Below, in pieces: positions 1-64,000 of a stretch of 64,000 nt of DNA; the stretch's first letter is position 1, and each line of letters opens with the position of its first letter. The position numbers were made by a program, and so were the translations under genes. The notes under the pieces are model-generated. The model was not told where the DNA came from. It searched no databases and worked only from the letters and a program-made list of their open reading frames with translations. The DNA comes from Perlabentimonas gracilis (GTDB lineage: Bacteria > Bacteroidota > Bacteroidia > Bacteroidales > Tenuifilaceae): NCBI RefSeq assembly GCF_011174675.1, contig NZ_JAANIG010000008.1, positions 1-64,000 on the forward strand, in the 5' to 3' direction.

Positions 1-35
1 AGGGGGTGAAGGCGGCTACGCCGCCTTCACCCCCT
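1..35. repeat. Perfect 16-bp hairpin at window edge
   Basis: Arms 1-16 and 20-35 are perfect inverted complements (AGGGGGTGAAGGCGGC and its complement) around a 3-nt loop TAC. The left arm starts at the first base of the window, so the stem may extend further. It lies downstream of the cyclase gene on the minus strand and could serve as its terminator, or be part of a dispersed palindromic element together with the repeat at 61-87. Confidence 0.75.
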
Positions 36-60
36 CTCCCCTTAGACCTCTTGAAAGTAC

Positions 61-87
61 TGTCATTTCGAGCGAAGCGAGAAATCT
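61..87. repeat. REP-like imperfect palindrome
   Basis: The block contains ATTTCGAGCGAAGCGAGAAAT, an imperfect palindrome with ATTTC/GAAAT outer arms and a GC-GAA-GC core. Very similar short elements of the form 'tcatttcgagcgaagcgagaaatct' are, from memory, widespread in intergenic regions of Bacteroidota and other genomes. Only one copy was noticed in this window. Function is unknown; it is non-coding and sits 3' of the cyclase gene. Confidence 0.55.
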
Positions 88-127
88 ATATTTATTAGTC
101 GGTCAGTAGTGTAAAAAAATATATGGG

Positions 128-1741
128 TTAGTACTTAGCCAACTCCTTACGGAAGGCAGCGTTGGGAATGTACCCCTCAGTATCCTCGGAGTACTCAGGC
201 AGAATCCTTTCCACAAAAAACATGTCGATTTCGCCGATATTTTTTGCGTGTACTTTTCCTCGAAAGTTACACTGGAAATAGTCCTTTATTGCATTGTAAG
301 TGGTTTGGGAGATGTTGACTTTTCCGGCCTCTCCCTTCGATTCCATTCGGCTGGCTACGTTCACCGTGTCGCCCCAAACATCGTAGGCAAACTTTTTCTT
401 ACCTATCACTCCAGCCATAACGCTCCCGGTGTGAATCCCTATACGCAATCGCCACAAAGGCTTGTCTTCGAGCTGATCGGTTTTTACCTTTTCCTCCACA
501 AACTTTTGTATTTCCAAAGCCGCTAGCACAGTATCAAAGGGGTGACTCTTGTTAACCTGAGGTACCCCGCCAACGCACATGTAGCAGTCGCCAATGGTTT
601 TAATCTTTTCAATAAAGCGCTTAGTGGTAATCTCGTCGAACGCCTCGAAATAGAAGCTGAGAGCAGCCAAGAAATCTTCGATAGAATTGTACGAGACTGA
701 AAGGCTCGAAAAGTTAACAAAATCGGCAAACATAACCGATACCTCACTGTACTTTTTGGGCTTAACAAACCCCTTTTTCTTAAGTTGATGTGCCGCCACC
801 TCGGGCAGTATATTCAGGAGTAGCGCATCGGATTTATCCTTTTCATCCTCGAGCGATGCTTTCTGTTTTTCAATCTCGTTTCGCTGCTCGTCGAGCATAC
901 GGTTTGCTTCCTCAAGGTGCTCCATTATGGAGAGGAGGTTGTCATGCTTATCGCTAAGAGCCTCTTCGGCCATTTTTAGCTCCGTGATATCGGTTTCAAT
1001 GGCGATAATTTTACTAAGCACACCCTCCGGATTGTAAATGGGGGTTAGCGATGTTTGGATACTCTTACGCTTACTACTATTGGTATACCAGATGGACTCA
1101 TATATAATGTGCTCTCCTGTTTCGGCACATCTTTTCATCGACTCTGCCGTATTGCTATTAATGCCATGCTCAAAAAGATTGCCTCCAAACTTAACACGAA
1201 ACTCATCAAGATTACACTCGTAAAGCATTTCGAACCCCTTATTAACCCACACAATCTCTCCCCTACTATCGATAATGGCAAGCGAGCTACCCGCTTTGCT
1301 TGCAGCATAGGAGATATCGTTTAGCTGTTCCGATTTCTCAAATAGTTTATTGGTGTATTGTCTTCGGGCTACAGAAATTGCTATACGTTGGGGCAGCGAT
1401 TCAAAATCCTTTGGGTACTCAAAATAATCGTCAAACTCCGCAAAGAATTCAGAGTCTTCAACTTGAATATCAGAAGAAGAAACAGCTAGCAGGATAGGAA
1501 CCCACTTACTGGAAGGAATAGAGTGAATAATAGAAAGTACCTTGGAAACCTTTTGCCTACCTATGGATGAGTCGAGAATTAGTATGTTAGGGTTTACATC
1601 CGATATCTGTTGCGTAAAATTAGAATCATCGTTGCAGTCGAAGGCATGAAGAGTAAAATTCATGTCAGACTTGGCAAGAACGCACTCCATAGATTCCAGA
1701 AAAGTATTGCTACTACAAAAGCATAAGACGGTATATCCCAT
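128..1741 (-). CDS. Class III adenylate cyclase with receiver-like and PAS domains
   Basis: Predicted soluble 537-residue cyclase making cAMP from ATP. Order: receiver-like fold (about 1-125), PAS domain (about 140-255), coiled coil (about 256-310), class III cyclase domain (about 330-515). The cyclase site looks complete: metal aspartates D340 (FADF) and D385 (TIGD), adenine-selecting K381 and D454 (YDVWGD), and transition-state N461 and R465. The K/D pair favours adenylate over guanylate cyclase. The receiver-like domain keeps an Asp at the phosphoacceptor position (D57 in ILILD) but lacks the usual N-terminal acidic pair, so it may be a pseudo-receiver. There is no signal peptide or membrane segment. 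It is 85 bp downstream of the lipoprotein gene and may be transcribed separately. The family call is firm; the signal sensed is unknown. Confidence 0.9.
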   Translation of the reverse strand: MGYTVLCFCSSNTFLESMECVLAKSDMNFTLHAFDCNDDSNFTQQISDVNPNILILDSSIGRQKVSKVLSIIHSIPSSKWVPILLAVSSSDIQVEDSEFFAEFDDYFEYPKDFESLPQRIAISVARRQYTNKLFEKSEQLNDISYAASKAGSSLAIIDSRGEIVWVNKGFEMLYECNLDEFRVKFGGNLFEHGINSNTAESMKRCAETGEHIIYESIWYTNSSKRKSIQTSLTPIYNPEGVLSKIIAIETDITELKMAEEALSDKHDNLLSIMEHLEEANRMLDEQRNEIEKQKASLEDEKDKSDALLLNILPEVAAHQLKKKGFVKPKKYSEVSVMFADFVNFSSLSVSYNSIEDFLAALSFYFEAFDEITTKRFIEKIKTIGDCYMCVGGVPQVNKSHPFDTVLAALEIQKFVEEKVKTDQLEDKPLWRLRIGIHTGSVMAGVIGKKKFAYDVWGDTVNVASRMESKGEAGKVNISQTTYNAIKDYFQCNFRGKVHAKNIGEIDMFFVERILPEYSEDTEGYIPNAAFRKELAKY

Positions 1742-1826
1742 TACATAACAATTTCCACTTGCTAAAGATAGAAAAGATTATTGTGAAAACTAAACACCTT
1801 AATGAAATAAGATGGTGAAAGTTGCA

Positions 1827-2825
1827 CTAATCGTAATTCTCAATATGACTATTAATAATTACGCCATAAAGATCGAAGCCACCTTTACCTCCAGGGCGAT
1901 TGCTTGAGAAGATCATCACCCTAAACCCTGCAAAATCGAACGATATTGGCCTGTACTCATCGTACTCGGAATTAATTTGAGGGCCAAAGTTCTGGGGAGC
2001 AGACCACTGGCCATCCTCCAGAAATGAGTAATACAAATCGTATCCGCCGTACCCGCCTTCACGGTCGGAGGCAAATACCATAAAATTGCCAAAAATGGAG
2101 GGGCACTTATCGTTAGCTTCGCTTGAAAGGACTTGTACCTTATCAACATCAACCTCCTGTTCCGTTTTAAGAAATTCGTGCAAGGGCAAGTCAGCCGAAG
2201 GAACAAGGCTGTAAATACTATAATCTTCGGAGTCTCTATTGCTACAGAAATACAAGGTTCCTAGCTTATCAAATGCAGGGTACAGATCGTCGGCATCGGA
2301 GTTAATGGCTGATGCTTCGAATGGGCCATACAACCTTTGGAGCCCATTATAACTCCAATCCGATCGAGGGGTATACACATAGTTGATGTTAAACTCACCC
2401 TCGCCATTGGTTGCGAAAAAGAAATATTCATAGGGGTATTCGTAGTACGACATAGGGCCAAGCTCATCGAAATCGCTATTCACTAAGGGAAAAAGCTTAT
2501 CTATAAAACTATCGCTTGTACCTATAGGAAAGGCAAAGTTTAGCACATCGTCCTTGCTATGATAAGTAACTTCTATAACCTTGAATACGAAATCGAAGTT
2601 CTCGCCATTGCTGTTCCTGTTGGAGGAGAATATTAAAGGAAGTGATCCGTAGCTGTATGGCAGATCAGAATTGTAGTCATCAAACTCAGAATTAATCTTC
2701 TCGAGGTTCACCGGTGTATCGGTGATGATTGTATCGTATTCAAATTCATAACTTGGGGGATCATCGGGTAGGCAACTTACCAGCGAGAGTAAAAACACGC
2801 CCAATGCAAAAAATTCTATTTTCAT
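1827..2825 (-). CDS. Lipoprotein with PD40/TolB-like beta-propeller repeats
   Basis: 332-residue exported protein. The N-terminus is a lipoprotein signal with lipobox LVSC (Cys18), so it is probably anchored in the outer membrane. The rest shows repeated PD40-type blades with hallmark 'FSSNR...GG.DLY' sequences, clearest in the last blade (FSSNRPGGKGGFDLYG). Such propellers are usually binding or scaffold modules; no enzymatic motif is visible. It begins 10 bp after the pseudouridine synthase stop and is likely the last gene of the panB operon. It has no obvious functional link with that operon. Specific function unknown. Confidence 0.75.
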   Translation of the reverse strand: MKIEFFALGVFLLSLVSCLPDDPPSYEFEYDTIITDTPVNLEKINSEFDDYNSDLPYSYGSLPLIFSSNRNSNGENFDFVFKVIEVTYHSKDDVLNFAFPIGTSDSFIDKLFPLVNSDFDELGPMSYYEYPYEYFFFATNGEGEFNINYVYTPRSDWSYNGLQRLYGPFEASAINSDADDLYPAFDKLGTLYFCSNRDSEDYSIYSLVPSADLPLHEFLKTEQEVDVDKVQVLSSEANDKCPSIFGNFMVFASDREGGYGGYDLYYSFLEDGQWSAPQNFGPQINSEYDEYRPISFDFAGFRVMIFSSNRPGGKGGFDLYGVIINSHIENYD

Positions 2826-2835
2826 ATTGTGAGGT

Positions 2836-3540
2836 TTAGGTTGACGCTATGCTACAACATGCATTCCAAAGATTATCGTTGGGAGGGGGAGCAATAATAG
2901 TAATATCTTCACCAGTTACAGGATGTGTAAAATGAAGTGAGCGGGCATGCAAGTTAATTCCCCCATCGGGGTTAGAGCGTGATGCTCCATACTTCAAATC
3001 GCCACGGATTGATAAACCGATTTTAGCCAGCTGCGCCCTAATTTGGTGATGCCTACCAGTGTGCAGCTCCACCTCTAACAGGTAGTATCGGCCAGTGCTC
3101 CCCAACAACTTATAGGTTAGTCGGGCCTCCTTCCTGCTGGGTTTTGGCTCGGTGTATGCAAACGATTTGTTTTTTTCAGGATTGCGAACCATATAGTGCT
3201 TTAGGGTATCGATATTCTGAGGAGGAATCTTATCAACCACAGCCCAGTATATTTTACTAATGGATCCTTCCTGGAAAAGTTTGTTCATCCGGCTTAGGCC
3301 TTTGCTTGTTTTGGCAAAAAGTACCACACCGCTAACTGGCCTGTCAATTCGGTGCACCGCCTCAACAAATACATTTCCGGGCTTGTCATCGCGCTGCTTA
3401 ATAAAGTTTCGAATTGTTTCTAACATTGACTCATCGCCCGTTTTGTCGCCCTGAACAATCTCGCCACACAGCTTATTGATGGCAATTAGATGGTTATCTT
3501 CGAACAAAATTCTATCGTTTACACTCTGCATAGCTAGCAT
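2836..3540 (-). CDS. RluA-family RNA pseudouridine synthase
   Basis: 234-residue enzyme expected to isomerise uridine to pseudouridine in rRNA or tRNA. The family signature HRIDRPVSG, with catalytic Asp66, is present, followed by the LFAKT strand and the C-terminal TGRHHQIRAQL motif. There is no N-terminal S4 domain, so it is a short form of the RluA/RluC/RluD family and the target base cannot be named. Start is ATG at 3540; an alternative ATG lies three codons in. It follows panB by 7 bp and precedes the lipoprotein gene by 10 bp, indicating co-transcription. Confidence 0.88.
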   Translation of the reverse strand: MLAMQSVNDRILFEDNHLIAINKLCGEIVQGDKTGDESMLETIRNFIKQRDDKPGNVFVEAVHRIDRPVSGVVLFAKTSKGLSRMNKLFQEGSISKIYWAVVDKIPPQNIDTLKHYMVRNPEKNKSFAYTEPKPSRKEARLTYKLLGSTGRYYLLEVELHTGRHHQIRAQLAKIGLSIRGDLKYGASRSNPDGGINLHARSLHFTHPVTGEDITIIAPPPNDNLWNACCSIAST

Positions 3541-3547
3541 TTAAAAA

Positions 3548-4363
3548 TTAGTATTGCTCCCTCTCGTTGGGGAAATCCAAGCCTTTAACATCCTTGATGT
3601 AGGCTTGAAAGGCTCCCATCATCTCGGCATATAAATTATGGTATCGACGCAAAAAACGGGGCGAGAACTCATGGGTAATACCCAGCATATCATGCACTAC
3701 CAGCACCTGCCCGTCAACTCCGGGTCCAGCACCAATGCCAATAATTGGAACTTTTAGCTCCCGGGCTACCTGCGCGCCGAGCTTGGCAGGAATTTTCTCA
3801 AGGACAATAGAGAAGCAGCCCGCATCTTCCAATAGGTGTGCATCTTCAACCAGCTTATCGGCCTCCTCCTCCTCGCGAGCACGCACCACATATGTTCCGA
3901 ATTTATGAATAGACTGAGGCGTAAGACCCAAATGACCCATGATGGGTATGCCAGCAGAAAGAATTCTGTTTACCGATTCTAAAATTTCTCGGCCTCCCTC
4001 GAGCTTCACCGCATCGGCACCCGACTCCTTCATGATGCGAATGGCCGAGTTTAGCGCAAGCTTGGAGTCGCCCTGATAGGTACCAAAGGGCATATCAACC
4101 ACCACAAGCGCTCGCTTAGTAGCCCTAACAACCGACTGGGCGTGGTATATCATCTGATCGAGCGTAATGGGTAGCGTTGACTCATACCCTGCCATTACGT
4201 TAGAGGCAGAATCGCCCACAAGAATAATATCAACTCCAGCAGCATCAAGAATTCGGGCTGTGGAAAAATCATATCCTGTTAGCATCGCAATCTTCTCTCC
4301 CCTTAGCTTCATTTCATGAAGCACGTGAGTTGTTACAATTTTGGCTTTACCTTCAGTAGACAT
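3548..4363 (-). CDS. panB: 3-methyl-2-oxobutanoate hydroxymethyltransferase
   Basis: 271-residue cytoplasmic enzyme of pantothenate (coenzyme A) synthesis: it transfers a hydroxymethyl group from 5,10-methylene-tetrahydrofolate to 2-oxoisovalerate, giving ketopantoate. Length fits the family. Expected residues are visible: metal or substrate ligands D51 (VGDSASN), D89 (VVDMPFGTY) and E121 (KLEGG), and catalytic E188 (VLEKIP), plus the GHLGLTPQS and [14 protein letters not shown] signatures. First gene of a three-gene minus-strand run with 7- and 10-bp gaps. A good TATCTTTG promoter element lies 32 bp upstream of the start. No other pantothenate gene is adjacent. Confidence 0.96.
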
Positions 4364-4394
4364 AGCTATTATTATTGATGTTATACGAATTTGA

Positions 4395-4429
4395 CAAAGA
4401 TACTGGATTAAAAAGATAGTTCGCTCAAA
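4395..4429 (-). promoter_or_regulatory. Promoter of the panB operon
   Basis: On the minus strand, TATCTTTG (4402-4395) matches the Bacteroidota -7 consensus TAnnTTTG. A TTTG lies upstream at 4429-4426, 23 nt away, slightly longer than the usual 19-21. It would start transcription about 20-25 bp before the panB ATG. Confidence 0.6.
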
Positions 4430-4762
4430 ATGCTAAGGTTTTAAACACCAGAATTTAGGGTAACGGGGAATGGCAAGGAGGAACGCTGATCGAACACTTA
4501 CCCCCTGTCTTTTTGTCAGCAACAATAGCACGAGAGCAATTAAACCATAATCCACTGACAAGCATTCAAATAAACCCAAACATAATTCTGATTATCTGCT
4601 TATTGGGGTAAGAAGTAATTATGACAAATACGCCTATTCAAATAAATGTCTATGCCAATATATCACCAGTAACAACAAAAAAATCAGTTGGCATAATCAT
4701 TGAGAAACTGATAACTGAATTTTTGAATCGAATAAACTAATCTTTAAAAAAAACATAAAGCA
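4430..4762. other. panB-dnaK intergenic region
   Basis: Non-coding divergent spacer. It was searched for a CIRCE operator (TTAGCACTC-N9-GAGTGCTAA), a TAnnTTTG promoter for dnaK and tRNA-like folds; none was seen. The region just before dnaK is A/T-rich, as is common for Bacteroidota start sites that lack a Shine-Dalgarno sequence. Confidence 0.5.
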
Positions 4763-6673
4763 ATGAGTAAAATTATTGGAATAGACCTTGGGACAACCAA
4801 CTCTTGCGTTTCGGTAATGGAAGGGAACGAGCCAGTTGTTATTCCCAACAGCGAAGGCAAAAGAACCACACCATCTATTGTAGCGTTTGTTGAGAATGGT
4901 GAGCGCAAGGTGGGCGACCCTGCAAAGCGTCAGGCAATTACCAACCCACAAAAAACCATATTCTCAATTAAGCGATTTATGGGCGAACCCTACGATAAAA
5001 TGTCAACTGAAATTGGCAGGGTATCGTTTAAGGTTGAAAAGGGCGATAACAACACCCCCCGAGTGGTTATTGACGATCGCAAGTACACCCCACAGGAAAT
5101 TTCGGCCATGGTGCTTCAGAAGATGAAGAAAACGGCTGAAGATTACTTAGGCCAAGAGGTGCATGAGGCAGTAATTACTGTACCCGCATACTTTAGCGAC
5201 TCGCAACGTCAGGCAACTAAAGAAGCTGGTGAAATTGCAGGCCTTAAGGTGCGCCGTATTATAAACGAGCCCACAGCCGCTGCACTTGCATACGGTCTTG
5301 ACAAAAAAAGCGTTGACCAGAAAATAGCTGTGTACGACCTTGGTGGTGGTACCTTTGATATCTCAATCCTTGAGCTGGGCGATGGCGTTTTCGAAGTAAA
5401 ATCGACCAACGGTGATACCCACCTTGGGGGAGACGACTTTGACCAAAAAATTATTGACTGGTTAGCAGAGGAGTTTAAAAAGGACGAAGGGATTGACCTG
5501 CGGAAAGATCCTATGGCCCTACAACGCCTTAAGGAAGCTGCCGAGAAAGCGAAGATTGAGCTTTCCAGCTCATCGCAAACCGAGATCAACCTGCCATACA
5601 TTATGCCAGTTGATGGTATACCTAAGCACTTGGTTCGCACCCTAACCCGCTCACAATTCGAGAAATTGGTAGACGATTTGGTACAGGCAACCATTGAGCC
5701 TTGCCGCAAATCGCTTAAGGATGCTGGGCTAAGCGCATCTGACATTGACGAGGTAATCCTTGTGGGTGGATCAACCCGTATCCCCGCAATACAGCAAGTG
5801 GTAGAAAAATTCTTCGGAAAAACTCCAAGTAAAGGGGTTAACCCCGACGAGGTTGTTGCAGTTGGAGCAGCCATTCAAGGTGGCGTGCTTACTGGTGAAG
5901 TTAAGGATGTACTTCTTCTTGATGTCACTCCCCTATCGCTTGGTATTGAAACCATGGGCGGTGTTTTCACAAAGCTTATTGAGGCTAACACCACCATCCC
6001 TACACGTAAAAGCGAAACATTTACAACTGCATCAGACAATCAACCATCGGTAGAGATTCACGTGCTACAGGGCGAGCGCCCCATGGCTAGCGCCAATAAA
6101 ACCATTGGCCGCTTCCACCTCGATGGAATTCCACCAGCTCAACGTGGTATACCCCAAATTGAGGTAACCTTCGATATTGATGCCAACGGTATACTAAACG
6201 TTTCGGCTAAAGATAAGGGTACTGGAAAAGAGCAACGCATCCGCATTGAGGCTTCGTCGGGACTTACCGAAGACGAAATTAAGAAGATGCGCGAAGAGGC
6301 CAAAGCTAACGAGGAATCGGACAAGCAAGCCCGCGAAAAGGTTGATAAGCTTAACACAGCCGACAGCCTAATCTTCCAAACCGAGAAGCAGCTCAAGGAG
6401 TTTGGCGACAAGCTACCCGCCGACAAGAAAGGGCCTATTGAGCAAGCGCTAGCCAAGCTTAAGGATGCTCATCAGAAGCAGGATATTGAAGCTATTGATG
6501 CTGCCAGCAATGAGCTAAACAGTTTATGGCAAGCAGCCTCAGAGGAAATATACAAGGCTCAGGCGCAGCAGCAAGGTCAGCCAGGTGGTGAGCAGCAAGC
6601 TTCTGGCGATGCCAATCAGAAAGCCGACTCAAACGAGGAAGTGACTGATGTAGATTTTGAGGAGGTTAAATAA
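4763..6673 (+). CDS. dnaK: Chaperone DnaK (Hsp70)
   Basis: 636-residue ATP-dependent chaperone of the cytoplasm, working with DnaJ and GrpE in folding and stress recovery. The sequence is full length: nucleotide-binding domain opening with [12 protein letters not shown], phosphate-2 motif DLGGGTFD, adenosine motif VGGSTRIP, hydrophobic linker [12 protein letters not shown], substrate domain, and lid ending in a Q/G/A-rich tail with the conserved acidic terminus [12 protein letters not shown]. It stands alone, without dnaJ or grpE, and is followed by a strong terminator. Confidence 0.99.
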
Positions 6674-6698
6674 ATTTAATTGCTTCAAATAGATTATA

Positions 6699-6728
6699 AG
6701 CCTCTGGAATAATCCAGGGGCTTTTTTT
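6699..6728 (+). terminator. Rho-independent terminator of dnaK
   Basis: Stem AGCCTCTGG / CCAGGGGCT (one G-T pair) with loop AATAAT, followed directly by seven T residues, 26 bp after the dnaK stop. Confidence 0.9.
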
Positions 6729-6740
6729 ATACTGAATCAC

Positions 6741-6748
6741 TATCTTTG
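6741..6748 (+). promoter_or_regulatory. -7 element of the MORN-repeat gene
   Basis: TATCTTTG matches TAnnTTTG and lies 31 bp before the next ATG, just after the dnaK terminator. The upstream -33 position is only T-rich, within the terminator T-run. Confidence 0.6.
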
Positions 6749-6779
6749 CCGTTGTTAATAAAAACAGTTTAAACAAGCT

Positions 6780-7574
6780 ATGAAACGAATTACCTACCTT
6801 ATACTCATTTCGCTTTTGCCTATGCTCACCTACTCGCAGGTCGATACGGTTTTTAACCAAATCGATCACCTAAACAGAATGCAAGGGCATTGGAAAAAGC
6901 ATTACAAAAATGGAAAAGTAGCATACAAAGGCTTTTTTAAGGATGATAAGCCCCGCGGTGAGTTTACTCGTTACCATGAGAATGGTGTAACCAGCGCTAA
7001 GCTCCACTTTAGCCAATGTGGCGATACTGCTCAAGCAACCCTATACAACACATTGGGAAGAGAAGTTGCCCAGGGCAAGTATCTAAAAAAGCATAAGCAT
7101 GGTGTTTGGGACTACTTTAACGCCCGAAGGCAAAAAGTATTCTCGGAGGAGTATAACGAGGGTAAGAGGCATGGCAAGTTTACTATTTACTATCCCACGG
7201 GAGAAATTTTTGAGCAAGTACTTTGGCAAAACGATAAGAAAAGTGGAGCAACAACTCAGTACTACCTCAATGGCCAAATCAAATCATTAATTTTTTACGA
7301 AGATGGTACCGAGCACGGCCCGGTTAGGCTGTACTACCCCGATGGAGAAATTAGGCTTGAAGGGAAATATGCCCTTGGGGTTAAGGATAACACCTGGAAA
7401 TTTTTCGATGCCACCGGAAAACTTGTTAAGCAGGTAAGGTATATCCAAGGAATTGCAGAAAACCATGACGAGCTTGTGGAGCAAGAAACTAAGGAACTCG
7501 ATGAGCTGCTTCGCAATGTAGGTAAATATCAGGATCCCTCATTTGAAGATTTTGTGGGAGGGCAAAGATTCTAG
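6780..7574 (+). CDS. Secreted MORN-repeat (YwqK-like) protein
   Basis: 264-residue protein with a signal peptide ending near residue 20 (LTYSQ). The body is a series of MORN-variant repeats of about 22-24 residues with the pattern 'G.....Y..NG....G.Y..G...G.W..Y...G', visible from about residue 37 to 220. Proteins of this type are often annotated 'toxin-antitoxin system YwqK family antitoxin', but no toxin partner is present and the export signal argues against that role. It has its own promoter. Role unknown; probably periplasmic or surface located. Confidence 0.75.
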   Translation: MKRITYLILISLLPMLTYSQVDTVFNQIDHLNRMQGHWKKHYKNGKVAYKGFFKDDKPRGEFTRYHENGVTSAKLHFSQCGDTAQATLYNTLGREVAQGKYLKKHKHGVWDYFNARRQKVFSEEYNEGKRHGKFTIYYPTGEIFEQVLWQNDKKSGATTQYYLNGQIKSLIFYEDGTEHGPVRLYYPDGEIRLEGKYALGVKDNTWKFFDATGKLVKQVRYIQGIAENHDELVEQETKELDELLRNVGKYQDPSFEDFVGGQRF

Positions 7575-7612
7575 TATTTAAGGACTATTGCAATTTTAGT
7601 GGAAAGATTTTT

Positions 7613-7746
7613 GGATCGGAAGACCCCCGCCTGAACGATGCAGTCGGGCAGGGAAGTTGGAAGAAGGTAGTATGTTAATTCTGACTTCTCTCGTCATCCG
7701 CCAATGAACAGTGGATTGAGAGACAGGTGTCTTTTGTCTTCAAACC
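7613..7746 (-). repeat. Dispersed intergenic element, copy A
   Basis: The complement of 7720-7746 matches 52051-52077 at 24 of 27 positions (core GGTTTGAAGAC, then CCTGTCTC). The complement of 7685-7696 equals 52092-52103 (TGACGAGAGAAG). The left end GGATCGGAAGAC resembles the inverted right end. The element sits between genes, and its middle differs from copy B. Probably a decayed non-autonomous or REP-like repeat. Confidence 0.6.
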
Positions 7747-7828
7747 CAAAGCAAAGATTTAAGTTTGCTATAATTTTCATAGTTTCCACGAAATTGGTAG
7801 TAGAACCAATGTTTTTAGCATTATAGCT

Positions 7829-7875
7829 AAAGCCAACCCTTGTTATTATATAACGCTAAAGGGTTGGCTTTTTCT
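7829..7875 (+). terminator. Hairpin with T-run
   Basis: A perfect 13-bp stem (AAAGCCAACCCTT at 7829-7841, complement at 7859-7871) is followed by further T residues. It is 255 bp after the MORN gene stop, so it ends either a long 3' region or an unrecognised small transcript. Confidence 0.75.
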
Positions 7876-8023
7876 GTACCCATTTCTTTAGTGAATGAAT
7901 TTCACTATACGCCACACACCTAAACACTCATCACATATCCCTAATAATAAGCAATATATACATTATATAATAACACTACCAAAACATTACTAAGAGCAAA
8001 TGGTCCAATTTTGTAAAAATTGC

Positions 8024-8054
8024 TTGAATTAGTTAGAAATACATCTTATTTTTG
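8024..8054 (+). promoter_or_regulatory. Promoter of the giant surface protein
   Basis: TTG at 8024-8026, a 20-nt spacer, then TATTTTTG at 8047-8054: a close match to the Bacteroidota consensus. It predicts a start near 8060 and a leader of roughly 185 nt before the ATG at 8247. Confidence 0.7.
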
Positions 8055-8246
8055 TTTAATAACCGCTAAACACAAATACAAATATCTGCATATCAACATC
8101 TACAGAACTAACAGCGTTACCATTTTCTTTGATATCTGATTAAGCTATTCCTTCACTTTTTATTCGATTTGCTAAATTCAAACCTTAGCAAGGATTATGT
8201 GCATACCCCCCCCAAATTTTTGATCAACCGTTTAAAACCTAAGATT

Positions 8247-11200
8247 ATGAAAACAATAATTAAATCCATTTATCTAATCTCAACTATTCTAATCGTTGCT
8301 AATAATGTGTTACTTGCCCAAACCAACAAAACGGTTGGCAGCGGAGGCAGTTACGAAACACTAAATGCAGCGGTTGCCGATATTAGAGATGGCGTCCTCA
8401 CTGGAGATATTATTCTCAGCATAACCTCCGATATTACCGAAACAGCAACAACATACATTAGAAAATCGGGTTCTGCCAGTTGGAATTATAGTTCCATCAC
8501 AATAAGACCATCAGGTGATGCTCGAAAGGTTAATGCAGGGATTGCAGGTGCAATTCTATTTATTGAAGGAAGCAACAACGGTATAGTGATAGATGGTAGA
8601 GTAGATGGGACTGGGAGTAGCAATCAACTTACATTTAGCAATAGCTCTGGCCCAGCCATTACAATTGACAACTACTATGGAGTTGAGAATGTTACCTTAA
8701 AATATTTAAATCTTGAGGGTATAGTAGCAAGCGCAACTGAAGGTATTGTTAATATACTATCCCATGCAGCCTCTGCAACAGAGGGGATTGTTTTAGAAAA
8801 TTGTAAAATTGGAAATCCAAACGATTTTGCCACCAACGGTATTTTTGCCAAAGCCTTTAGCAGTGGAAATGTTGAGGTAACTCTACAAAATTGCGAAATA
8901 GCCAACGTTTGGCATCCAGAGCACTCCTCAAAAGGAATTAGTGTAAATGAAGGTTGTGAAGGTTGGACTATTACCTCAAACAGCATCTACCAAACATCTA
9001 GTCGAACAGCAACAGCTGCCAACACACATTATGGAATTTATATTAATGCAGGAAATGACCATAATATCTTAAATAACTATATTGGTGGCACCGAACCGCA
9101 ATGCGGCGGCACAGCCTGGATAATTAATGGCGATTATGCCAATAAATTTGTGGGTATTTACCTAAACGTTGGAACAACAACCCCAGCAAGGGTTAATGGC
9201 AATACTATTAGCAACTTCAGCCATACCTACCATAGCACCACTAACGCCATTGCCCTACCTGGAATATGGAGTGGAATATATCATAACGGAGGCAATGCAA
9301 ATATTGGAACTATTACGGGCAACACAATAGGCACAAGCACTGGTACTGATAATATTGTAGTTAACTCAACCGCAGCATCCAACGTTGCAACATTTGGAAT
9401 TGGAATTAACTCAGCAGGTTCAACCGTAAACGTAAAAAACAATCATATTGGTGGGTTTACGCTAAATGCAACTTCAGCAACTAATGGGCACAGCTTTGCA
9501 GGCATTCAAACCTCAGCTGCCACAAATATTACAATGGACAACAATACCATTGGTAGCGAAGCTGATGAAAATAGTATTATTGCCACCAACCCTAACGAGT
9601 CGGATACCCATGAGCAAAATGTTAGGGGAATTGAGAATACGGCAAACGCATCAACTATCATCAGCAATAATACTATTGCTAACCTTAGCAATAGTTGTAT
9701 TCGAAAAGGCGATGTTGTTGGTATTTTTAGCAACAATGGTGTAAACAAAATAGTTGACAACAACATAAGTAAGCTAGCGAATTCCTCTGGCTACAATCAG
9801 TACAATATATACAACGTAACGGCTGGTATATCACTTGCATCAAACCTTGATGAGCAGCTAGTAAACCGCAATACAATTCATAATTTATCAAACTACTATA
9901 GTGGCGGTACCCAAACCATTATTAGTGGAATTCTATTCCGTGAGGGCTCGGGAGTGGTAAGCCAAAATGTAGTATTCGATATCAGTTTTGCTACTGATTT
10001 TTATGGTATAGGGAATGGAATCTGGCTTTTAAGCCCCAGCGATGCAACAGTAATGAACAACGCCATTCGGTTGGGAGTGGGCGAATCCCGCAACAACTCC
10101 TTTGTTGGCATACAATCGTACGGCAATAATACAATCCTGGGCAACTCGGTTTATATTGGCGGAACGGCAACGAATGATTTTAAAGCCACCTATGCGTATC
10201 GTAAAGATTACTCGGGTACCGATAAGGTTTACAATAATATTTTTTACAATGCAAGGGTATCTCAAACTGGGAATTCAGAGAATTACGCTATGGGTAAATC
10301 AACCGGTTCAGGGATTGAAAGCGACTTTAATAACCTGTATAGTTTAAATCCAAACGCTGTTGCCAGCACAAACGTTAATGACAACTACCTCCCAATGGGT
10401 TCTAGTTCGTTGGAACAATGGCAGACTGCTACTGGTGGCGATGCCAACAGCCTAAGCGTTGACCCGCAATTTGTGGGAGCAGAAGATGCAATTCCCGATC
10501 TACACATTTCAGCCTCATCGCCCATGATAAACATGGGAACATCGATTTACCCTCTTGTGGTTGATATTGATGACGATATCCGCAACCAACTCCCCGATAT
10601 TGGCTGCGATGAGTTTTATACCGGCTCGGTGTTTGTTGGCGAAGGACAAACCTACACCACCCTAAAGCAGGCTTTCGATGCTATTAACGCAGGAACAATA
10701 ACCGGGAATATTTCCATCAACATTCAATCGAGCACTACCGAAACCGCCACCGCCACGCTATACCAGAGCGGGTACAACGGAACATCGGACTACACCAGCG
10801 TATCCATTGGTACGGTTAGCGAAGATATTACCATTTCGGGGAATATTGCGGCGCCAATCGTTTCGTTCAGCGGGGTGAATAATGTGAATATGGTTGACCT
10901 TACCATTGAGAATGAGAACTCCGATGGCTACTGCATTCAGTTTACCAACTCGGCAAGCAACAACCGCATTGCGGGTTGTAACCTTGTGGGCAATACCCAG
11001 CTTTCCGATAAGGGACTTATTACATTTGATGTTGCAGGCTCGGGAACGGGAAATAGCAACAATACTATTGAGAGTTGTACCTTTGGAAATGGGATATCAA
11101 ACTACCAGTATGGTGTGGTATCGGCAGGTACAGCAGGTGTAGGGAATAATTATAACACCATCACAGAATCGAAAATATCTAACTTCTGGAGTAATGCAAA

Positions 11201-14200
11201 CTCATCGGCTGGTATCTATTTAGATGAGAATAACGCCAATTGGAACATTACCGACAACCACCTATACCAAACCGAGGCCATTATGGCTACAGGTGGTAAT
11301 GAGCATTTTGGAATCCTATCGCTATCAAGCAACAACATCAACATAAGCAATAATTACATTGGTGGAACCAGCCAGGAGTGCGGCGGAACGGCTTGGACTG
11401 TAAGTGGTGCATACGCAAACAGCTTCACAGGAATATCCATCAGCGGGGAGAACACTGACGAATCGACCGTAAGCGTGAACACTATCAGCAACTTTAGCTG
11501 GACCGTTGCCCCAGAGGCAGATATGTACGAGGGCACCGGCGTATGGACTGCCATTGCCTATGGTGGAGGAATACTTACCATCGCAGACAATACCATTGGC
11601 GCTACAACAGGCACTGATAATATTGTTGTTGAAACTACATCGAACTACCACGTGGCCAGCTACGGAATAAAAGGCGGTATTGATGGTGCCAAAGTAACAA
11701 TATCTGATAATACCATTGGCAGTATTGATATATCGACCAGTAGTGTTGACTACTCGCATATTTTTGTGGGCATTCAGAACGATGGCGCAACGGATATTAC
11801 CATAAGTAATAACCTTATTGGAAGCCAAAGTACTGCCAAAAGCATTAATGCCTCAACCGAATGTACACATATCGCAACGGGACAGCATGTTGCAGGAATT
11901 GTAAACAATGCAAATACTACTAATTGTACAATTACGGAAAACATAGTAAAGAATTTATATAACTCTACGGTTAGTGGCTGGTCGAGCTATAGCGGATCGC
12001 CATTTGGGCATGCAGTGTTGGGCATTGCCGTAACCGATGGCGTAAATTCAATTACCAACAACATTATCAGTACTCTTCAAACATCATCTACTGATGTCAG
12101 AACTGAAGTAATAAGGGGTATTAGCGTAGTTTCTGATAAAGCAAGACAGGAAGTGAGCAATAACACTATCTCGGGTTTATCTACAACAAACAACACGGCA
12201 GACTCGAAACTTATTGGCATAGGGTACGATGGACCACTATCAGGAAATAATGTTATTAGCTGCAATAGAATTTACAATATTACATCAGCAGAGTACACTG
12301 GTTACCCATCAACAATAAAAGGAATAAGTTTAGAGGATGGAATATCGACGCAAATAGTGAATAATGTCGTAAGCCTGGGTTTATCCGAAACGGCCGGTCA
12401 CGAAATAATAGGTATTTACACATCGAAAAATGGTAACTTCTACCACAACAGCGTAAACATTGGTGGTGATGTGTCGGGTTCGCTTAATGGAAATACCTAC
12501 GCATTCCGAATTAACCAAAACGTTTCAACGGCAGTGGTTAAGAACAATATCTTTGTAAATACCCGCACCAATAGCGGAACGGGTAAAAACTACGCAGCTT
12601 TGTGTCAGGGTGATATCGAACTCGATTATAATGCTTACTGGGTTAGTGGAACCGGAACGGTACTCGGAAATGATGGTACTGAAGATATAGCTGAGCTACC
12701 CATAGTTGCGGGGCAAGATGAAAACTCGGTACATGCCGAGGTAACCTTCAGCTCTCCAAATAACGGCAATTTAAGCACCGCCACAGCAGCCGTTAATGCT
12801 TCTGCAGACGCATCGGTTGGCGTTACCAGTGACTTTGAGGGTAACACCCGAAATCCGCTGTACCCCGATATGGGAGCCTATGAGTTTACTCAGCCTGTAA
12901 TAATTAACCCAGGAGCCAACTTATATTTTGGCTGGAGCGATGTGTTAACACCAACCGCACCGCAATCGTATCAAATAGTTGGCATAGACCTATCAAACAA
13001 TTTGGTGGTTACAGCACCCGAGAACTTTGAAGTATCGCTCAGTAGCGACGAGGGTTTTGCTCGGTCAATTTCCGTTCCGCGCACCAACACCAATGTGGAT
13101 GCAACCATATACGCCCGCTTCCTTCCTGATGAAGTGGGCTATCATTTTGGACAGATTACCAATAGCGCATCTGGACAGGAAGTCACTGTTTATGTTGAAG
13201 GTAGTGCACGGGCAATTCCTCCCATTGTAGAAACTGGATTGGCCAGCGATATAACAACAGTAACTACTACTGCCAATGCAGAGATTGTGCATACCGGTGG
13301 ACAAAACGTAACAAGACGAGGTATCATTTACTGGGCATACGATGGTTTAGACAAAGAGATTGGAGGCGCAGGCGTTTCAAACGAACAGGAGACTGGCTCC
13401 TTTGGAGCGGAAGAGTATTCCATTGACATTGCCGAACTAGACATAAACACCCATTACAACTACCGGGCGCACGCCTATAATGCTGAGACCGGCTACGGCG
13501 AAACGGCTGATTTTTGGACTCTTGCCAGTATTCCCAATGCACCAGAAATTACTAACATTACAACTAGTACGCTCGATATTACTTTCGAAAATAATTCAAA
13601 TCCTGAGATCACACAGTTTGCCATTCACGAAACAACAACCAACCGGTACATTCAACCCGATGGGAGTATGAACACCACTCCAGCATGGCAAACTAAAAGC
13701 GAATGGGGTACAACGGCTGTTACGCTTTACGATGTAAACAACCGAACTGGAAATAGAAACTATAACTTTGAAATAAAAGCCCGAAACGGAGCTGAGATAG
13801 AAACATCTTATGGCGATGCCACCAATATTACAACCCTGGCCAATACGCCAAACCCAACCTATTTGCACAGCCCAACCGAGACATCATTCAGATTATCTGT
13901 ATATTCCAATGCCCAGGATTACTCCAACAATACAACTAACACGCTATATGCAATTAAAGAAAATAACCTTGGTAAGTATGTTCAAACCAATGGTACTTTG
14001 GGCGATTTGATTGAGTGGAGCACTAGAGACAACTGGGCGATTACGCTTACCGGGCTATCACCAGCCACCGAGTACTCATTCAGCACCATTGCAAAGAACG
14101 ACGATGGCATTGAAACCGAATACAGCACCCCCGCAACGCAATACACCAATGCAGCAATTCCCAATACTCCTTTAGCTAGCATACTGGATGAAGCTCAACT

Positions 14201-16502
14201 TGAAGTGGGAATTGCTGCTGATGATAACCCAGCAGATGTGGAATACTGCATTAAGATTGGAGCATATAGCAACAATCACTACGTAGGGACCGACGGTGCC
14301 ATTATCTATGGCCCAGCTTGGCAAACTAGCGCTGAGTGGGAAAGCACCCTTGTTACTGCAATTGCTCCCAATACGGCATTTTACCTAACTACAAAAGCTC
14401 GTAACGGAGCGGGAGTTGTAACTGATGCATCAGCTCAGGTTGATGGTACAACCACAGCCAAAGCACCACCAGCACCTAACCTGTACTTACCTGGAAGTGG
14501 AGTTGACAAATTTACCCTGTGGGTTGTATACCTAGGTAGCAACCCATCAAACACTGAATTGGCCATACAGGATGAAATATCAGGCCAGTTTGTGCAGCCC
14601 AATGGCACTTTTACCGATACGCCAGCCTGGCAGACCAAGGCCAGCTGGGACCAAACCGAGGTGCAGGCCGAAGCGGCTACGCAATACAGCATAAGGGTTA
14701 AGGCCCGCAATGCTAACGATATTGAAACTGCCTTTGGCGAACCATCGGAGGTGTGGACCAATCCATACGCACCGGGTATAACCTTATCAAACAACACCAA
14801 CATCTCTATTGATGCTGATATTGATACAAAGGGAAACCCCAGTGCAGTTGAATACGCCCTTAAAACCCTCAATAGTAATAAATGGGTGCAAACCGACGGA
14901 ACGCTGGGTGATGAATCGTTCTGGCAATCCATAGAGGATTGGGGAAGTATCACCATTACTGGACTTTCGCCGGATACCGAGTATGGAGTGGTGGCCTACG
15001 CCCGTGCCAACGAAGAGCAATCGGTTTACAGCTGGGACGAGCAGGCCAAGGCACGTACCCATGCTAATACCCCAGGAGCGCCAACATTCACTGATATATC
15101 GCAAACCTCACTGAATGTATCAATTGATGCCAATAGCAATCCCGCTTCCGTTCGCTATGCCATTTACGAAACCTTAACCGGCAAATACGTTGGTTATAGC
15201 GGAATTTTAAATGACGATCCTACTTGGCATAGCATCGAGTTCAGCAATAGCATTGCTGTTAATAATATTTCCGCAGTAACCGAATATACATTCAAAGCGA
15301 AGGCGCGCAACTCCGAAAATATTGAAACAGATTATGGCCCCGAAGCAAGTGTTACTACTATTGATGGTCCACCAGTATCTCCTACCCTAATAAACCCCGC
15401 CAATAATTCAACTGATAATTCAACAACTATAGTATTTGAATGGGAAGAGATAAGCAATGCCGAGAGTTACAGTATTCAAATCTCTCGGAATAGCTACGCT
15501 CTCGATTTAATTTATGAGGAAGATGGTATAGGTAACTCATCTGTTGAGATTAGCAATCTCCCCAATGGTACAACCCTATACTGGAGGGTAAACGCCACAA
15601 ATCAGAGCGGAACTAGTGCATGGTCATCATTCTGGTCTTTTTCAACAGAACCAGGGCCTCCTGAGGCTCCAGAATTAATCTACCCCGACAATGGAGGAGG
15701 TAATCTGCAACCAACAGAATGGTTCCAATTTTCCTGGTCACGACCTAACCACACCGATGGCTTCACCATTCAAATATCTAAGGAACCAGATTTCAGCTCG
15801 TTTGAGTTGGATTTTACATACAACCTATCGTCATGGAACGATCCACACTATTTTTACTTTGATAACATTTCACACAACACTACATACTACTGGCGTGTAA
15901 AAGCATGGAATGAGTATGGTGATAGCCAATGGTCGGATGAGTATTCATTTACCACTAAGGATGTAACACCAGATATTCCAATACTAATTTCGCCTGTAAA
16001 TAACCAAACTGATATTGAGACATATTATGTTGAACTTGAGTGGAACTGGTCGGATCATGCCGATTGGTTCGAAATACAGGTAGCCACCAATTCAGATTTC
16101 TCTTCACCAATAGTTGATTTGCAAAACCATACTCAGGTTTACTACCCAATTGACGGTTTAAACGAGAATACAACCTACTTCTGGAAAGTGCAAGCGGTTA
16201 ACCCTTGGGCAAAAAGTAGTTGGACCCAGACGTGGAACTTCACAACGGTTGGGGGAACAGGAGTACCTACATATAGTGAGAATGACGTTACCGTATATCC
16301 TAATCCGGCAACAGAAATTATCAAAATAAACGGGATAGATGGTAAGTTTAGAGTTGAAGTAATTTCGGAACTTGGCGTTAAGCTAATTGACCAAGAGGTA
16401 GTGAACAGCAAGGTTAACGTCGGCAACCTAACGCCGGGGGTTTACATTATAAAAATTGAAACCATTAAGGGCATTGTTACTAAGCAATTCATAAAGCAAT
16501 AG
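8247..16502 (+). CDS. Giant T9SS-sorted beta-helix / FN3-repeat surface protein
   Basis: About 2,751 residues from the ATG at 8247, chosen because a signal peptide begins there (MKTIIKSIYLISTILIV..LAQ). An upstream TTG at 8169 would place 26 extra residues before it. Two homologous right-handed beta-helix regions follow: about 28-795 and about 796-1545, each opening with a 'VG.G..Y.TL..A...I..G...G' strand and closing with an 'LxPDIG / YPDMGAYEF' segment. Next is an Ig-like domain (about 1550-1655), six or more FN3-like repeats with an unusual 'Y(V/I)Q..G....AWQT...W' insert, three FN3-like domains with 'NPANNS' type openings, and a C-terminal type A sorting domain (VYPNPATE ... GVYIIKI ... 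KQFIKQ). It is probably exported by T9SS and attached to or released from the cell surface. Substrate or adhesion target unknown. Monocistronic. Confidence 0.88.
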   Translation: MKTIIKSIYLISTILIVANNVLLAQTNKTVGSGGSYETLNAAVADIRDGVLTGDIILSITSDITETATTYIRKSGSASWNYSSITIRPSGDARKVNAGIAGAILFIEGSNNGIVIDGRVDGTGSSNQLTFSNSSGPAITIDNYYGVENVTLKYLNLEGIVASATEGIVNILSHAASATEGIVLENCKIGNPNDFATNGIFAKAFSSGNVEVTLQNCEIANVWHPEHSSKGISVNEGCEGWTITSNSIYQTSSRTATAANTHYGIYINAGNDHNILNNYIGGTEPQCGGTAWIINGDYANKFVGIYLNVGTTTPARVNGNTISNFSHTYHSTTNAIALPGIWSGIYHNGGNANIGTITGNTIGTSTGTDNIVVNSTAASNVATFGIGINSAGSTVNVKNNHIGGFTLNATSATNGHSFAGIQTSAATNITMDNNTIGSEADENSIIATNPNESDTHEQNVRGIENTANASTIISNNTIANLSNSCIRKGDVVGIFSNNGVNKIVDNNISKLANSSGYNQYNIYNVTAGISLASNLDEQLVNRNTIHNLSNYYSGGTQTIISGILFREGSGVVSQNVVFDISFATDFYGIGNGIWLLSPSDATVMNNAIRLGVGESRNNSFVGIQSYGNNTILGNSVYIGGTATNDFKATYAYRKDYSGTDKVYNNIFYNARVSQTGNSENYAMGKSTGSGIESDFNNLYSLNPNAVASTNVNDNYLPMGSSSLEQWQTATGGDANSLSVDPQFVGAEDAIPDLHISASSPMINMGTSIYPLVVDIDDDIRNQLPDIGCDEFYTGSVFVGEGQTYTTLKQAFDAINAGTITGNISINIQSSTTETATATLYQSGYNGTSDYTSVSIGTVSEDITISGNIAAPIVSFSGVNNVNMVDLTIENENSDGYCIQFTNSASNNRIAGCNLVGNTQLSDKGLITFDVAGSGTGNSNNTIESCTFGNGISNYQYGVVSAGTAGVGNNYNTITESKISNFWSNANSSAGIYLDENNANWNITDNHLYQTEAIMATGGNEHFGILSLSSNNINISNNYIGGTSQECGGTAWTVSGAYANSFTGISISGENTDESTVSVNTISNFSWTVAPEADMYEGTGVWTAIAYGGGILTIADNTIGATTGTDNIVVETTSNYHVASYGIKGGIDGAKVTISDNTIGSIDISTSSVDYSHIFVGIQNDGATDITISNNLIGSQSTAKSINASTECTHIATGQHVAGIVNNANTTNCTITENIVKNLYNSTVSGWSSYSGSPFGHAVLGIAVTDGVNSITNNIISTLQTSSTDVRTEVIRGISVVSDKARQEVSNNTISGLSTTNNTADSKLIGIGYDGPLSGNNVISCNRIYNITSAEYTGYPSTIKGISLEDGISTQIVNNVVSLGLSETAGHEIIGIYTSKNGNFYHNSVNIGGDVSGSLNGNTYAFRINQNVSTAVVKNNIFVNTRTNSGTGKNYAALCQGDIELDYNAYWVSGTGTVLGNDGTEDIAELPIVAGQDENSVHAEVTFSSPNNGNLSTATAAVNASADASVGVTSDFEGNTRNPLYPDMGAYEFTQPVIINPGANLYFGWSDVLTPTAPQSYQIVGIDLSNNLVVTAPENFEVSLSSDEGFARSISVPRTNTNVDATIYARFLPDEVGYHFGQITNSASGQEVTVYVEGSARAIPPIVETGLASDITTVTTTANAEIVHTGGQNVTRRGIIYWAYDGLDKEIGGAGVSNEQETGSFGAEEYSIDIAELDINTHYNYRAHAYNAETGYGETADFWTLASIPNAPEITNITTSTLDITFENNSNPEITQFAIHETTTNRYIQPDGSMNTTPAWQTKSEWGTTAVTLYDVNNRTGNRNYNFEIKARNGAEIETSYGDATNITTLANTPNPTYLHSPTETSFRLSVYSNAQDYSNNTTNTLYAIKENNLGKYVQTNGTLGDLIEWSTRDNWAITLTGLSPATEYSFSTIAKNDDGIETEYSTPATQYTNAAIPNTPLASILDEAQLEVGIAADDNPADVEYCIKIGAYSNNHYVGTDGAIIYGPAWQTSAEWESTLVTAIAPNTAFYLTTKARNGAGVVTDASAQVDGTTTAKAPPAPNLYLPGSGVDKFTLWVVYLGSNPSNTELAIQDEISGQFVQPNGTFTDTPAWQTKASWDQTEVQAEAATQYSIRVKARNANDIETAFGEPSEVWTNPYAPGITLSNNTNISIDADIDTKGNPSAVEYALKTLNSNKWVQTDGTLGDESFWQSIEDWGSITITGLSPDTEYGVVAYARANEEQSVYSWDEQAKARTHANTPGAPTFTDISQTSLNVSIDANSNPASVRYAIYETLTGKYVGYSGILNDDPTWHSIEFSNSIAVNNISAVTEYTFKAKARNSENIETDYGPEASVTTIDGPPVSPTLINPANNSTDNSTTIVFEWEEISNAESYSIQISRNSYALDLIYEEDGIGNSSVEISNLPNGTTLYWRVNATNQSGTSAWSSFWSFSTEPGPPEAPELIYPDNGGGNLQPTEWFQFSWSRPNHTDGFTIQISKEPDFSSFELDFTYNLSSWNDPHYFYFDNISHNTTYYWRVKAWNEYGDSQWSDEYSFTTKDVTPDIPILISPVNNQTDIETYYVELEWNWSDHADWFEIQVATNSDFSSPIVDLQNHTQVYYPIDGLNENTTYFWKVQAVNPWAKSSWTQTWNFTTVGGTGVPTYSENDVTVYPNPATEIIKINGIDGKFRVEVISELGVKLIDQEVVNSKVNVGNLTPGVYIIKIETIKGIVTKQFIKQ

Positions 16503-16504
16503 CA

Positions 16505-16541
16505 AAAGAGAGGGGTTTGGCACAGCCAAACCCCTCTCTTT
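16505..16541. terminator. Bidirectional terminator hairpin
   Basis: A perfect 17-bp stem (AAAGAGAGGGGTTTGGC and its complement) with loop ACA sits between the convergent giant-protein gene and gapA. A/T runs border both sides, fitting termination in both directions. Confidence 0.9.
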
Positions 16542-16560
16542 AAAAAAAGTTATTTAAAAA

Positions 16561-17574
16561 CTACATAAATAGCTTAGGTACCAAATCAACCACACGGTTT
16601 GAGTAGCCCCACTCGTTGTCGTACCACGATAGGATTTTAATGGTTTTTCCATTTACCATAGTGGCCGATGCATCGAAAATTGAGCTGTGTGAGTTGTGGA
16701 TAATGTCCACAGAAACAATAGGATCCTCGGTGTACTCAAGAATTCCCTTCATAGGGCCTTCGGCGGCCTTCTTAATCGCTGCGTTTACTTCCTCCTTGGT
16801 AACCTCGCGCTTAAGCACTGCTACAAGGTCAACAACCGAACCGGTTGGTACAGGAACACGAACTGCCAGACCATCGAGTTTGCCCTTAAGCGAAGGAATC
16901 ACCTTACCTACAGCCTTGGCTGCGCCAGTGGTGGTAGGAATCATAGAAACAGCGCATGAACGAGCCCTGCGAAGATCGCTGTGTGGTGCATCCAGAATAC
17001 GCTGATCGTTGGTATAGGCGTGGATGGTGTTCATCAAACCATTCTCAATTCCAAACTCATCGTTAAGCACTTTGGCCACAGGGGCAAGGCAGTTGGTGGT
17101 GCATGAAGCGTTGGATACGCACTGATCCTCAGGCCTTAAATCATCGTCGTTTACGCCCAGAACAACCATGCGGTCAATCTCATCCTTCGAGGGTACGCAA
17201 AGAATCACCTTTTTGGCACCGTTCTTAATGTGGTCGCCGTATCCACCCTTTTCGCTCTCACGCTTGGTGAAAATACCTGTCGACTCTACAACCACATCGG
17301 GAGTTTGTGCCCACTTAATGTTGATGGGGCTACGCTCGGCATGCACAGGATACTTTGTTCCATTGGCAATTAGCGAGGTCTCATCGTAGCTAACAGTTCC
17401 GTTGAACTTACCCTGAGTGGAGTCATATTTTAGAAGATGAGCAAGTGTTTTAGTATCAGTCAAATCGTTAATTCCAACGATCTCGATATCGGAGCGCTCA
17501 AGAGCAATCTTGAAAACATTGCGCCCAATGCGGCCGAAGCCGTTAATAGCAACTTTAATTTTTGCCATAGCCAT
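16561..17574 (-). CDS. gapA: Glyceraldehyde-3-phosphate dehydrogenase
   Basis: 337-residue glycolytic enzyme oxidising glyceraldehyde 3-phosphate with NAD+ and phosphate. Visible features: Rossmann motif NGFGRIGR, NAD-selecting Asp in GINDLTD (about residue 37), catalytic C158 in SNASCTTNC, and a C-terminal WYDNEWGYSNRV signature. Length is normal. The ATG at 17574 gives MAMAKIK; a second ATG at 17568 gives the more usual MAKIK start. It stands alone, with its own promoter element and a shared 3' hairpin. Confidence 0.98.
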   Translation of the reverse strand: MAMAKIKVAINGFGRIGRNVFKIALERSDIEIVGINDLTDTKTLAHLLKYDSTQGKFNGTVSYDETSLIANGTKYPVHAERSPINIKWAQTPDVVVESTGIFTKRESEKGGYGDHIKNGAKKVILCVPSKDEIDRMVVLGVNDDDLRPEDQCVSNASCTTNCLAPVAKVLNDEFGIENGLMNTIHAYTNDQRILDAPHSDLRRARSCAVSMIPTTTGAAKAVGKVIPSLKGKLDGLAVRVPVPTGSVVDLVAVLKREVTKEEVNAAIKKAAEGPMKGILEYTEDPIVSVDIIHNSHSSIFDASATMVNGKTIKILSWYDNEWGYSNRVVDLVPKLFM

Positions 17575-17633
17575 TTGTTTTTTTTAAGTTAATATAATAC
17601 AACTGTGTGCAGTAGAAGTCTCAGAATTCAGTT

Positions 17634-17641
17634 CAAAGATA
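17634..17641 (-). promoter_or_regulatory. -7 element of gapA
   Basis: On the minus strand TATCTTTG matches TAnnTTTG exactly, 60 bp before the gapA start. No clear -33 TTTG is seen at the expected distance. Confidence 0.55.
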
Positions 17642-17756
17642 CAAAAAATATAAATAGCTAAACCCTATACAAGTTCAGCAGTGCGTGAAAAAAACGCAAA
17701 CGGTTGAGCTCTTAGTCGCAATGGGGATCAGCCATTTGTAGGTCGAAAATAGACAG

Positions 17757-19217
17757 TTAGCTGCCCGACAAGGCCAGAATCTCTTCCTTCGATTTAACAG
17801 GATTTAACCCATGCTCTTCACCAAGCTTAAGCATAAGTTCGTAAGCTTCATCAAAATCGTTCTTAATCTTTCCATCAAGTATGGCCTCCTTAATGGTATC
17901 CTTTATTATGCCAACGGGCTTACTTGGTGCTATACCAAAAACACTCATAATAATTTCGCCCGTTATGGGAGGCTGGAAATTGCGAACCGCATCCTTCTCC
18001 TCAATCTCCACAAGTTTTTTGCGCACCAGCTTAAAGTTGGCCAAGTAACGCTTTACCTTGGCATCGTTCTTTGAGGTGATATCGGCTTCGCAAAGGGTCA
18101 TCAACTCGTCAATATCATCGCCAGCATCAAATAAAAGTCGGCGCACAGCCGAGTCGGTTACATCGTCGCTCGATAGGATAATGGGCCTTAGGTGCAGATG
18201 AACCAGCTTCTGCACGTACTTCATCCTGTCGTTAAGTGGTAGTTTGAGCTTGCGAAATATCTTAGGAACCATCTTTTGCCCCACAAACTCATGCGAATGG
18301 AAGGTCCACCCCTGCCCCTTGATATACTTTTTGGTTAAAGGCTTGGCAATATCATGCAGAAGGGCAGCCCAACGCAACCATAGGTTGTCCGATTTTTCTG
18401 CCACATTGTCAAGCACCTGTAACGTATGGTAGAAATTATCCTTGTGGTTGTGATTTTGAACCCTATCGACGCCCTTAAGCGCTGTGAACTCAGGGAAAAA
18501 CTGTTCAAGTAAACCGGTTTGCTCAAGAAGCAAAAAGCCATCTGATGGTTTCTTCGAGAGGATAATCTTATTCAGCTCATCCACAATCCGCTCAACGGAA
18601 ATAATTTGCAACCGCTCCTTATTCTCACTCAGCGCCCTAAAGGTACTTCGTTCAATATCGAACTTAAGCTGGGTGGCAAACCTAACCGCACGCATCATCC
18701 GCAGGGGATCGTCGGAAAAGGTTTGGTTGGGATCCTGGGGAGTGCGAATAATCCTATCCTCAATATCGGAAACTCCATTGAAGGGATCGACCAGCTGACC
18801 AAAAGTATCGGGATGAAGGCTAATTGCTAAGGCATTGATAGTAAAATCGCGCCTTAGCTGATCATCCTCAATGGTGCCATCCTCAACCATAGGTTTCCGT
18901 GAATCGGGAGTATACGACTCCTTTCGAGCTCCCACGAATTCAACCTCCCAGTCGCCCACTTTTATCTGAGCAGTTCCAAATCGCTTGAAAACGGTTACTC
19001 GCTTTACGCCCAACTTTTTTGCTACAAGCTCAGCCAACTCTATACCCGAGCCCTGAACCACCACATCAATATCCTTCGACTCTCGTTTTAAAAAAATATC
19101 CCTTACAAAACCACCCACCACGTAGGTTGGCCTATCCAGCTCGCCGGCAACTTCCGAAACGGCTTTAAAAATCTTACTATTTATATATTCTTGCATAAGG
19201 CTAACTGACACTTCCAT
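17757..19217 (-). CDS. CCA tRNA nucleotidyltransferase / poly(A) polymerase family, with HD domain
   Basis: About 486 residues from the ATG at 19217; an upstream TTG at 19232 and an ATG at 19196 are alternatives. The nucleotidyltransferase head shows the GGFVRD motif and the catalytic carboxylates of KDIDVVV; the RRDFTINAL motif follows, then the RNA-binding neck and an HD domain with ALLHDIAKP. The expected role is adding or repairing the 3' CCA of tRNAs in the cytoplasm. Separation from poly(A) polymerase by sequence alone is not certain, though Bacteroidota proteins of this architecture are usually CCA enzymes. Monocistronic and divergent from the redox cluster. Confidence 0.9.
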   Translation of the reverse strand: MEVSVSLMQEYINSKIFKAVSEVAGELDRPTYVVGGFVRDIFLKRESKDIDVVVQGSGIELAELVAKKLGVKRVTVFKRFGTAQIKVGDWEVEFVGARKESYTPDSRKPMVEDGTIEDDQLRRDFTINALAISLHPDTFGQLVDPFNGVSDIEDRIIRTPQDPNQTFSDDPLRMMRAVRFATQLKFDIERSTFRALSENKERLQIISVERIVDELNKIILSKKPSDGFLLLEQTGLLEQFFPEFTALKGVDRVQNHNHKDNFYHTLQVLDNVAEKSDNLWLRWAALLHDIAKPLTKKYIKGQGWTFHSHEFVGQKMVPKIFRKLKLPLNDRMKYVQKLVHLHLRPIILSSDDVTDSAVRRLLFDAGDDIDELMTLCEADITSKNDAKVKRYLANFKLVRKKLVEIEEKDAVRNFQPPITGEIIMSVFGIAPSKPVGIIKDTIKEAILDGKIKNDFDEAYELMLKLGEEHGLNPVKSKEEILALSGS

Positions 19218-19443
19218 TGGTAAACCTGACAAAATTACAACTTATTAGCATTAATTAGTAATACCAATTTTTATTGTTATTGAAAAGGGAAGAATATAAT
19301 GCCTCCTCAATTACTTGATTTCTCAAATACTAACGCATTTAATACTATGAAATATTTGGCTCAATAATTTTTTCAAATTATTTGTGGAATACAATTTGTT
19401 ATCTAGATATCTACATATTTACTTAATTTAATCAAAATAAACT

Positions 19444-19791
19444 ATGAAACTATTGCAAACCGCTGTGCATGAAATTGAAACAGCAGCTGAACTTGAGAAG
19501 ATTATTAACGAGAATGAGAATGTAATGGTATGCTGTGGCCGAATGGGCCCAATGTGTATTCCTGTGTACGATGTGATGGAAGAACTTGAAGAGGAACGTA
19601 CGAATGTGAAGTTCTACTCCATGGCTTTTGACTCACCCGAAGCTGGTATTATTAGAAATGCACCAATGTGCAGCAGCTTTATGGGTTTACCCTTCACAGT
19701 GTACTATAAGAATGGTAAAATGGTAAAGGCTACCACTAGTATTCAGAATAGGAAGCAAATTACCGATATACTCGATGAGCACCTAAGCTAA
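19444..19791 (+). CDS. Atypical thioredoxin-fold protein (GPMC active-site region)
   Basis: 115-residue protein with a thioredoxin-like layout: strand, active-site helix ending in MEELEEE, conserved cis-Pro region FMGLPFTVYYKNGK (P83). The usual WCGPC is replaced: the sequence reads CCGRMGPMC (residues 30-38). C38 aligns with the second, resolving Cys of CGPC, while the attacking Cys position is Gly. Two adjacent cysteines (C30, C31) lie just before, and C76 near the cis-Pro loop. No signal peptide, so cytoplasmic. First gene of a five-gene redox cluster, 44 bp before the reductase gene. Probably a specialised thiol carrier or sensor, or a partner of the reductase; catalytic chemistry unproven. 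Confidence 0.75.
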   Translation: MKLLQTAVHEIETAAELEKIINENENVMVCCGRMGPMCIPVYDVMEELEEERTNVKFYSMAFDSPEAGIIRNAPMCSSFMGLPFTVYYKNGKMVKATTSIQNRKQITDILDEHLS

Positions 19792-19835
19792 TCGACCATA
19801 AACAGGAAATTAATTTTGGCATTAGGATAATAGAA

Positions 19836-20762
19836 ATGGACGAAGTTTTTGATGTAATGATTGTAGGCGCAGGTGCCGCGGGGCTTACCGCTGGCATCTA
19901 CGCCTCAAGGGCCAAGCTAAGCACGGTTATACTTAACGAGGGGGCCATTGGTGGGCAAATGGTGCTAACCAACGAGATAGCGAATTACCCCGGTGTTGAA
20001 ACAACCAATGGCTTTGTATTGGCCAATACCATGAAGAAGCAAGCCAAGGACTTTGGCTGCAAGATAAAATCGAACGTAAAGATTGTTGAGTACAAGCTGA
20101 ACGAGAAGATAAAATCAGTAGTGCTAGACGATGGTCGTACCTTCAGCGCCAAAGCGGTGATTCTTGCACAGGGAGGGCGTCCACGCTCTTTGAACATTCC
20201 GGGAGAGGAAACGTTTAAAGGCAGGGGTATATCATACTGCGCAACGTGCGATGGTGAGTTTTTCACCGATAAGGAGCTGGTAGTGGTTGGTGGAGGCAAC
20301 TCAGCGCTCGAGGAGGCCGTAACGCTAACCAAATATGCATCGAAAGTAACAATTGTTCATCAGTTCAATCAATTTCAAGCTTTTGAACATGCTGTTCAGG
20401 AAGCAAAGAGTAACCCCAAAATCGATTTCGTTATGGGGTCGGAGCTACGAGGGTTCTTTGGCAACGGAAAGTTGGAAAAGGTAAGCATCGAGAATCTTGC
20501 CACCAAGGATCTATTCGATAAGAAAGTGGATGGCACATTTATCTTTATTGGTTACCTTCCAAATACCGAATCGTTAGAAGGAGTGGTAACACTCAACGAG
20601 CGTAACGAGATAGTGGTTGATGGGGAGATGAGAACCAATATCCCAGGCGTATTTGCTGCAGGCGATTGCATAGCCAAAAGGTATAGGCAAGTAACCACCG
20701 CAGTGGCCGATGGCACCATTGCAGCCCTCAGCGCATCGGAATATTTAAGAACTAGCAAATAG
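19836..20762 (+). CDS. trxB: Thioredoxin-disulfide reductase family flavoprotein
   Basis: 308-residue FAD enzyme that should pass electrons from a nicotinamide donor to thioredoxin-type proteins. FAD motif GAGAAG near residue 11, redox pair C135-A-T-C138, second dinucleotide motif VGGGNSALEEA (about 151-161), and C-terminal FAD motif GVFAAGDC. The motif that binds the NADPH 2'-phosphate in standard enzymes (HRRxxFRA) reads HQFNQFQA here (175-182), with all three arginines missing, so the donor may be NADH or something else. It overlaps functionally with flanking thioredoxin-fold genes; the next gene starts 8 bp after its stop. Symbol given for the family, not proven specificity. Confidence 0.88.
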   Translation: MDEVFDVMIVGAGAAGLTAGIYASRAKLSTVILNEGAIGGQMVLTNEIANYPGVETTNGFVLANTMKKQAKDFGCKIKSNVKIVEYKLNEKIKSVVLDDGRTFSAKAVILAQGGRPRSLNIPGEETFKGRGISYCATCDGEFFTDKELVVVGGGNSALEEAVTLTKYASKVTIVHQFNQFQAFEHAVQEAKSNPKIDFVMGSELRGFFGNGKLEKVSIENLATKDLFDKKVDGTFIFIGYLPNTESLEGVVTLNERNEIVVDGEMRTNIPGVFAAGDCIAKRYRQVTTAVADGTIAALSASEYLRTSK

Positions 20763-20770
20763 ATTTGTTT

Positions 20771-21355
20771 ATGCATCAGGTAAATTCTTTAGCGGAATTT
20801 AAATCACTGGTTTCCAATAGTGCAAAGGCCTACCTCCTGCTTTATAAAAGTGGTACAGAAAAGAGCGATTGCGCCCTACAAAACATTGAGGCTGGCTTAA
20901 AGGATGTAAAGGGTTTAGATGTTTACTTAGCCGATGTAACAAGCACTAGGGATATTCATCCTGCATACAACGTAACTTCCGTACCCACGCTAATTGAGTT
21001 TAACCAGGGTACGGCAAAGAATGTTATTAAGGGCTGCAACGAGACCAATTACTACAAGGCACTTTTTGATGATGCTCTTTTCATTGTAGAGAGCAAGGGT
21101 GATGAAATACCACAGAAATCGGTAACTGTTTACTCCACCCCAACCTGCTCATGGTGCAACACGCTTAAGGCATATCTGCGTAAGCATCGCATTAGGTTTA
21201 CCGATATTGATGTGTCGCGAAACCAGAGTGCTGCCGATGAGATGGTAAGGCGATCGGGCCAACGAGGAGTACCTCAAACCGATATTGGCGGGGAGATGAT
21301 TGTGGGCTTTAACCAGACCAGAATTAGCGAACTGTTGAACATTAAAGGGCAATAG
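20771..21355 (+). CDS. Thioredoxin-like / glutaredoxin fusion protein
   Basis: 194 residues from the ATG at 20771; a TTG at 20765 is less likely. Residues about 1-105 form a thioredoxin-like domain with a cis-Pro loop (TSVPTLIEF) but only one cysteine, C34, where the CxxC would be. Residues about 116-194 form a glutaredoxin domain with C126-S-W-C129 and the cis-Pro motif GVP (166-168). The fusion suggests intramolecular thiol relay or a client-binding domain attached to a dithiol glutaredoxin. Cytoplasmic. It lies 8 bp after the reductase gene, implying co-translation, and the reductase is a plausible electron donor. Confidence 0.85.
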   Translation: MHQVNSLAEFKSLVSNSAKAYLLLYKSGTEKSDCALQNIEAGLKDVKGLDVYLADVTSTRDIHPAYNVTSVPTLIEFNQGTAKNVIKGCNETNYYKALFDDALFIVESKGDEIPQKSVTVYSTPTCSWCNTLKAYLRKHRIRFTDIDVSRNQSAADEMVRRSGQRGVPQTDIGGEMIVGFNQTRISELLNIKGQ

Positions 21356-21404
21356 TTTAAGCATTGTAAATAATATTTTGTAACTTGATTTTTTTGATAC
21401 ACCC

Positions 21405-21692
21405 ATGAAAGAATTACAACCAGTGAACCAAAACGTGCTGTTGGACTTACCGTCCAATGGCGAAGAGGCCAAAACTGCATCGGGAATTATTATACCCGAC
21501 ATGGCTAAGGAAAAGCAAAACATTGCCCGCGTTGTGGCAATGAGCAATATTGATAATTCAGAAATCGCCGTGGGCGATGAGGTTATGTACAATGGTTTCG
21601 GCGGCACCGAAACGGAGTTCGAAGGGAAGAAATATCTTCTTATTCAGTACTCCGACATCATGGCCAAAATAGTTGAAACCGACGAAATTTAA
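21405..21692 (+). CDS. GroES-like co-chaperonin paralogue
   Basis: 95-residue protein with the Cpn10 layout: strand NQNVLLDL, a mobile-loop-like segment ending in SGIIIPD (compare GGIVLPD in GroES), AKEKQNIARVVAM, and GDEVMYNGFGG...YLLIQYSDIMAKI. No groEL is adjacent, so it is not the usual groES-groEL pair. It sits inside the redox cluster, 49 bp after the fusion gene and 53 bp before thioredoxin. A possible role is an alternative lid for GroEL under redox stress; this is inference from position only. Confidence 0.82.
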   Translation: MKELQPVNQNVLLDLPSNGEEAKTASGIIIPDMAKEKQNIARVVAMSNIDNSEIAVGDEVMYNGFGGTETEFEGKKYLLIQYSDIMAKIVETDEI

Positions 21693-21745
21693 TTAACAGG
21701 GAGAATAACCCCTCCCCATTTTAAAAATCCAAACAGACAAAAATT

Positions 21746-22102
21746 ATGTTAGAACATTTGACAATGGAAACATTCAAATCGAAGGTTTTCGATTTTGAGA
21801 AGAATACCGAATGGAAATTCGAGGGCAATAAGCCAGCCGTAATTGATTTTTATGCCGACTGGTGTGGCCCATGCAAAATGGTTGCCCCTATTCTAGAGGA
21901 ACTATCGAAGGAGTACGATGGCAAAATTGATATCTACAAGGTAGACACTGAAGCCGAACAGGAACTTGCCGGACTATTTGGCATTAGAAGCATCCCTTCA
22001 ATCCTATTCATTCCAATGGACGAAAAACCCCAGATGGCTGCCGGCGCATTGCCAAAGGATACCTTTAAGCAGGCGTTTGCCGATGTGCTAAAGGTAAGCT
22101 AA
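21746..22102 (+). CDS. trxA: Thioredoxin
   Basis: 118-residue classical thioredoxin. Active site DWCGPCK (C40, C43), then MVAPILEELSKEY, and cis-Pro motif RSIPSILF. The extension of about 20 residues before the core is longer than in E. coli thioredoxin; an internal ATG at codon 7 is an alternative start. Expected cytoplasmic disulfide reductant, reduced by the adjacent reductase. Last gene of the redox cluster, followed by a large inverted repeat. Confidence 0.95.
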   Translation: MLEHLTMETFKSKVFDFEKNTEWKFEGNKPAVIDFYADWCGPCKMVAPILEELSKEYDGKIDIYKVDTEAEQELAGLFGIRSIPSILFIPMDEKPQMAAGALPKDTFKQAFADVLKVS

Positions 22103-22121
22103 ACCTGATAAGGGTTTATAA

Positions 22122-22215
22122 ACAGGCTGCCCAAAAGGGAGTACCAAAGGGGATAATAGTTCCCTAGCATCTTATAAAACCAGATGTTGCTGTACTTTCC
22201 TTTTGGGCAGCCTGT
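22122..22215. repeat. Long inverted repeat between convergent genes
   Basis: Arms ACAGGCTGCCCAAAAGG (22122-22138) and its exact complement (22199-22215) enclose 60 nt. The stem can continue as AGTAC/GTACT, and the interior has a small hairpin (CATCT..AGATG). It sits between trxA and the response regulator gene and may act as a bidirectional terminator, a structured RNA or a palindromic mobile element. Confidence 0.75.
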
Positions 22216-22222
22216 ATTCTTG

Positions 22223-22978
22223 CTAATTGATACCCTGATGCTGAATGGATGACAGTACAGAGTCCTTTTTTCGTGAGGAAACAGGAATTTGACTCCCGCT
22301 GGTTAGCACCAGCATGCCGCCATCCGATTTTTGGTATCGATCGATAAACCTAAGGTTTACCATATGGCTTTGGTGGCAACGAACAAATCCGTATGCCGAA
22401 AGTAAATCATCGTAATGCTTAATATTGTGCGAAACAGTTATGCGCTTTCCGCTCTCGAGGTAAAAATGGCAGTAGGCCCCATCCGATTCTATACGACATA
22501 AATCAGTGGTTTTAATCAAATGAATATCATCATTGGTCTTAAGCACAATACGTTTATCGTAACGTGTACTCTCGGTTAAATTATGGAGTAATGTTAGCAA
22601 TTCGAGTTGCTTACCCTCATGGGCATTGTGATGAATCGCTTTGCCAATGGCATCCTTAAGTTCAATAGGATTAACGGGTTTTAGAATATAATCGACTGCA
22701 CTAAGCCTAAAGGCTTGCACAGCAAACTGATCGAATGCGGTGATAAAGATTATTTTGAATTCGGGATTAGGAAATGCTTTAACCACATCAAAGCCTGAAC
22801 CATCGGAGAGTTCAATATCAAGGAGAACAGTATCAGGTTTAAATTTCCTAATGCCATCTATGGCATCGGAAACGCTGTGCGCACAACCTAAAATGGTGAT
22901 ATTAGGATAGAAATCGCTAACCATTGCTGTCAGCGTTTCAACCGAGGCTTGCTCATCATCAACAATAAACACACTCAT
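22223..22978 (-). CDS. LytTR-family response regulator
   Basis: 251 residues. N-terminal receiver domain with the acidic pair VDDE (7-8), phosphoacceptor D54 (VLLDIEL), Thr in FITAF and Lys in LKPV. The C-terminal half is a LytTR DNA-binding domain with the typical IVLKT...I...DLCRIES...YCHFYL strand pattern and a YGFVRCHQSHMVNL motif. Its gene follows the sensor kinase gene by 21 bp, forming a standard LytS/YehU-type pair. Targets are not known; the divergent PKD/beta-barrel/caspase operon is a candidate. Confidence 0.93.
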   Translation of the reverse strand: MSVFIVDDEQASVETLTAMVSDFYPNITILGCAHSVSDAIDGIRKFKPDTVLLDIELSDGSGFDVVKAFPNPEFKIIFITAFDQFAVQAFRLSAVDYILKPVNPIELKDAIGKAIHHNAHEGKQLELLTLLHNLTESTRYDKRIVLKTNDDIHLIKTTDLCRIESDGAYCHFYLESGKRITVSHNIKHYDDLLSAYGFVRCHQSHMVNLRFIDRYQKSDGGMLVLTSGSQIPVSSRKKDSVLSSIQHQGIN

Positions 22979-22999
22979 CGATACTAATTGTTAGTTGGA

Positions 23000-24988
23000 C
23001 TAGTTTAGCCTACTTAGGCTATCGCTAAAAAGTAAAGGTAATTTCAGGATTAAGCGAGTACCGCCCCCATCCTCGGCACCAATATCTTCGTATTCAAAAT
23101 TGGCCCTGCATTTGAGCTGCCTGCATAAAACGGAAAGCCGTTCGCGAGTTATCTGGGTGGCTAACGATTTGTGTGTGCCCTCCTTCTTCCCTATAGCCTT
23201 GCTAATACCAATGCCATTGTCAACTACCTCACAGTACAAAATATCGTTGGCCTCAACAAACTTTATTTGAATCATACCGTCTGTTCTATCCTTCTCAAAC
23301 CCATGAATTACGGAATTTTCAACAAAGGGCTGAACAATCAGTGGTGGAATCATTATCTCAGCTGCATCGTTTGCGGTTTCGAGAGCTATTGAATAGTTGA
23401 AAAGGTTGGGAAACCTAACTTTCTGCAAATCTAAAAACAGCTTGATGGCTTCAATTTCCGATTGCAGTGGCACCAGATTACTTCTTGAACTATCGAGTAC
23501 AAGCCTAATAAACTTGGCAAAGCTGGCCACCAGCTCTGCAGCCACCAGCTTGTCGGCCCTATAAACCATATTCTGAATGGCCGAAAGGGAGTTGAACAGG
23601 AAGTGAGGGTTCATCTGCGAACGAAACAATTGATGCTCAAGAATTAGTCTTTGCTGTTTCGATTTTAGTTTGGAACTATAAATCCAAAGAATTGCTAGCA
23701 GGATGGTTGTGAAAAGCAACAAGGATATTGAAATAATTAGGTAGTTCTTGGTTTCATTTTTCTTCTCAAGCGCTGCCGATAGGCTTGCCAAATGGCTAAT
23801 CTCCTCTGTCTTTCGCTCATCTTGGTAAACGACCTCAAGCCTTGAAATCTCATTGCGCTTCTCGAGCGACATTATGCTATCGTTAATCGATGAGTACTGC
23901 AGGTGGTTATGGTATGCCTCAGAATATTTCCCCAGCGCCGCATATGCCTTGGACAAGTGCTTATAGGCGAACCGCTGATTAACCAGAGCAGATGTTTGCT
24001 TTGCCAAGTCGAGCTGCATTTTGGCATATTCAATGGCATGCTCCCAGCCCTCTCTTGCCACCTCCAAATCGGCCAAGTTACCATAAACCAGTGCCAAACC
24101 CTGCTTATTGCCAACCCTTCCCAAGTTTTGTTTTGCCTTATTAAAATACACCTCTGCACTTGCATAGTTACCAAGACGTTTTTCCAGAACACCTAGGTTA
24201 GATTGAATTAAACCTACATTTCCGGTTAATCCATTCGCCTCACAAAAGTTTAAAGCCGCCTCGTAGTGCGGAAGTGCTTCGGCAAACTGTCCGCTGGAGT
24301 TTAAAATGTTGGCTAATGTTAGGCTAGTGGCAGCAATGCCACGCTCATTGCCCAGCTTTTTGTGAAGATCTAACGCTTGCGCTATATACTCCAAAGCTTT
24401 CTCAGGCTCCCCAATCTCTTGATAAATGTTAGCTGTGTTGGTATGAAAAATGGCAATACTTGCGCTATCGTTATACAGCAGAGCAATGTTAACTGCATCC
24501 TGATAGGTTTTAAGAGCATCTGAGTAGTTCCCAAGCTTCTTCTGAAAAACTCCTTTGGAGTTTGCAATGGCAGTATAATCTTGATAGTAGATACTCGGTA
24601 AAATATCCCTGTAAGCCTCTATTTCCAGCAGGGCCTGATCAATTAGGCTCAAAGCATCGGCCAATTTACCGGTGTTGCTATGAGCAACCGCAATGCCCCT
24701 TTGGGCCAAGGCTTTTGAACGAGTTAATTTTGCCCTAATGGTATCGGTATCGCTGTGCCTATTTAACCTCTTCGTTGAAACGTCAATGATTCTCGTGTAA
24801 AGATGGATGGCCGAATCGGGACGGATATCGGCTAGTGAATCGGCACTCCGAATAAAAACCTGCAGCGTATCAACAGGCAGGTTGATAGCCAAATTATTTG
24901 AGGGACTACTATTGCAGCACCACATTGCAATACAGCAAGCAAGTGCAATAAGAGCCAACTTTAGTGATCTGATGAAAGTTAGGTTCAT
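23000..24988 (-). CDS. TPR-containing LytS-type sensor histidine kinase
   Basis: 662 residues. Hydrophobic N-terminal signal or anchor (about 8-27, ending in cysteines), then at least six TPR units (about 75-370), a coiled stretch, one transmembrane helix (about 415-438), and a His_kinase domain with H462 in MNPHFLFNSL, plus a HATPase domain with PFVENSVIHGF and DNGIGI. The TPR part is predicted periplasmic, sensing protein or peptide partners. Partner regulator is encoded just downstream. The N-terminus (AMWCC) could also be read as a weak lipobox. Confidence 0.92.
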   Translation of the reverse strand: MNLTFIRSLKLALIALACCIAMWCCNSSPSNNLAINLPVDTLQVFIRSADSLADIRPDSAIHLYTRIIDVSTKRLNRHSDTDTIRAKLTRSKALAQRGIAVAHSNTGKLADALSLIDQALLEIEAYRDILPSIYYQDYTAIANSKGVFQKKLGNYSDALKTYQDAVNIALLYNDSASIAIFHTNTANIYQEIGEPEKALEYIAQALDLHKKLGNERGIAATSLTLANILNSSGQFAEALPHYEAALNFCEANGLTGNVGLIQSNLGVLEKRLGNYASAEVYFNKAKQNLGRVGNKQGLALVYGNLADLEVAREGWEHAIEYAKMQLDLAKQTSALVNQRFAYKHLSKAYAALGKYSEAYHNHLQYSSINDSIMSLEKRNEISRLEVVYQDERKTEEISHLASLSAALEKKNETKNYLIISISLLLFTTILLAILWIYSSKLKSKQQRLILEHQLFRSQMNPHFLFNSLSAIQNMVYRADKLVAAELVASFAKFIRLVLDSSRSNLVPLQSEIEAIKLFLDLQKVRFPNLFNYSIALETANDAAEIMIPPLIVQPFVENSVIHGFEKDRTDGMIQIKFVEANDILYCEVVDNGIGISKAIGKKEGTHKSLATQITRERLSVLCRQLKCRANFEYEDIGAEDGGGTRLILKLPLLFSDSLSRLN

Positions 24989-25307
24989 AGTACCAAATAA
25001 GAATAAATTTACAGCGATATTTTTAAACCACCTCGTAAATCATCATCTTTTTAAATCTAAAATACTGCTATACAATATAAAGCCTTACAATGCTTGATGT
25101 TTCGACAGAACTATTTTAGCGTGTCTTCACTGTGGTTATACACATTTAAACTAAAACGCCACGAATTTCAATAATCAACTAGCGGATATACAGTAGCTAC
25201 AATTTGATTTTCAGCACGATGTAACTTTGATATAAAGGCAGATAGAATCCCTTTGCAGCCAATGGGTATCTGTCAATTCAAGGATTACTAATTTAAATGA
25301 TGCTGAA
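24989..25307. other. Divergent spacer between kinase and PKD operon
   Basis: A 319-bp A/T-rich non-coding region between the start codons of the sensor kinase gene and the PKD lipoprotein gene. It contains a TAACTTTG element for the plus-strand operon. No promoter was recognised for the kinase and no direct-repeat LytTR site was found by eye. Confidence 0.5.
25222..25229 (+). promoter_or_regulatory. -7 element of the PKD/beta-barrel/caspase operon
   Basis: TAACTTTG matches TAnnTTTG 78 bp before the ATG. A TTTG at 25203-25206 is only 15 nt upstream, shorter than the usual spacer, which may mean an activator is needed. Confidence 0.5.
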
Positions 25308-26279
25308 ATGAAAAAGTTAAAATTACTACACCTACTGCTGGTAGGGTTGTGGTTCTCCTTTGCTGGTTGCGAGGAGGATCCGTACGTGTCGTTTACCGTC
25401 TCATCATCCCTTGTTGCGGTAAATGAAACTGTGACTTTTACAAACTCATCGGTTAATGCCGATCACTTTGAATGGTACTTTGGTGATGGTACTACATCAA
25501 CTGTTGTGAGCCCAACGCATAGCTACAGCAAGGAAGGGGCGTACATCGTAACCCTGGTGGGATATTCTAAATCGGGCAATAAAAAGGACGATGCATACCA
25601 GTTCTACCTGTATGTACTAAACCCACGCCAGGTAACATTTACAAACCCAACCTACACTCCAATCGACATCACCATCGAGGGGTATGGCTCACGAACCATA
25701 CCAGTAGGCGGTAGCACCACCTATCAAGTATACTCATCAACCATTACCCTCAATGCCTCTACCACCGAGAAGTTTACCAATGGCAACCCCTTAGGATTAA
25801 CGGTAACCTGGACAGGCGATATTGAGCTAACCAGCAGCTCCCATACTTTTAATCTGAATGTTGGGCCAGAGTTTTACTACCTACACACCACCAACTACAG
25901 TGGCTATACCTTAGGTCCAGTTCACTCAAATTGGGGTACAACCTATAAGGTTACTGTGAATTGCCAGCTACCATCCGATGGCGTAAAATACAACTTGGGA
26001 TACCATTATGCAAGGTATGGGAACGAGATGAGATGGTACGTTAACACAACAGAATACTTCTATGCCTACCATGGGACTCACTTTAGCTATCCCAATGTTA
26101 ACAACCAAAGTATTTCGATGACTTGTGGAGGAAAAGGACTGGAGAACACTAATTATGACTCTGCTGGGGAAATAGAAGGCCAACAGCAATCGCTCTTTGA
26201 TCTAAGTCCATCGCAACCCCTCATATTTAAAAAGGAGAAGAGTAGCATCGATATCCTATCAGACAAATACTTGCAATAA
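25308..26279 (+). CDS. PKD-domain lipoprotein
   Basis: 323-residue exported lipoprotein with lipobox FAGC (Cys21). A PKD domain spans about residues 28-105, with the characteristic FEWYFGDG and Y.V.L strands. The remaining 210 residues are beta-rich with no recognised family. Probably attached to the outer membrane, on either face. It is the first gene of a three-gene plus-strand operon, 16 bp before the beta-barrel gene. Role unknown; PKD domains usually mediate protein or glycan contacts. Confidence 0.78.
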   Translation: MKKLKLLHLLLVGLWFSFAGCEEDPYVSFTVSSSLVAVNETVTFTNSSVNADHFEWYFGDGTTSTVVSPTHSYSKEGAYIVTLVGYSKSGNKKDDAYQFYLYVLNPRQVTFTNPTYTPIDITIEGYGSRTIPVGGSTTYQVYSSTITLNASTTEKFTNGNPLGLTVTWTGDIELTSSSHTFNLNVGPEFYYLHTTNYSGYTLGPVHSNWGTTYKVTVNCQLPSDGVKYNLGYHYARYGNEMRWYVNTTEYFYAYHGTHFSYPNVNNQSISMTCGGKGLENTNYDSAGEIEGQQQSLFDLSPSQPLIFKKEKSSIDILSDKYLQ

Positions 26280-26295
26280 CTCAAATTCGATAGCC

Positions 26296-27132
26296 ATGAA
26301 ATCAACATACATTACCTATGTATTAGCCATTTTGCTAATACTCACATCAAGCAACATTTTTGCCCAATTCGAGAATAAGGTAACTCTTAACGTTTCATTA
26401 GGAGCAATCCAACCAGTTGGGCAACGGGAATACATCTACCAGTCGCGAAATGGAGCATACCTCAATACGTGGCTCATGCCCTATCTATTCTCAAATTTCG
26501 ATTGTGGTGGAGCCTTTACTGGCGCAGTGATGTTCAACCTAAACCGATCCTTTTCGCTTGGGGTTGGAGTTACAATGGAACGGATAGGGAACTGGGAATA
26601 TATCGACGAGTACACCATGAATGGCGAGAGGGTTGAGAACAACTTCCTGTCATGGAACATTACCCAGGAAAGTAGCATTCTCGACGAGGGAGTAAACGAA
26701 CTCAACATGTACAATCTTGGAATTGGCGTTTTCCCCCGCATTAATATGGCCTATGGTAAACGATTTAACCCCTACGTTTTTGTTGAGGTTACTTTTAACT
26801 ATACCGATATTAACTACATCGATAATAGGCGCAATTCATGGATCGAGTTGGGCGGATCGGAGCAGGATTACGACATATGGTACAACAGCCTAACCAGCCC
26901 ATCGGCCTACAAAAACACTCCCCAACGAAGCTTTGGCATTGGCCTATACCCTGGTATAGGTTTCGATTACAACATCAACAGCAATATTGGAATATTTGTA
27001 CACGGGGGCTATTCGTTTATCAGCATAAACAAGGCCGACTTGGAAGAAGCCAATCTTGAACCCGAAAATTTTACCTCCGCCAAAATCGAAGTTGGATTAA
27101 AATTTAGCTTCCTACGCTCAAAGGATATTTAA
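26296..27132 (+). CDS. Outer-membrane beta-barrel protein
   Basis: 278 residues with a signal peptide (to about residue 24, SSNIFAQ), alternating amphipathic strands, several GxG/aromatic strand ends (for example FGIGLYPGIGFDYN) and a terminal strand IEVGLKFSFL typical of small outer-membrane barrels. No enzymatic motif. Its neighbours are the PKD lipoprotein and the WD40-caspase gene (29-bp gap), so the three may form an envelope complex. Confidence 0.75.
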   Translation: MKSTYITYVLAILLILTSSNIFAQFENKVTLNVSLGAIQPVGQREYIYQSRNGAYLNTWLMPYLFSNFDCGGAFTGAVMFNLNRSFSLGVGVTMERIGNWEYIDEYTMNGERVENNFLSWNITQESSILDEGVNELNMYNLGIGVFPRINMAYGKRFNPYVFVEVTFNYTDINYIDNRRNSWIELGGSEQDYDIWYNSLTSPSAYKNTPQRSFGIGLYPGIGFDYNINSNIGIFVHGGYSFISINKADLEEANLEPENFTSAKIEVGLKFSFLRSKDI

Positions 27133-27161
27133 ACACTTGCAATACTTAATCCGTATGCACA

Positions 27162-29774
27162 ATGGCAAAAGGTATAGTAGCACTTCTCGCACTGGTTTTG
27201 GCTTGCACTCCCCTTACGGGACAGGTTAGCAAGCTAAAACCATTTGGAGATAAAAAGCACAACGTAATCACCTCAACCATTAGCTACGATGGGGCATACA
27301 TTGCAACTGCAGGTGACGACAATGAACTTATTGTTTGGGATTACAACAGTACCAACGTATACCGTAAACTAACAGGGCTCAACCAATGGACAAAGGCCTT
27401 AGCCTTTAGCCGCGACGGCAAGCTGCTTGTTTCGGGCGGAAAGGACAGCAAGGTTTACATTTGGGATATTGACAAATCTTCGGTAATTAAAAACCTAACA
27501 GGCCACACTGGTGATATTTGCGCATTGGCAATAAATCCGCAGAATAACCTGCTAGCCTCTGGGGGTGATGATAATACCATTCGCATTTGGGAACTATCAA
27601 CCGGTAGGCTCTTACAGAGCCTAAGCAAGCAATCGAAAACAATTACCTCGCTCGACTTTAGCCCCAATGGCACATCGTTGATTTCAGGTTCGGCCGATGG
27701 TTCCGTTGTAATTTGGGATACATCTAAATGGACAGCAACTCACACCATTAGCGACCATAAAGGCTGGATTAGATGCGTGGGGTACAGCCCTACGGGAGAA
27801 ACCTTTGCCTCAGCGGGCGACGATCGAACTGTGCGGATTTATAGCTCGACAGGGACTCAAAAGTATGAATTGAGGGGTCACCGAAACTGGGTGCAAAGCC
27901 TTTCGTATAGCGCTGATGGTAAGTACGTGGTTAGCGGTTCACACGATAAAACATTTATAGTTTGGAATGTTGAGAGTGGTGCTGAGGTGTACAAATCGCC
28001 CTCGCTGGGTGATATTGTTTACTCGGTGGGTATGAACCCCAATGGCAAAAGCATTTTATCCACCAACCTGCGCAGCAGCAACCTATCGCTATGGGATGTT
28101 GGGGGACTAAATATCTACTCCACAATTGCAACTACACAAGCACCTGCAAAGGGAGCAACTACACAGGAAGTAAAGGTGGTACAGACTGTTGCCGAAACTA
28201 CCTCGCCACAGCTTGCCCTAAAATCGGTGGTTTTTTCCGATGCCAACAGAAATAACATTATCAATGCGGGCGAGCAGTCATTCATCGACATCTCCATTAG
28301 CAATACGGGAAATGGTGCTGCCAAAATGGTTAAGCTATTTGTAACCGAGCAGAACAATGTTAGCGGCCTCACCTTCTCTCCATTCATAGAGGTTGGCGAT
28401 ATTAATGCCGGACAAACCAAGTCGGTGAAAATATCCATACTAGCCAACGAGGCCATAGCCTCAGCCAGTGCAGATTTCAACATCACCATATCCGAAAGTC
28501 GTGGTTATAGCTGTGAACCAGCTAGACTTGCCATAGCAACAATGAAGCAGGAGGTACCCTTGGTAGTTCTGCATGAGCATAGTTTTACTCCCATTGGTTC
28601 TGAGGTAATATCCAAAGGAAGCAAATTCAAGCTAAGCCTAATGGTTCAGAACAAGGGTGATGCCCCTGCTTACAGCGTAAAGGTGAAGTTTGAACTACCC
28701 GAAAATGCGTTTATAGTGAGTGAACCAGAATTCTTTGTGGCCCAGCTAACGCCCAACGAAACAAAGGTGTTCGAACTTGAGGTGATGACCAACACGCGAT
28801 ACATCCGTCCCGATGTGCCCATAGAGGTTTTTGTTACCGAATCGACAGGGAAATTTGGCGACAGGAAGATTGCCAGCGCACGGCTAAATGAAGGGGCACA
28901 AGGAAATCTGAGTTCACCCATGCTGGCAACTACTACCCAAGCGCAGGCCGCTGCAACTCCTAGGCCAATGCTAAAATCGGATGTGGATATTGATGTACCC
29001 AGAGTGGCAAGCAAAAAACCCAACCGCTACGCTTTAATCATAGGGAACGAGGATTACTCTTCGTATCAACGGGGACTAAAAACCGAATCGGATGTTGAGT
29101 TTGCGGTAAGCGATGCCGAATCGTTTAAGAGATATGCCATTAACATTTTGGGGGTACCCGAGGAGAATGTAATACTACGAACCAATGCCACAGCTATGGA
29201 GATGCACAGAGCCATTAGCCAAATCAATACAATTATAAAGATTGGTGAGGGAAAATCGGAGGTGTTTGTTATGTACGCTGGCCATGGCTTTCCCGATGAG
29301 AAAACCCAGGAACCATATCTAATCCCTGTTGATGTTAGCGGTGCCGACCTGCAATTCGCCATTAAGCTCACCGATTTTTACGCCAAGCTCACCGAGCATC
29401 CATCGAAACGGGTTACCGTTTTCCTCGATGCTTGCTTTAGTGGAGGTGGTCGTGAGCAAGGGCTAATTGCCGCACGTGGAGTAAAGCTACGCCCTAGGGA
29501 AAACGTGCTAAGGGGTAACCTGGTGGTTTTTGCAGCAACATCGGGCGATCAGTCGGCCCTGCCATGGAAAGAAAAAAACCACGGTATGTTTACATACCAC
29601 TTGCTACAAAAGCTAAAGGAGACTAAAGGCGACATTACCTACCAGGAGCTATCGGACTACCTAAAGCACAATGTGGCAACCCGATCAGTTTTAGTTAACC
29701 AAAAGGAGCAGAATCCGCAGACCAACATTAGCAGCGATGTGGTTGACACCTGGGGAAACTGGCGTTTGAAATGA
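27162..29774 (+). CDS. Exported WD40-repeat / caspase-fold (C14) protease
   Basis: 870 residues. An N-terminal signal ends near residue 20; VLAC (Cys15) is a possible but weak lipobox. Seven WD40 blades (about 27-315) have clear GH and WD dipeptides. Two Ig/CARDB-like domains follow (about 350-460 and 465-575), then a linker rich in A/T/Q, then a caspase-family domain (about 622-870). The catalytic dyad is visible: H708 in YAGHGF and C758 in LDACFSG. This is a prokaryotic metacaspase-like (orthocaspase) domain; substrates and any regulation by the WD40 part are unknown. It is the last gene of its operon. An exported caspase-fold enzyme fused to a propeller is uncommon and could be an envelope protease. 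Confidence 0.9.
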   Translation: MAKGIVALLALVLACTPLTGQVSKLKPFGDKKHNVITSTISYDGAYIATAGDDNELIVWDYNSTNVYRKLTGLNQWTKALAFSRDGKLLVSGGKDSKVYIWDIDKSSVIKNLTGHTGDICALAINPQNNLLASGGDDNTIRIWELSTGRLLQSLSKQSKTITSLDFSPNGTSLISGSADGSVVIWDTSKWTATHTISDHKGWIRCVGYSPTGETFASAGDDRTVRIYSSTGTQKYELRGHRNWVQSLSYSADGKYVVSGSHDKTFIVWNVESGAEVYKSPSLGDIVYSVGMNPNGKSILSTNLRSSNLSLWDVGGLNIYSTIATTQAPAKGATTQEVKVVQTVAETTSPQLALKSVVFSDANRNNIINAGEQSFIDISISNTGNGAAKMVKLFVTEQNNVSGLTFSPFIEVGDINAGQTKSVKISILANEAIASASADFNITISESRGYSCEPARLAIATMKQEVPLVVLHEHSFTPIGSEVISKGSKFKLSLMVQNKGDAPAYSVKVKFELPENAFIVSEPEFFVAQLTPNETKVFELEVMTNTRYIRPDVPIEVFVTESTGKFGDRKIASARLNEGAQGNLSSPMLATTTQAQAAATPRPMLKSDVDIDVPRVASKKPNRYALIIGNEDYSSYQRGLKTESDVEFAVSDAESFKRYAINILGVPEENVILRTNATAMEMHRAISQINTIIKIGEGKSEVFVMYAGHGFPDEKTQEPYLIPVDVSGADLQFAIKLTDFYAKLTEHPSKRVTVFLDACFSGGGREQGLIAARGVKLRPRENVLRGNLVVFAATSGDQSALPWKEKNHGMFTYHLLQKLKETKGDITYQELSDYLKHNVATRSVLVNQKEQNPQTNISSDVVDTWGNWRLK

Positions 29775-29798
29775 TGCGATTTTGCCCTTATCCAAACC

Positions 29799-29877
29799 GA
29801 GAAGAGCGGGGAAACAATAAACCCTGGCTGCAAATTTCAGTGTCATTTCATTGCGACACCCTGCTCTTCTCTTTTTT
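29799..29877 (+). terminator. Long-loop terminator after the caspase gene
   Basis: Arms GAGAAGAGCGGGG (29799-29811) and CCCTGCTCTTCTC (29859-29871) pair at 12 of 13 positions, followed by six T residues. The loop of 47 nt contains a minor TGTC/GACA pair. Confidence 0.7.
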
Positions 29878-30044
29878 ATCCAGCATTAGAGACCAATTAG
29901 TAAACATCATTAATTGGGACAAAGAGCCAAGATAATAACAGACTAAAAAATGGTTCTCTCCTTTCATACTCTAGCTACTCAACATGAAAATCGAAAACAT
30001 AAGTGCATACTTCGCAAAATCTTGAGCAGATTAAATTAATAGCA

Positions 30045-30075
30045 AGAAAGAGTGGCCCAATAGACCACTCTTTCT
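30045..30075 (-). terminator. Terminator of purA
   Basis: A perfect 11-bp stem (AGAAAGAGTGG and its complement) with a 9-nt loop, 27 bp past the purA stop on the minus strand. Confidence 0.8.
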
Positions 30076-30101
30076 AGTATAAAATAGTTAGAACAATGAA
30101 A

Positions 30102-31367
30102 TTAATTCCTTATAATAGTGGCTTCCCTATCAGGCCCAACCGATACAATTTTAACAGGAACCCCCGTTTCCTTTTCAATAAACCTTATGTAATCAACTAG
30201 TTCCGCTGGAAAATCGGCTTCGGAGCGGATCTCGGCTAAAGACGTATTCCAGCCCTTAAACTCATGGTAAACGGGTTCTATTTCGGCATCAAACTCGTAG
30301 GGCATAATCTGTGTTTGTTCACCTTTTACTTTGTAAGATGTTGCAATCTTGATGGACTCGAAGGTATCGAGCACATCGGCTTTGGTCATGATGAGAGCAG
30401 TAACCCCGTTAATCATCACGGCATACTTAAGGGCAACCAAATCGAGCCAGCCACAGCGGCGCGGACGACCAGTAGTTGACCCGTACTCATTACCCTCATC
30501 GCGCAGCTTTTGGCCAACCTCATCCTCCAGTTCAGTGGGAAATGGACCTGAACCAACCCGAGTGCAATACGCTTTGAAAATACCGTACACCTCGCCAATG
30601 GCGCTTGGCGCCAAACCCAATCCGGTGCAAGCTCCGGCACAAATGGTGTTAGATGAGGTTACAAATGGATATGATCCGAAATCGATATCGAGCAACGAGC
30701 CCTGCGCTCCCTCAGCCAATATCTTTTTCCCCTCATTCCGATAGCGATTGATTTCGTACTCCGAATCTATCAGTTGAAACTGCTTGATTACTTCTAGGCC
30801 TGCAAACCAATCGGCTTCATGCTGCTCAATGTTGGCCTCATAGTCGTACTGTGCAAGAATATCCTTATGCTTTGCCCTAAGCTGATTATATCGATCATTA
30901 AAGTCGGCTCTAATGGTGTCGCCTACCCTTAGGCCGTTTCGCCCAGTTTTATCCATATAGGTTGGGCCAATACCTTTGAGGGTTGAGCCAATTTTCCCCT
31001 TTCCTTTAGCGGCCTCAGATGCTGCGTCGAGCTCGCGATGCGAGGGAATAATCAGGTGAGCCTTTTTGGAGATGAAAAGGTTCTTAGTTGGTTCAATGCC
31101 CAAAGCACGTAGTGCTGCAATCTCTTTTGCAAAGATCACCGGATCAATCACCACTCCATTACCAATCATATTGATTGAGCTGAGGTGAAAAATACCTGAA
31201 GGGATAGTGTGCAGAACGTGCTTAATGTTGTTAAACTCTAAGGAGTGTCCTGCATTTGGGCCTCCCTGAAATCGAGCTATAACATCGTAGTTTGGGGTAA
31301 GCACATCAACTACTTTTCCTTTGCCCTCGTCGCCCCACTGAAGGCCAAGAAGTACATCAACTTTCAT
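30102..31367 (-). CDS. purA: Adenylosuccinate synthetase
   Basis: 421 residues from the ATG at 31367, chosen because the protein family begins there (MKVDVLLGLQWGDEGKGK). The open frame runs 25 codons further upstream but crosses no conserved sequence. The enzyme uses GTP to join IMP and aspartate, the first committed step to AMP. Visible motifs: WGDEGKGK, GGPNAGH, GTRPMR-type region replaced by GSTTGRPRRCGW, and the GIGPTY segment. Cytoplasmic. It stands alone, with a good promoter and a 3' hairpin. Confidence 0.97.
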   Translation of the reverse strand: MKVDVLLGLQWGDEGKGKVVDVLTPNYDVIARFQGGPNAGHSLEFNNIKHVLHTIPSGIFHLSSINMIGNGVVIDPVIFAKEIAALRALGIEPTKNLFISKKAHLIIPSHRELDAASEAAKGKGKIGSTLKGIGPTYMDKTGRNGLRVGDTIRADFNDRYNQLRAKHKDILAQYDYEANIEQHEADWFAGLEVIKQFQLIDSEYEINRYRNEGKKILAEGAQGSLLDIDFGSYPFVTSSNTICAGACTGLGLAPSAIGEVYGIFKAYCTRVGSGPFPTELEDEVGQKLRDEGNEYGSTTGRPRRCGWLDLVALKYAVMINGVTALIMTKADVLDTFESIKIATSYKVKGEQTQIMPYEFDAEIEPVYHEFKGWNTSLAEIRSEADFPAELVDYIRFIEKETGVPVKIVSVGPDREATIIRN

Positions 31368-31446
31368 ACTTATAACGCTTAAATGGTTGGGAAATGCGCA
31401 ACAAATGCCGGCCATTACGGTCCAGCATCCTGCAAATTTCATGTTC

Positions 31447-31479
31447 TAAAGTTACAGCTTTTTAGGGGTTGTTTCCAAA
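31447..31479 (-). promoter_or_regulatory. Promoter of purA
   Basis: On the minus strand TTTG (31479-31476), a 21-nt spacer and TAACTTTA (31454-31447) match the Bacteroidota pattern except for the last -7 base. It would give a leader of about 70 nt. Confidence 0.5.
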
Positions 31480-31530
31480 ATTTTGCTGTAAAAAAAAGAG
31501 TTGAGCACAGCAAGTTATCAACATATCCGC

Positions 31531-32001
31531 TTAAGCCTGATTGGCCTCATTCTTCGCACTCATACACTTACTACACATACCGTAAAAGTAAAGCGAGTGG
31601 TGAGATATTTTAAAGTTCATCGATTTGCTTGCAGTATTCTTAATCTCCTGGATACGGGGGTCGCAAAACTCAATAACGCTACCACACTGGGTACAAATAA
31701 GGTGGTCATGCTGACGGCATTCGTAAGCCTTTTCAAAAACTGCTATATTTTTACCAAACTGGTGCTTAACCACCAGGTTACACTCCAGTAGCAGCTCTAT
31801 TGTATTATACAATGTTGCTCTGCTAACCCTGTAGTTTTTATTCTTCATGTAGATATATAGCGTCTCAATGTCGAAGTGTCCCTCGCGGGAGTATATCTCC
31901 TCTATTATAGCAAACCGCTCTGGCGTTTTCCTATGTCCCTTCTTCTCAAGATATTCAATAAAAATCTTCTTTACCGAGTCTAAGGTGTTATCGCATCCCA
32001 T
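31531..32001 (-). CDS. Fur-family metalloregulator
   Basis: 156-residue DNA-binding repressor. It has a winged-helix N-terminus ([14 protein letters not shown] ... [13 protein letters not shown]) and a dimerisation domain with two structural Zn pairs, C103-TQ-C106 and C143-SK-C146, plus the H-rich RQHDHLIC segment. The family includes Fur, PerR and Zur; the metal or peroxide specificity cannot be assigned by eye. Monocistronic or co-transcribed with rel, whose stop lies 120 bp upstream. Confidence 0.9.
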
Positions 32002-32121
32002 GGTGACAGTAGTTTAAATTTAGAACAGATAAAAATAGTAAATGTGAGGGATACTGTCAAATTTTTTGAGGAAATTTTAGCGATACGGCTAACAAGCAAT
32101 ATTCTATGGGATTAAAATGGG

Positions 32122-34380
32122 TTAGCTATCAAAGTTTTCTATTCGTTTCACCGAGTCAACCCCTTTTATTCGCATTACATTACCAATTAGGTTATTGAGA
32201 TTGGCTGCATTATGCACATATAGATCGATAGAGCTTTCGAAAATTCCATCATGGCTTTCAATATGAAGCTTACGAATATTAACCCTCAGCTCATCAGATA
32301 TTATCTTTACCAGCTCGCTAAGAATTCCAACTCTATCCATCCCCCTCACCTCAACACGAGCAAGAAACGATAAAACCTTGTGGGTTGTCCACTTGGCCGA
32401 TACAATTCGATCGCCATGGCGAGACATCAGCCTAATGGCCTCGGCACAGGTAACCTTATGCACCACAACATTCTCCTCCTCGGTTATATACCCTATCACA
32501 TCGTCGCCGGGAATTGGATTACAGCAGGGAGCAACTATATAGGAAGTGGTCTCTTCATCGTCGAGTTCGCGGAGCAGGTAAGGTTTTTTGGTATCGAACT
32601 TCTTCTCCTTAGCGCCCAAATCCTCTGCACCTTTCTGCTGTAGCTTCTTTTTATGTGCCGATTTTGAGAACTGTATCTCCCAATACCTAATCCATTTACT
32701 TTTGGTGTTCTTCTTCAGAACTTTTTTTAGGTTATCGAGCAATATTAACCCCGACCCCACCTTGCTATACAGCTCGTCCTTTGATATCACCTCGTAGGCG
32801 GGCAAAATCTTTTTAAACACTCGCGACGATGGTTGTATTCCAAATTCTGTGAGTTTCTTCTCTACCATCTGCTTGCCCTTCTCTATTCTGTTCTTGGTTT
32901 CGGCCTTAAAAGCGGCCTTAATAGCCGATTGAGCCTTGGCTGTTTTAACAAACTTAAGAGAATTCCACGAGGGTTTTTGGGTACTGGCGGTAATAATCTC
33001 CACCTGATCGCCACTGCTAAGCGTGTGGCTTAAAGGAACCAACTTGTGATTAACCTTTGCTCCAATGGCCTTGTTCCCAATCTCGGTATGGATCTCATAC
33101 GCCAAATCGAGTGCGGTAGAATCGTTGGGTAAGGTTTTAGTATCGCCCTTGGGGGTAAAAACAATAATTTCCGATGAGAAGAGGTTGAGCTTAAACTCAT
33201 CCAAAAAGTCGAGGGCATCGGTTTGGGGATTCTCCAGTAGATCGCGTACCTGGGTAATCCACTTTTCAAAAACGCTTTCTTGGTTCGATACGTCCGAATC
33301 TTTATACTTCCAATGCGAAGCAAATCCTTTTTCTGCAATCTCGTTCATCCGCTGAGAACGAATCTGCACTTCAATCCACTGTCCGTGAGGCCCCATAACA
33401 GTACAATGCAACGCCTCGTAACCGTTAGCTTTGGGTGTGCTAACCCAGTCGCGAATCCTATCGGGTTTAGGTTTGTAGATATCTGTGATTAGTGAGTAGA
33501 TGTGCCAACATTGGGTTTTCTCGGGAATGTGTGGATAGGGATTAAAGATAATGCGAATGGCCAACAGATCGTAAATATCTTCGAAGGCCACATTCTTGGT
33601 TTGAATTTTTTTCCATATGGAATAGATAGACTTGGGCCTGCCGCTGATATCAAAATCGATATTATTCTCCTCAAGCTTTTGTATTATTGGTAGCGAGAAC
33701 GAATTAATCAGCTGCATCCTTCGTTTCTCAGTACCAGCAATCTTCCCCTGAATATCGTCGTACACCTTGGGGTACCTATACTTAAGGCTTAAATCTTCGA
33801 GTTCAGTTTTAATATTGTAAAGCCCAAGCCTATGCGCCAGGGGCGCATACAGGTAAATGGTCTCGCCTGCAATTTTCATCTGCTTATGTGCAGGCAGGGA
33901 ATCGAGCGTTCGCATGTTATGTAGGCGATCGGCCAGCTTTATGAGGATAACCCTAATATCATCTGTTAGGGTAAGAAGCATTTTGCGGAAATTTTCGGCC
34001 TGTAACGACGAGTTGGCATCAAAAACCTCAGCGATTTTAGTAAGCCCGTCGATTATTTTAGCTACCTTTTTATCGAAGAGGCGTTCAATATCATCAATGG
34101 TGTAATCGGTATCCTCCACCACATCATGCATTAGGGCACAGGCAATGGCCTTGGGACCAAGGCCAACCTCAGTAGCTACAATTTTAGCCACGGCAATAGG
34201 ATGTAGAATGTAGGGCTCGCCCGATTTACGCTTAACACCCTTATGCGCCTCATTAGCAAGATTAAAAGCTTTATTCACCAGCTTAAAATCGTCATCGCTC
34301 TGGCAACGAAGGCAGTTCTTTAGTAAATCGTCAAATTCATCCTTAATTAGCTGCTTATCAGCTTGGTTTTGTAAATCCAT
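32122..34380 (-). CDS. RelA/SpoT-family (p)ppGpp synthetase/hydrolase
   Basis: 752-residue long Rel protein controlling the stringent response. The HD hydrolase domain has intact H85-D86 (ALMHDVVEDTD), arguing for ppGpp hydrolysis. The synthetase domain (about 240-370) has GRPKSIYSIWKKI, YDLLAIRIIF, GYEALHCTVMGP and VQIRS. TGS domain (about 400-460), then a conserved CCNPIPGD region and a C-terminal ACT domain (about 680-750). It is the bifunctional SpoT/Rel type. Cytoplasmic. Confidence 0.95.
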   Translation of the reverse strand: MDLQNQADKQLIKDEFDDLLKNCLRCQSDDDFKLVNKAFNLANEAHKGVKRKSGEPYILHPIAVAKIVATEVGLGPKAIACALMHDVVEDTDYTIDDIERLFDKKVAKIIDGLTKIAEVFDANSSLQAENFRKMLLTLTDDIRVILIKLADRLHNMRTLDSLPAHKQMKIAGETIYLYAPLAHRLGLYNIKTELEDLSLKYRYPKVYDDIQGKIAGTEKRRMQLINSFSLPIIQKLEENNIDFDISGRPKSIYSIWKKIQTKNVAFEDIYDLLAIRIIFNPYPHIPEKTQCWHIYSLITDIYKPKPDRIRDWVSTPKANGYEALHCTVMGPHGQWIEVQIRSQRMNEIAEKGFASHWKYKDSDVSNQESVFEKWITQVRDLLENPQTDALDFLDEFKLNLFSSEIIVFTPKGDTKTLPNDSTALDLAYEIHTEIGNKAIGAKVNHKLVPLSHTLSSGDQVEIITASTQKPSWNSLKFVKTAKAQSAIKAAFKAETKNRIEKGKQMVEKKLTEFGIQPSSRVFKKILPAYEVISKDELYSKVGSGLILLDNLKKVLKKNTKSKWIRYWEIQFSKSAHKKKLQQKGAEDLGAKEKKFDTKKPYLLRELDDEETTSYIVAPCCNPIPGDDVIGYITEEENVVVHKVTCAEAIRLMSRHGDRIVSAKWTTHKVLSFLARVEVRGMDRVGILSELVKIISDELRVNIRKLHIESHDGIFESSIDLYVHNAANLNNLIGNVMRIKGVDSVKRIENFDS

Positions 34381-34476
34381 AAAAATAAATTCGTACTATA
34401 TTAAGTATGACAGCCATAATTAAATAATATCTTTATAAACATAGCGAAATCTAAAGATAGTAAAAAGGGGTAGGCA

Positions 34477-36060
34477 TTAGTATCCCCTAGGGCCATAAAT
34501 TACGGTAACATACCCTGTTTTAGATACAGACCGCAACGATGGGGTATAAACCTCGAGTCTGTATATATATGTGCCCTCTTTTGCTATAGCACCATCGGGT
34601 AACCGACCATCCCAGCCAGCGTTAGTACCTTCGTACACTATCCCACCCCACCTATTGTATATCATAAGCTTATACTCGGCCTCAAATGAGATGGTGGGCG
34701 CAAAATCATTTCGTCGAATTGTGTTGTAAACCAAATCACTGGTTGGGTCGATGGCGTTAGGCATAACAATCTCGGGGGTAACTTCGGCACATACCCTACG
34801 GGAGCGGCTAAGCCTTGCATTTCCCAGGTTATCGAGCTGCTCATAAGCCTCAATATAGTAACAAAACTGAGGCAGTAATCCTTGCCCTGAGAAGGAGGAT
34901 AAATTATCGACGAACTTATTCTCCATCGGGTTTAGCTCATCATATATCAGATTGGGAGGCAACGGATCGGGGTTATAGGCTTGCCGGTAAACCCTGTACC
35001 TTACGTTGTTGTTTTGTGAGGAGTAGAATGGATCCCATGAAAGGTTAACGGTCAAATCGCGCGGAAAAAGCCTTAACACCATAGTATTTGTTAGCTCGGA
35101 CACCCTTTGCAACCTTTCGCAACCATCGTAAGCATTAATTTTGTAGTAAAACTGCCTTGAGCGTGCAGCCCAGGCATCGGTTGTGTCGGCAAAATATGTT
35201 GTTTTGGAATTTGTAAAGCGGTAAAGATTTTTGGCCGAGAAGATTGACCTAACCGAATCGACTTGTTCCCAGCGGACAACAGCAAAACTCCTATACTCTG
35301 TTAACGAATCGATAGAAAAATAGATCTGTGTTTGCCTATCGCCTGCAATAAGAGAATCGATAGTTACATATTTTGGTGGAATGGATATCTTGGTACTAAC
35401 CGACGAAAGGTTTGACCTAGATCTAATGTCTGGATCACCCTCATTCGATTTTTCCTTTACGGCTTCAATAAAAAGATTGAAGTTTCTATTGACTGGAATA
35501 GAATCAATAAAGGCCTCATTCCTGAATCCTGAAACGGTATCAACTGAGAATGTCTCAAGATCGAGCCCTTCGCCCCACAATACCCGGTACATTTCAATTC
35601 TATTTCCCCATCCCACGTAGTGAGTCCATCTTACTGACAACCCATTGCGACACGAATCGTAATTGGCTGTCAAATGCATGGTTCTATGCTCAACGGTTTG
35701 CGTGCTGGGTTCGGATATACCATCGGAAGCCACGGTGTACGAAAATGGTCCCACAGAAGCATTAACAGCTACATCGGTATAAGTGAATGTGTTCGCATCA
35801 ACCTTAGCTATTTCGAACATATCGGTATTGCCTAAATCGTCCCTTTCTCGCCGATAAATAATGTAACCTGTAGGTAACGGATTTAAGGGGTTCTCGCGCG
35901 GAGGTGTCCAGGTCATTGATGTTGTCCCATTCAAGGGATTAACCGTAACAAACTCCAAGAAAGGGGCTAAAGGCTTGGACTCACTCTGCGCCTGTCCCAA
36001 ATCTGCAGAAAGGGTGAATAAGGTTATGAATATAATGGTGATGACTACCTTATAGTTCAT
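34477..36060 (-). CDS. Secreted protein with gliding-associated (T9SS type B) C-terminal domain
   Basis: About 527 residues from the ATG at 36060, where a signal peptide begins (MNYKVVITIIFITLFTLS...GQAQ); an ATG at 36081 and a TTG at 36144 are upstream, but the promoter element overlaps the TTG. The mature protein has four to five FN3-like domains and ends in a CHU_C-type sorting domain: MIYNRWGGIVYEG..GWDGR..G....EGTYIYRLEV...G.V.VIYG. The domain marks export by type IX secretion. No enzymatic motif; role probably adhesion or matrix. It lies between rel and the divergent amidohydrolase gene. Confidence 0.85.
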   Translation of the reverse strand: MNYKVVITIIFITLFTLSADLGQAQSESKPLAPFLEFVTVNPLNGTTSMTWTPPRENPLNPLPTGYIIYRRERDDLGNTDMFEIAKVDANTFTYTDVAVNASVGPFSYTVASDGISEPSTQTVEHRTMHLTANYDSCRNGLSVRWTHYVGWGNRIEMYRVLWGEGLDLETFSVDTVSGFRNEAFIDSIPVNRNFNLFIEAVKEKSNEGDPDIRSRSNLSSVSTKISIPPKYVTIDSLIAGDRQTQIYFSIDSLTEYRSFAVVRWEQVDSVRSIFSAKNLYRFTNSKTTYFADTTDAWAARSRQFYYKINAYDGCERLQRVSELTNTMVLRLFPRDLTVNLSWDPFYSSQNNNVRYRVYRQAYNPDPLPPNLIYDELNPMENKFVDNLSSFSGQGLLPQFCYYIEAYEQLDNLGNARLSRSRRVCAEVTPEIVMPNAIDPTSDLVYNTIRRNDFAPTISFEAEYKLMIYNRWGGIVYEGTNAGWDGRLPDGAIAKEGTYIYRLEVYTPSLRSVSKTGYVTVIYGPRGY

Positions 36061-36141
36061 ATCGAGCTGATTATTATACATATGCTGTTGCTCCAACGAG
36101 AAGGACTCGCAAAAATTTAAACGCTTCAATACTTTAACGGT

Positions 36142-36149
36142 CAAAGTTA
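36142..36149 (-). promoter_or_regulatory. -7 element of the gliding-associated C-terminal-domain gene
   Basis: TAACTTTG on the minus strand matches TAnnTTTG, 82 bp before the ATG at 36060. It overlaps the upstream TTG at 36144, supporting the downstream start. No clear -33 box. Confidence 0.5.
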
Positions 36150-36227
36150 AAAAATTAGTAACATAGTTATCGATTTTTTACCAGAAATAGAATTCTACCA
36201 TTATACCCCATTACTAATCATACCAAT

Positions 36228-39134
36228 ATGCGCAATTTTTTCAGCTTAGCCCTATCGATCATGTTGTTATGCAACCTTGCCGTAGGGCAAACCGCTAGAG
36301 TGGTTGGATTGCATAATAGCACTCCCAGCGTATTTGCTTTGACGAATGCAGAGGTTTATGTTGAGCCCGCCAAAGTTCTATCGCAAGCTACCATTGTAAT
36401 TCGCGATGGTGTAATTGAGGATGTGGGCAAAAGGATAGAGATTCCTGCCGATGCCTTTGAAATTGATATGAAGGGAAAGCACATCTACCCCGGATTTATC
36501 GATTTGTATACCAACTATGGAATGCCCGATTCGGTAGATATGAAAAACTCTGTGCACTGGAATGCGCAAATCCGGAGTCACTATAGGGCAACGCCTAGCT
36601 TTGAACCAAATGGTAAAGAGGCGGAGATTCTTCGCTCGCAAGGCTTTGTGCTGGTCAACTCCACGCCAAAATGGGGAATTATTAAAGGCTACAGCACCTT
36701 GGTTAGCCTTGGCGAAGGAGATGCAAATCGCCAAATTGTTATCCCCGATGTTTCGCAGGCTGTATCGTTTCGCCTGAATCGAAGCTTCTCGAGAAACTAC
36801 CCCTCGTCGGTCATGGGAGCCATTGCCCTGTTTAGGCAAGCGTTATACGATGCACAGTGGCACAACCGGGTACATGGGCAATACGCAGAGCAATCGTCGC
36901 TACCGCGTCCGGAGTTTAACCAAGCTTTGTACGACCTTGAATTGGCTCGCTCGGAAGGGAAACCCTTTATTGTGGAGGCAAACAACGAGTTATGGTTGCT
37001 CAAAAACAATGAGCTGGCCAATGAGTTTAATTTAAACCTTTGGATACTTGGTAGTGGGTTCGAATATCGAAGGCTAGATGCTGTAAAAGCAACAAACCGG
37101 CCAATTATCTTGCCGCTAAACTTTCCTAAGGCCCCCGATGTAAATTTGCCTGAGGAATCGATAAATGTTTCTCTTGAATACCTGAGACATTGGTATTTGG
37201 CACCCGATAACCCAGCCAAACTGGCTCAGGCAAAAGTGCCCATAATGCTAACAGCCTTCGGCAGCCGTAAAGACTTCTTGAAAAACCTTAGGGTTGCAGT
37301 AGAAAGGGGACTAAGCGAAACCGATGCACTAGCAGCACTTACCACCACTCCCGCTAAGTACCTGGGCATAGAAACTAAATATGGTAAGATTGAAAAGGGA
37401 AAAGCCGCAAGCCTAACCGTTAGTGCTGGAAATGTATTTCAACCATCATCAGAAATTGTGGAGGTTTGGGTTGATGGCAAAAAGTATGAGGTTGAAAACA
37501 ACCAAAACACCCCAGCAGGAAGATGGACCATTGCAGATTGCGAATTGCTTAACAAGGCTGTAATAGACCTGAAGGGAACAGAAAATCGCCTAAAAGGAAC
37601 GTTGAGCCACAATAGCAAACAGGGCAAACTGAGCAATATTAAGGTTAAGGATTCGCGCATTTCGTTTAGCCTTCAGTCCGATTCCATTGGCCTTAATGGG
37701 ATTATTAGGCTATCGGCAAATATCAACAAAAACCACATGCTTGGAATAGGCGAAACAGCCAATGGGGAGTTCTTTACCTGGCGAGCGGATAAAACCGATA
37801 AGAGTTCCCGAAGCACACCAACAGCCAAGAACTTGCCAAAACTCGACCTTCCAACCCGCTATCCTTCCATGGAGTATGGACTAAGAGAGCCTATGGCTCA
37901 GCCCAAGGTCGTTGTTATAAAAGATGCAACCATTTGGACTCAAAGCGATTTAGGTGTTATAGAAAATGCTGATATGCTAATTGAGAACGGAAAAGTTGTA
38001 AAGGTTGGACACAACCTAAGCGAACCACGCCGTGCCCAAGTTATTAACGCAAGCGGCAAACACATTACCCCTGGACTAATAGACCCGCATATGCACTCGA
38101 GCATAGGTGGTGGCGTAAATGAGGTTGGTGATGCCATAACATCGGAGGTTAGAATTACGGATGTGCTAGAGAACAACGACATTTGGATTTATCGCCAGCT
38201 TGCCGGGGGCCTCACCGCCGGGAAACTTTTCCATGGCTCGGCCAATCCCATAGGCGGACAGGATGCGGCGGTTAAAATGCGCTGGGGCGCTCTGCCCTCC
38301 GACATGTTGATCGACGACGCTACCCCAGGGCTGAAGTTTGCACTGGGCGAGAATGTGAAAAGGCTTGAGGGCAGATACCCCAGCTCTAGGCAGGGAACCG
38401 AGCAAATTATTAAGGATGCTTTCCACGCTGCGATAGAATACGAAAAAGCCATAGAGCGATGGAATGCTAATAAAAATGGAATGCCCGTACGCAGAGACTT
38501 ACAGCTAGAGCCCATCCTCGAAGTTATTAGGGGTAAACGCAAAGCCCATGTGCATGCATATAGACAGGACGAGATGCTTATGACCATACGCCTGGCCGAA
38601 GAGTTTGGGTTTACAGTGGGCTCGTTTGAACATACCCTTGAGGGTTACAAGATTGCCGATGAATTGAAGAACCACGGGGCAGCTGCCGTGGTTTGGAGCG
38701 ATTGGTCGTCGTTTAAACTCGAAGCTTACGACGGAATTCTTCACAACGCCAAGCTCCTAAACGATGTGGGGGTACTCACATCGTTACACTCCGATAACAC
38801 GCAGCTATCCACCCGAATGAACTGGGAGGCGGCCAAGTCGCTTCGGAATGGCGTGTCGGAGGTAGATGCAATGAACCTGATCACCATAAATCCAGCCAAA
38901 ATAATGGGTATCGACCATCGGGTAGGCTCACTCGAAGAGGGCAAAGATGCTGATTTTGTAATATGGAATGGACACCCCTTATCATCTTTCTCGACCCCCG
39001 ATCAAACTTGGGTTGATGGTATAAAATATTTCGATAAGGATGAGGATGTGCTACTGCGCGAGGAGATGAGAGCGGAGCGTATACTAATTATTAACAGGAT
39101 AATCGAGAGCCAGCCGGGCAGCAAGTCAGAGTAA
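36228..39134 (+). CDS. Exported double-domain amidohydrolase
   Basis: 968 residues with a signal peptide (to about residue 21, NLAVGQ). Two amidohydrolase-like units are fused. The first (about 30-425) has the family fold signature KHIYPGFIDLYTNYG but lacks the metal-binding HxH. The second (about 560-950) opens with KHITPGLIDPHMH, with metal ligands H621 and H623, further histidines in AHVHAY and FEHTLEG, and the acidic SLHSDN motif, so it looks active. Imidazolonepropionase-like or peptidase-like amidohydrolases of this type are common in Bacteroidota; substrate unknown. It is followed at 28 bp by another amidohydrolase-family gene. Periplasmic. Confidence 0.85.
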   Translation: MRNFFSLALSIMLLCNLAVGQTARVVGLHNSTPSVFALTNAEVYVEPAKVLSQATIVIRDGVIEDVGKRIEIPADAFEIDMKGKHIYPGFIDLYTNYGMPDSVDMKNSVHWNAQIRSHYRATPSFEPNGKEAEILRSQGFVLVNSTPKWGIIKGYSTLVSLGEGDANRQIVIPDVSQAVSFRLNRSFSRNYPSSVMGAIALFRQALYDAQWHNRVHGQYAEQSSLPRPEFNQALYDLELARSEGKPFIVEANNELWLLKNNELANEFNLNLWILGSGFEYRRLDAVKATNRPIILPLNFPKAPDVNLPEESINVSLEYLRHWYLAPDNPAKLAQAKVPIMLTAFGSRKDFLKNLRVAVERGLSETDALAALTTTPAKYLGIETKYGKIEKGKAASLTVSAGNVFQPSSEIVEVWVDGKKYEVENNQNTPAGRWTIADCELLNKAVIDLKGTENRLKGTLSHNSKQGKLSNIKVKDSRISFSLQSDSIGLNGIIRLSANINKNHMLGIGETANGEFFTWRADKTDKSSRSTPTAKNLPKLDLPTRYPSMEYGLREPMAQPKVVVIKDATIWTQSDLGVIENADMLIENGKVVKVGHNLSEPRRAQVINASGKHITPGLIDPHMHSSIGGGVNEVGDAITSEVRITDVLENNDIWIYRQLAGGLTAGKLFHGSANPIGGQDAAVKMRWGALPSDMLIDDATPGLKFALGENVKRLEGRYPSSRQGTEQIIKDAFHAAIEYEKAIERWNANKNGMPVRRDLQLEPILEVIRGKRKAHVHAYRQDEMLMTIRLAEEFGFTVGSFEHTLEGYKIADELKNHGAAAVVWSDWSSFKLEAYDGILHNAKLLNDVGVLTSLHSDNTQLSTRMNWEAAKSLRNGVSEVDAMNLITINPAKIMGIDHRVGSLEEGKDADFVIWNGHPLSSFSTPDQTWVDGIKYFDKDEDVLLREEMRAERILIINRIIESQPGSKSE

Positions 39135-39162
39135 AGTAGCTATCAACTTAAATCGATTGAAG

Positions 39163-40470
39163 ATGAAATCAATATACATCAACAGAACATTGAAAAACTT
39201 ACTATCGGCCATGCTAATGGTTGCTTTGCTTACCCTAAACCAACTGGCCGTGGGACAAACACCCGTTGCTAAACAGCAAAAGCCTATTGCCATAGCTGGA
39301 GCCACTATCCACACTATGGTCAGTGATCCTATCGAAAATGGCACAATTCTTTTAGATAAAGGTAAAATTGTGGCCATTGGCACCAGCATTACCATTCCCG
39401 GTGATGCAGAGGTAATAAACGCTAACGGAAAGCATATTTACCCAGGGCTAATTCACGCAAGGAGCGGCACTGGACTGATGGAGATTAGCCGAATTGCCGA
39501 GGGGAACGATATGAGCGAGGAGGGGAATATAAATCCTAACCTAAGGCTACAGGTTGCATTCAATGCGGTTAGCGAGCATTTACCAGCCGCCGCGGTAAGT
39601 GGCGTTACTACCATTGTCCCCTCACCCACCTCGGGTACCATAGCGGGCACTACATCAGCAATGGTTACCGAGGGCTGGACATGGGAGAAGATGACCATGA
39701 AGGAGGGCATTGGAATGGTTGTGAACTGGCCATCGACACGAAACGCTAAGGAGTACAGCAAACAGGTTGATGAGCTACAAAAAGCCATTGATGATGCACG
39801 CCGATATATGCTCGCTCGAAAGGCAATGCAGGGTGGAAAAACCAAGGCTCATCATCAATACAATATCCGATGGGAAGCGATGATACCTGTAATAAAAGGC
39901 GAACTGCCAATGTTTATATCGGCAAGCAACATTAAGGAGATACAAGAGGCCATAGCTTGGGCGCAAAAGGAAGGCATTAGAATGGTACTGGTGGGAAACC
40001 GGGACTTGGGTCTGCTTGCCCCGCAGCTGGCACAACTGCAAATTCCCGTTATAGTTGCAGGAAGTATTGGTGGCCCAACTCGCCAGTGGGAGGGTTACAG
40101 CGAGGGATATAGCACCCCATTGCACCTATTCAACTCAGGCGTTGAGTTTTGCATTGCTGGCGATGCTTTTGCTCCATACGCATACCGCATACATCATCAC
40201 GCTGCCGCAGCCGCAGCATTTGGTTTGCCTTCTGATGAAGCGCTCAAATCAATCACCATAAATGCAGCAAAAATACTGGGCATCGATGATATGGTGGGCA
40301 GCCTAGAGGTTGGCAAGGATGCCTCGCTAATAGTAACCGATGGGCACCCACTGGAGCTCAGCTCGAGCCGTGAGCAGGTTTTTATACAGGGGCGCAAAAT
40401 TGATATGACCGATAAGCACAAACGGCTATACGAAAGATACCTAGAGAAGCATCTTCAGGAAAACCTATAG
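39163..40470 (+). CDS. Exported amidohydrolase-family protein with degenerate metal site
   Basis: 435 residues from the ATG at 39163 (a TTG lies at 39157). A signal peptide ends near AVGQ. The fold signature is present (GKHIYPGLI...; C-terminal NAAKILGIDDMVGSLEVGKDASLIV), but the expected DxHxH reads IHARSG, so the first metal ligands are lost. It is similar in layout to the N-terminal half of the preceding protein and probably forms a complex with it. Its stop is only 10 bp from the stop of the convergent M16 gene, with no terminator between. Confidence 0.8.
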   Translation: MKSIYINRTLKNLLSAMLMVALLTLNQLAVGQTPVAKQQKPIAIAGATIHTMVSDPIENGTILLDKGKIVAIGTSITIPGDAEVINANGKHIYPGLIHARSGTGLMEISRIAEGNDMSEEGNINPNLRLQVAFNAVSEHLPAAAVSGVTTIVPSPTSGTIAGTTSAMVTEGWTWEKMTMKEGIGMVVNWPSTRNAKEYSKQVDELQKAIDDARRYMLARKAMQGGKTKAHHQYNIRWEAMIPVIKGELPMFISASNIKEIQEAIAWAQKEGIRMVLVGNRDLGLLAPQLAQLQIPVIVAGSIGGPTRQWEGYSEGYSTPLHLFNSGVEFCIAGDAFAPYAYRIHHHAAAAAAFGLPSDEALKSITINAAKILGIDDMVGSLEVGKDASLIVTDGHPLELSSSREQVFIQGRKIDMTDKHKRLYERYLEKHLQENL

Positions 40471-40480
40471 AAGCAACTTT

Positions 40481-41773
40481 CTAGAACGGATTTTCAGCCC
40501 CGGCAACGCATTCAATCAGCGTTTCGGGACTAAGCCATTTAGTGGCCACCTCCATGATGCGCTGTGGAGTAATGGTTCTAATCGAGTTCATTAGCCTGTT
40601 GTAAAAATCGTAGTCGAGATTGTTGAAGTTGTGAAGGCTCATAATATTATCGGCAATGGCAAAAGGGCCGTTGAGGCTTCGTAGGGCTTCGCCCAACAGG
40701 TAGCTCCGAACCCTGTCCAGCTCATCATCGGGCACAGGCTCCGATATCAACCTATTCAGCTCATTACGTACCTCCTGAAGCGTTTGCTGGGTATAGCCTG
40801 CTCCCACATCAGTTGATATTATAAACGCACCGCCATCTCGAAAAGTAAGTAGATACGAACCAATACCATAGGTGTAACCCTTATCCTCGCGGATATTCTT
40901 CATAAGCCTCGACCCAAAATATCCCCCAAGAATAGTATTCGCCACGGCTAGGTCGGGGTAATCGGGATGCGAACGGTTGAATAGCTCCCGCCCCACCCTT
41001 ATGGCCGACTGCAACGCACCTTGTTTTGGAACAAACACCTGCTTCGATCCCAACTCAATATTACCAAAGCAATTACCTTGATTCACATTGGAACTCCCCC
41101 AATTCGTTTCCCCAAAATGCTTGGTTACTGCATTAATCTCCCCATCGGAGAGTTTGCCCGACAGGATAATGGTAGCACCCTGCGAGCCAAGATACCCACT
41201 ATGATAGCTAGCCAATTCGTTGTGGCTTAACCCATCGTAATCGCTGGGCACAGCAAACGCTCCGTAGGGATGTTCTGACCCAAAAATGGTTTTGAAAAAC
41301 TCCATTCGAGCTAAGGTTGATGTTTTATCCATTTCCACCGTTAGCGTTTGCTTACCCCTTCGCTTCCATACATCCAATTCGGCCTCGGGGAATGAGGGTT
41401 GTTTTACCACCTCCTCGAGCATTTGAAGCGTTTGGGGTAGATACTTGGTAAGGGAGTAGACAGTAACTTTGGCAAAATCCTTATCGGCACTTATTCCTAT
41501 AAATGAGCCCCAAAAGTCGAAGTATTCAGAAATTTCTTGCGACGATTTACTTGCTGTTCCTTCAGCCATAAGCGACATGGTGCCCATGGCAACAAGTTTA
41601 CGCTGCTGATATCGAGACCCCGCATTGAAGATAATGTCAAGCCGGCACACGTCCACATCACCCTCGTTAATTATTAGCAGCTTGCTACTATTGGGTAACT
41701 CTATGGAGCTAGGTTTGGGGAAATTTATACCATCGGTTAAATATATGGGGGGTGCAATTGTGCGGTTTATCAT
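40481..41773 (-). CDS. M16 peptidase-family protein, inactive subunit
   Basis: 430 residues with the two-domain M16 fold. The HxxEH zinc motif is absent (the equivalent stretch reads KLVAMGTMSLMAEG), while the C-terminal R...Y region (GYTYGIGSYL) that contacts substrate in partner subunits is kept. Such proteins pair with an active M16 subunit, as in mitochondrial processing peptidase-like dimers. The gene lies 44 bp after the active partner. No signal peptide. Confidence 0.9.
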   Translation of the reverse strand: MINRTIAPPIYLTDGINFPKPSSIELPNSSKLLIINEGDVDVCRLDIIFNAGSRYQQRKLVAMGTMSLMAEGTASKSSQEISEYFDFWGSFIGISADKDFAKVTVYSLTKYLPQTLQMLEEVVKQPSFPEAELDVWKRRGKQTLTVEMDKTSTLARMEFFKTIFGSEHPYGAFAVPSDYDGLSHNELASYHSGYLGSQGATIILSGKLSDGEINAVTKHFGETNWGSSNVNQGNCFGNIELGSKQVFVPKQGALQSAIRVGRELFNRSHPDYPDLAVANTILGGYFGSRLMKNIREDKGYTYGIGSYLLTFRDGGAFIISTDVGAGYTQQTLQEVRNELNRLISEPVPDDELDRVRSYLLGEALRSLNGPFAIADNIMSLHNFNNLDYDFYNRLMNSIRTITPQRIMEVATKWLSPETLIECVAGAENPF

Positions 41774-41817
41774 AACAAAACTTTATTTTGATTATGCTAT
41801 ATATCTTTTATTACTAT

Positions 41818-43065
41818 TTATTGCCTATCTTGTTCAGCATAATAATGCAATACTGAAGAGTTCTCCTTACGAAAAAGTGAGCGAGCAACACGCTGAATAT
41901 CCTGGGGGCTAATTCTACGATATATTTCTACAGTTCGGTTAAGCAAATCAGCATCGCCCAACAGCTCGTTGTAGCAAAGGTTCATTGCCTTCTCGGTTGT
42001 GCTGGTTAGGCCAAAAGTGAACGTTGACTCGAACCGATTCAGTACCTTATGCAGCTCATAGTTCTCCACTAGCTCATCAACCAAGCTGCCAAGTTCGGAG
42101 TAAATTGCCTCCTCAGCCTGCAATAGGTTTACACCATCGGCAGGCCGCCCAGTGATAACAAAAAGCCCCTCGTCGATATCGCCAGTTATAAAAGCATCGA
42201 TACTGCTGAAGAGGTTCTGACGCTTAACTAGGCTTTGGAACAGGCGCGACGATTTACCGTTGGCCAGGATATCGCTAATCAAATCGGTGGTGGCATAGTC
42301 GGGATGCAGCTTATGGCACATATGGTAGGCAATGTAAATGGAATCGAACGGAACATTGCGTTTAACCTCCAATCGGCGCTGAGCCTCTTGCGCTGGCTCT
42401 TTGGGTAGCACCATTGGGCTAACATCGCGGCGGGGAATTGACCCGAACCATTTATTAGCCAACTCCTCAATTTGAGCCACACTACAATCGCCTGCCACAC
42501 AAAGAATAGCATTATTGGGCGCATAGTGTTTAAAGAAAAAGGCCTTAACCTCGTCGAGCGTTGCATCGGTTATGTGCGCAGGCTCTTTACCAATGGTTGG
42601 CCACCTATACGGGTGAACCTTGTATGCCAAAGGGCGCAGCAGAAGCCAAACATCGCCGTAGGGTTGGTTTAGGTATCGCTGGTTGAACTCCTCCACCACC
42701 ACGCTTTTCTGCACATCGAGGCTTTGCTGCGAAAAGGCTAGGCTTAACATCCTATCGCTCTCGAGCCAGAAGGCTGTTTCGATATTCTGCTTGGGCAGGG
42801 TTATGTAGTAGTTGGTGATATCGCTGCTGGTGAATGCATTGTTCTCGCCGCTGGCACGCTCAATGGGATCGTCGTAGCTTGGAACGTTAACCGAACCACC
42901 AAACATCAAATGCTCAAACAGATGAGCAAACCCAGTACGGTTGGAATCTTCATGCTTTGACCCCACGTTGTAAAGTAGGTTAACCGAAACCAGTGGGGTT
43001 GACGGGTCGTTATGGACAATAACTCGCAAACCATTATCCAAAGTGAATCTATCGAAACTTATCAT
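41818..43065 (-). CDS. M16 zinc metallopeptidase, active subunit
   Basis: 415-residue pitrilysin-family protease. The inverted zinc motif HxxEH is present (H48, E51, H52 in AHLFEHLMF), with a downstream acidic ligand region of the form 'VEEF...' typical of the family. No signal peptide, so cytoplasmic. It likely works as a heterodimer with the inactive subunit encoded just downstream. Physiological peptides unknown. Confidence 0.93.
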   Translation of the reverse strand: MISFDRFTLDNGLRVIVHNDPSTPLVSVNLLYNVGSKHEDSNRTGFAHLFEHLMFGGSVNVPSYDDPIERASGENNAFTSSDITNYYITLPKQNIETAFWLESDRMLSLAFSQQSLDVQKSVVVEEFNQRYLNQPYGDVWLLLRPLAYKVHPYRWPTIGKEPAHITDATLDEVKAFFFKHYAPNNAILCVAGDCSVAQIEELANKWFGSIPRRDVSPMVLPKEPAQEAQRRLEVKRNVPFDSIYIAYHMCHKLHPDYATTDLISDILANGKSSRLFQSLVKRQNLFSSIDAFITGDIDEGLFVITGRPADGVNLLQAEEAIYSELGSLVDELVENYELHKVLNRFESTFTFGLTSTTEKAMNLCYNELLGDADLLNRTVEIYRRISPQDIQRVARSLFRKENSSVLHYYAEQDRQ

Positions 43066-43148
43066 AAAGAGATAGCTTTTTTATAAATTATAAAATCAAC
43101 TGGCAAAAGGTGAGCCATGCCAGAAAAAAAAGAAACTAGCAAACAATG

Positions 43149-44141
43149 CTACACAACCAGAAACCGAAAAGGGATGGAGTATAGAATTCCGAAAAGCATT
43201 ACTACCTTGGAGAAATTGCTTATCCAATGGTAATCGTTCTTGGTGCTGGCCGATAGCAGCCTTAGGATAAGTATAAATATTGGGATAACCAGCGCCACTA
43301 TCATGTATGTAAAGGTGAAGTAATCGAACTTTCCATTGACAAGGTAGTTTAGGTATGCCCCAAAAAGGTATGCCAGCACCACAATGGTAAACATAAGGAT
43401 GGCCGCTGCAATGTTACGGGCCATATTGGTTCCCAGCACAACGGGTAGGCTCCTACGTCCAAACTCGTTATCGCCCTCAATATCCTCAATATCCTTTACT
43501 ATCTCACGGAAAAGGGTTAGAATAAAGGCAAAAATTCCATACCCAACTACCCAGTAAATTATCTCGTTAAAAACCGACGACGATAATGCCAACCGCTGCC
43601 AATAGGTAGCATGGAGCAAGGGCATCTCAAAAAGTAAAGGCATTAACGGAACGATTGCCGTTAGCGTTGCCACCAAAATATTTCCCGCAAGGAACTGACG
43701 CTTGTACGATGTTGAATAGAACCAAAGCAAGCCAGGGACAAACAGAAATACCATTGTAAGTAGAGGTTTACCAATTGCAAAAGCAACCACAACCCCCATA
43801 AGTACACCCAACACATTTAAACACCAATGCAGAATAATGGCAAACCGCCTCGATAAATCTTTGCCAACAATCACCGTTTTGGGTCTATTAATCAGGTCGG
43901 TACGAGTGTCGAAATAGTCGTTAATTACGTATCCCGCAGCTGTAATAAACACAGTTGAAAGAACAAGCAACATGAAAAGTAGCTCGCCCAGCTGCAGACT
44001 CATCTGTTTGCTCTGCAACAATGGCTGCATAATGAAAAACCGCATGGCGTACATGGTAAACACCACGATAACAAGATTTTTAATGCGGACAAGACGAAGT
44101 ACTTTTCCTAACATACCACTAGCGCTTAAAGTTTTTATCAT
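43149..44141 (-). CDS. UbiA-family prenyltransferase
   Basis: 330-residue membrane enzyme with about eight to nine transmembrane helices. The first aspartate motif NDYFDTRTD (N74-D82) and the second, KDIEDIEGD, are both present; they bind Mg-prenyl diphosphate. Bacteroidota proteins of this length in this setting are often called geranylgeranylglycerol-phosphate geranylgeranyltransferase, but menaquinone-type or other acceptors cannot be excluded. The ATG at 44141 overlaps the KdsC-like gene by 23 bp; an ATG at 44114 would avoid the overlap. Likely an operon with kdsC-like and DUF2520 genes. Confidence 0.88.
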   Translation of the reverse strand: MIKTLSASGMLGKVLRLVRIKNLVIVVFTMYAMRFFIMQPLLQSKQMSLQLGELLFMLLVLSTVFITAAGYVINDYFDTRTDLINRPKTVIVGKDLSRRFAIILHWCLNVLGVLMGVVVAFAIGKPLLTMVFLFVPGLLWFYSTSYKRQFLAGNILVATLTAIVPLMPLLFEMPLLHATYWQRLALSSSVFNEIIYWVVGYGIFAFILTLFREIVKDIEDIEGDNEFGRRSLPVVLGTNMARNIAAAILMFTIVVLAYLFGAYLNYLVNGKFDYFTFTYMIVALVIPIFILILRLLSASTKNDYHWISNFSKVVMLFGILYSIPFRFLVV

Positions 44142-44640
44142 GTAACCAAACCCCTTTTAGCTTGAGCACCTGCTCAATTACATCCCTTACGCACCCTTTG
44201 CCCCCACCAAAATTCGATATGTATGTTGAGATTTCGATAATCTCGGTGGCTGCATCGGCAGGACATGTAGGGAAACCTACTCGGGACATAGCTTCGTAGT
44301 CGGGCAGGTCGTCGCCCATAAAAAGAATCTCGGAGAGTTCCAACCCGTATTTAAACCGAAAATCCTCAAGGTCTTCCACCTTATCGGTACTACCTAGATA
44401 GATATCGGTTACGCCCAATCCACGAAACCTCTCTCGCACCGACTCGCTCTTACCACCCGAGATGATGGCCACAGGGTAACCCTGCTGAATGGCCTTGTTT
44501 ACGGCATACCCATCGCGGGTATTGGAGGTTCGTAGCAGCTCGCCCGAGGGGTGAATTACAACCATTCCATCGGTAAAAACACCATCAACATCAAATGCAA
44601 AGGCCTTCACGTTATGGAGCTGTTCCTTAAAATTCTTCAT
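44119..44640 (-). CDS. KdsC-like HAD phosphatase
   Basis: 173-residue HAD-superfamily (class C0, tetrameric) phosphatase. Catalytic aspartates D17 and D19 in AFDVDGVFTDG, Thr/Ser motif IISGGKS, and the GDDLPDYEAM motif are visible. The family includes 3-deoxy-D-manno-octulosonate 8-phosphate phosphatase of lipopolysaccharide synthesis. No kdsA or kdsB is adjacent, so KDO-8-P specificity is probable but unproven. 18 bp after the DUF2520 gene. Confidence 0.9.
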   Translation of the reverse strand: MKNFKEQLHNVKAFAFDVDGVFTDGMVVIHPSGELLRTSNTRDGYAVNKAIQQGYPVAIISGGKSESVRERFRGLGVTDIYLGSTDKVEDLEDFRFKYGLELSEILFMGDDLPDYEAMSRVGFPTCPADAATEIIEISTYISNFGGGKGCVRDVIEQVLKLKGVWLHDKNFKR

Positions 44641-44658
44641 GGAGTGTATATTCTTTAT

Positions 44659-45459
44659 CTATTCGTTTGCTTGCTTCAAATTCAGTATACTTGTGCTAAT
44701 TGCTAGGTACAAATCGCGCAATTCATCGTCAATCCGGCTAAGCTGCGCAATATGTTTCTTAATGGTTTCGGAGTCGCCCCTTACGGCGGGTCCGGTTTGA
44801 GAGCCTAATGGATCGCCCTGCAAGGCTTTCTCAACGGTTTCGACAATAAGCGGCTCAAGTAGTTTAAACTCGAATTCGCTTTCCTGCGCCAGCTGCTGCG
44901 CAATGGCCAGCATATGGTTAACAAAGTTGCATGAGAAGACACCGGCTAAGTGTAACATTTCCCTCTGCTTGCTGTTCATCTCAAGGGGTTCGCCGCCAAG
45001 CGATTTGGCTAGCTGGAACATTACACAGTAACCCTCGGAGCTGTTTGCCTCAAGGCAAAAGGACACCCCCGAGAGGTTTGCCTCCCTCCCTTTGGTAAAC
45101 GTTTGGAAAGGGTAGAAAACCCCGTATTCATCAGACAAACGCTCTAGTGCAATCATTGGTGTACTGCCACTGGTATGAACCACCAATCCATCCAATTTGT
45201 CGATGCTACTGGCCAGTTCACTAATGGCCGAATCGGGAACAGCCAGGATATATAGATTGGCCTTACGGTTGAGCTTTGAGATATCTACAGTATACTCAGA
45301 ACCTACAGCGCTAGCCAATTCCTTGGCATTGGTCTCGGATCGACCAACAATTTGAACAATACGATGACCTTGCGAGTTGAGCGCCTTACCAAGCTGTGTG
45401 GCCACATTGCCCGCTCCAAAAATGACTATACTTAGGGATTTTATCTCACCTGTCTCCAT
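44659..45459 (-). CDS. Rossmann-fold DUF2520 protein
   Basis: 266 residues. N-terminal Rossmann domain with the dinucleotide motif VIFGAGNVATQLG, and a helical C-terminal DUF2520 domain (about 130-262) containing HLAGVFSCNFVNHM. It resembles F420/NADP-dependent oxidoreductases and 6-phosphogluconate dehydrogenase-like proteins; no substrate is known. First gene of a minus-strand cluster with the phosphatase and prenyltransferase genes. Confidence 0.85.
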   Translation of the reverse strand: METGEIKSLSIVIFGAGNVATQLGKALNSQGHRIVQIVGRSETNAKELASAVGSEYTVDISKLNRKANLYILAVPDSAISELASSIDKLDGLVVHTSGSTPMIALERLSDEYGVFYPFQTFTKGREANLSGVSFCLEANSSEGYCVMFQLAKSLGGEPLEMNSKQREMLHLAGVFSCNFVNHMLAIAQQLAQESEFEFKLLEPLIVETVEKALQGDPLGSQTGPAVRGDSETIKKHIAQLSRIDDELRDLYLAISTSILNLKQANE

Positions 45460-45577
45460 TGGCTTTATAGAGTTAGGTTACCAAAATATTCGAAAGCTAA
45501 GATAGCTGATTATTTTGGATATTTTGATTTTGGCTCTACCCATTGCCGCATTGAAGCTACAAACAGGATGAAATAAC

Positions 45578-45616
45578 AATCCCCCAACTGGCATATAGCT
45601 CAGCGGGGGATTTTTT
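45578..45616 (-). terminator. Hairpin 3' of the DUF1858 gene
   Basis: An 8-bp stem (AATCCCCC at 45578-45585, GGGGGATT at 45605-45612) with a 19-nt loop, about 20 bp past the DUF1858 gene stop on the minus strand. The better T-run (six T) is on the plus strand, so its direction is uncertain. Confidence 0.6.
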
Positions 45617-45636
45617 AAAACTAAATAACACGTTGG

Positions 45637-46155
45637 CTACTTCTTGAAAAAGTATACAACATAATGTTCATCATTCTCCTTATAAAGCCAATGTTCAAAT
45701 CCTAGGCTTGTGGCCTTATCGATAAGAGGTGCTGGTAGAAACGGTGCAATAAGTTTGTATATGCCATTTCCGTCCAGTCCCTTCAAATCCTCAATAACCT
45801 GTGCAACGGGTTGCTCTCCATCGGCTAACATCTGCCTCACGTCGAGTTCCATAAATAACTTGGAATCATCGTACCAGGAAGGTTTACTGGTGTTGTAAGT
45901 AGTACCAGCCCCTTCCGTATAGATGTCCTGTCCAACCTCCTTACGCATTCGATTGACCAAATCCTCAACCTTAACATTACCAACAGAGGCGGCCTGCTGC
46001 AAGGTTGCAATTCGAGCCACGGTTTTTCGCAGAACCGGATTTTTGAGCTTACTAAATACTGGTACGTAATCGATTAGAACCTGTTCGAGCTGGGGATAAA
46101 CCCCAATGAGTTCGAGCACCTTGGTTTTAGGTGTAATTATTAGCTTATGTTCCAT
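45637..46155 (-). CDS. DUF1858/DUF2249 protein
   Basis: 172 residues in two modules: an N-terminal DUF1858-type helical domain (about 5-70; ITPKTKVLELIGVYPQLEQVL) related to the N-terminus of the ScdA/RIC iron-sulfur repair proteins, and a C-terminal DUF2249-like domain (about 95-170; LDVRQML...I..L...DGNGIYKLIAPFLPAPLIDKA). Both occur next to hemerythrin and hybrid-cluster proteins linked to nitric oxide and redox stress. Here it is 12 bp downstream of the DUF438 gene, supporting a shared job. Exact function unknown. Confidence 0.82.
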   Translation of the reverse strand: MEHKLIITPKTKVLELIGVYPQLEQVLIDYVPVFSKLKNPVLRKTVARIATLQQAASVGNVKVEDLVNRMRKEVGQDIYTEGAGTTYNTSKPSWYDDSKLFMELDVRQMLADGEQPVAQVIEDLKGLDGNGIYKLIAPFLPAPLIDKATSLGFEHWLYKENDEHYVVYFFKK

Positions 46156-46167
46156 TTGCTTGTCAGT

Positions 46168-47397
46168 TTATTTATACGATAAAATGCGCTGTTCGCCCTC
46201 GAGTGAGCGGTAATGGGTTAAATCATGCGAAACCTCCAAGGTTCCAAGGTATTCCCCTTTCTCGTTGCGGAGGGCAAAATACTCGATGTGTATAAACTTA
46301 CCTCCCATATTTATCCAGAATGGGGCACGACTTTGCTTTCCGCTCTTAAAGTCGTCAATAATCTTGTCGACAATATGAGAGCTGGCCGGGGGATGGCAAA
46401 GCCGAACATCGCGATTAAGGATGGCGCGGTTACGCTGGAAAATACGCTCGGAGTTCTGCGAGAAGTACTTCACCTTATCGTCCTTATCAACAAATGTCAT
46501 ATCGATGGGTAGAGTATTTAGTATGGCCAGCAACTCCTCAACGGAGAAGCTACCCGATGGCAACTGAATATTGCCCCCCGATTTCTGCATCTCGACAAGC
46601 GTATCCTCGGTAGCCCACTCTGGTTTCCAAATTACTGGTGGGTCGTAAAGGCAAAAACCGATTTCGAGCGATTGCTTCGACATCTCGTACCAGTCGGTCT
46701 CGGTAAGCTTGTCGAGCGCCATGGGGAGTAGAATCTCCTCCTCCTTGATGGTCATATCATCAATGCCATCCAACGCAGGCGACAGCACAATTTCGGCGGT
46801 TGCTAAAAGATCGTCGCGGGTTATATCATCGGTTTGTAGAATTTCGATGGATCCCTTAACCAAATCGCGAATCTCATCCTGCTTTCCCCACATCACCTTG
46901 GGTGGGCCAGTAATACCCTCGCGCTCGAGGAATGGAAACAGCATGTATTCCTTGCGGAGGTAGTGCTTATCCACATCGAATAGGCCATTGAAAATACCCC
47001 GAAGCTTAAGGACTTGCTGTGCAAATGCATCCGTATCGGATGATGTAATCTCGCCAATAAGGTTGCGGGCCTCTGTGGTCGCCTTGCGAAGCTCCTGGTT
47101 TTCCTTTAGCATCACATCAACTGGGTGACCTGGAGGCACATCCTTAAAACCCGATAAATCGACATTTCCTTGAAGAACAGCTGAGTGCGCATCGCATAGC
47201 TTCAGCACCTCCTCCTCGGGTAGCCCTTCGCTGATTAGCTCCTGCTCTACCTCCACCACTTCGCCATAGGGAATTTGGCTTAGGGACTGCATTAACTCCT
47301 TACGAACATCGTCCTGCGAGCCACCTGCATGAAGTTTTAGTATAAGCTCCTTGAGCTTAGCTTAACGCTGCTGTGAGTTGTTTATCAGTTCACTCAT
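46168..47397 (-). pseudogene. DUF438 hemerythrin/PAS gene with premature stop
   Basis: The family N-terminus is encoded from the ATG at 47397 (MSELINNSQQR), but the twelfth codon is TAA (47364-47362). The same frame then continues with AKLKELILKLHAGGSQDDVRK and runs unbroken to 46168. The remaining 374-residue open frame can start at the ATG at 47292, losing about 35 family residues. Domains: DUF438 (to about residue 70 of the short form), hemerythrin-like (about 80-215), PAS (about 245-365, with the CHPP motif). The hemerythrin segment reads MWGKQDEIR where homologues usually have a His (from memory), so a metal ligand may be lost. A CAA-to-TAA change or a sequencing error would both explain the stop. 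Upstream of the DUF1858/DUF2249 gene. Confidence 0.85.
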
Positions 47398-47442
47398 TAT
47401 TATGAATTTTGGTTTACGATTAGTTTAGATGTCTCAGATTAA

Positions 47443-47450
47443 CAAATATA
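47443..47450 (-). promoter_or_regulatory. -7 element of the DUF438 gene
   Basis: TATATTTG on the minus strand matches TAnnTTTG, 46 bp before the ATG at 47397. Its presence shows the 5' end extends past the shortened frame, supporting the longer original start. No -33 box at the right distance. Confidence 0.5.
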
Positions 47451-47526
47451 CAAAAACAGACTATATACTATTGGCTTCATACAATCTACTTCTATGGATT
47501 TACCAACGAACTGGAAAAAGTTAATG

Positions 47527-47558
47527 CTTGTACATATGTTTAATTTTACATATATTTG
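47527..47558 (+). promoter_or_regulatory. Promoter of the symporter gene
   Basis: TTG at 47528-47530, a 20-nt spacer and TATATTTG at 47551-47558 match the Bacteroidota consensus closely. The promoter lies inside the extended open frame, so the ATG at 47605 is the real start. Confidence 0.7.
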
Positions 47559-47604
47559 TGGGGTAAACTGCTTGACGGCAAGAGTACAAACCAAAACGAT
47601 TACA

Positions 47605-48489
47605 ATGGAGACCAACTTTATTACGGAGCTATTGCTACCATTATCACTAGGAATTATTATGCTTGGTATGGGTCTTTCGCTTGTACCTAATGATTTTAAG
47701 CGTATAGCACTATACCCCAAAGCTGCCGCAATTGGAATAGTAAATCAGATAATAATACTACCACTTATTGGATTTTTGCTGCTAATGCTCATTCCTATGC
47801 GCAATCCGGAGCTCGCCGTGGGAATAATGATACTTGCGGCGTGCCCAGGGGGGCCAACATCAAATTTAATAAGCCATATTTCGAGAGGCGACACGGCACT
47901 GTCAATTACGCTAACTGCCATATCGAGTATGGCTGTGGTTTTTACCATACCGCTAATCGTTAACCTTGCCATGCGACACTTTTTACAAGCAGGTGAATAC
48001 GTTCCGCTACCCATTTTTGACACGATGATTAAGGTTATTATCATAACGCTGGTTCCTGTTGGTATTGGAATGCTTATAAGGTCGAAAGCGCCTAAGTTCT
48101 CAGACAAGATGAATAGGCCCGTTAAGGTCATGTCGGGGATCTTGCTTATAGTAATTATTTTAGCGGCCATACTAAACGATAAAGAAAACTTCTTCAACTT
48201 TTTCGCCCAAGCTGGCCCAGTTGCGCTAGCGCTAAACGTGGCCATGCTGCTTGTTGGCTACTTCTCAGCACGAATTTTTAGCCTAAAGATATCGCAGAGC
48301 ATAACCATCTCCATAGAATCGGGGATTCAAAATGGTACGCTTGGTATTGCCATTGCAGCAACCCTGCTGCACAATCCCACTATGACAATCTCGCCCGCCA
48401 TATACAGCCTTATTATGTTTGGAACGGCTGGACTGATAATAGCATGGATGAACTTGAAAGTAAAGGGGAGTAAAGTTGTTGCAAGATAA
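47605..48489 (+). CDS. Bile acid:sodium symporter (BASS) family transporter
   Basis: 294 residues from the ATG at 47605. About nine to ten transmembrane helices, with the family motif AACPGGPTSNLISHISRGDTALSI (first half ending in the crossover region) in TM4. Members move organic anions such as bile acids, pantoate or keto acids with Na+; substrate cannot be read from sequence. The extended open frame begins at 47494, but the promoter at 47527-47558 excludes it. Divergent from the DUF438 gene; ends at a bidirectional hairpin. Confidence 0.88.
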   Translation: METNFITELLLPLSLGIIMLGMGLSLVPNDFKRIALYPKAAAIGIVNQIIILPLIGFLLLMLIPMRNPELAVGIMILAACPGGPTSNLISHISRGDTALSITLTAISSMAVVFTIPLIVNLAMRHFLQAGEYVPLPIFDTMIKVIIITLVPVGIGMLIRSKAPKFSDKMNRPVKVMSGILLIVIILAAILNDKENFFNFFAQAGPVALALNVAMLLVGYFSARIFSLKISQSITISIESGIQNGTLGIAIAATLLHNPTMTISPAIYSLIMFGTAGLIIAWMNLKVKGSKVVAR

Positions 48490-48510
48490 GGCAATAATGA
48501 TATTGAAACA

Positions 48511-48542
48511 GAAAGGGTGGCCTCAAACGAAGCCACCCTTTC
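48511..48542. terminator. Bidirectional terminator hairpin
   Basis: A perfect 11-bp stem (GAAAGGGTGGC and its complement) with a 10-nt loop, between the convergent symporter and phosphorylase-like genes. Confidence 0.8.
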
Positions 48543-48593
48543 CCATCACAACCACTTCTTAACTAACAACCGAAAAGTCCCAGTTACTTCGGC

Positions 48594-51500
48594 CTAAACA
48601 TACACAACAATCTTTTCAACCTTATTTGATCGGCTAAACAGCTCGTGCGATACCCCTTTGGGAATTCTTTTTAGGGCTAAACGTTTGGGTTTAGCCACCT
48701 CGTTTCGCCAATACACCTCAATGGCGTTATCGCCAGCTTTCACAACCTTAATGGGCGTACCACAAAGAGTTAGCTGTAAATATTCCTCGGTATCACGAGT
48801 AAAATCATTACTGGTAAGTAATGTGGGCAGAATGTGAATTTCGCCCTCACTGACTATAATCCCCAGCTCGTTGAATCGGCTAAGGAAGTCCTCCTTTACC
48901 TGGCCTGTTAGGCCGGGTTGCTGCGCCCCCATCATCGATGGGGTGTGCGAATACGGATCGGTTGGAAAGGCACCGTAAACCTTTGGGTTTTTATGAACCC
49001 CTATTCCCTCCTTAACCCTGTAGTAGTAATCAATTAGCTGCTGGAGAGTATTTTGATCGAAATCTTGCTCAGCTTGCTCAACAATATACTCGCCCAAGGT
49101 GAGGAGTAACTTCGACACCAAATGCCAGTAGATAGAGCCCAACCCCTCGTACTTATAAAACGATCCGGAACGCCCCGTAAAGTATCGATGCTGAAAAATA
49201 TCCTCATAAATATCACAAACCAACTTTGCTTCCGATTCAATTAGCCTAGCATCAATCTCCTTAGGTAGTTCATGAAGTGCTTGTTGTAAAAGAGCTACGT
49301 TTTTAAACGATGCGTTGAAATGGTAGTTCCCCTGAATATCCTTGTTAATAATCTGCTTATTACCAACTTGTAAAAGCATTTTAAGCAGCTCCGATTTTTC
49401 GACCTGCTGTGCAGGAATTAGATTTTTATCCAAAAAGCTGGGTAACTCTTTAAATGGGTAAAGGATAAAGCTCTGCTGATCGGGGCGCCACAACTCGCTC
49501 TGGAATAACGAATCCATAATTCCAACGGTATCCTCGAGGTTAAGATAACCCGAGCCAAGAACAGCCGCCTGCCCCTCGAGCATTAGCTGCAAATGTTGTA
49601 CTTGTACAGCATCGTTAGTGAACGAAATAAGGTTGTAGGAATGGTACAGGCCATCGGCACGCTTGTTCTTAGCAATACTCTGATCGATGTATGCCAGAAT
49701 GAGATTAAAAAAATTAACAACCTCATCGGAGGTTACTACCATGGTACTTCCCTCAAACCCAGCATAAACCTTGGCTCTATAATCTGATCCGGATTGTCCT
49801 AAGCTATCAACTAACGCTTTTCGTGCTTTGTCGGAGAAACCTTTAGGTAAAATATCGGCACTACTTTTAAAAGCACCAAAAATTGATTTGAAAAACTCAT
49901 AAACCTCGGCCGATAGCTTGAAACTATCCTTAGGATCGTTACCAATTACACTAGTAAAGAATTTAATATACTTGCGAAGTTGATACAGAGTAACCATTGA
50001 GGTTCCGTTGCCCACCAGGGCATTATTGGCGTCGTTCCACTCGGGACGTTGCGTGTTGAGCCAAATACCTGCCTCGGGCACAAAATTGCTAAGCTTGGTT
50101 AAAAGGCTAACCATTATCTTCTCAACAAACGAAACACGAACAATAGCCTTATCATGGTAGGTAACCAGCTTACCATCGGCACCAATTTCTTGGCTTTGCC
50201 TTATAAGATCCTTATGCAGATTCCAATTGAACACAATGGTATCCTGAGGATTTTTAACAATATCCTTATAATTTTTTATGCGATAGGGAACATTGGCATA
50301 AACAAAGAACGGTTCCTTGAACTTTTTGAAAAGCTGATTGGGGTAAAATTTCTCATGCAGCTCGAGCAGCCTAAGCAGGTAAATTATCTGATGATCGCCC
50401 CAGTAGCCAATATATGCCCACGGATTATCGGGTTCGGGCACTTCCCAATCGAAGCCCTCGCGGGTAATACGATAAGGATTATAGCCATCGGCAGTTGATG
50501 CGTTTAGAAATCGGCAGATCATGCCGGGCAAATACTCGGGAAACGACAGCGCCAAAGCCTCCCAGTTTTGGAATATATCGCGCCAATTGCCCTGATAGCT
50601 TAGCGAGGGGCTACCATCGGCGTTTTTAAGATTAATATCGAAGAAGTTCCATGGACGGCTAGGGTCGCCGTGCCGGCGACTGAAGCTAATGGGCAAGTAC
50701 TCGAAGGTTAAGCGCAATAAATCCTTGTCGTTGGAGTGCTTGGCCATGGTAATTAACTCATCGAGCCGAATTGATTCATTCAGTTTACCAAACTGGTGCT
50801 TAAACTTGCTATACACCTCACGATTAGCCTGTTCAAGATGCTTCAGAAAATCGCTTGGATTAACGTTGTAACCATTCTCGAAGATTCCTCCACGCATCAC
50901 GTTAAACATGGTATTGGCAAAATGCCTACTATCGTTTAGCTTATCGCCTGTTTGCTGAATACCATCGGCCATTTCGACCAATCGCTTCAGCTTATCGGAA
51001 TTTTTACGTACGTTCTCCTCTATATACTGGCTCAGGTTTTTCTTTTCGGTAACAAATTTCTTTAGCGCCACAACCTCGGTGCTGTCCTTGGCAACATCGG
51101 CTAAAAAATACCAAACCTTACCCTCTTTGGGTTTGAGCTCAAATTTATCTTGAATAAAGAGAGAGGTTTTTTGCCCAAAAGCATTAGTCTCACTAATAAT
51201 ATCTGCACCAAACCGAAGCATTTTTAGCTGCTTTGCGCTAAGCAAAACTTTCTGAGGAGTTAGCCCTGTAGCCCAAACAACATTAGCCCTTAGCGCCTCG
51301 CTTGGCTCAGCACGGTCGACCGGGATGGATGACATACGGAACAGGGCAAGGCTTGCATCGCCATGCCACTCGGCCACCTTGTAAGCATCCATTAGAGTGC
51401 TCATGAGGCTCTGCGTATCACGGGTTATCCCAAAGGGTATAATATTTTGCAGTCCATCGGTGATATCGAGGTTAATACTCTTTCCCGACTCATTGATTAG

Positions 51501-51992
51501 CTCGCATTTACGAATCCACCCAAGCTCATCGCTGCTCATCCAGCTGTATCGAAACCGAAGCTTTAGGTCGTTGTTAATCTCCTCGAAAATGATTTTATTG
51601 CCCGCCGTGTTTTTGTACAAATTCCTATTAACCTCGTAAAGCCCACGGTAAAAATTGGAGAAAGGCTCCCAAGCCTGCAACCTAGTACCATCAATAATTC
51701 TGACAATGGTTTTAGGCCCGGTTACTTCGGCCGATTCGTGAATTTTATCGTCGGTATAGTAGGGAAAAAGGGCATTATCGTAGTTCTGCCTTCCGGCAGT
51801 TAGGCTTCCGCTACTGGAAATGAACATCCACAGATCGCTGCTGCTCACAATGCTCATGAAGAACGGATCCATTGAATCGAAATTCTTTATGCAATACATC
51901 AAGTCGCCATCAATCTCCGTGAGGAAACCATTTACATCCTTCTCAAAATCTTTTAGTTTTGCACCAGAAACACAAGCCTTTAAGTCACTCAT
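48594..51992 (-). CDS. GH94/GH149/GH161-like glycoside phosphorylase
   Basis: 1,132 residues from the ATG at 51992 (a TTG precedes it at 51995). No signal peptide, so cytoplasmic. The layout suits large clan GH-Q-like phosphorylases: N-terminal beta-sandwich (about 1-290), helical linker, (alpha/alpha)6 barrel (about 330-900), C-terminal beta domain. The segment QRPEWNDANNALVG (around W652-D654) resembles the catalytic 'DWNDG' motif of GH94 enzymes, with D654 as candidate general acid. Its length is nearer to GH149 or GH161 beta-1,3-glucan phosphorylases than to GH94 disaccharide enzymes; that is inference. Expected reaction: phosphorolysis of beta-glucan oligosaccharides to glucose 1-phosphate. 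Distal end of the polysaccharide locus. Confidence 0.65.
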   Translation of the reverse strand: MSDLKACVSGAKLKDFEKDVNGFLTEIDGDLMYCIKNFDSMDPFFMSIVSSSDLWMFISSSGSLTAGRQNYDNALFPYYTDDKIHESAEVTGPKTIVRIIDGTRLQAWEPFSNFYRGLYEVNRNLYKNTAGNKIIFEEINNDLKLRFRYSWMSSDELGWIRKCELINESGKSINLDITDGLQNIIPFGITRDTQSLMSTLMDAYKVAEWHGDASLALFRMSSIPVDRAEPSEALRANVVWATGLTPQKVLLSAKQLKMLRFGADIISETNAFGQKTSLFIQDKFELKPKEGKVWYFLADVAKDSTEVVALKKFVTEKKNLSQYIEENVRKNSDKLKRLVEMADGIQQTGDKLNDSRHFANTMFNVMRGGIFENGYNVNPSDFLKHLEQANREVYSKFKHQFGKLNESIRLDELITMAKHSNDKDLLRLTFEYLPISFSRRHGDPSRPWNFFDINLKNADGSPSLSYQGNWRDIFQNWEALALSFPEYLPGMICRFLNASTADGYNPYRITREGFDWEVPEPDNPWAYIGYWGDHQIIYLLRLLELHEKFYPNQLFKKFKEPFFVYANVPYRIKNYKDIVKNPQDTIVFNWNLHKDLIRQSQEIGADGKLVTYHDKAIVRVSFVEKIMVSLLTKLSNFVPEAGIWLNTQRPEWNDANNALVGNGTSMVTLYQLRKYIKFFTSVIGNDPKDSFKLSAEVYEFFKSIFGAFKSSADILPKGFSDKARKALVDSLGQSGSDYRAKVYAGFEGSTMVVTSDEVVNFFNLILAYIDQSIAKNKRADGLYHSYNLISFTNDAVQVQHLQLMLEGQAAVLGSGYLNLEDTVGIMDSLFQSELWRPDQQSFILYPFKELPSFLDKNLIPAQQVEKSELLKMLLQVGNKQIINKDIQGNYHFNASFKNVALLQQALHELPKEIDARLIESEAKLVCDIYEDIFQHRYFTGRSGSFYKYEGLGSIYWHLVSKLLLTLGEYIVEQAEQDFDQNTLQQLIDYYYRVKEGIGVHKNPKVYGAFPTDPYSHTPSMMGAQQPGLTGQVKEDFLSRFNELGIIVSEGEIHILPTLLTSNDFTRDTEEYLQLTLCGTPIKVVKAGDNAIEVYWRNEVAKPKRLALKRIPKGVSHELFSRSNKVEKIVVYV

Positions 51993-52050
51993 CAATATCT
52001 ATTTATAGGGTTATACTACCAATTTTGTGGAATTAAACAGTAAGTAAAAA

Positions 52051-52147
52051 GGTTTGAAGACGGAAGACGCCTGTCTCGTAAACCGTTAGGTTGACGAGAG
52101 AAGACCGAAGACCGAATTGCCCTTACTTTCGTCTTTGGGCTTCGAAC
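52051..52147 (+). repeat. Dispersed intergenic element, copy B
   Basis: Matches copy A at 24/27 positions (52051-52077) and 12/12 (52092-52103). Its ends form an imperfect inverted repeat: 52051-52069 against the complement of 52129-52147. The middle has a short tandem AAGACCG AAGACCG. It lies in the 245-bp gap between the second GH3 gene and the phosphorylase gene. Confidence 0.65.
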
Positions 52148-52237
52148 CAACTTTTCTCAACCTAAACAAATCCTTCACAAATATTGAAGTAGTATCATTA
52201 AAATTCATCAAATCACAGCCTCATCAACAGGCAAAAA

Positions 52238-54529
52238 CTATTTCGAAGTTTTATAGTAAAAACTCTTTTTAACCATATCGCTGGGATTACCACCAATGAG
52301 CAGCTCAAAATCACCCTCCTCGGCAATCCACTTATTGTTTAGCCCAACAAATTTGAGATCGTTGAAGCTAACGGTAAAGCTGACCTTGGCGCTTTGTCCG
52401 GGATTTAAGCTGATCTTTTCAAATCCAACGAGTTTTCTATCGTCGGGCGTAATGGAAGCCACCACATCGCGTATATAAAGTTGCACCACCTCCTTGCCTG
52501 CATACTTACCAGTATTGGTAACCGTAACCTCACCCTTAATGCTATAATTTGTATTTATTGTATCGGTTGATAGGGTAAAGTTGCTATAGCCAAAAGAAGT
52601 GTAGCTTAACCCATACCCAAACTGCCACTGTGGATTAAAGCCGTTCATCCCAAAGTTATCGTCGAGCTTATCGCTACCCTTATGCTGATATGTATGCAGT
52701 GTGTTGGTATATCGTGGATAGGTGTATGGCAGTTTCCCACTTGGGCTTTCCTCGCCAGAAATAAGCTGCGCAAGAGCCTCCCCCCCCTCATGCCCCGGCC
52801 AGTAGGCCATTAAAATGGCATCGGCAAGAGGCTCAATCTCCCTTATTACCCTAGGTCGCCCTTGCAATAATACCAGAACAATAGGTTTCCCCGTTGTGTG
52901 GAGCAGCTTAACTAGCTCCTGCTGATTTGGTGGCAAGTCGAGGCTATGGATATCGGAAAACTTCTCGGTGGTGGGCTGTTCGCCAAGGCATATAAAAACC
53001 ACCTCGGAATTTGAGGCTTTGGACAATATTGAGGTTTTATCGATGATGTCACCGGTAAAATCTGTGCCCTGCTCGTACAGCACATTACCATTTCCGTACT
53101 TAGCCTGCATAGCCTGCAGAAAGGTTTTCTTTCCCTTATCGTCGTAGGTTGGATCGTCGCCCTTAAAGGTTCGACTCCAAGGGCCATTGAGCGATGTTAG
53201 GGAGTTGGCTGTAGGGCCAGTAACAAATACTTTGGTTCTCGCATTATCTTTCAGAGGCAGGATATTATTCTCGTTTTTGAGTAAAGTAATACCTTCCACA
53301 GCGGCCATACGGCTTAAATTGGCAAATGAATCGGATGCAAATTCTGGAAAATTAGCAGGATGATGATATGATTTTTCGAATAGCCCAAGCTTAAACTTAA
53401 CGAATAGAATACGGCGAACCGCATCGTCGATTCGGCTCATGGGAATCTCGCCCGATTGCACCAAATCAATAACATCCATAGCGAAGCTAGCATCGTAGGG
53501 AACCATACACATATCGGCTCCAGCCAGAACAGCCAGCTTGGTGGCCTCGCGCTTATCCTTGGCCACGAAATGATTCTCGACCAAGCGAGCAATATCGCCC
53601 CAATCGGTAATTACAAAACCCTTAAGTCCCAACTCACCCTTGAGCACATCGGTAATTAGGTATTTATCGATATGACCCGGCACGCCATTCACCGCACCAG
53701 AATTAAGCATAACGGTTAGCGTTCCTTTATCAATTGCATCGCGAAAAGGTTCGAGGTAATACTGCCTTAGGTAATGCTCAGGAATTAAAGCGGGCGAACG
53801 ATCTTTTCCGCTTACGGGAGTTCCGTAGCCAATAAAGTGCTTTAGGCAAACGGCAACGCTTATGGAGTCGGATATTGACTTTCCCTGAGCCCCCTCAATA
53901 TACGCAGCACCCATTACCCGGTTAATGTAGGTATCCTCACCAAAAGTTTCGAAAATTCGCCCCCACAGCGGCTGCATGCTCACATCGAGAACGGGTGCAT
54001 AGTTCCAGGGGATGGACGAGGCTCGCAGCTCATAAGCGGTTACCTCACCCGTAATGCGGGAGAACTCGGGATTCCAAGTTGCCGCTAGGGCAATTTGATG
54101 AGGAAAAATTGTTGAGCCAGCGGTGTAGGTTGCCCCATGCACACCATCGATACCAAAGAGAACTGGTATTTGATGGCGGCTATTTGCTTTGGTAAAATCT
54201 TGAATTGACTTAACGATTCGGTACCACTCCTCCTTACTAGGCGGATACTTCCCCTTGTTCTGAACCGACCCCACGCCGTGGGTAATGAGCAGATTACTCA
54301 TCTTGGCTGAATCGAGTAGAAGCGTGTCGGCTTGAGTCCAAAACTCACCCTGCGTGAGTGCGGTTAGGCCAATATTGGTCATTTGACCTGCCTTTTCCTC
54401 TAGCGTAAGAAGATTTAAAAGGCTATCGGCCTTGGCAAAGTAAACCGCATCGGGATCGCTTGTGCTAAGCAAATTGCAACTGCCTAATAGAACTGCGGCT
54501 AGGAAATATAATGGTAGGCGAATCCTCAT
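52238..54529 (-). CDS. GH3 beta-glucosidase (BglX-like lipoprotein)
   Basis: 763 residues from the ATG at 54529 (a TTG is at 54538). Lipobox LGSC (Cys18) suggests membrane anchoring. GH3 N-terminal domain with the DGVHG substrate loop and nucleophile D309 (VITDWGD); (alpha/beta) sandwich domain; C-terminal FN3-like domain (VTNTGKYAGKEVVQLYIRD). Removes terminal beta-linked glucose from oligosaccharides. It follows the TIM-barrel gene by 19 bp in the polysaccharide locus. Exact linkage unknown. Confidence 0.92.
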   Translation of the reverse strand: MRIRLPLYFLAAVLLGSCNLLSTSDPDAVYFAKADSLLNLLTLEEKAGQMTNIGLTALTQGEFWTQADTLLLDSAKMSNLLITHGVGSVQNKGKYPPSKEEWYRIVKSIQDFTKANSRHQIPVLFGIDGVHGATYTAGSTIFPHQIALAATWNPEFSRITGEVTAYELRASSIPWNYAPVLDVSMQPLWGRIFETFGEDTYINRVMGAAYIEGAQGKSISDSISVAVCLKHFIGYGTPVSGKDRSPALIPEHYLRQYYLEPFRDAIDKGTLTVMLNSGAVNGVPGHIDKYLITDVLKGELGLKGFVITDWGDIARLVENHFVAKDKREATKLAVLAGADMCMVPYDASFAMDVIDLVQSGEIPMSRIDDAVRRILFVKFKLGLFEKSYHHPANFPEFASDSFANLSRMAAVEGITLLKNENNILPLKDNARTKVFVTGPTANSLTSLNGPWSRTFKGDDPTYDDKGKKTFLQAMQAKYGNGNVLYEQGTDFTGDIIDKTSILSKASNSEVVFICLGEQPTTEKFSDIHSLDLPPNQQELVKLLHTTGKPIVLVLLQGRPRVIREIEPLADAILMAYWPGHEGGEALAQLISGEESPSGKLPYTYPRYTNTLHTYQHKGSDKLDDNFGMNGFNPQWQFGYGLSYTSFGYSNFTLSTDTINTNYSIKGEVTVTNTGKYAGKEVVQLYIRDVVASITPDDRKLVGFEKISLNPGQSAKVSFTVSFNDLKFVGLNNKWIAEEGDFELLIGGNPSDMVKKSFYYKTSK

Positions 54530-54548
54530 CAGCAACAAGATAATTTAA

Positions 54549-55868
54549 TTACTCAATATAGAACGGAATATTTACCGTTCCAGCATTGTTGTTATCATCT
54601 ACAATGTAGATAAATAGGCGGTAAGCACCCTTTTCGGCAGGGGTTTTGAATTTCACTTCCGAAACAGAAGCAGATATAATTAACCCCTCGATGGATTGCG
54701 GACGCTGCTCAAAATCGCCACCATCGCTAAGTTCAACGGGCTCGGGCATAATCTCGGCTCTAGCCTTTAGAACCACGTTATTGGGATGCTCAACCTCAAC
54801 TAATGAAGAGTACTCGGTGTTAGGGTTCAATTTCACGTTATCGAAACGGCCACCATTCCCTCTTATAATTGCATTGGCCACACGAGGTGCCATATGCTCG
54901 GGTTGCTTGCCGGTCCACATGTATTCCATAACATTTATGGCTTCGGTTTTCTCGCCATACTCAGTAAATAGTCCATACCAAGTGGGAGTACGCTCCTGCT
55001 TTTGTCCCCAAAGGAACACGTACGAACCTAGACAGTTTGCCTCGTTGGCAAGGATAGCCTTTTGGTAGCGAAGCTTAATGGCATCGGCTTTTTCCGATGA
55101 GGTTTGCTCAATGGGCACCCCCCACTCGGTTGAGGGCATCTCCCAATGGCCAGTTGCTCCCCACTCGGTAACAAGGTAAGTCCCATCATAACCAGCTTCC
55201 TCTATACGTTGAGCAAGATTAATGATATCGCCATACATTTGAATGGAGATAAAATCGATGTTTGTGCAATGCTCGCGAATATAATCTACCTCGTCCTTCC
55301 CAATGCCTGCAAGCATTGTGGTTACCACGTGGTTGCCATCGACCTCCTTTATCATTTTGGCGATATCGTCAACCGCATTCCAAACCTTTGTGTTGGTGTA
55401 GCGCAGATTTAGCTCATTGCCAATGCCCCACCCCAGCAATGCTGGATGATCCTTAATGGCAATAACATCCTTTTTAATTGCTTCGAGCTGCCTAGCAACA
55501 GCCTCCTCATCATTATAATCGAAACCGTGGCGTTCCTTGGCTACATCGAGCCCCATCATAACCATTAGTCCACTTTCCCAGGCCTTATCTAATACCTCTT
55601 TACCTGTAGTTTGGCTGTTATTCACTCTCCAAGTTCGGATAGAGTTTCCTCCGTGGTCAGCAACCAAATGGCACGCACCGTGCTCACAACCAGCACCTTT
55701 TACAAAAAACTCTTTGCCATTCACAAACAGGCGATACCTGTCATCAATCTTTTTCATTTCCACCTTCGAAGGGCCTTGAGACATGGGGTCAACCTTCTTA
55801 TTGCTTTCGGTATTGCACGCAAGCATACCCAAAGCGACAAGTCCCATCAATAGAATTTTTGTTTTCAT
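54549..55868 (-). CDS. TIM-barrel glycoside hydrolase lipoprotein (GH2-like clan A; possible GH158)
   Basis: 439 residues, signal with lipobox (Cys18, LACN). A (beta/alpha)8 clan GH-A barrel is indicated by an acid/base Glu in GIGNELN (E152) and a nucleophile Glu in VTEWG (E235). A beta-sandwich domain follows (about 345-439). It lacks the N-terminal domains of true GH2 enzymes. Single-barrel plus Ig-like layout next to GH3 genes fits endo-beta-1,3-glucanases of GH158, but this is a guess; automatic annotation would say GH2 TIM barrel. Located in the polysaccharide locus, 8 bp after the sugar porter gene. Likely endo-acting in the periplasm or on the surface. Confidence 0.75.
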   Translation of the reverse strand: MKTKILLMGLVALGMLACNTESNKKVDPMSQGPSKVEMKKIDDRYRLFVNGKEFFVKGAGCEHGACHLVADHGGNSIRTWRVNNSQTTGKEVLDKAWESGLMVMMGLDVAKERHGFDYNDEEAVARQLEAIKKDVIAIKDHPALLGWGIGNELNLRYTNTKVWNAVDDIAKMIKEVDGNHVVTTMLAGIGKDEVDYIREHCTNIDFISIQMYGDIINLAQRIEEAGYDGTYLVTEWGATGHWEMPSTEWGVPIEQTSSEKADAIKLRYQKAILANEANCLGSYVFLWGQKQERTPTWYGLFTEYGEKTEAINVMEYMWTGKQPEHMAPRVANAIIRGNGGRFDNVKLNPNTEYSSLVEVEHPNNVVLKARAEIMPEPVELSDGGDFEQRPQSIEGLIISASVSEVKFKTPAEKGAYRLFIYIVDDNNNAGTVNIPFYIE

Positions 55869-55876
55869 AGCGGTAT

Positions 55877-57442
55877 TTATTTAATAAGATTAGCTTCTAA
55901 CTCTTCGAGCGATTTACCCTTAGTTTCTGGCACAAATCGCCATACAAATATTAGCGTTAGAAGGCCAAAAAGTGAGTAGATAAAATAGGTTGCACTAGAC
56001 CCCATATACTCAAGTTGAGCAGGGAAAACGGTGGCAACGGAAAAACTCACAATGGAGTTCCAGAAACCCATTATAGATATGGCCAAGCCTCTGAGTTTAT
56101 TTGGGAAGATCTCAGAAAGTAAAGTCCACATTACTGGCCCCATGGAAATGGCAAACGAGGCCACGAACATAATTAGACCAATTAGAACCCATACAGGATT
56201 GATAGAGATGGAGTGTTTAAGGATAATCTCCTTATAACTATTGTAGGTATCGACACCTACCGTTTGCTTAACCAAGCTAAAAAACGATACCTCACTTTTA
56301 AATGCATTCCCCTTAAGTTGTGTTAGCTTATCAATATTACTCATATGGATATCGGTTGCACCCATTTGCTTCAGTTCAAGGGTCAACTCCGTCATCGATT
56401 TATGATCGATGGTGTACTTAGCATTATTGAAAGAAAAACCTACTATGGCAAGAGAGATAAAGATACCAGCAGCACCAATATAAAGCAATGGTTTACGCCC
56501 CAGTCTATCGATAAGAAACATAGCCACTACTGTCATTACCACATTGGTTACACCAAGAATTGCAGCCTGCATAAATGCTGCATCTTTACCACCACCAGCC
56601 ATTTCAAAAATCATTGGGGCATAGTAGAATATTGCGTTTATCCCTGTTATCTGCTGGAAGAAGGCAATACCAAATCCAATAATTAGTACTAGCTTCATTC
56701 TTTTTGAAAACACATCGGACCAGCGAGCTTTTTCCTTATTTATTTCGTTCTTTAGGCTTTCGTTTATCTCATTTTGCTCAATTGCCGATTGCTCTTTACC
56801 ATGTATTTTTACAAGTACACCCTGTGCTTCAGCATCCTGTCCCTTTTGTATAAGCCATCTGGGGCTACGAGGAACAAAAAATAGAAGCGAGAAGTATAGG
56901 ATAGCCGGTACAGCCTCAACCCCCAGCATGATTCTCCATTTAAAATCGGGATCGGCTATGGTTTGCTGGAAGTAGTAGTTTGAGAAGTAGGCAATGGAAA
57001 TTCCCAATACAATATTCAGCTGGTTGAATGTTACAAGTGTTCCCCTTAGCTTTCGGGGAGCTATCTCGGCAATATACATCGGGGCAATAAGTATGGCCAT
57101 ACCAACACCTAGCCCACCAAGAACCCGAGCAATTATGAAGCTAACTATATCAAAAGAGAAAGCAGTAAAAATGGCACTGGCAACAAATAGTAGGGCAGTA
57201 AACATAAGTACCCGGCGCCGACCAAATCTATCGGCTAAACCACCCGCTACTATATTGCCCATAATAGCTCCAAGAATTAGCGAGCTTACGGAAAAGCCAA
57301 TTAGCATTGACCCTGAATTAAGGCCAAAGGTTTCGCGATAAAATGGTGTAGCACCTGATATCACTGCACTATCAAATCCAAGCAAAAAGCCACCGAGTGC
57401 AACCACAAGGGAAACAAATATGGTGTATGTCTTTTTATTCAT
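55877..57442 (-). CDS. MFS sugar porter
   Basis: 521 residues with 12 predicted membrane helices. Sugar porter signatures are complete: GGFLLGFDSAVISG, GGLADRFGRRRVL, VPRSPRWL, QQITGINAIFYYAP, DRLGRKPLL and the C-terminal PETKGKSLEEL. An insert of about 80 residues between helices 9 and 10 (about 335-410) is longer than in XylE/GalP types. Inner-membrane importer for glucose or a short oligosaccharide released by the neighbouring hydrolases. 28 bp after the first GH3 gene. Confidence 0.93.
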   Translation of the reverse strand: MNKKTYTIFVSLVVALGGFLLGFDSAVISGATPFYRETFGLNSGSMLIGFSVSSLILGAIMGNIVAGGLADRFGRRRVLMFTALLFVASAIFTAFSFDIVSFIIARVLGGLGVGMAILIAPMYIAEIAPRKLRGTLVTFNQLNIVLGISIAYFSNYYFQQTIADPDFKWRIMLGVEAVPAILYFSLLFFVPRSPRWLIQKGQDAEAQGVLVKIHGKEQSAIEQNEINESLKNEINKEKARWSDVFSKRMKLVLIIGFGIAFFQQITGINAIFYYAPMIFEMAGGGKDAAFMQAAILGVTNVVMTVVAMFLIDRLGRKPLLYIGAAGIFISLAIVGFSFNNAKYTIDHKSMTELTLELKQMGATDIHMSNIDKLTQLKGNAFKSEVSFFSLVKQTVGVDTYNSYKEIILKHSISINPVWVLIGLIMFVASFAISMGPVMWTLLSEIFPNKLRGLAISIMGFWNSIVSFSVATVFPAQLEYMGSSATYFIYSLFGLLTLIFVWRFVPETKGKSLEELEANLIK

Positions 57443-57470
57443 TGTAAAAGGTTTTATTAACTATTTAGAA

Positions 57471-59717
57471 CTAGTTGATGATTTCGAAGCTAAGTTGGAT
57501 ACCGTGCTCGGAGCTATTCCCCACCCAAATATGGTATTGTCCGGGCTCAACCACATACTCCATAGCGGGATTGTGAAAGCCTAAATCGTTTGTGTTTATA
57601 CTAAACTTGATATGGGCTGAATCATCAGGAGAAAGAAGAACCTTCTGAAATGCCCGTAATTCTTTAACAGGTCGAGTGCGACTCCCAACAAGTTGATGCG
57701 TATAAACCTGAACCACCTCAGCGGCCTCATGGTCGCCAGTGTTGGTTAGCAATGCCGAAACAATCAGCTTATCGCCAACGCTAAGTTTACTACCCTCAAT
57801 TTTCACCTCGGATATTTGGAATGATGAGTAGCTAAGCCCATATCCAAATGGATACATAGGTTCAAAGCCATAGTCGAGGTAGTGCGAGGTGTTACCTATG
57901 GAAAGCTGGGGTGCTTCAACTGGAATATCATCGAGGCGTTCCCACGTTTGGTTTGATGCAGGTTTACCGGTTCGTTTATGGTTGTAGTAAATGGGAATTT
58001 GCCCGACGTGGCGAGGGAATGTAACGGGTAGCTTACCCGAGGGTGAAACTACGCCGAACAGAAGATCGGCAATGGCCGGTCCTGCCATAGTTCCGGGGTG
58101 CCAAGCGTACAGTACCGCATCGAGCATGGGTTCAACCCTCTCGAAAGTTACCGGACGCCCAGCCAAAATGGTAGCCACAACGGGTTTCCCTACTGTGGCC
58201 ACCATTTCAACCAGCTCCATTTGCGCTCCTTGCAAATCAATATTTGCCAAGCTATGCGATTCGCCCGACAGTATTGACTCCTCACCTAAAAAAAGCAGAA
58301 CCAGATCGGCTCTCCTCACATCGTTTAAAATGGCTTGCTTGCCAATAATATTTTTTGAGCGACTAGTCTCTAGCGCTCGATGGTATTTTAATTCTATCCC
58401 CTTCTCCTTGGCCATTGCTTTTAGCGATTGCAAAGGTGTAATTGCATCCTCTTTTCGTCCATCAAAAATCCAAGTGCCCAGCTGGTCGTGTGGTGCATCG
58501 GCAAGTGGTCCAATAACTACAAGGGTTTTAATATCATCGGATAAGGGTAAAACCCTGTTGCTGTTTTTAAGCAACACGGCGCTCTCCTGCGCCATCGTTT
58601 TGGCAACGTTTAAATGTTTTGGGTTGAGTAATTCGGGAAACTCAGCGGTATGAGCGTAAGGATTATCAAAGAGTCCTAGTTCAAACTTAAGACGAAGTAT
58701 CCGTTTTACAGCATCATCAATATCCTTTTCTTCTATCTTTCCATCGGCTATTAGCTCCTTTAAATGGGTTTCGTAAGCTGTGCTTGCCATCTCCATATCG
58801 ACTGTGGCTTGCATTGCTTTTAATGCCGATTGTTTTGGGTTTTGTGTATAGCCATGCACCTCCATTTGAGTAACCGACTCCCAGTCGCTAACCACAACCC
58901 CTTGGAAATTCCACTTATTGCGAAGCAAATCGCGGAGTAGCGGAGCGTGACCAGTTGCAGGAATACCATTGATCTCGTTAAAGGCGGTCATAGTTGTTGC
59001 CGCACCAGCCTCGAAAACTTTGATGAATGGAGGTAGAACAATATCGTACAAATCACTCTCAGAAATATTGGCCGTGTTGTAATCGCGACCACCCTCGGCC
59101 CAGCCGTAAGCAGCAAAATGTTTGGGACATGCGGCTATTGAGGTGGGATTGGAAAGGCTATCGCCCTGAAAGCCTCGCACCACAGCTGCTCCAAACTCAC
59201 CATTGAGCAATGGATCCTCGCCAAAACCCTCGGCAATTCGACCCCACCGTGGGTCGCGGGTTAGGTCAATCATTGGAGCAAAGCTCCAACGTACACCCTG
59301 CGAGGCCGCTTCGGTGGCAGCTACACGAGCGCCCTCCTCAACCAAAGTTAGGTTCCATGATGCAGCCTGAGCCAATGGAATAGGCAAAATGGTTCTGAAG
59401 CCGTGAATAACATCGCGGGCAATTAGCAAGGGGATACCCAAACGACTTTCCTCAACGGCTAATCGTTGTATCCTTAATACCTCATCGGGGTTTACCTGGT
59501 TTAGAACCGACCCTATGCCTCCCTCCTCTATCATCTTGTCGAGGTTGGGATGATCACCGTTCTTCTGCACAAGCTGACCAATCTTTTCGTCAAGTGTCAT
59601 CTGTGCTAGCAGCTTATCAACCTGATTATCTAGATTATCTGTCGAATTAATGTAGCTACAGGCCATCTGAGAAAAGGCAAGAAAGGCTAGTAATAAAACC
59701 TTTACGATTTTACTCAT
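57471..59717 (-). CDS. GH3 beta-glucosidase
   Basis: 748 residues with an export signal (C20 in QMACS is a weak lipobox). GH3 barrel with RDVIHGF loop, KH/HF active-site motif, and nucleophile D278 (VVVSDWES); (alpha/beta) sandwich with GEESILSGES; C-terminal FN3-like domain. Paralogous to the other GH3 in this locus but clearly divergent, implying different linkage or chain-length preference. Separated from susD by a strong hairpin. Confidence 0.92.
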   Translation of the reverse strand: MSKIVKVLLLAFLAFSQMACSYINSTDNLDNQVDKLLAQMTLDEKIGQLVQKNGDHPNLDKMIEEGGIGSVLNQVNPDEVLRIQRLAVEESRLGIPLLIARDVIHGFRTILPIPLAQAASWNLTLVEEGARVAATEAASQGVRWSFAPMIDLTRDPRWGRIAEGFGEDPLLNGEFGAAVVRGFQGDSLSNPTSIAACPKHFAAYGWAEGGRDYNTANISESDLYDIVLPPFIKVFEAGAATTMTAFNEINGIPATGHAPLLRDLLRNKWNFQGVVVSDWESVTQMEVHGYTQNPKQSALKAMQATVDMEMASTAYETHLKELIADGKIEEKDIDDAVKRILRLKFELGLFDNPYAHTAEFPELLNPKHLNVAKTMAQESAVLLKNSNRVLPLSDDIKTLVVIGPLADAPHDQLGTWIFDGRKEDAITPLQSLKAMAKEKGIELKYHRALETSRSKNIIGKQAILNDVRRADLVLLFLGEESILSGESHSLANIDLQGAQMELVEMVATVGKPVVATILAGRPVTFERVEPMLDAVLYAWHPGTMAGPAIADLLFGVVSPSGKLPVTFPRHVGQIPIYYNHKRTGKPASNQTWERLDDIPVEAPQLSIGNTSHYLDYGFEPMYPFGYGLSYSSFQISEVKIEGSKLSVGDKLIVSALLTNTGDHEAAEVVQVYTHQLVGSRTRPVKELRAFQKVLLSPDDSAHIKFSINTNDLGFHNPAMEYVVEPGQYHIWVGNSSEHGIQLSFEIIN

Positions 59718-59744
59718 TGATTCAGTATAAAAAGTTTGTAAAGA

Positions 59745-59786
59745 ATGAAGTGCTGCCTATGCTATTGCCGATAGGCAACACTTCAT
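59745..59786 (-). promoter_or_regulatory. Strong hairpin between susD and GH3 genes
   Basis: Arms ATGAAGTGCTGCCTAT and ATAGGCAACACTTCAT pair at 15 of 16 positions around a 10-nt loop. It sits 13 bp past the SusD stop on the minus strand, with a T-rich tract after it. Such structures may protect the susCD message or partly terminate it, lowering downstream enzyme levels. Confidence 0.75.
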
Positions 59787-59799
59787 CTAGAAGTTACAG

Positions 59800-61344
59800 C
59801 TACAAATACCCATCGTTTTGTACTAGGGTATTGCCCGAGAGGTCTATCTCGTTCTGAGGAATAGGTAGAAATCCTTTGGTGCTAGGATTGAACTTAACAT
59901 CAAATATTTGCTGATCGCCCAAATAGTTTGGCCCTCGAACATTGTGGGTCAACTCGTCGGTAAGGCCAAGGCGAATCACATCGTAGTAGCGAATACCCTC
60001 AAGCGATAGCTCAAGCCTTCGTTCACGAATAATATTCTCGATTGTTGCTGGCACGCTAGCTAGCTCTACCCTATCTCTAACCTTATCGAGGTATTGCTGT
60101 GCATTTGGACTTCCGAGTTCGGCAGCCATAAGCAGCACATCGGAGTAGCGAATAACTCGGTGATTACAAGTTCTGTTAAGTTCAAACTGCCCCCCTGTGC
60201 CCCAATGCTCGGCATCGGAGGAATACTTCTTGGAGAAATATCCAGTATGCTGATATCCGGTGGAAAGTTTTCCATCCAGCTCCTCCTGAGTAAGTATGGT
60301 GTGTTCAAATCGGGGGTCACCAGCTAAGTCGAGGGCTAGCTTATGGTTAACCGGTGCAAAACTCCAACCCCTGTCCCACTTTTGCGATCCAGTTACCCTT
60401 GGCCCTTGCATTTGAGCCGAAAGGTTTCCGTTACCTCCTCTAACATAATCCCAATCCCACCATTCAGGGGTATCGCCGTATGAGATTTCGAAAACCGATT
60501 CAATTCCAAATTCACCAGCTAGCTTAAAATTATCTTCGTAGTTCTCGAACAGATCATGACCACTGCGAGAGATTAAATCCTCGAGATAAGCCAGCACCTC
60601 GGCCTGACCGACTGTTTCTTGGCCAGCAACAAGGTCGGCATTGTAAACCCCATTGTAAAACAGGTAAACCCTTGCTAAGAGTGCTTGAGCGGCCCACTTG
60701 GTGATACGGCCAGCCTCAGCAGGCACAATCGATTCGGGTAAATCGTCGATCGCCTCTACCAAATCGAGGGCAATCTGGTCGTAAACCTCCTTGGGTGAAT
60801 TCTGCTCCTGTTGATATTCAGAAGGGCCTTTTACTGTTTCGGTAAGCAGCGGTATATTCTCGAAAAAACGAACCTGCTCGAAGTAGAAGTAAGCTCTTAG
60901 GAACTTGGCCTCGGCAATGGTTCTAGCCTTGAACTCATCGGAAGCATCAATACCGTCGATTACCTCTAAAAATAGGTTTGCACGATAAATTCCAATGTAG
61001 TTTTTAATCCAAATGGAATGAGCAATTAAGCTGGTTGTGGGTATGTTAAATGTATTGAACTCATTCTCATCCATTCCATCGTTGGCATCGGCTCCACCGG
61101 CATAGGCATCGTCAGAGAGAATATCGGACATAGTAATAAATGGTGCCCATGAAACGCCAGGAGTCGATTGGTATGTTAGCACATCGTAAATGGCAATCAG
61201 AGCTTGTTTGGCCTGATCCTCAGTCTGGTAAAAGTTTGAGGATACCTCCTGATCAAGGGGTTTAAGATCGAGAAAATCTTCGCAACCCGCCAATAGTAGC
61301 ACAACAAGTAATGCTTTAGCTGATTTAAAAATATATTTCTTCAT
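59800..61344 (-). CDS. SusD/RagB-family glycan-binding lipoprotein
   Basis: 514 residues with lipobox LAGC (Cys21), CEDFLDLKP start typical of SusD proteins, N-terminal TPR-like region and C-terminal variable region ending in KGFLPIPQNEIDLSGN. Surface lipoprotein that binds the oligosaccharide and caps the SusC transporter. Starts 18 bp after the SusC stop. Confident family call; ligand unknown. Confidence 0.96.
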   Translation of the reverse strand: MKKYIFKSAKALLVVLLLAGCEDFLDLKPLDQEVSSNFYQTEDQAKQALIAIYDVLTYQSTPGVSWAPFITMSDILSDDAYAGGADANDGMDENEFNTFNIPTTSLIAHSIWIKNYIGIYRANLFLEVIDGIDASDEFKARTIAEAKFLRAYFYFEQVRFFENIPLLTETVKGPSEYQQEQNSPKEVYDQIALDLVEAIDDLPESIVPAEAGRITKWAAQALLARVYLFYNGVYNADLVAGQETVGQAEVLAYLEDLISRSGHDLFENYEDNFKLAGEFGIESVFEISYGDTPEWWDWDYVRGGNGNLSAQMQGPRVTGSQKWDRGWSFAPVNHKLALDLAGDPRFEHTILTQEELDGKLSTGYQHTGYFSKKYSSDAEHWGTGGQFELNRTCNHRVIRYSDVLLMAAELGSPNAQQYLDKVRDRVELASVPATIENIIRERRLELSLEGIRYYDVIRLGLTDELTHNVRGPNYLGDQQIFDVKFNPSTKGFLPIPQNEIDLSGNTLVQNDGYL

Positions 61345-61362
61345 ACTCTGTTTGCTTTAATA

Positions 61363-64000
61363 TTAGAATGTCATGGAAGTTCCAAAGCGAATGGTTCGGG
61401 CCTGAGGATATATCCCCCTATCGATACCAATATTGAATGAACTCATTGCACCAATTTCGGGATCGGCACCAGTGTACTTGGTGAATGTAAAAAGGTTCTC
61501 AACAGATACGTAAAAACGCCAAGTTCTAGAGCTTATCCTATTGAGCAATACTTCGGGAAGGGTGTAGCCAAGCTGAACGTTCTTTACCTTTACAAACGAA
61601 CCATCCTCCACATACAGATCTGATACCCTATAGTTGTTATTCACATCGACCCAAGTATACCGAGGGGTAGTGGTTGATGGATTCTCGGGAGTCCAACGAT
61701 CGAGTATAGCCGTTGACCGATTGGTATAGCGAAGATCCTGCCTTTGAGCACCATTAAACACATCGTTTCCGTACGAGCCCACTAACAGTATTGATAAGTC
61801 GAAGCGTTTGTAATCAACCGATGCGTTCATACCAAAGGTTAAGGGTGGTGTAGGGTTACCAATCATAGTTCTATCTTCCTCATTGATTCGGCCATCGTTG
61901 TTAACATCAACAAAGCGAACATCACCTGGCTTTGCATTGGGCTGAAGAACTTGTCCGGTTTTGCCTATGTGTTGGAAAATCTCTGCCTGACTCTGGAAGA
62001 TGCCATCGGTTTCGTAACCCCAGAAGTAAGCTATGGGCAAACCTAGCTCGGTGCGAGTAACCATACCAGCTACTGCCCATGTGGCACCTGGAAGTACTCC
62101 CTCATCGTTACCAATCTTGGTCATCTTATTCTGGTTGTAAGCACCGTTTATGCCTAAAGAATATCCAAAATCGTTGAAGTAGTGTCGCCAATTGATGGAC
62201 AGCTCAACCCCCTTATTCTGTACACTCCCCACGTTTGCCACAGGTGGGTCGTTACCCACGTGTGCAGGTATTGGGATTCTTTCCAGAAGGCCACTTGTGG
62301 TTTTAATGTAATAGTCGATGGTTGCGGTTAGGCGATTGTTATATGCACCAAAGTCGAGGGCAATATCGAGCTGCTCTGACTCCTCCCAATGGATATCATT
62401 ATTCTCGATATAGGCAGGTGACGCTCCAAACTCTCGACCATTACCAAATATATACCCCCTGCTCTTGTCCATTACAGATATGAACTGGTAATTTCCAATT
62501 TCCTGATTACCATTAATGCCCCATGAAGCCCTTAGCTTAACGAAGCTAATCTGGTCGACCTCAGGGAAAAACTCCTCATCGCTTACCACCCATGACACGC
62601 CTAGGGATGGGAATATACCATATCGTTGGTTTGGACCAAACTTAGAAGATCCATCCCTTCTGATAATACCCGTAAAAGCATACCTGCTTTTGTAATCGTA
62701 GGTTACACGAGCAAAACCAGAGAGAAGGGCTGAGTGTGCAGCTCCTCCGAGGGCATTCCAAACTGTATCGGTAGCCATGTTTAGATATACATGGTTAGGA
62801 TCGTTTATGGGTACCTTAGCATTAAACCCAAACAAATTCTCAAAATTCGATTTGCTGGCAGTCATCCCTAGTAAACCAGTGAAATTATGATCTTCAATCT
62901 GCTTGGTGTACGACAATGTATTTTCCCACTGCCAAGTGTAAAATCGTTCGATATTCTTTTGTACTGATGTTTTATCAACATTAAGCTGTGCCCCGTTTAG
63001 GTAGAATAGTGGCCTGTAGGAGTCGTTCAGCACATAGGCCAAATCGATACCCAGGCTAGTTCTTAGGTTAAGGCCTTCAATTATTTCAAGATCGCCGAAG
63101 ATATTTCCAACAACCTTATCAACCCGGGTTTCAGCATTCTCAATCTCGAGCAGTGCCAGTGGATTAACTATTTCGGCTCCTACATAATTTGAAATTCCGT
63201 ACACCCTACCATCTTTGGTGGTAACAACAGGCTCGGTAGAGTAAGGGAATGTTGCCAGGACATCCTGATCGTCTATGTAGAGGGGAGTGAGCGGATCGAG
63301 GTTGAGGGCACTGCTGTATGCACCATTAAACGATTGGTTACTGGCAATTCCGCGTCGCACTATGTGCGAGTAGGCCAAATTGCTACCAAACTGAAACTTT
63401 GTGGTTACCTGATGCCTAGAGTTTAGGCGACCCGTTATGCGATCGAATTGAGACTTTTCGCCACCGATAATCCCTTGCTGGGAGAAGTACGACATGGATG
63501 ATGCGTAGCTCGACTTGTCGGTACCTCCGGTAACAGAAAGCTCGTGATTGGTCATAGGAGCATTGCTTTGGAACAAATGATCCTGCCAATTTGTATTGTG
63601 TTTGGGAATTTCGTTCAAATCAAAGGGCTCGGTTAATCCCGAGTTTCTTGCACCCTCGTTCATAAGCTCACGGTACTGATCTGCATTAAGCATATCAATT
63701 GTTCTGCTTACATTCTGTATGCCATAGTAACCCGAGTAGGTCACGGACATATCGCCTTTCTTTGCGCCTTTGGTTGTGATAAGCACCACACCATTGGCGG
63801 CTCTTGCTCCATAGATTGCCGCAGAGGCGGCATCTTTTAAAACATCAATTGACTCTATATCGCCGGGGTTTAGGTAGTCAATTCCCCCTACGGCCATTCC
63901 ATCAACAATGTACAAAGGTTCGGAATTGCCGGTGGTTCCGGCTCCTCTAACCCTAACGGTTGGAGCCTCACCGGGCTGACCCGATAGGTTTGTAATTTGA
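61363..64000 (-). CDS. SusC/RagA TonB-dependent receptor (5' end beyond window)
   Basis: The frame runs from the stop at 61363 to the window edge. The first visible codon is near 63999 and encodes QITNLSGQPGEAPTVRVRG, the end of the CarboxypepD/plug region; so about 879 C-terminal residues are visible and the N-terminus (signal, carboxypeptidase-like domain, start of plug) is missing. Plug motifs: LYIVDG, IESIDVLKDAASAAIYGARAANGVVLITTK. Then a beta-barrel ending in a YPQARTIRFGTSMTF strand. Imports oligosaccharides through the outer membrane with SusD. First gene of the locus seen here; its promoter and any regulator are outside the window. Confidence 0.96.
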   Translation of the reverse strand, partial: QITNLSGQPGEAPTVRVRGAGTTGNSEPLYIVDGMAVGGIDYLNPGDIESIDVLKDAASAAIYGARAANGVVLITTKGAKKGDMSVTYSGYYGIQNVSRTIDMLNADQYRELMNEGARNSGLTEPFDLNEIPKHNTNWQDHLFQSNAPMTNHELSVTGGTDKSSYASSMSYFSQQGIIGGEKSQFDRITGRLNSRHQVTTKFQFGSNLAYSHIVRRGIASNQSFNGAYSSALNLDPLTPLYIDDQDVLATFPYSTEPVVTTKDGRVYGISNYVGAEIVNPLALLEIENAETRVDKVVGNIFGDLEIIEGLNLRTSLGIDLAYVLNDSYRPLFYLNGAQLNVDKTSVQKNIERFYTWQWENTLSYTKQIEDHNFTGLLGMTASKSNFENLFGFNAKVPINDPNHVYLNMATDTVWNALGGAAHSALLSGFARVTYDYKSRYAFTGIIRRDGSSKFGPNQRYGIFPSLGVSWVVSDEEFFPEVDQISFVKLRASWGINGNQEIGNYQFISVMDKSRGYIFGNGREFGASPAYIENNDIHWEESEQLDIALDFGAYNNRLTATIDYYIKTTSGLLERIPIPAHVGNDPPVANVGSVQNKGVELSINWRHYFNDFGYSLGINGAYNQNKMTKIGNDEGVLPGATWAVAGMVTRTELGLPIAYFWGYETDGIFQSQAEIFQHIGKTGQVLQPNAKPGDVRFVDVNNDGRINEEDRTMIGNPTPPLTFGMNASVDYKRFDLSILLVGSYGNDVFNGAQRQDLRYTNRSTAILDRWTPENPSTTTPRYTWVDVNNNYRVSDLYVEDGSFVKVKNVQLGYTLPEVLLNRISSRTWRFYVSVENLFTFTKYTGADPEIGAMSSFNIGIDRGIYPQARTIRFGTSMTF

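Follow-up and report, generated by a model that had tools for sequence, protein, structure and literature searches.

To our knowledge, a trigger or substrate is established for only a few caspase homologues of prokaryotes. Their most frequent partner domain is WD40 (73 of 671 sequences), and 46 homologues carry an N-terminal helix that is possibly a signal peptide, according to the available text of PMC3501461. The C14 members other than caspases that had been characterised up to 2017 prefer Arg/Lys, as stated in the accessible part of PMC5756287. A two-gene system pairing a caspase with the membrane component EACC1 is outlined in the available text of PMC7159879. The window analysed here, a stretch of 64,000 nucleotides from Perlabentimonas gracilis, contains an envelope block at 25308-29774 with a divergent regulatory pair. 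This arrangement is more than chance, since it recurs in relatives.

The locus and its exported caspase protein

The first-pass annotation had placed a PKD lipoprotein, a barrel and a WD40-caspase in one operon with gaps of 16 and 29 nt, divergent from a kinase and LytTR regulator on the opposite strand. Both gaps are as described, and the ORFs and Pfam agree on the divergent pair (Table 1). By Pfam it is a LytTR two-component pair, consisting of a PF06580 kinase and a receiver-LytTR regulator. The kinase sequence reads as having a hydrophobic stretch at about residues 417-440 and an N-terminal export or lipid signal. A foreign composition of the block was rejected, the GC content per kb (0.415-0.473) being similar to that of the flanks.

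Table 1. Features of the envelope block and the divergent regulatory pair (window coordinates)
Feature	Coordinates	Strand	Basis
LytTR response regulator, 251 aa	22223..22978	-	receiver 3-111 (PF00072) and LytTR 151-241 (PF04397), Pfam
LytS-type sensor kinase with TPR repeats, 662 aa	23000..24988	-	Pfam PF06580 and TPR_12
Divergent intergenic region, 319 nt, GC 0.32	24989..25307	no strand	
PKD-domain lipoprotein, 323 aa	25308..26279	+	Pfam PKD_4 5.9e-11; lipobox FAGC, Cys21
Eight-stranded outer-membrane barrel, 278 aa	26296..27132	+	alignment, AlphaFold model, Foldseek
Exported WD40 / two Ig-like domains / caspase protein, 870 aa	27162..29774	+	
Seven-bladed WD40 propeller, ~residues 22-320	27225..28121	+	Pfam; AlphaFold; Foldseek
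Two Ig-like (CARDB / NEW3-type) domains, ~residues 351-461 and 473-577	28212..28892	+	Pfam CARDB and NPCBM_assoc; strands in model
C-terminal caspase domain, residues 605-870	28974..29771	+	Pfam Peptidase_C14 at residues 622-856; alignment
Catalytic His708 codon	29283..29285	+	His in 100/100 domains
Catalytic Cys758 codon	29433..29435	+	Cys in 100/100 domains
Low-confidence loop, residues 762-774, with Arg764 and Arg772; candidate self-cleavage region	29445..29483	+	pLDDT below 50

One structure model was built from 40 sequences chosen by hand from the loci, 13 of them full-length and 27 limited to the caspase domain. The propeller of the window's caspase protein has an AlphaFold pLDDT above 90 over most of its length, and its best Foldseek match, obtained with the whole-protein model, is 5yzv (TMt 0.95). 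All 50 matches listed for that model are propellers, so that the search probed the propeller alone. The pTM of the model is 0.46 and the relative placement of the domains is therefore not given by it. In Pfam, Peptidase_C14 reaches the curated domain threshold (71.3 bits, cut-off 21.4). A profile of the caspase alignment finds MALT1 and metacaspases among PDB entries, and a search with the single caspase domain had no solved-structure match up to E 0.1.

The dyad had been reported as intact, and H708 and C758 are indeed at the positions given. Together with D651 and D756 they are invariant in the 100 aligned caspase domains, a conservation that is partly search-biased, since the scan pattern DACFSG[GL][AG]R builds in part of it for Asp756, Cys758 and Arg764. 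In the profile match to the PDB, Asp756, two residues before Cys758, aligns with the Asp of MALT1 at the same place (Cys-2); D756 and D651 are candidate residues of an acidic S1 pocket. Residue 772 is basic (Arg or Lys) in 96 of the 100 domains. The caspase domain would most likely be a zymogen-like Arg/Lys protease.

Export signals can be read from the sequence on all three envelope proteins, as the first reading had it: the PKD protein has its lipobox, and both the barrel and the caspase protein begin with a hydrophobic N-terminus. A crude screen for hydrophobic N-termini was passed by 91 of 97 caspases with an intact N-terminus versus 473 of 877 neighbouring ORFs, and four of the six caspases that failed read as over-called starts. 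Nothing was found that points to a cytoplasmic location of the protease. A role in surface processing had also been suggested. NCBIfam contains no type IX sorting model matching the three envelope proteins of the window or any of 11 WD40-caspases, that of the window among them, and Pfam none matching the PKD lipoprotein and barrel or among the 25 of 62 families listed for the caspase protein. Export of the protease to the surface by type IX secretion is rejected on these grounds, and a surface location is not supported. Since no sorting model was found, the periplasm is the simpler location, and the caspase protein most likely resides there.

Recurrence of the block and pairing of barrel and WD40-caspase

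Conservation of the block extends to a small number of relatives. Another genus of the same family (G011, Bacteroidales bacterium UBA2287) has all five genes, and a third (G015) has the kinase, the LytTR regulator, the barrel and the WD40-caspase; an orthologue of the PKD lipoprotein was seen in G011 only. The regulator relatives adjoining the caspase stand at 48.6% in G011 and 43.9% in G015. The window genome carries the block between thioredoxin and purA, an interval with almost no content in two congeners; a caspase of this subfamily was found in 0 of 4 congeners, and a sequence search with the barrel matched 2 of 27 family genomes. The block is accessory. That its genes behave as a unit is supported by their joint recurrence in G011 and G015 and by their filling one variable thioredoxin-purA site.

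The statement that the caspase has its own barrel is borne out more widely. A barrel gene of the same kind lies directly upstream of 11 of 19 WD40-caspases versus 0 of 82 caspases without WD40 (Fisher p 4.8e-10, unadjusted for kinship), and eight of the 19 have no such upstream barrel. The 101 caspases gathered were drawn from the best 80 of 415 scan loci (two patterns, one with the Cys motif) plus loci from other relatives, de-duplicated on the last 120 residues; 100 domains entered the tree and the residue counts. Neighbourhoods were compared among the loci listed, and several contigs stop near the caspase, where absent neighbour genes are not proof of absence. A scan of genome contigs with the full caspase protein found no relative; relatives came up when the caspase alignment was used instead.

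The barrel matches Pfam OMP_b-brl at 2.1e-4 (21.9 bits, under the cut-off of 28.7). Its AlphaFold model, built from barrels of the same caspase loci, has eight barrel strands at a moderate pLDDT of 72 and matches OmpA, OprG, OmpW, NspA and OmpX in Foldseek with TM-scores to the query of at most 0.49. In alignment, partner barrels have a similar mature start, (A)QFE.K, and C-terminus, [KR][SA][KR].[LI]. The family is narrow: among 395 class genomes, each with at most 7 scored candidates, the window genome is alone in matching below 1e-12, the next value being 1.3e-12. The short flanks of weak barrel matches held a caspase or WD40 gene at 0 of 21 loci (21 of the 33 weak-match places). The two-gene core of barrel and WD40-caspase extends beyond the window locus and recurs in distant relatives.

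The window and G011 have orthologous barrels and WD40/Ig scaffolds, but their caspase domains do not group as sisters (p-AU 0.0056 post hoc, from a quick tree of 43 of the 100 domains, and optimistic because it was tested after a first tree had hinted at the split). On this basis the protease module was probably exchanged, being swapped on a constant barrel and WD40/Ig scaffold. If so, this would suggest that specificity lies in the scaffold rather than in the protease.

A possible envelope protease switch and its rivals

We tentatively propose, at a little less than an even chance, that the block is an envelope protease switch: a barrel-docked Arg/Lys caspase under kinase/LytTR control. The WD40/Ig/caspase protein would be exported through Sec into the periplasm, where the propeller would dock it to, or gate it by, the cognate barrel encoded just upstream. 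Self-cleavage at a basic loop site around Arg772 would probably activate the zymogen-like caspase, which would then cut envelope proteins; the PKD lipoprotein is a candidate either as substrate or as surface reader. The divergent TPR kinase would sense the state of the envelope and, via the LytTR regulator, set the expression of the block.

Constitutive processing or turnover of secreted and surface proteins, for example the lipoproteins of the block, would make the caspase a housekeeping maturation protease, with the barrel as an anchor only and no sensing or switch. Members of the subfamily are numerous and stand beside varied lipoproteins, such as a kelch lipoprotein at the window genome's own paralogue, and the available text of PMC3501461 gives 16 metacaspase operons with cell-surface functions, 14 of them with OmpA. 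Such a core function is at odds with the patchy presence, the absence from all four congeners and the nearly empty sites, and constitutive action is at odds with the sensor/regulator pair that accompanies the caspase in three genera. We hold this reading to be somewhat unlikely.

The switch also depends on the regulatory pair, whose control of the operon had been suggested in the first-pass annotation. Linkage favours it: the two best kinase relatives in the 26 other family genomes are each at most 7 kb away from a barrel-WD40-caspase, and a LytTR regulator of this type is near 3 of 11 barrel-WD40 loci versus 2 of 90 others (p 0.009). A comparison of 24989-25307 with a general LytTR consensus, whose sites vary, showed no similar repeats; one TAnnTTTG hexamer lies at ~25222 on the + strand. 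The kinases of the window, G011, G017 and G015 form a clade (support 100/99), the regulator tree differs from it in topology, and an exclusive linkage of kinase and caspase is rejected by G017, which has a kinase of the clade without a caspase of the subfamily. The pair might thus regulate something else and merely travel with the barrel-caspase operon. Its relatives in G017, G018, G021 and G023 adjoin other envelope genes and no caspase, and its orientation differs, being divergent in the window and on the operon strand with three genes between in G011; the missing repeats fit as well. Against this stand the linkage retained across three genera and the closeness of both best kinase relatives to a barrel-WD40-caspase, and separate neighbours are an equally doubtful explanation.

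Least probable, and quite unlikely, is a cell-death or conflict device in which damage, phage adsorption or competitor attack frees the protease to kill or lyse the cell or a neighbour: the accessory distribution, the apparent module exchange on a constant scaffold (compare effector-swapping conflict systems), a weak NCBIfam match to EACC1-associated caspases, the formal parallel of a 5′ membrane gene and a 3′ caspase gene to EACC1 systems (PMC7159879, available text) and the extracellular or fratricidal roles proposed for some in the available text of PMC3501461 agree with it, but the EACC1 model NF047832 is missed (55.2 bits, cut-off 140), the available text of PMC7159879 does not describe exported caspases, and PADLOC, run on the five block proteins only, returns generic models. 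Among these five proteins no match to a named anti-phage defence system was found, the caspase protein matching only generic 'caspase' and repeat models in that comparison.

Comparison with known systems

For the envelope protease switch, this lineage offers the barrel as a partner that recurs, the periplasm as the likely compartment, and candidates for both the self-cleavage site and the regulator, and how a bacterial caspase is switched on can be tested directly with two genes. A wider generalisation, which we consider unlikely, would be an outer-membrane-gated caspase in which a constant barrel and WD40/Ig sensor with caspases swapped from one pool form a periplasmic switch in Bacteroidota. 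Its logic would be analogous to the propeller-gated caspase activation of eukaryotes, but without an ATPase.

The regulatory pair resembles the TPR-LytS/LytTR pairs of Bacteroidota (e.g., Porphyromonas FimS, an NCBIfam name) in combining a TPR sensor with His_kinase and a LytTR regulator. It differs from FimS in scoring 75 of 600 bits with the NCBIfam model, far under the cut-off, and in its presumed output, the barrel-caspase operon. Like the EACC1-caspase system in the available text of PMC7159879, the locus has a 5′ membrane component, a 3′ caspase and variable domains on one part. Unlike there, the 5′ gene product is modelled as an eight-stranded barrel instead of a single-helix EACC1, and the caspase is C-terminal (605-870) instead of N-terminal. 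With the bacterial metacaspases or orthocaspases that carry WD40 the protein shares the C14 domain, the His/Cys dyad and the expected Arg/Lys specificity. In contrast to the WD40 caspase homologues of prokaryotes, the caspase here follows a propeller and two Ig-like domains at the C-terminus of an exported, barrel-coupled protein; a barrel-caspase pairing is not described in the available text of PMC3501461, which does mention OmpA in 14 operons. WD40-caspases, possibly including exported ones, are already known, and the barrel-coupled, apparently module-swapping form is a new one among them.

Composition and recurrence of the block

The positions that the first-pass annotation gave for the five genes are borne out by the ORF coordinates, and family searches concur with its assignments of a PKD lipoprotein, a barrel, a WD40-caspase, a TPR kinase and a LytTR regulator. 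The WD40-caspase carries the intact dyad (His708 and Cys758) that had been read from the sequence.

Features of the block and its insertion site (window coordinates)
Feature	Position	Strand	Domains or setting
Variable insertion site	22103-30101		between thioredoxin (21746-22102) and purA (30102-31442)
LytTR regulator	22223-22978	-	receiver and LytTR
TPR kinase	23000-24988	-	His_kinase with TPR
PKD lipoprotein	25308-26279	+	Pfam PKD_4
Barrel	26296-27132	+	Pfam OMP_b-brl, 21.9 bits, below the 28.7 cut-off
WD40-caspase, 870 aa	27162-29774	+	WD40; two Ig-like CARDB/NEW3-type domains; Peptidase_C14 (71.3 bits, cut-off 21.4)

The AlphaFold model of the WD40-caspase, built from 40 sequences, predicts a seven-bladed propeller, two Ig-like domains and a caspase, with disordered stretches at 324-346 and 576-603 and a loop immediately C-terminal of Cys758 (762-774) at pLDDT below 50. 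In a structure search the propeller resembles the solved prokaryotic WD40 domain 5yzv (TMt 0.95). The barrel is modelled with eight strands (pLDDT 72) and matches OmpA, OprG, OmpW, NspA and OmpX in the PDB.

Searched against 27 family genomes, the barrel sequence matches one further genome, that of Bacteroidales bacterium UBA2287 (G011), whose block locus is also recovered as DDWL01000053.1. Here the kinase, the LytTR regulator, three other genes, the PKD lipoprotein, the barrel and the WD40-caspase follow one another on one strand. Identities to the window are 41% for the kinase, 49% for the regulator, 67% for the barrel and 53% for the WD40-caspase; the PKD lipoprotein reaches 44% across its C-terminal part. 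A second family genome, G015, encodes the kinase, the regulator, a diverged barrel and a WD40-caspase consecutively, without the PKD lipoprotein. The earlier proposal had been staked on conservation of the block in relatives, and five genes recur in the one genome and four kinds in the other.

A probably exchanged caspase domain behind a constant barrel and propeller

Position-blind clustering of 1097 neighbour ORFs yields a barrel cluster of 15, in which two loci are present twice and two of the caspases (in L085 and L090) share a C-terminus; 14 of the 15 lie on the same strand directly upstream of a caspase. Among 101 distinct caspases, drawn from the best 80 of 415 scan loci and from relatives, the barrel directly precedes 11 of 19 WD40-caspases versus none of the 82 without WD40, and five of the eight barrel-less WD40-caspases belong to a short form (630-638 aa). 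The barrel model finds the window genome as sole match below 1e-12 in 395 class genomes, and two further genomes (7e-15 and 1.9e-13) in 395 phylum genomes. In a limited test covering 21 loci, out of 33 places with weak barrel matches, none had a caspase or WD40 within flanks of about 1.5 kb.

The 265-residue caspase domain commonly shows 50-66% identity among proteins with differing N-terminal parts (lowest value in the domain alignment, 38%). Strong matches occur in 20 of 27 family genomes, where a single genome has up to nine matches, some of them distant; at 1e-30, 41 of 395 class genomes match. By a crude screen, passed by 91 of 97 caspases versus 473 of 877 neighbour ORFs, nearly all members appear to be exported. 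Elsewhere in the window, export-like N-termini are seen on two amidohydrolase-domain proteins encoded side by side (36228-39134 and 39157-40470). All 100 domains compared retain His708, Cys758, Asp651 and Asp756, and 96 of them carry Arg or Lys at position 772; the counts for Asp756, Cys758 and Arg764 are partly built in since these positions fall within one of the two scan patterns, while neither pattern covers 651, 708 or 772. In MALT1 the residue aligned with Asp756 is an Asp that precedes the catalytic Cys by two positions and is expected to line the S1 pocket. According to PMC5756287, C14 members other than caspases characterised up to 2017 have a strict preference for Arg and/or Lys.

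Two other caspase neighbourhoods were also seen. At L035:6372-11054 (contig C81 of the window genome) two genes lie downstream of a paralogous caspase, one for a 477-aa exported protein that has no Pfam match and one for a lipoprotein assigned, on this locus, as kelch-repeat; related genes form two tandem triads in UBA2287 (L089:2716-11787). Upstream of the caspase at L105, L126, L134, L135, L137 and L139 are genes for a cluster 5 lipoprotein and a cluster 6 protein of about 260-300 aa, a recurrent arrangement with a cluster 2 gene nearby at several loci; the members tested gave no Pfam match above cut-off.

Trees of the barrel (support 100/100) and of the WD40 with its linker (98/96) both place window and G011 as sisters. 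In the caspase-domain tree G011 is instead sister to a protein of different architecture from genome G007 (97), and the window clusters with seven WD40-less caspases (96). The penalty for constraining the two domains together, in a test picked after a first tree, is 43.8 log units (p-AU 0.0056). The simplest reading is that the caspase domain was replaced in one of the two lineages, although differential loss after an old paralogy may account for the split.

Insertion site and possible regulation

Thioredoxin and purA are adjacent in two congeners (gaps of 87 nt in G001 and 194 nt in G004), and other genes occupy the interval in G002, G003 and G011, so the five genes would have entered, or been retained, as a single piece at a variable site in the window genome. 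An Ig-caspase query finds a match at 1e-10 in none of four congeners, and in G011 the block is located elsewhere. The site holds a different four-gene cassette in two further congeners (L151 and L152), its second gene ECF sigma factor-like as read from sequence, and two other genes in G011. Block GC resembles that of the flanks, and composition therefore gives no sign of recent foreign origin.

Linkage makes control of the operon by the kinase/LytTR pair plausible. Of the kinase relatives in 26 other family genomes, the best two are those of G011 and G015, and a regulator of the window type (model E up to 1e-20) is present in the fetched stretch at 3 of 11 barrel-WD40 loci versus 2 of 90 others. 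Three observations weigh against this: the kinase clade includes G017, a genome without the caspase; the regulator and kinase trees differ in topology; and genomes of the family carry many LytTR genes, with 18 in the window genome, 14 in G011 and five in the 63% complete G015. LytTR-like repeats were not found in 24989-25307, where the first-pass annotation had suggested seeking binding sites. At L142, L144, L145 and L146, relatives of the pair adjoin other envelope-type genes, barrel-like or lipoproteins and mostly judged from sequence, with no caspase present, a pattern that would fit a general role of the pair in regulating envelope modules. Another type of TPR sensor kinase (HisKA and HATPase_c, shown for L069) is divergent from an exported WD40-less caspase across 208-260 nt in three MAGs (L069:3458-7040, L071:5228-8798, L079:5146-8798).

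Proposed mechanism and comparison with known systems

Since barrel and propeller would be the constant part and the protease the exchangeable one, the arrangement suggests that the scaffold sets where and when, and that the caspase merely cuts. Most economically, the caspase would be a zymogen in the periplasm that becomes active by cutting itself at a basic residue: it is predicted to be exported, its dyad is intact, the loop after the Cys is basic and flexible, and type IX sorting models (NCBIfam) were not found in 11 WD40-caspases including the window's. Candidate roles for the PKD lipoprotein are those of a substrate or a surface reader; related loci have other lipoprotein kinds, Fib_succ_major upstream in L043 and kelch beside the paralogue in L035.

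Among the open-licence matches listed, no title or abstract opening concerns a barrel-coupled exported WD40-caspase. EACC1-caspase pairs, described in PMC7159879 as a two-gene membrane system, have a comparable layout, but the features that define them fail in the block. Extracellular protein degradation by bacterial metacaspases appears as speculation in PMC4933709. PMC3501461 names WD40 as the domain that most often accompanies prokaryotic metacaspases, counts 46 sequences whose N-terminal helix is a possible signal peptide, gives OmpA in 14 of 217 metacaspase operons, and proposes extracellular or fratricidal roles for some members; from these domain and helix counts and proposed roles, WD40-caspases are already known and exported ones suspected.
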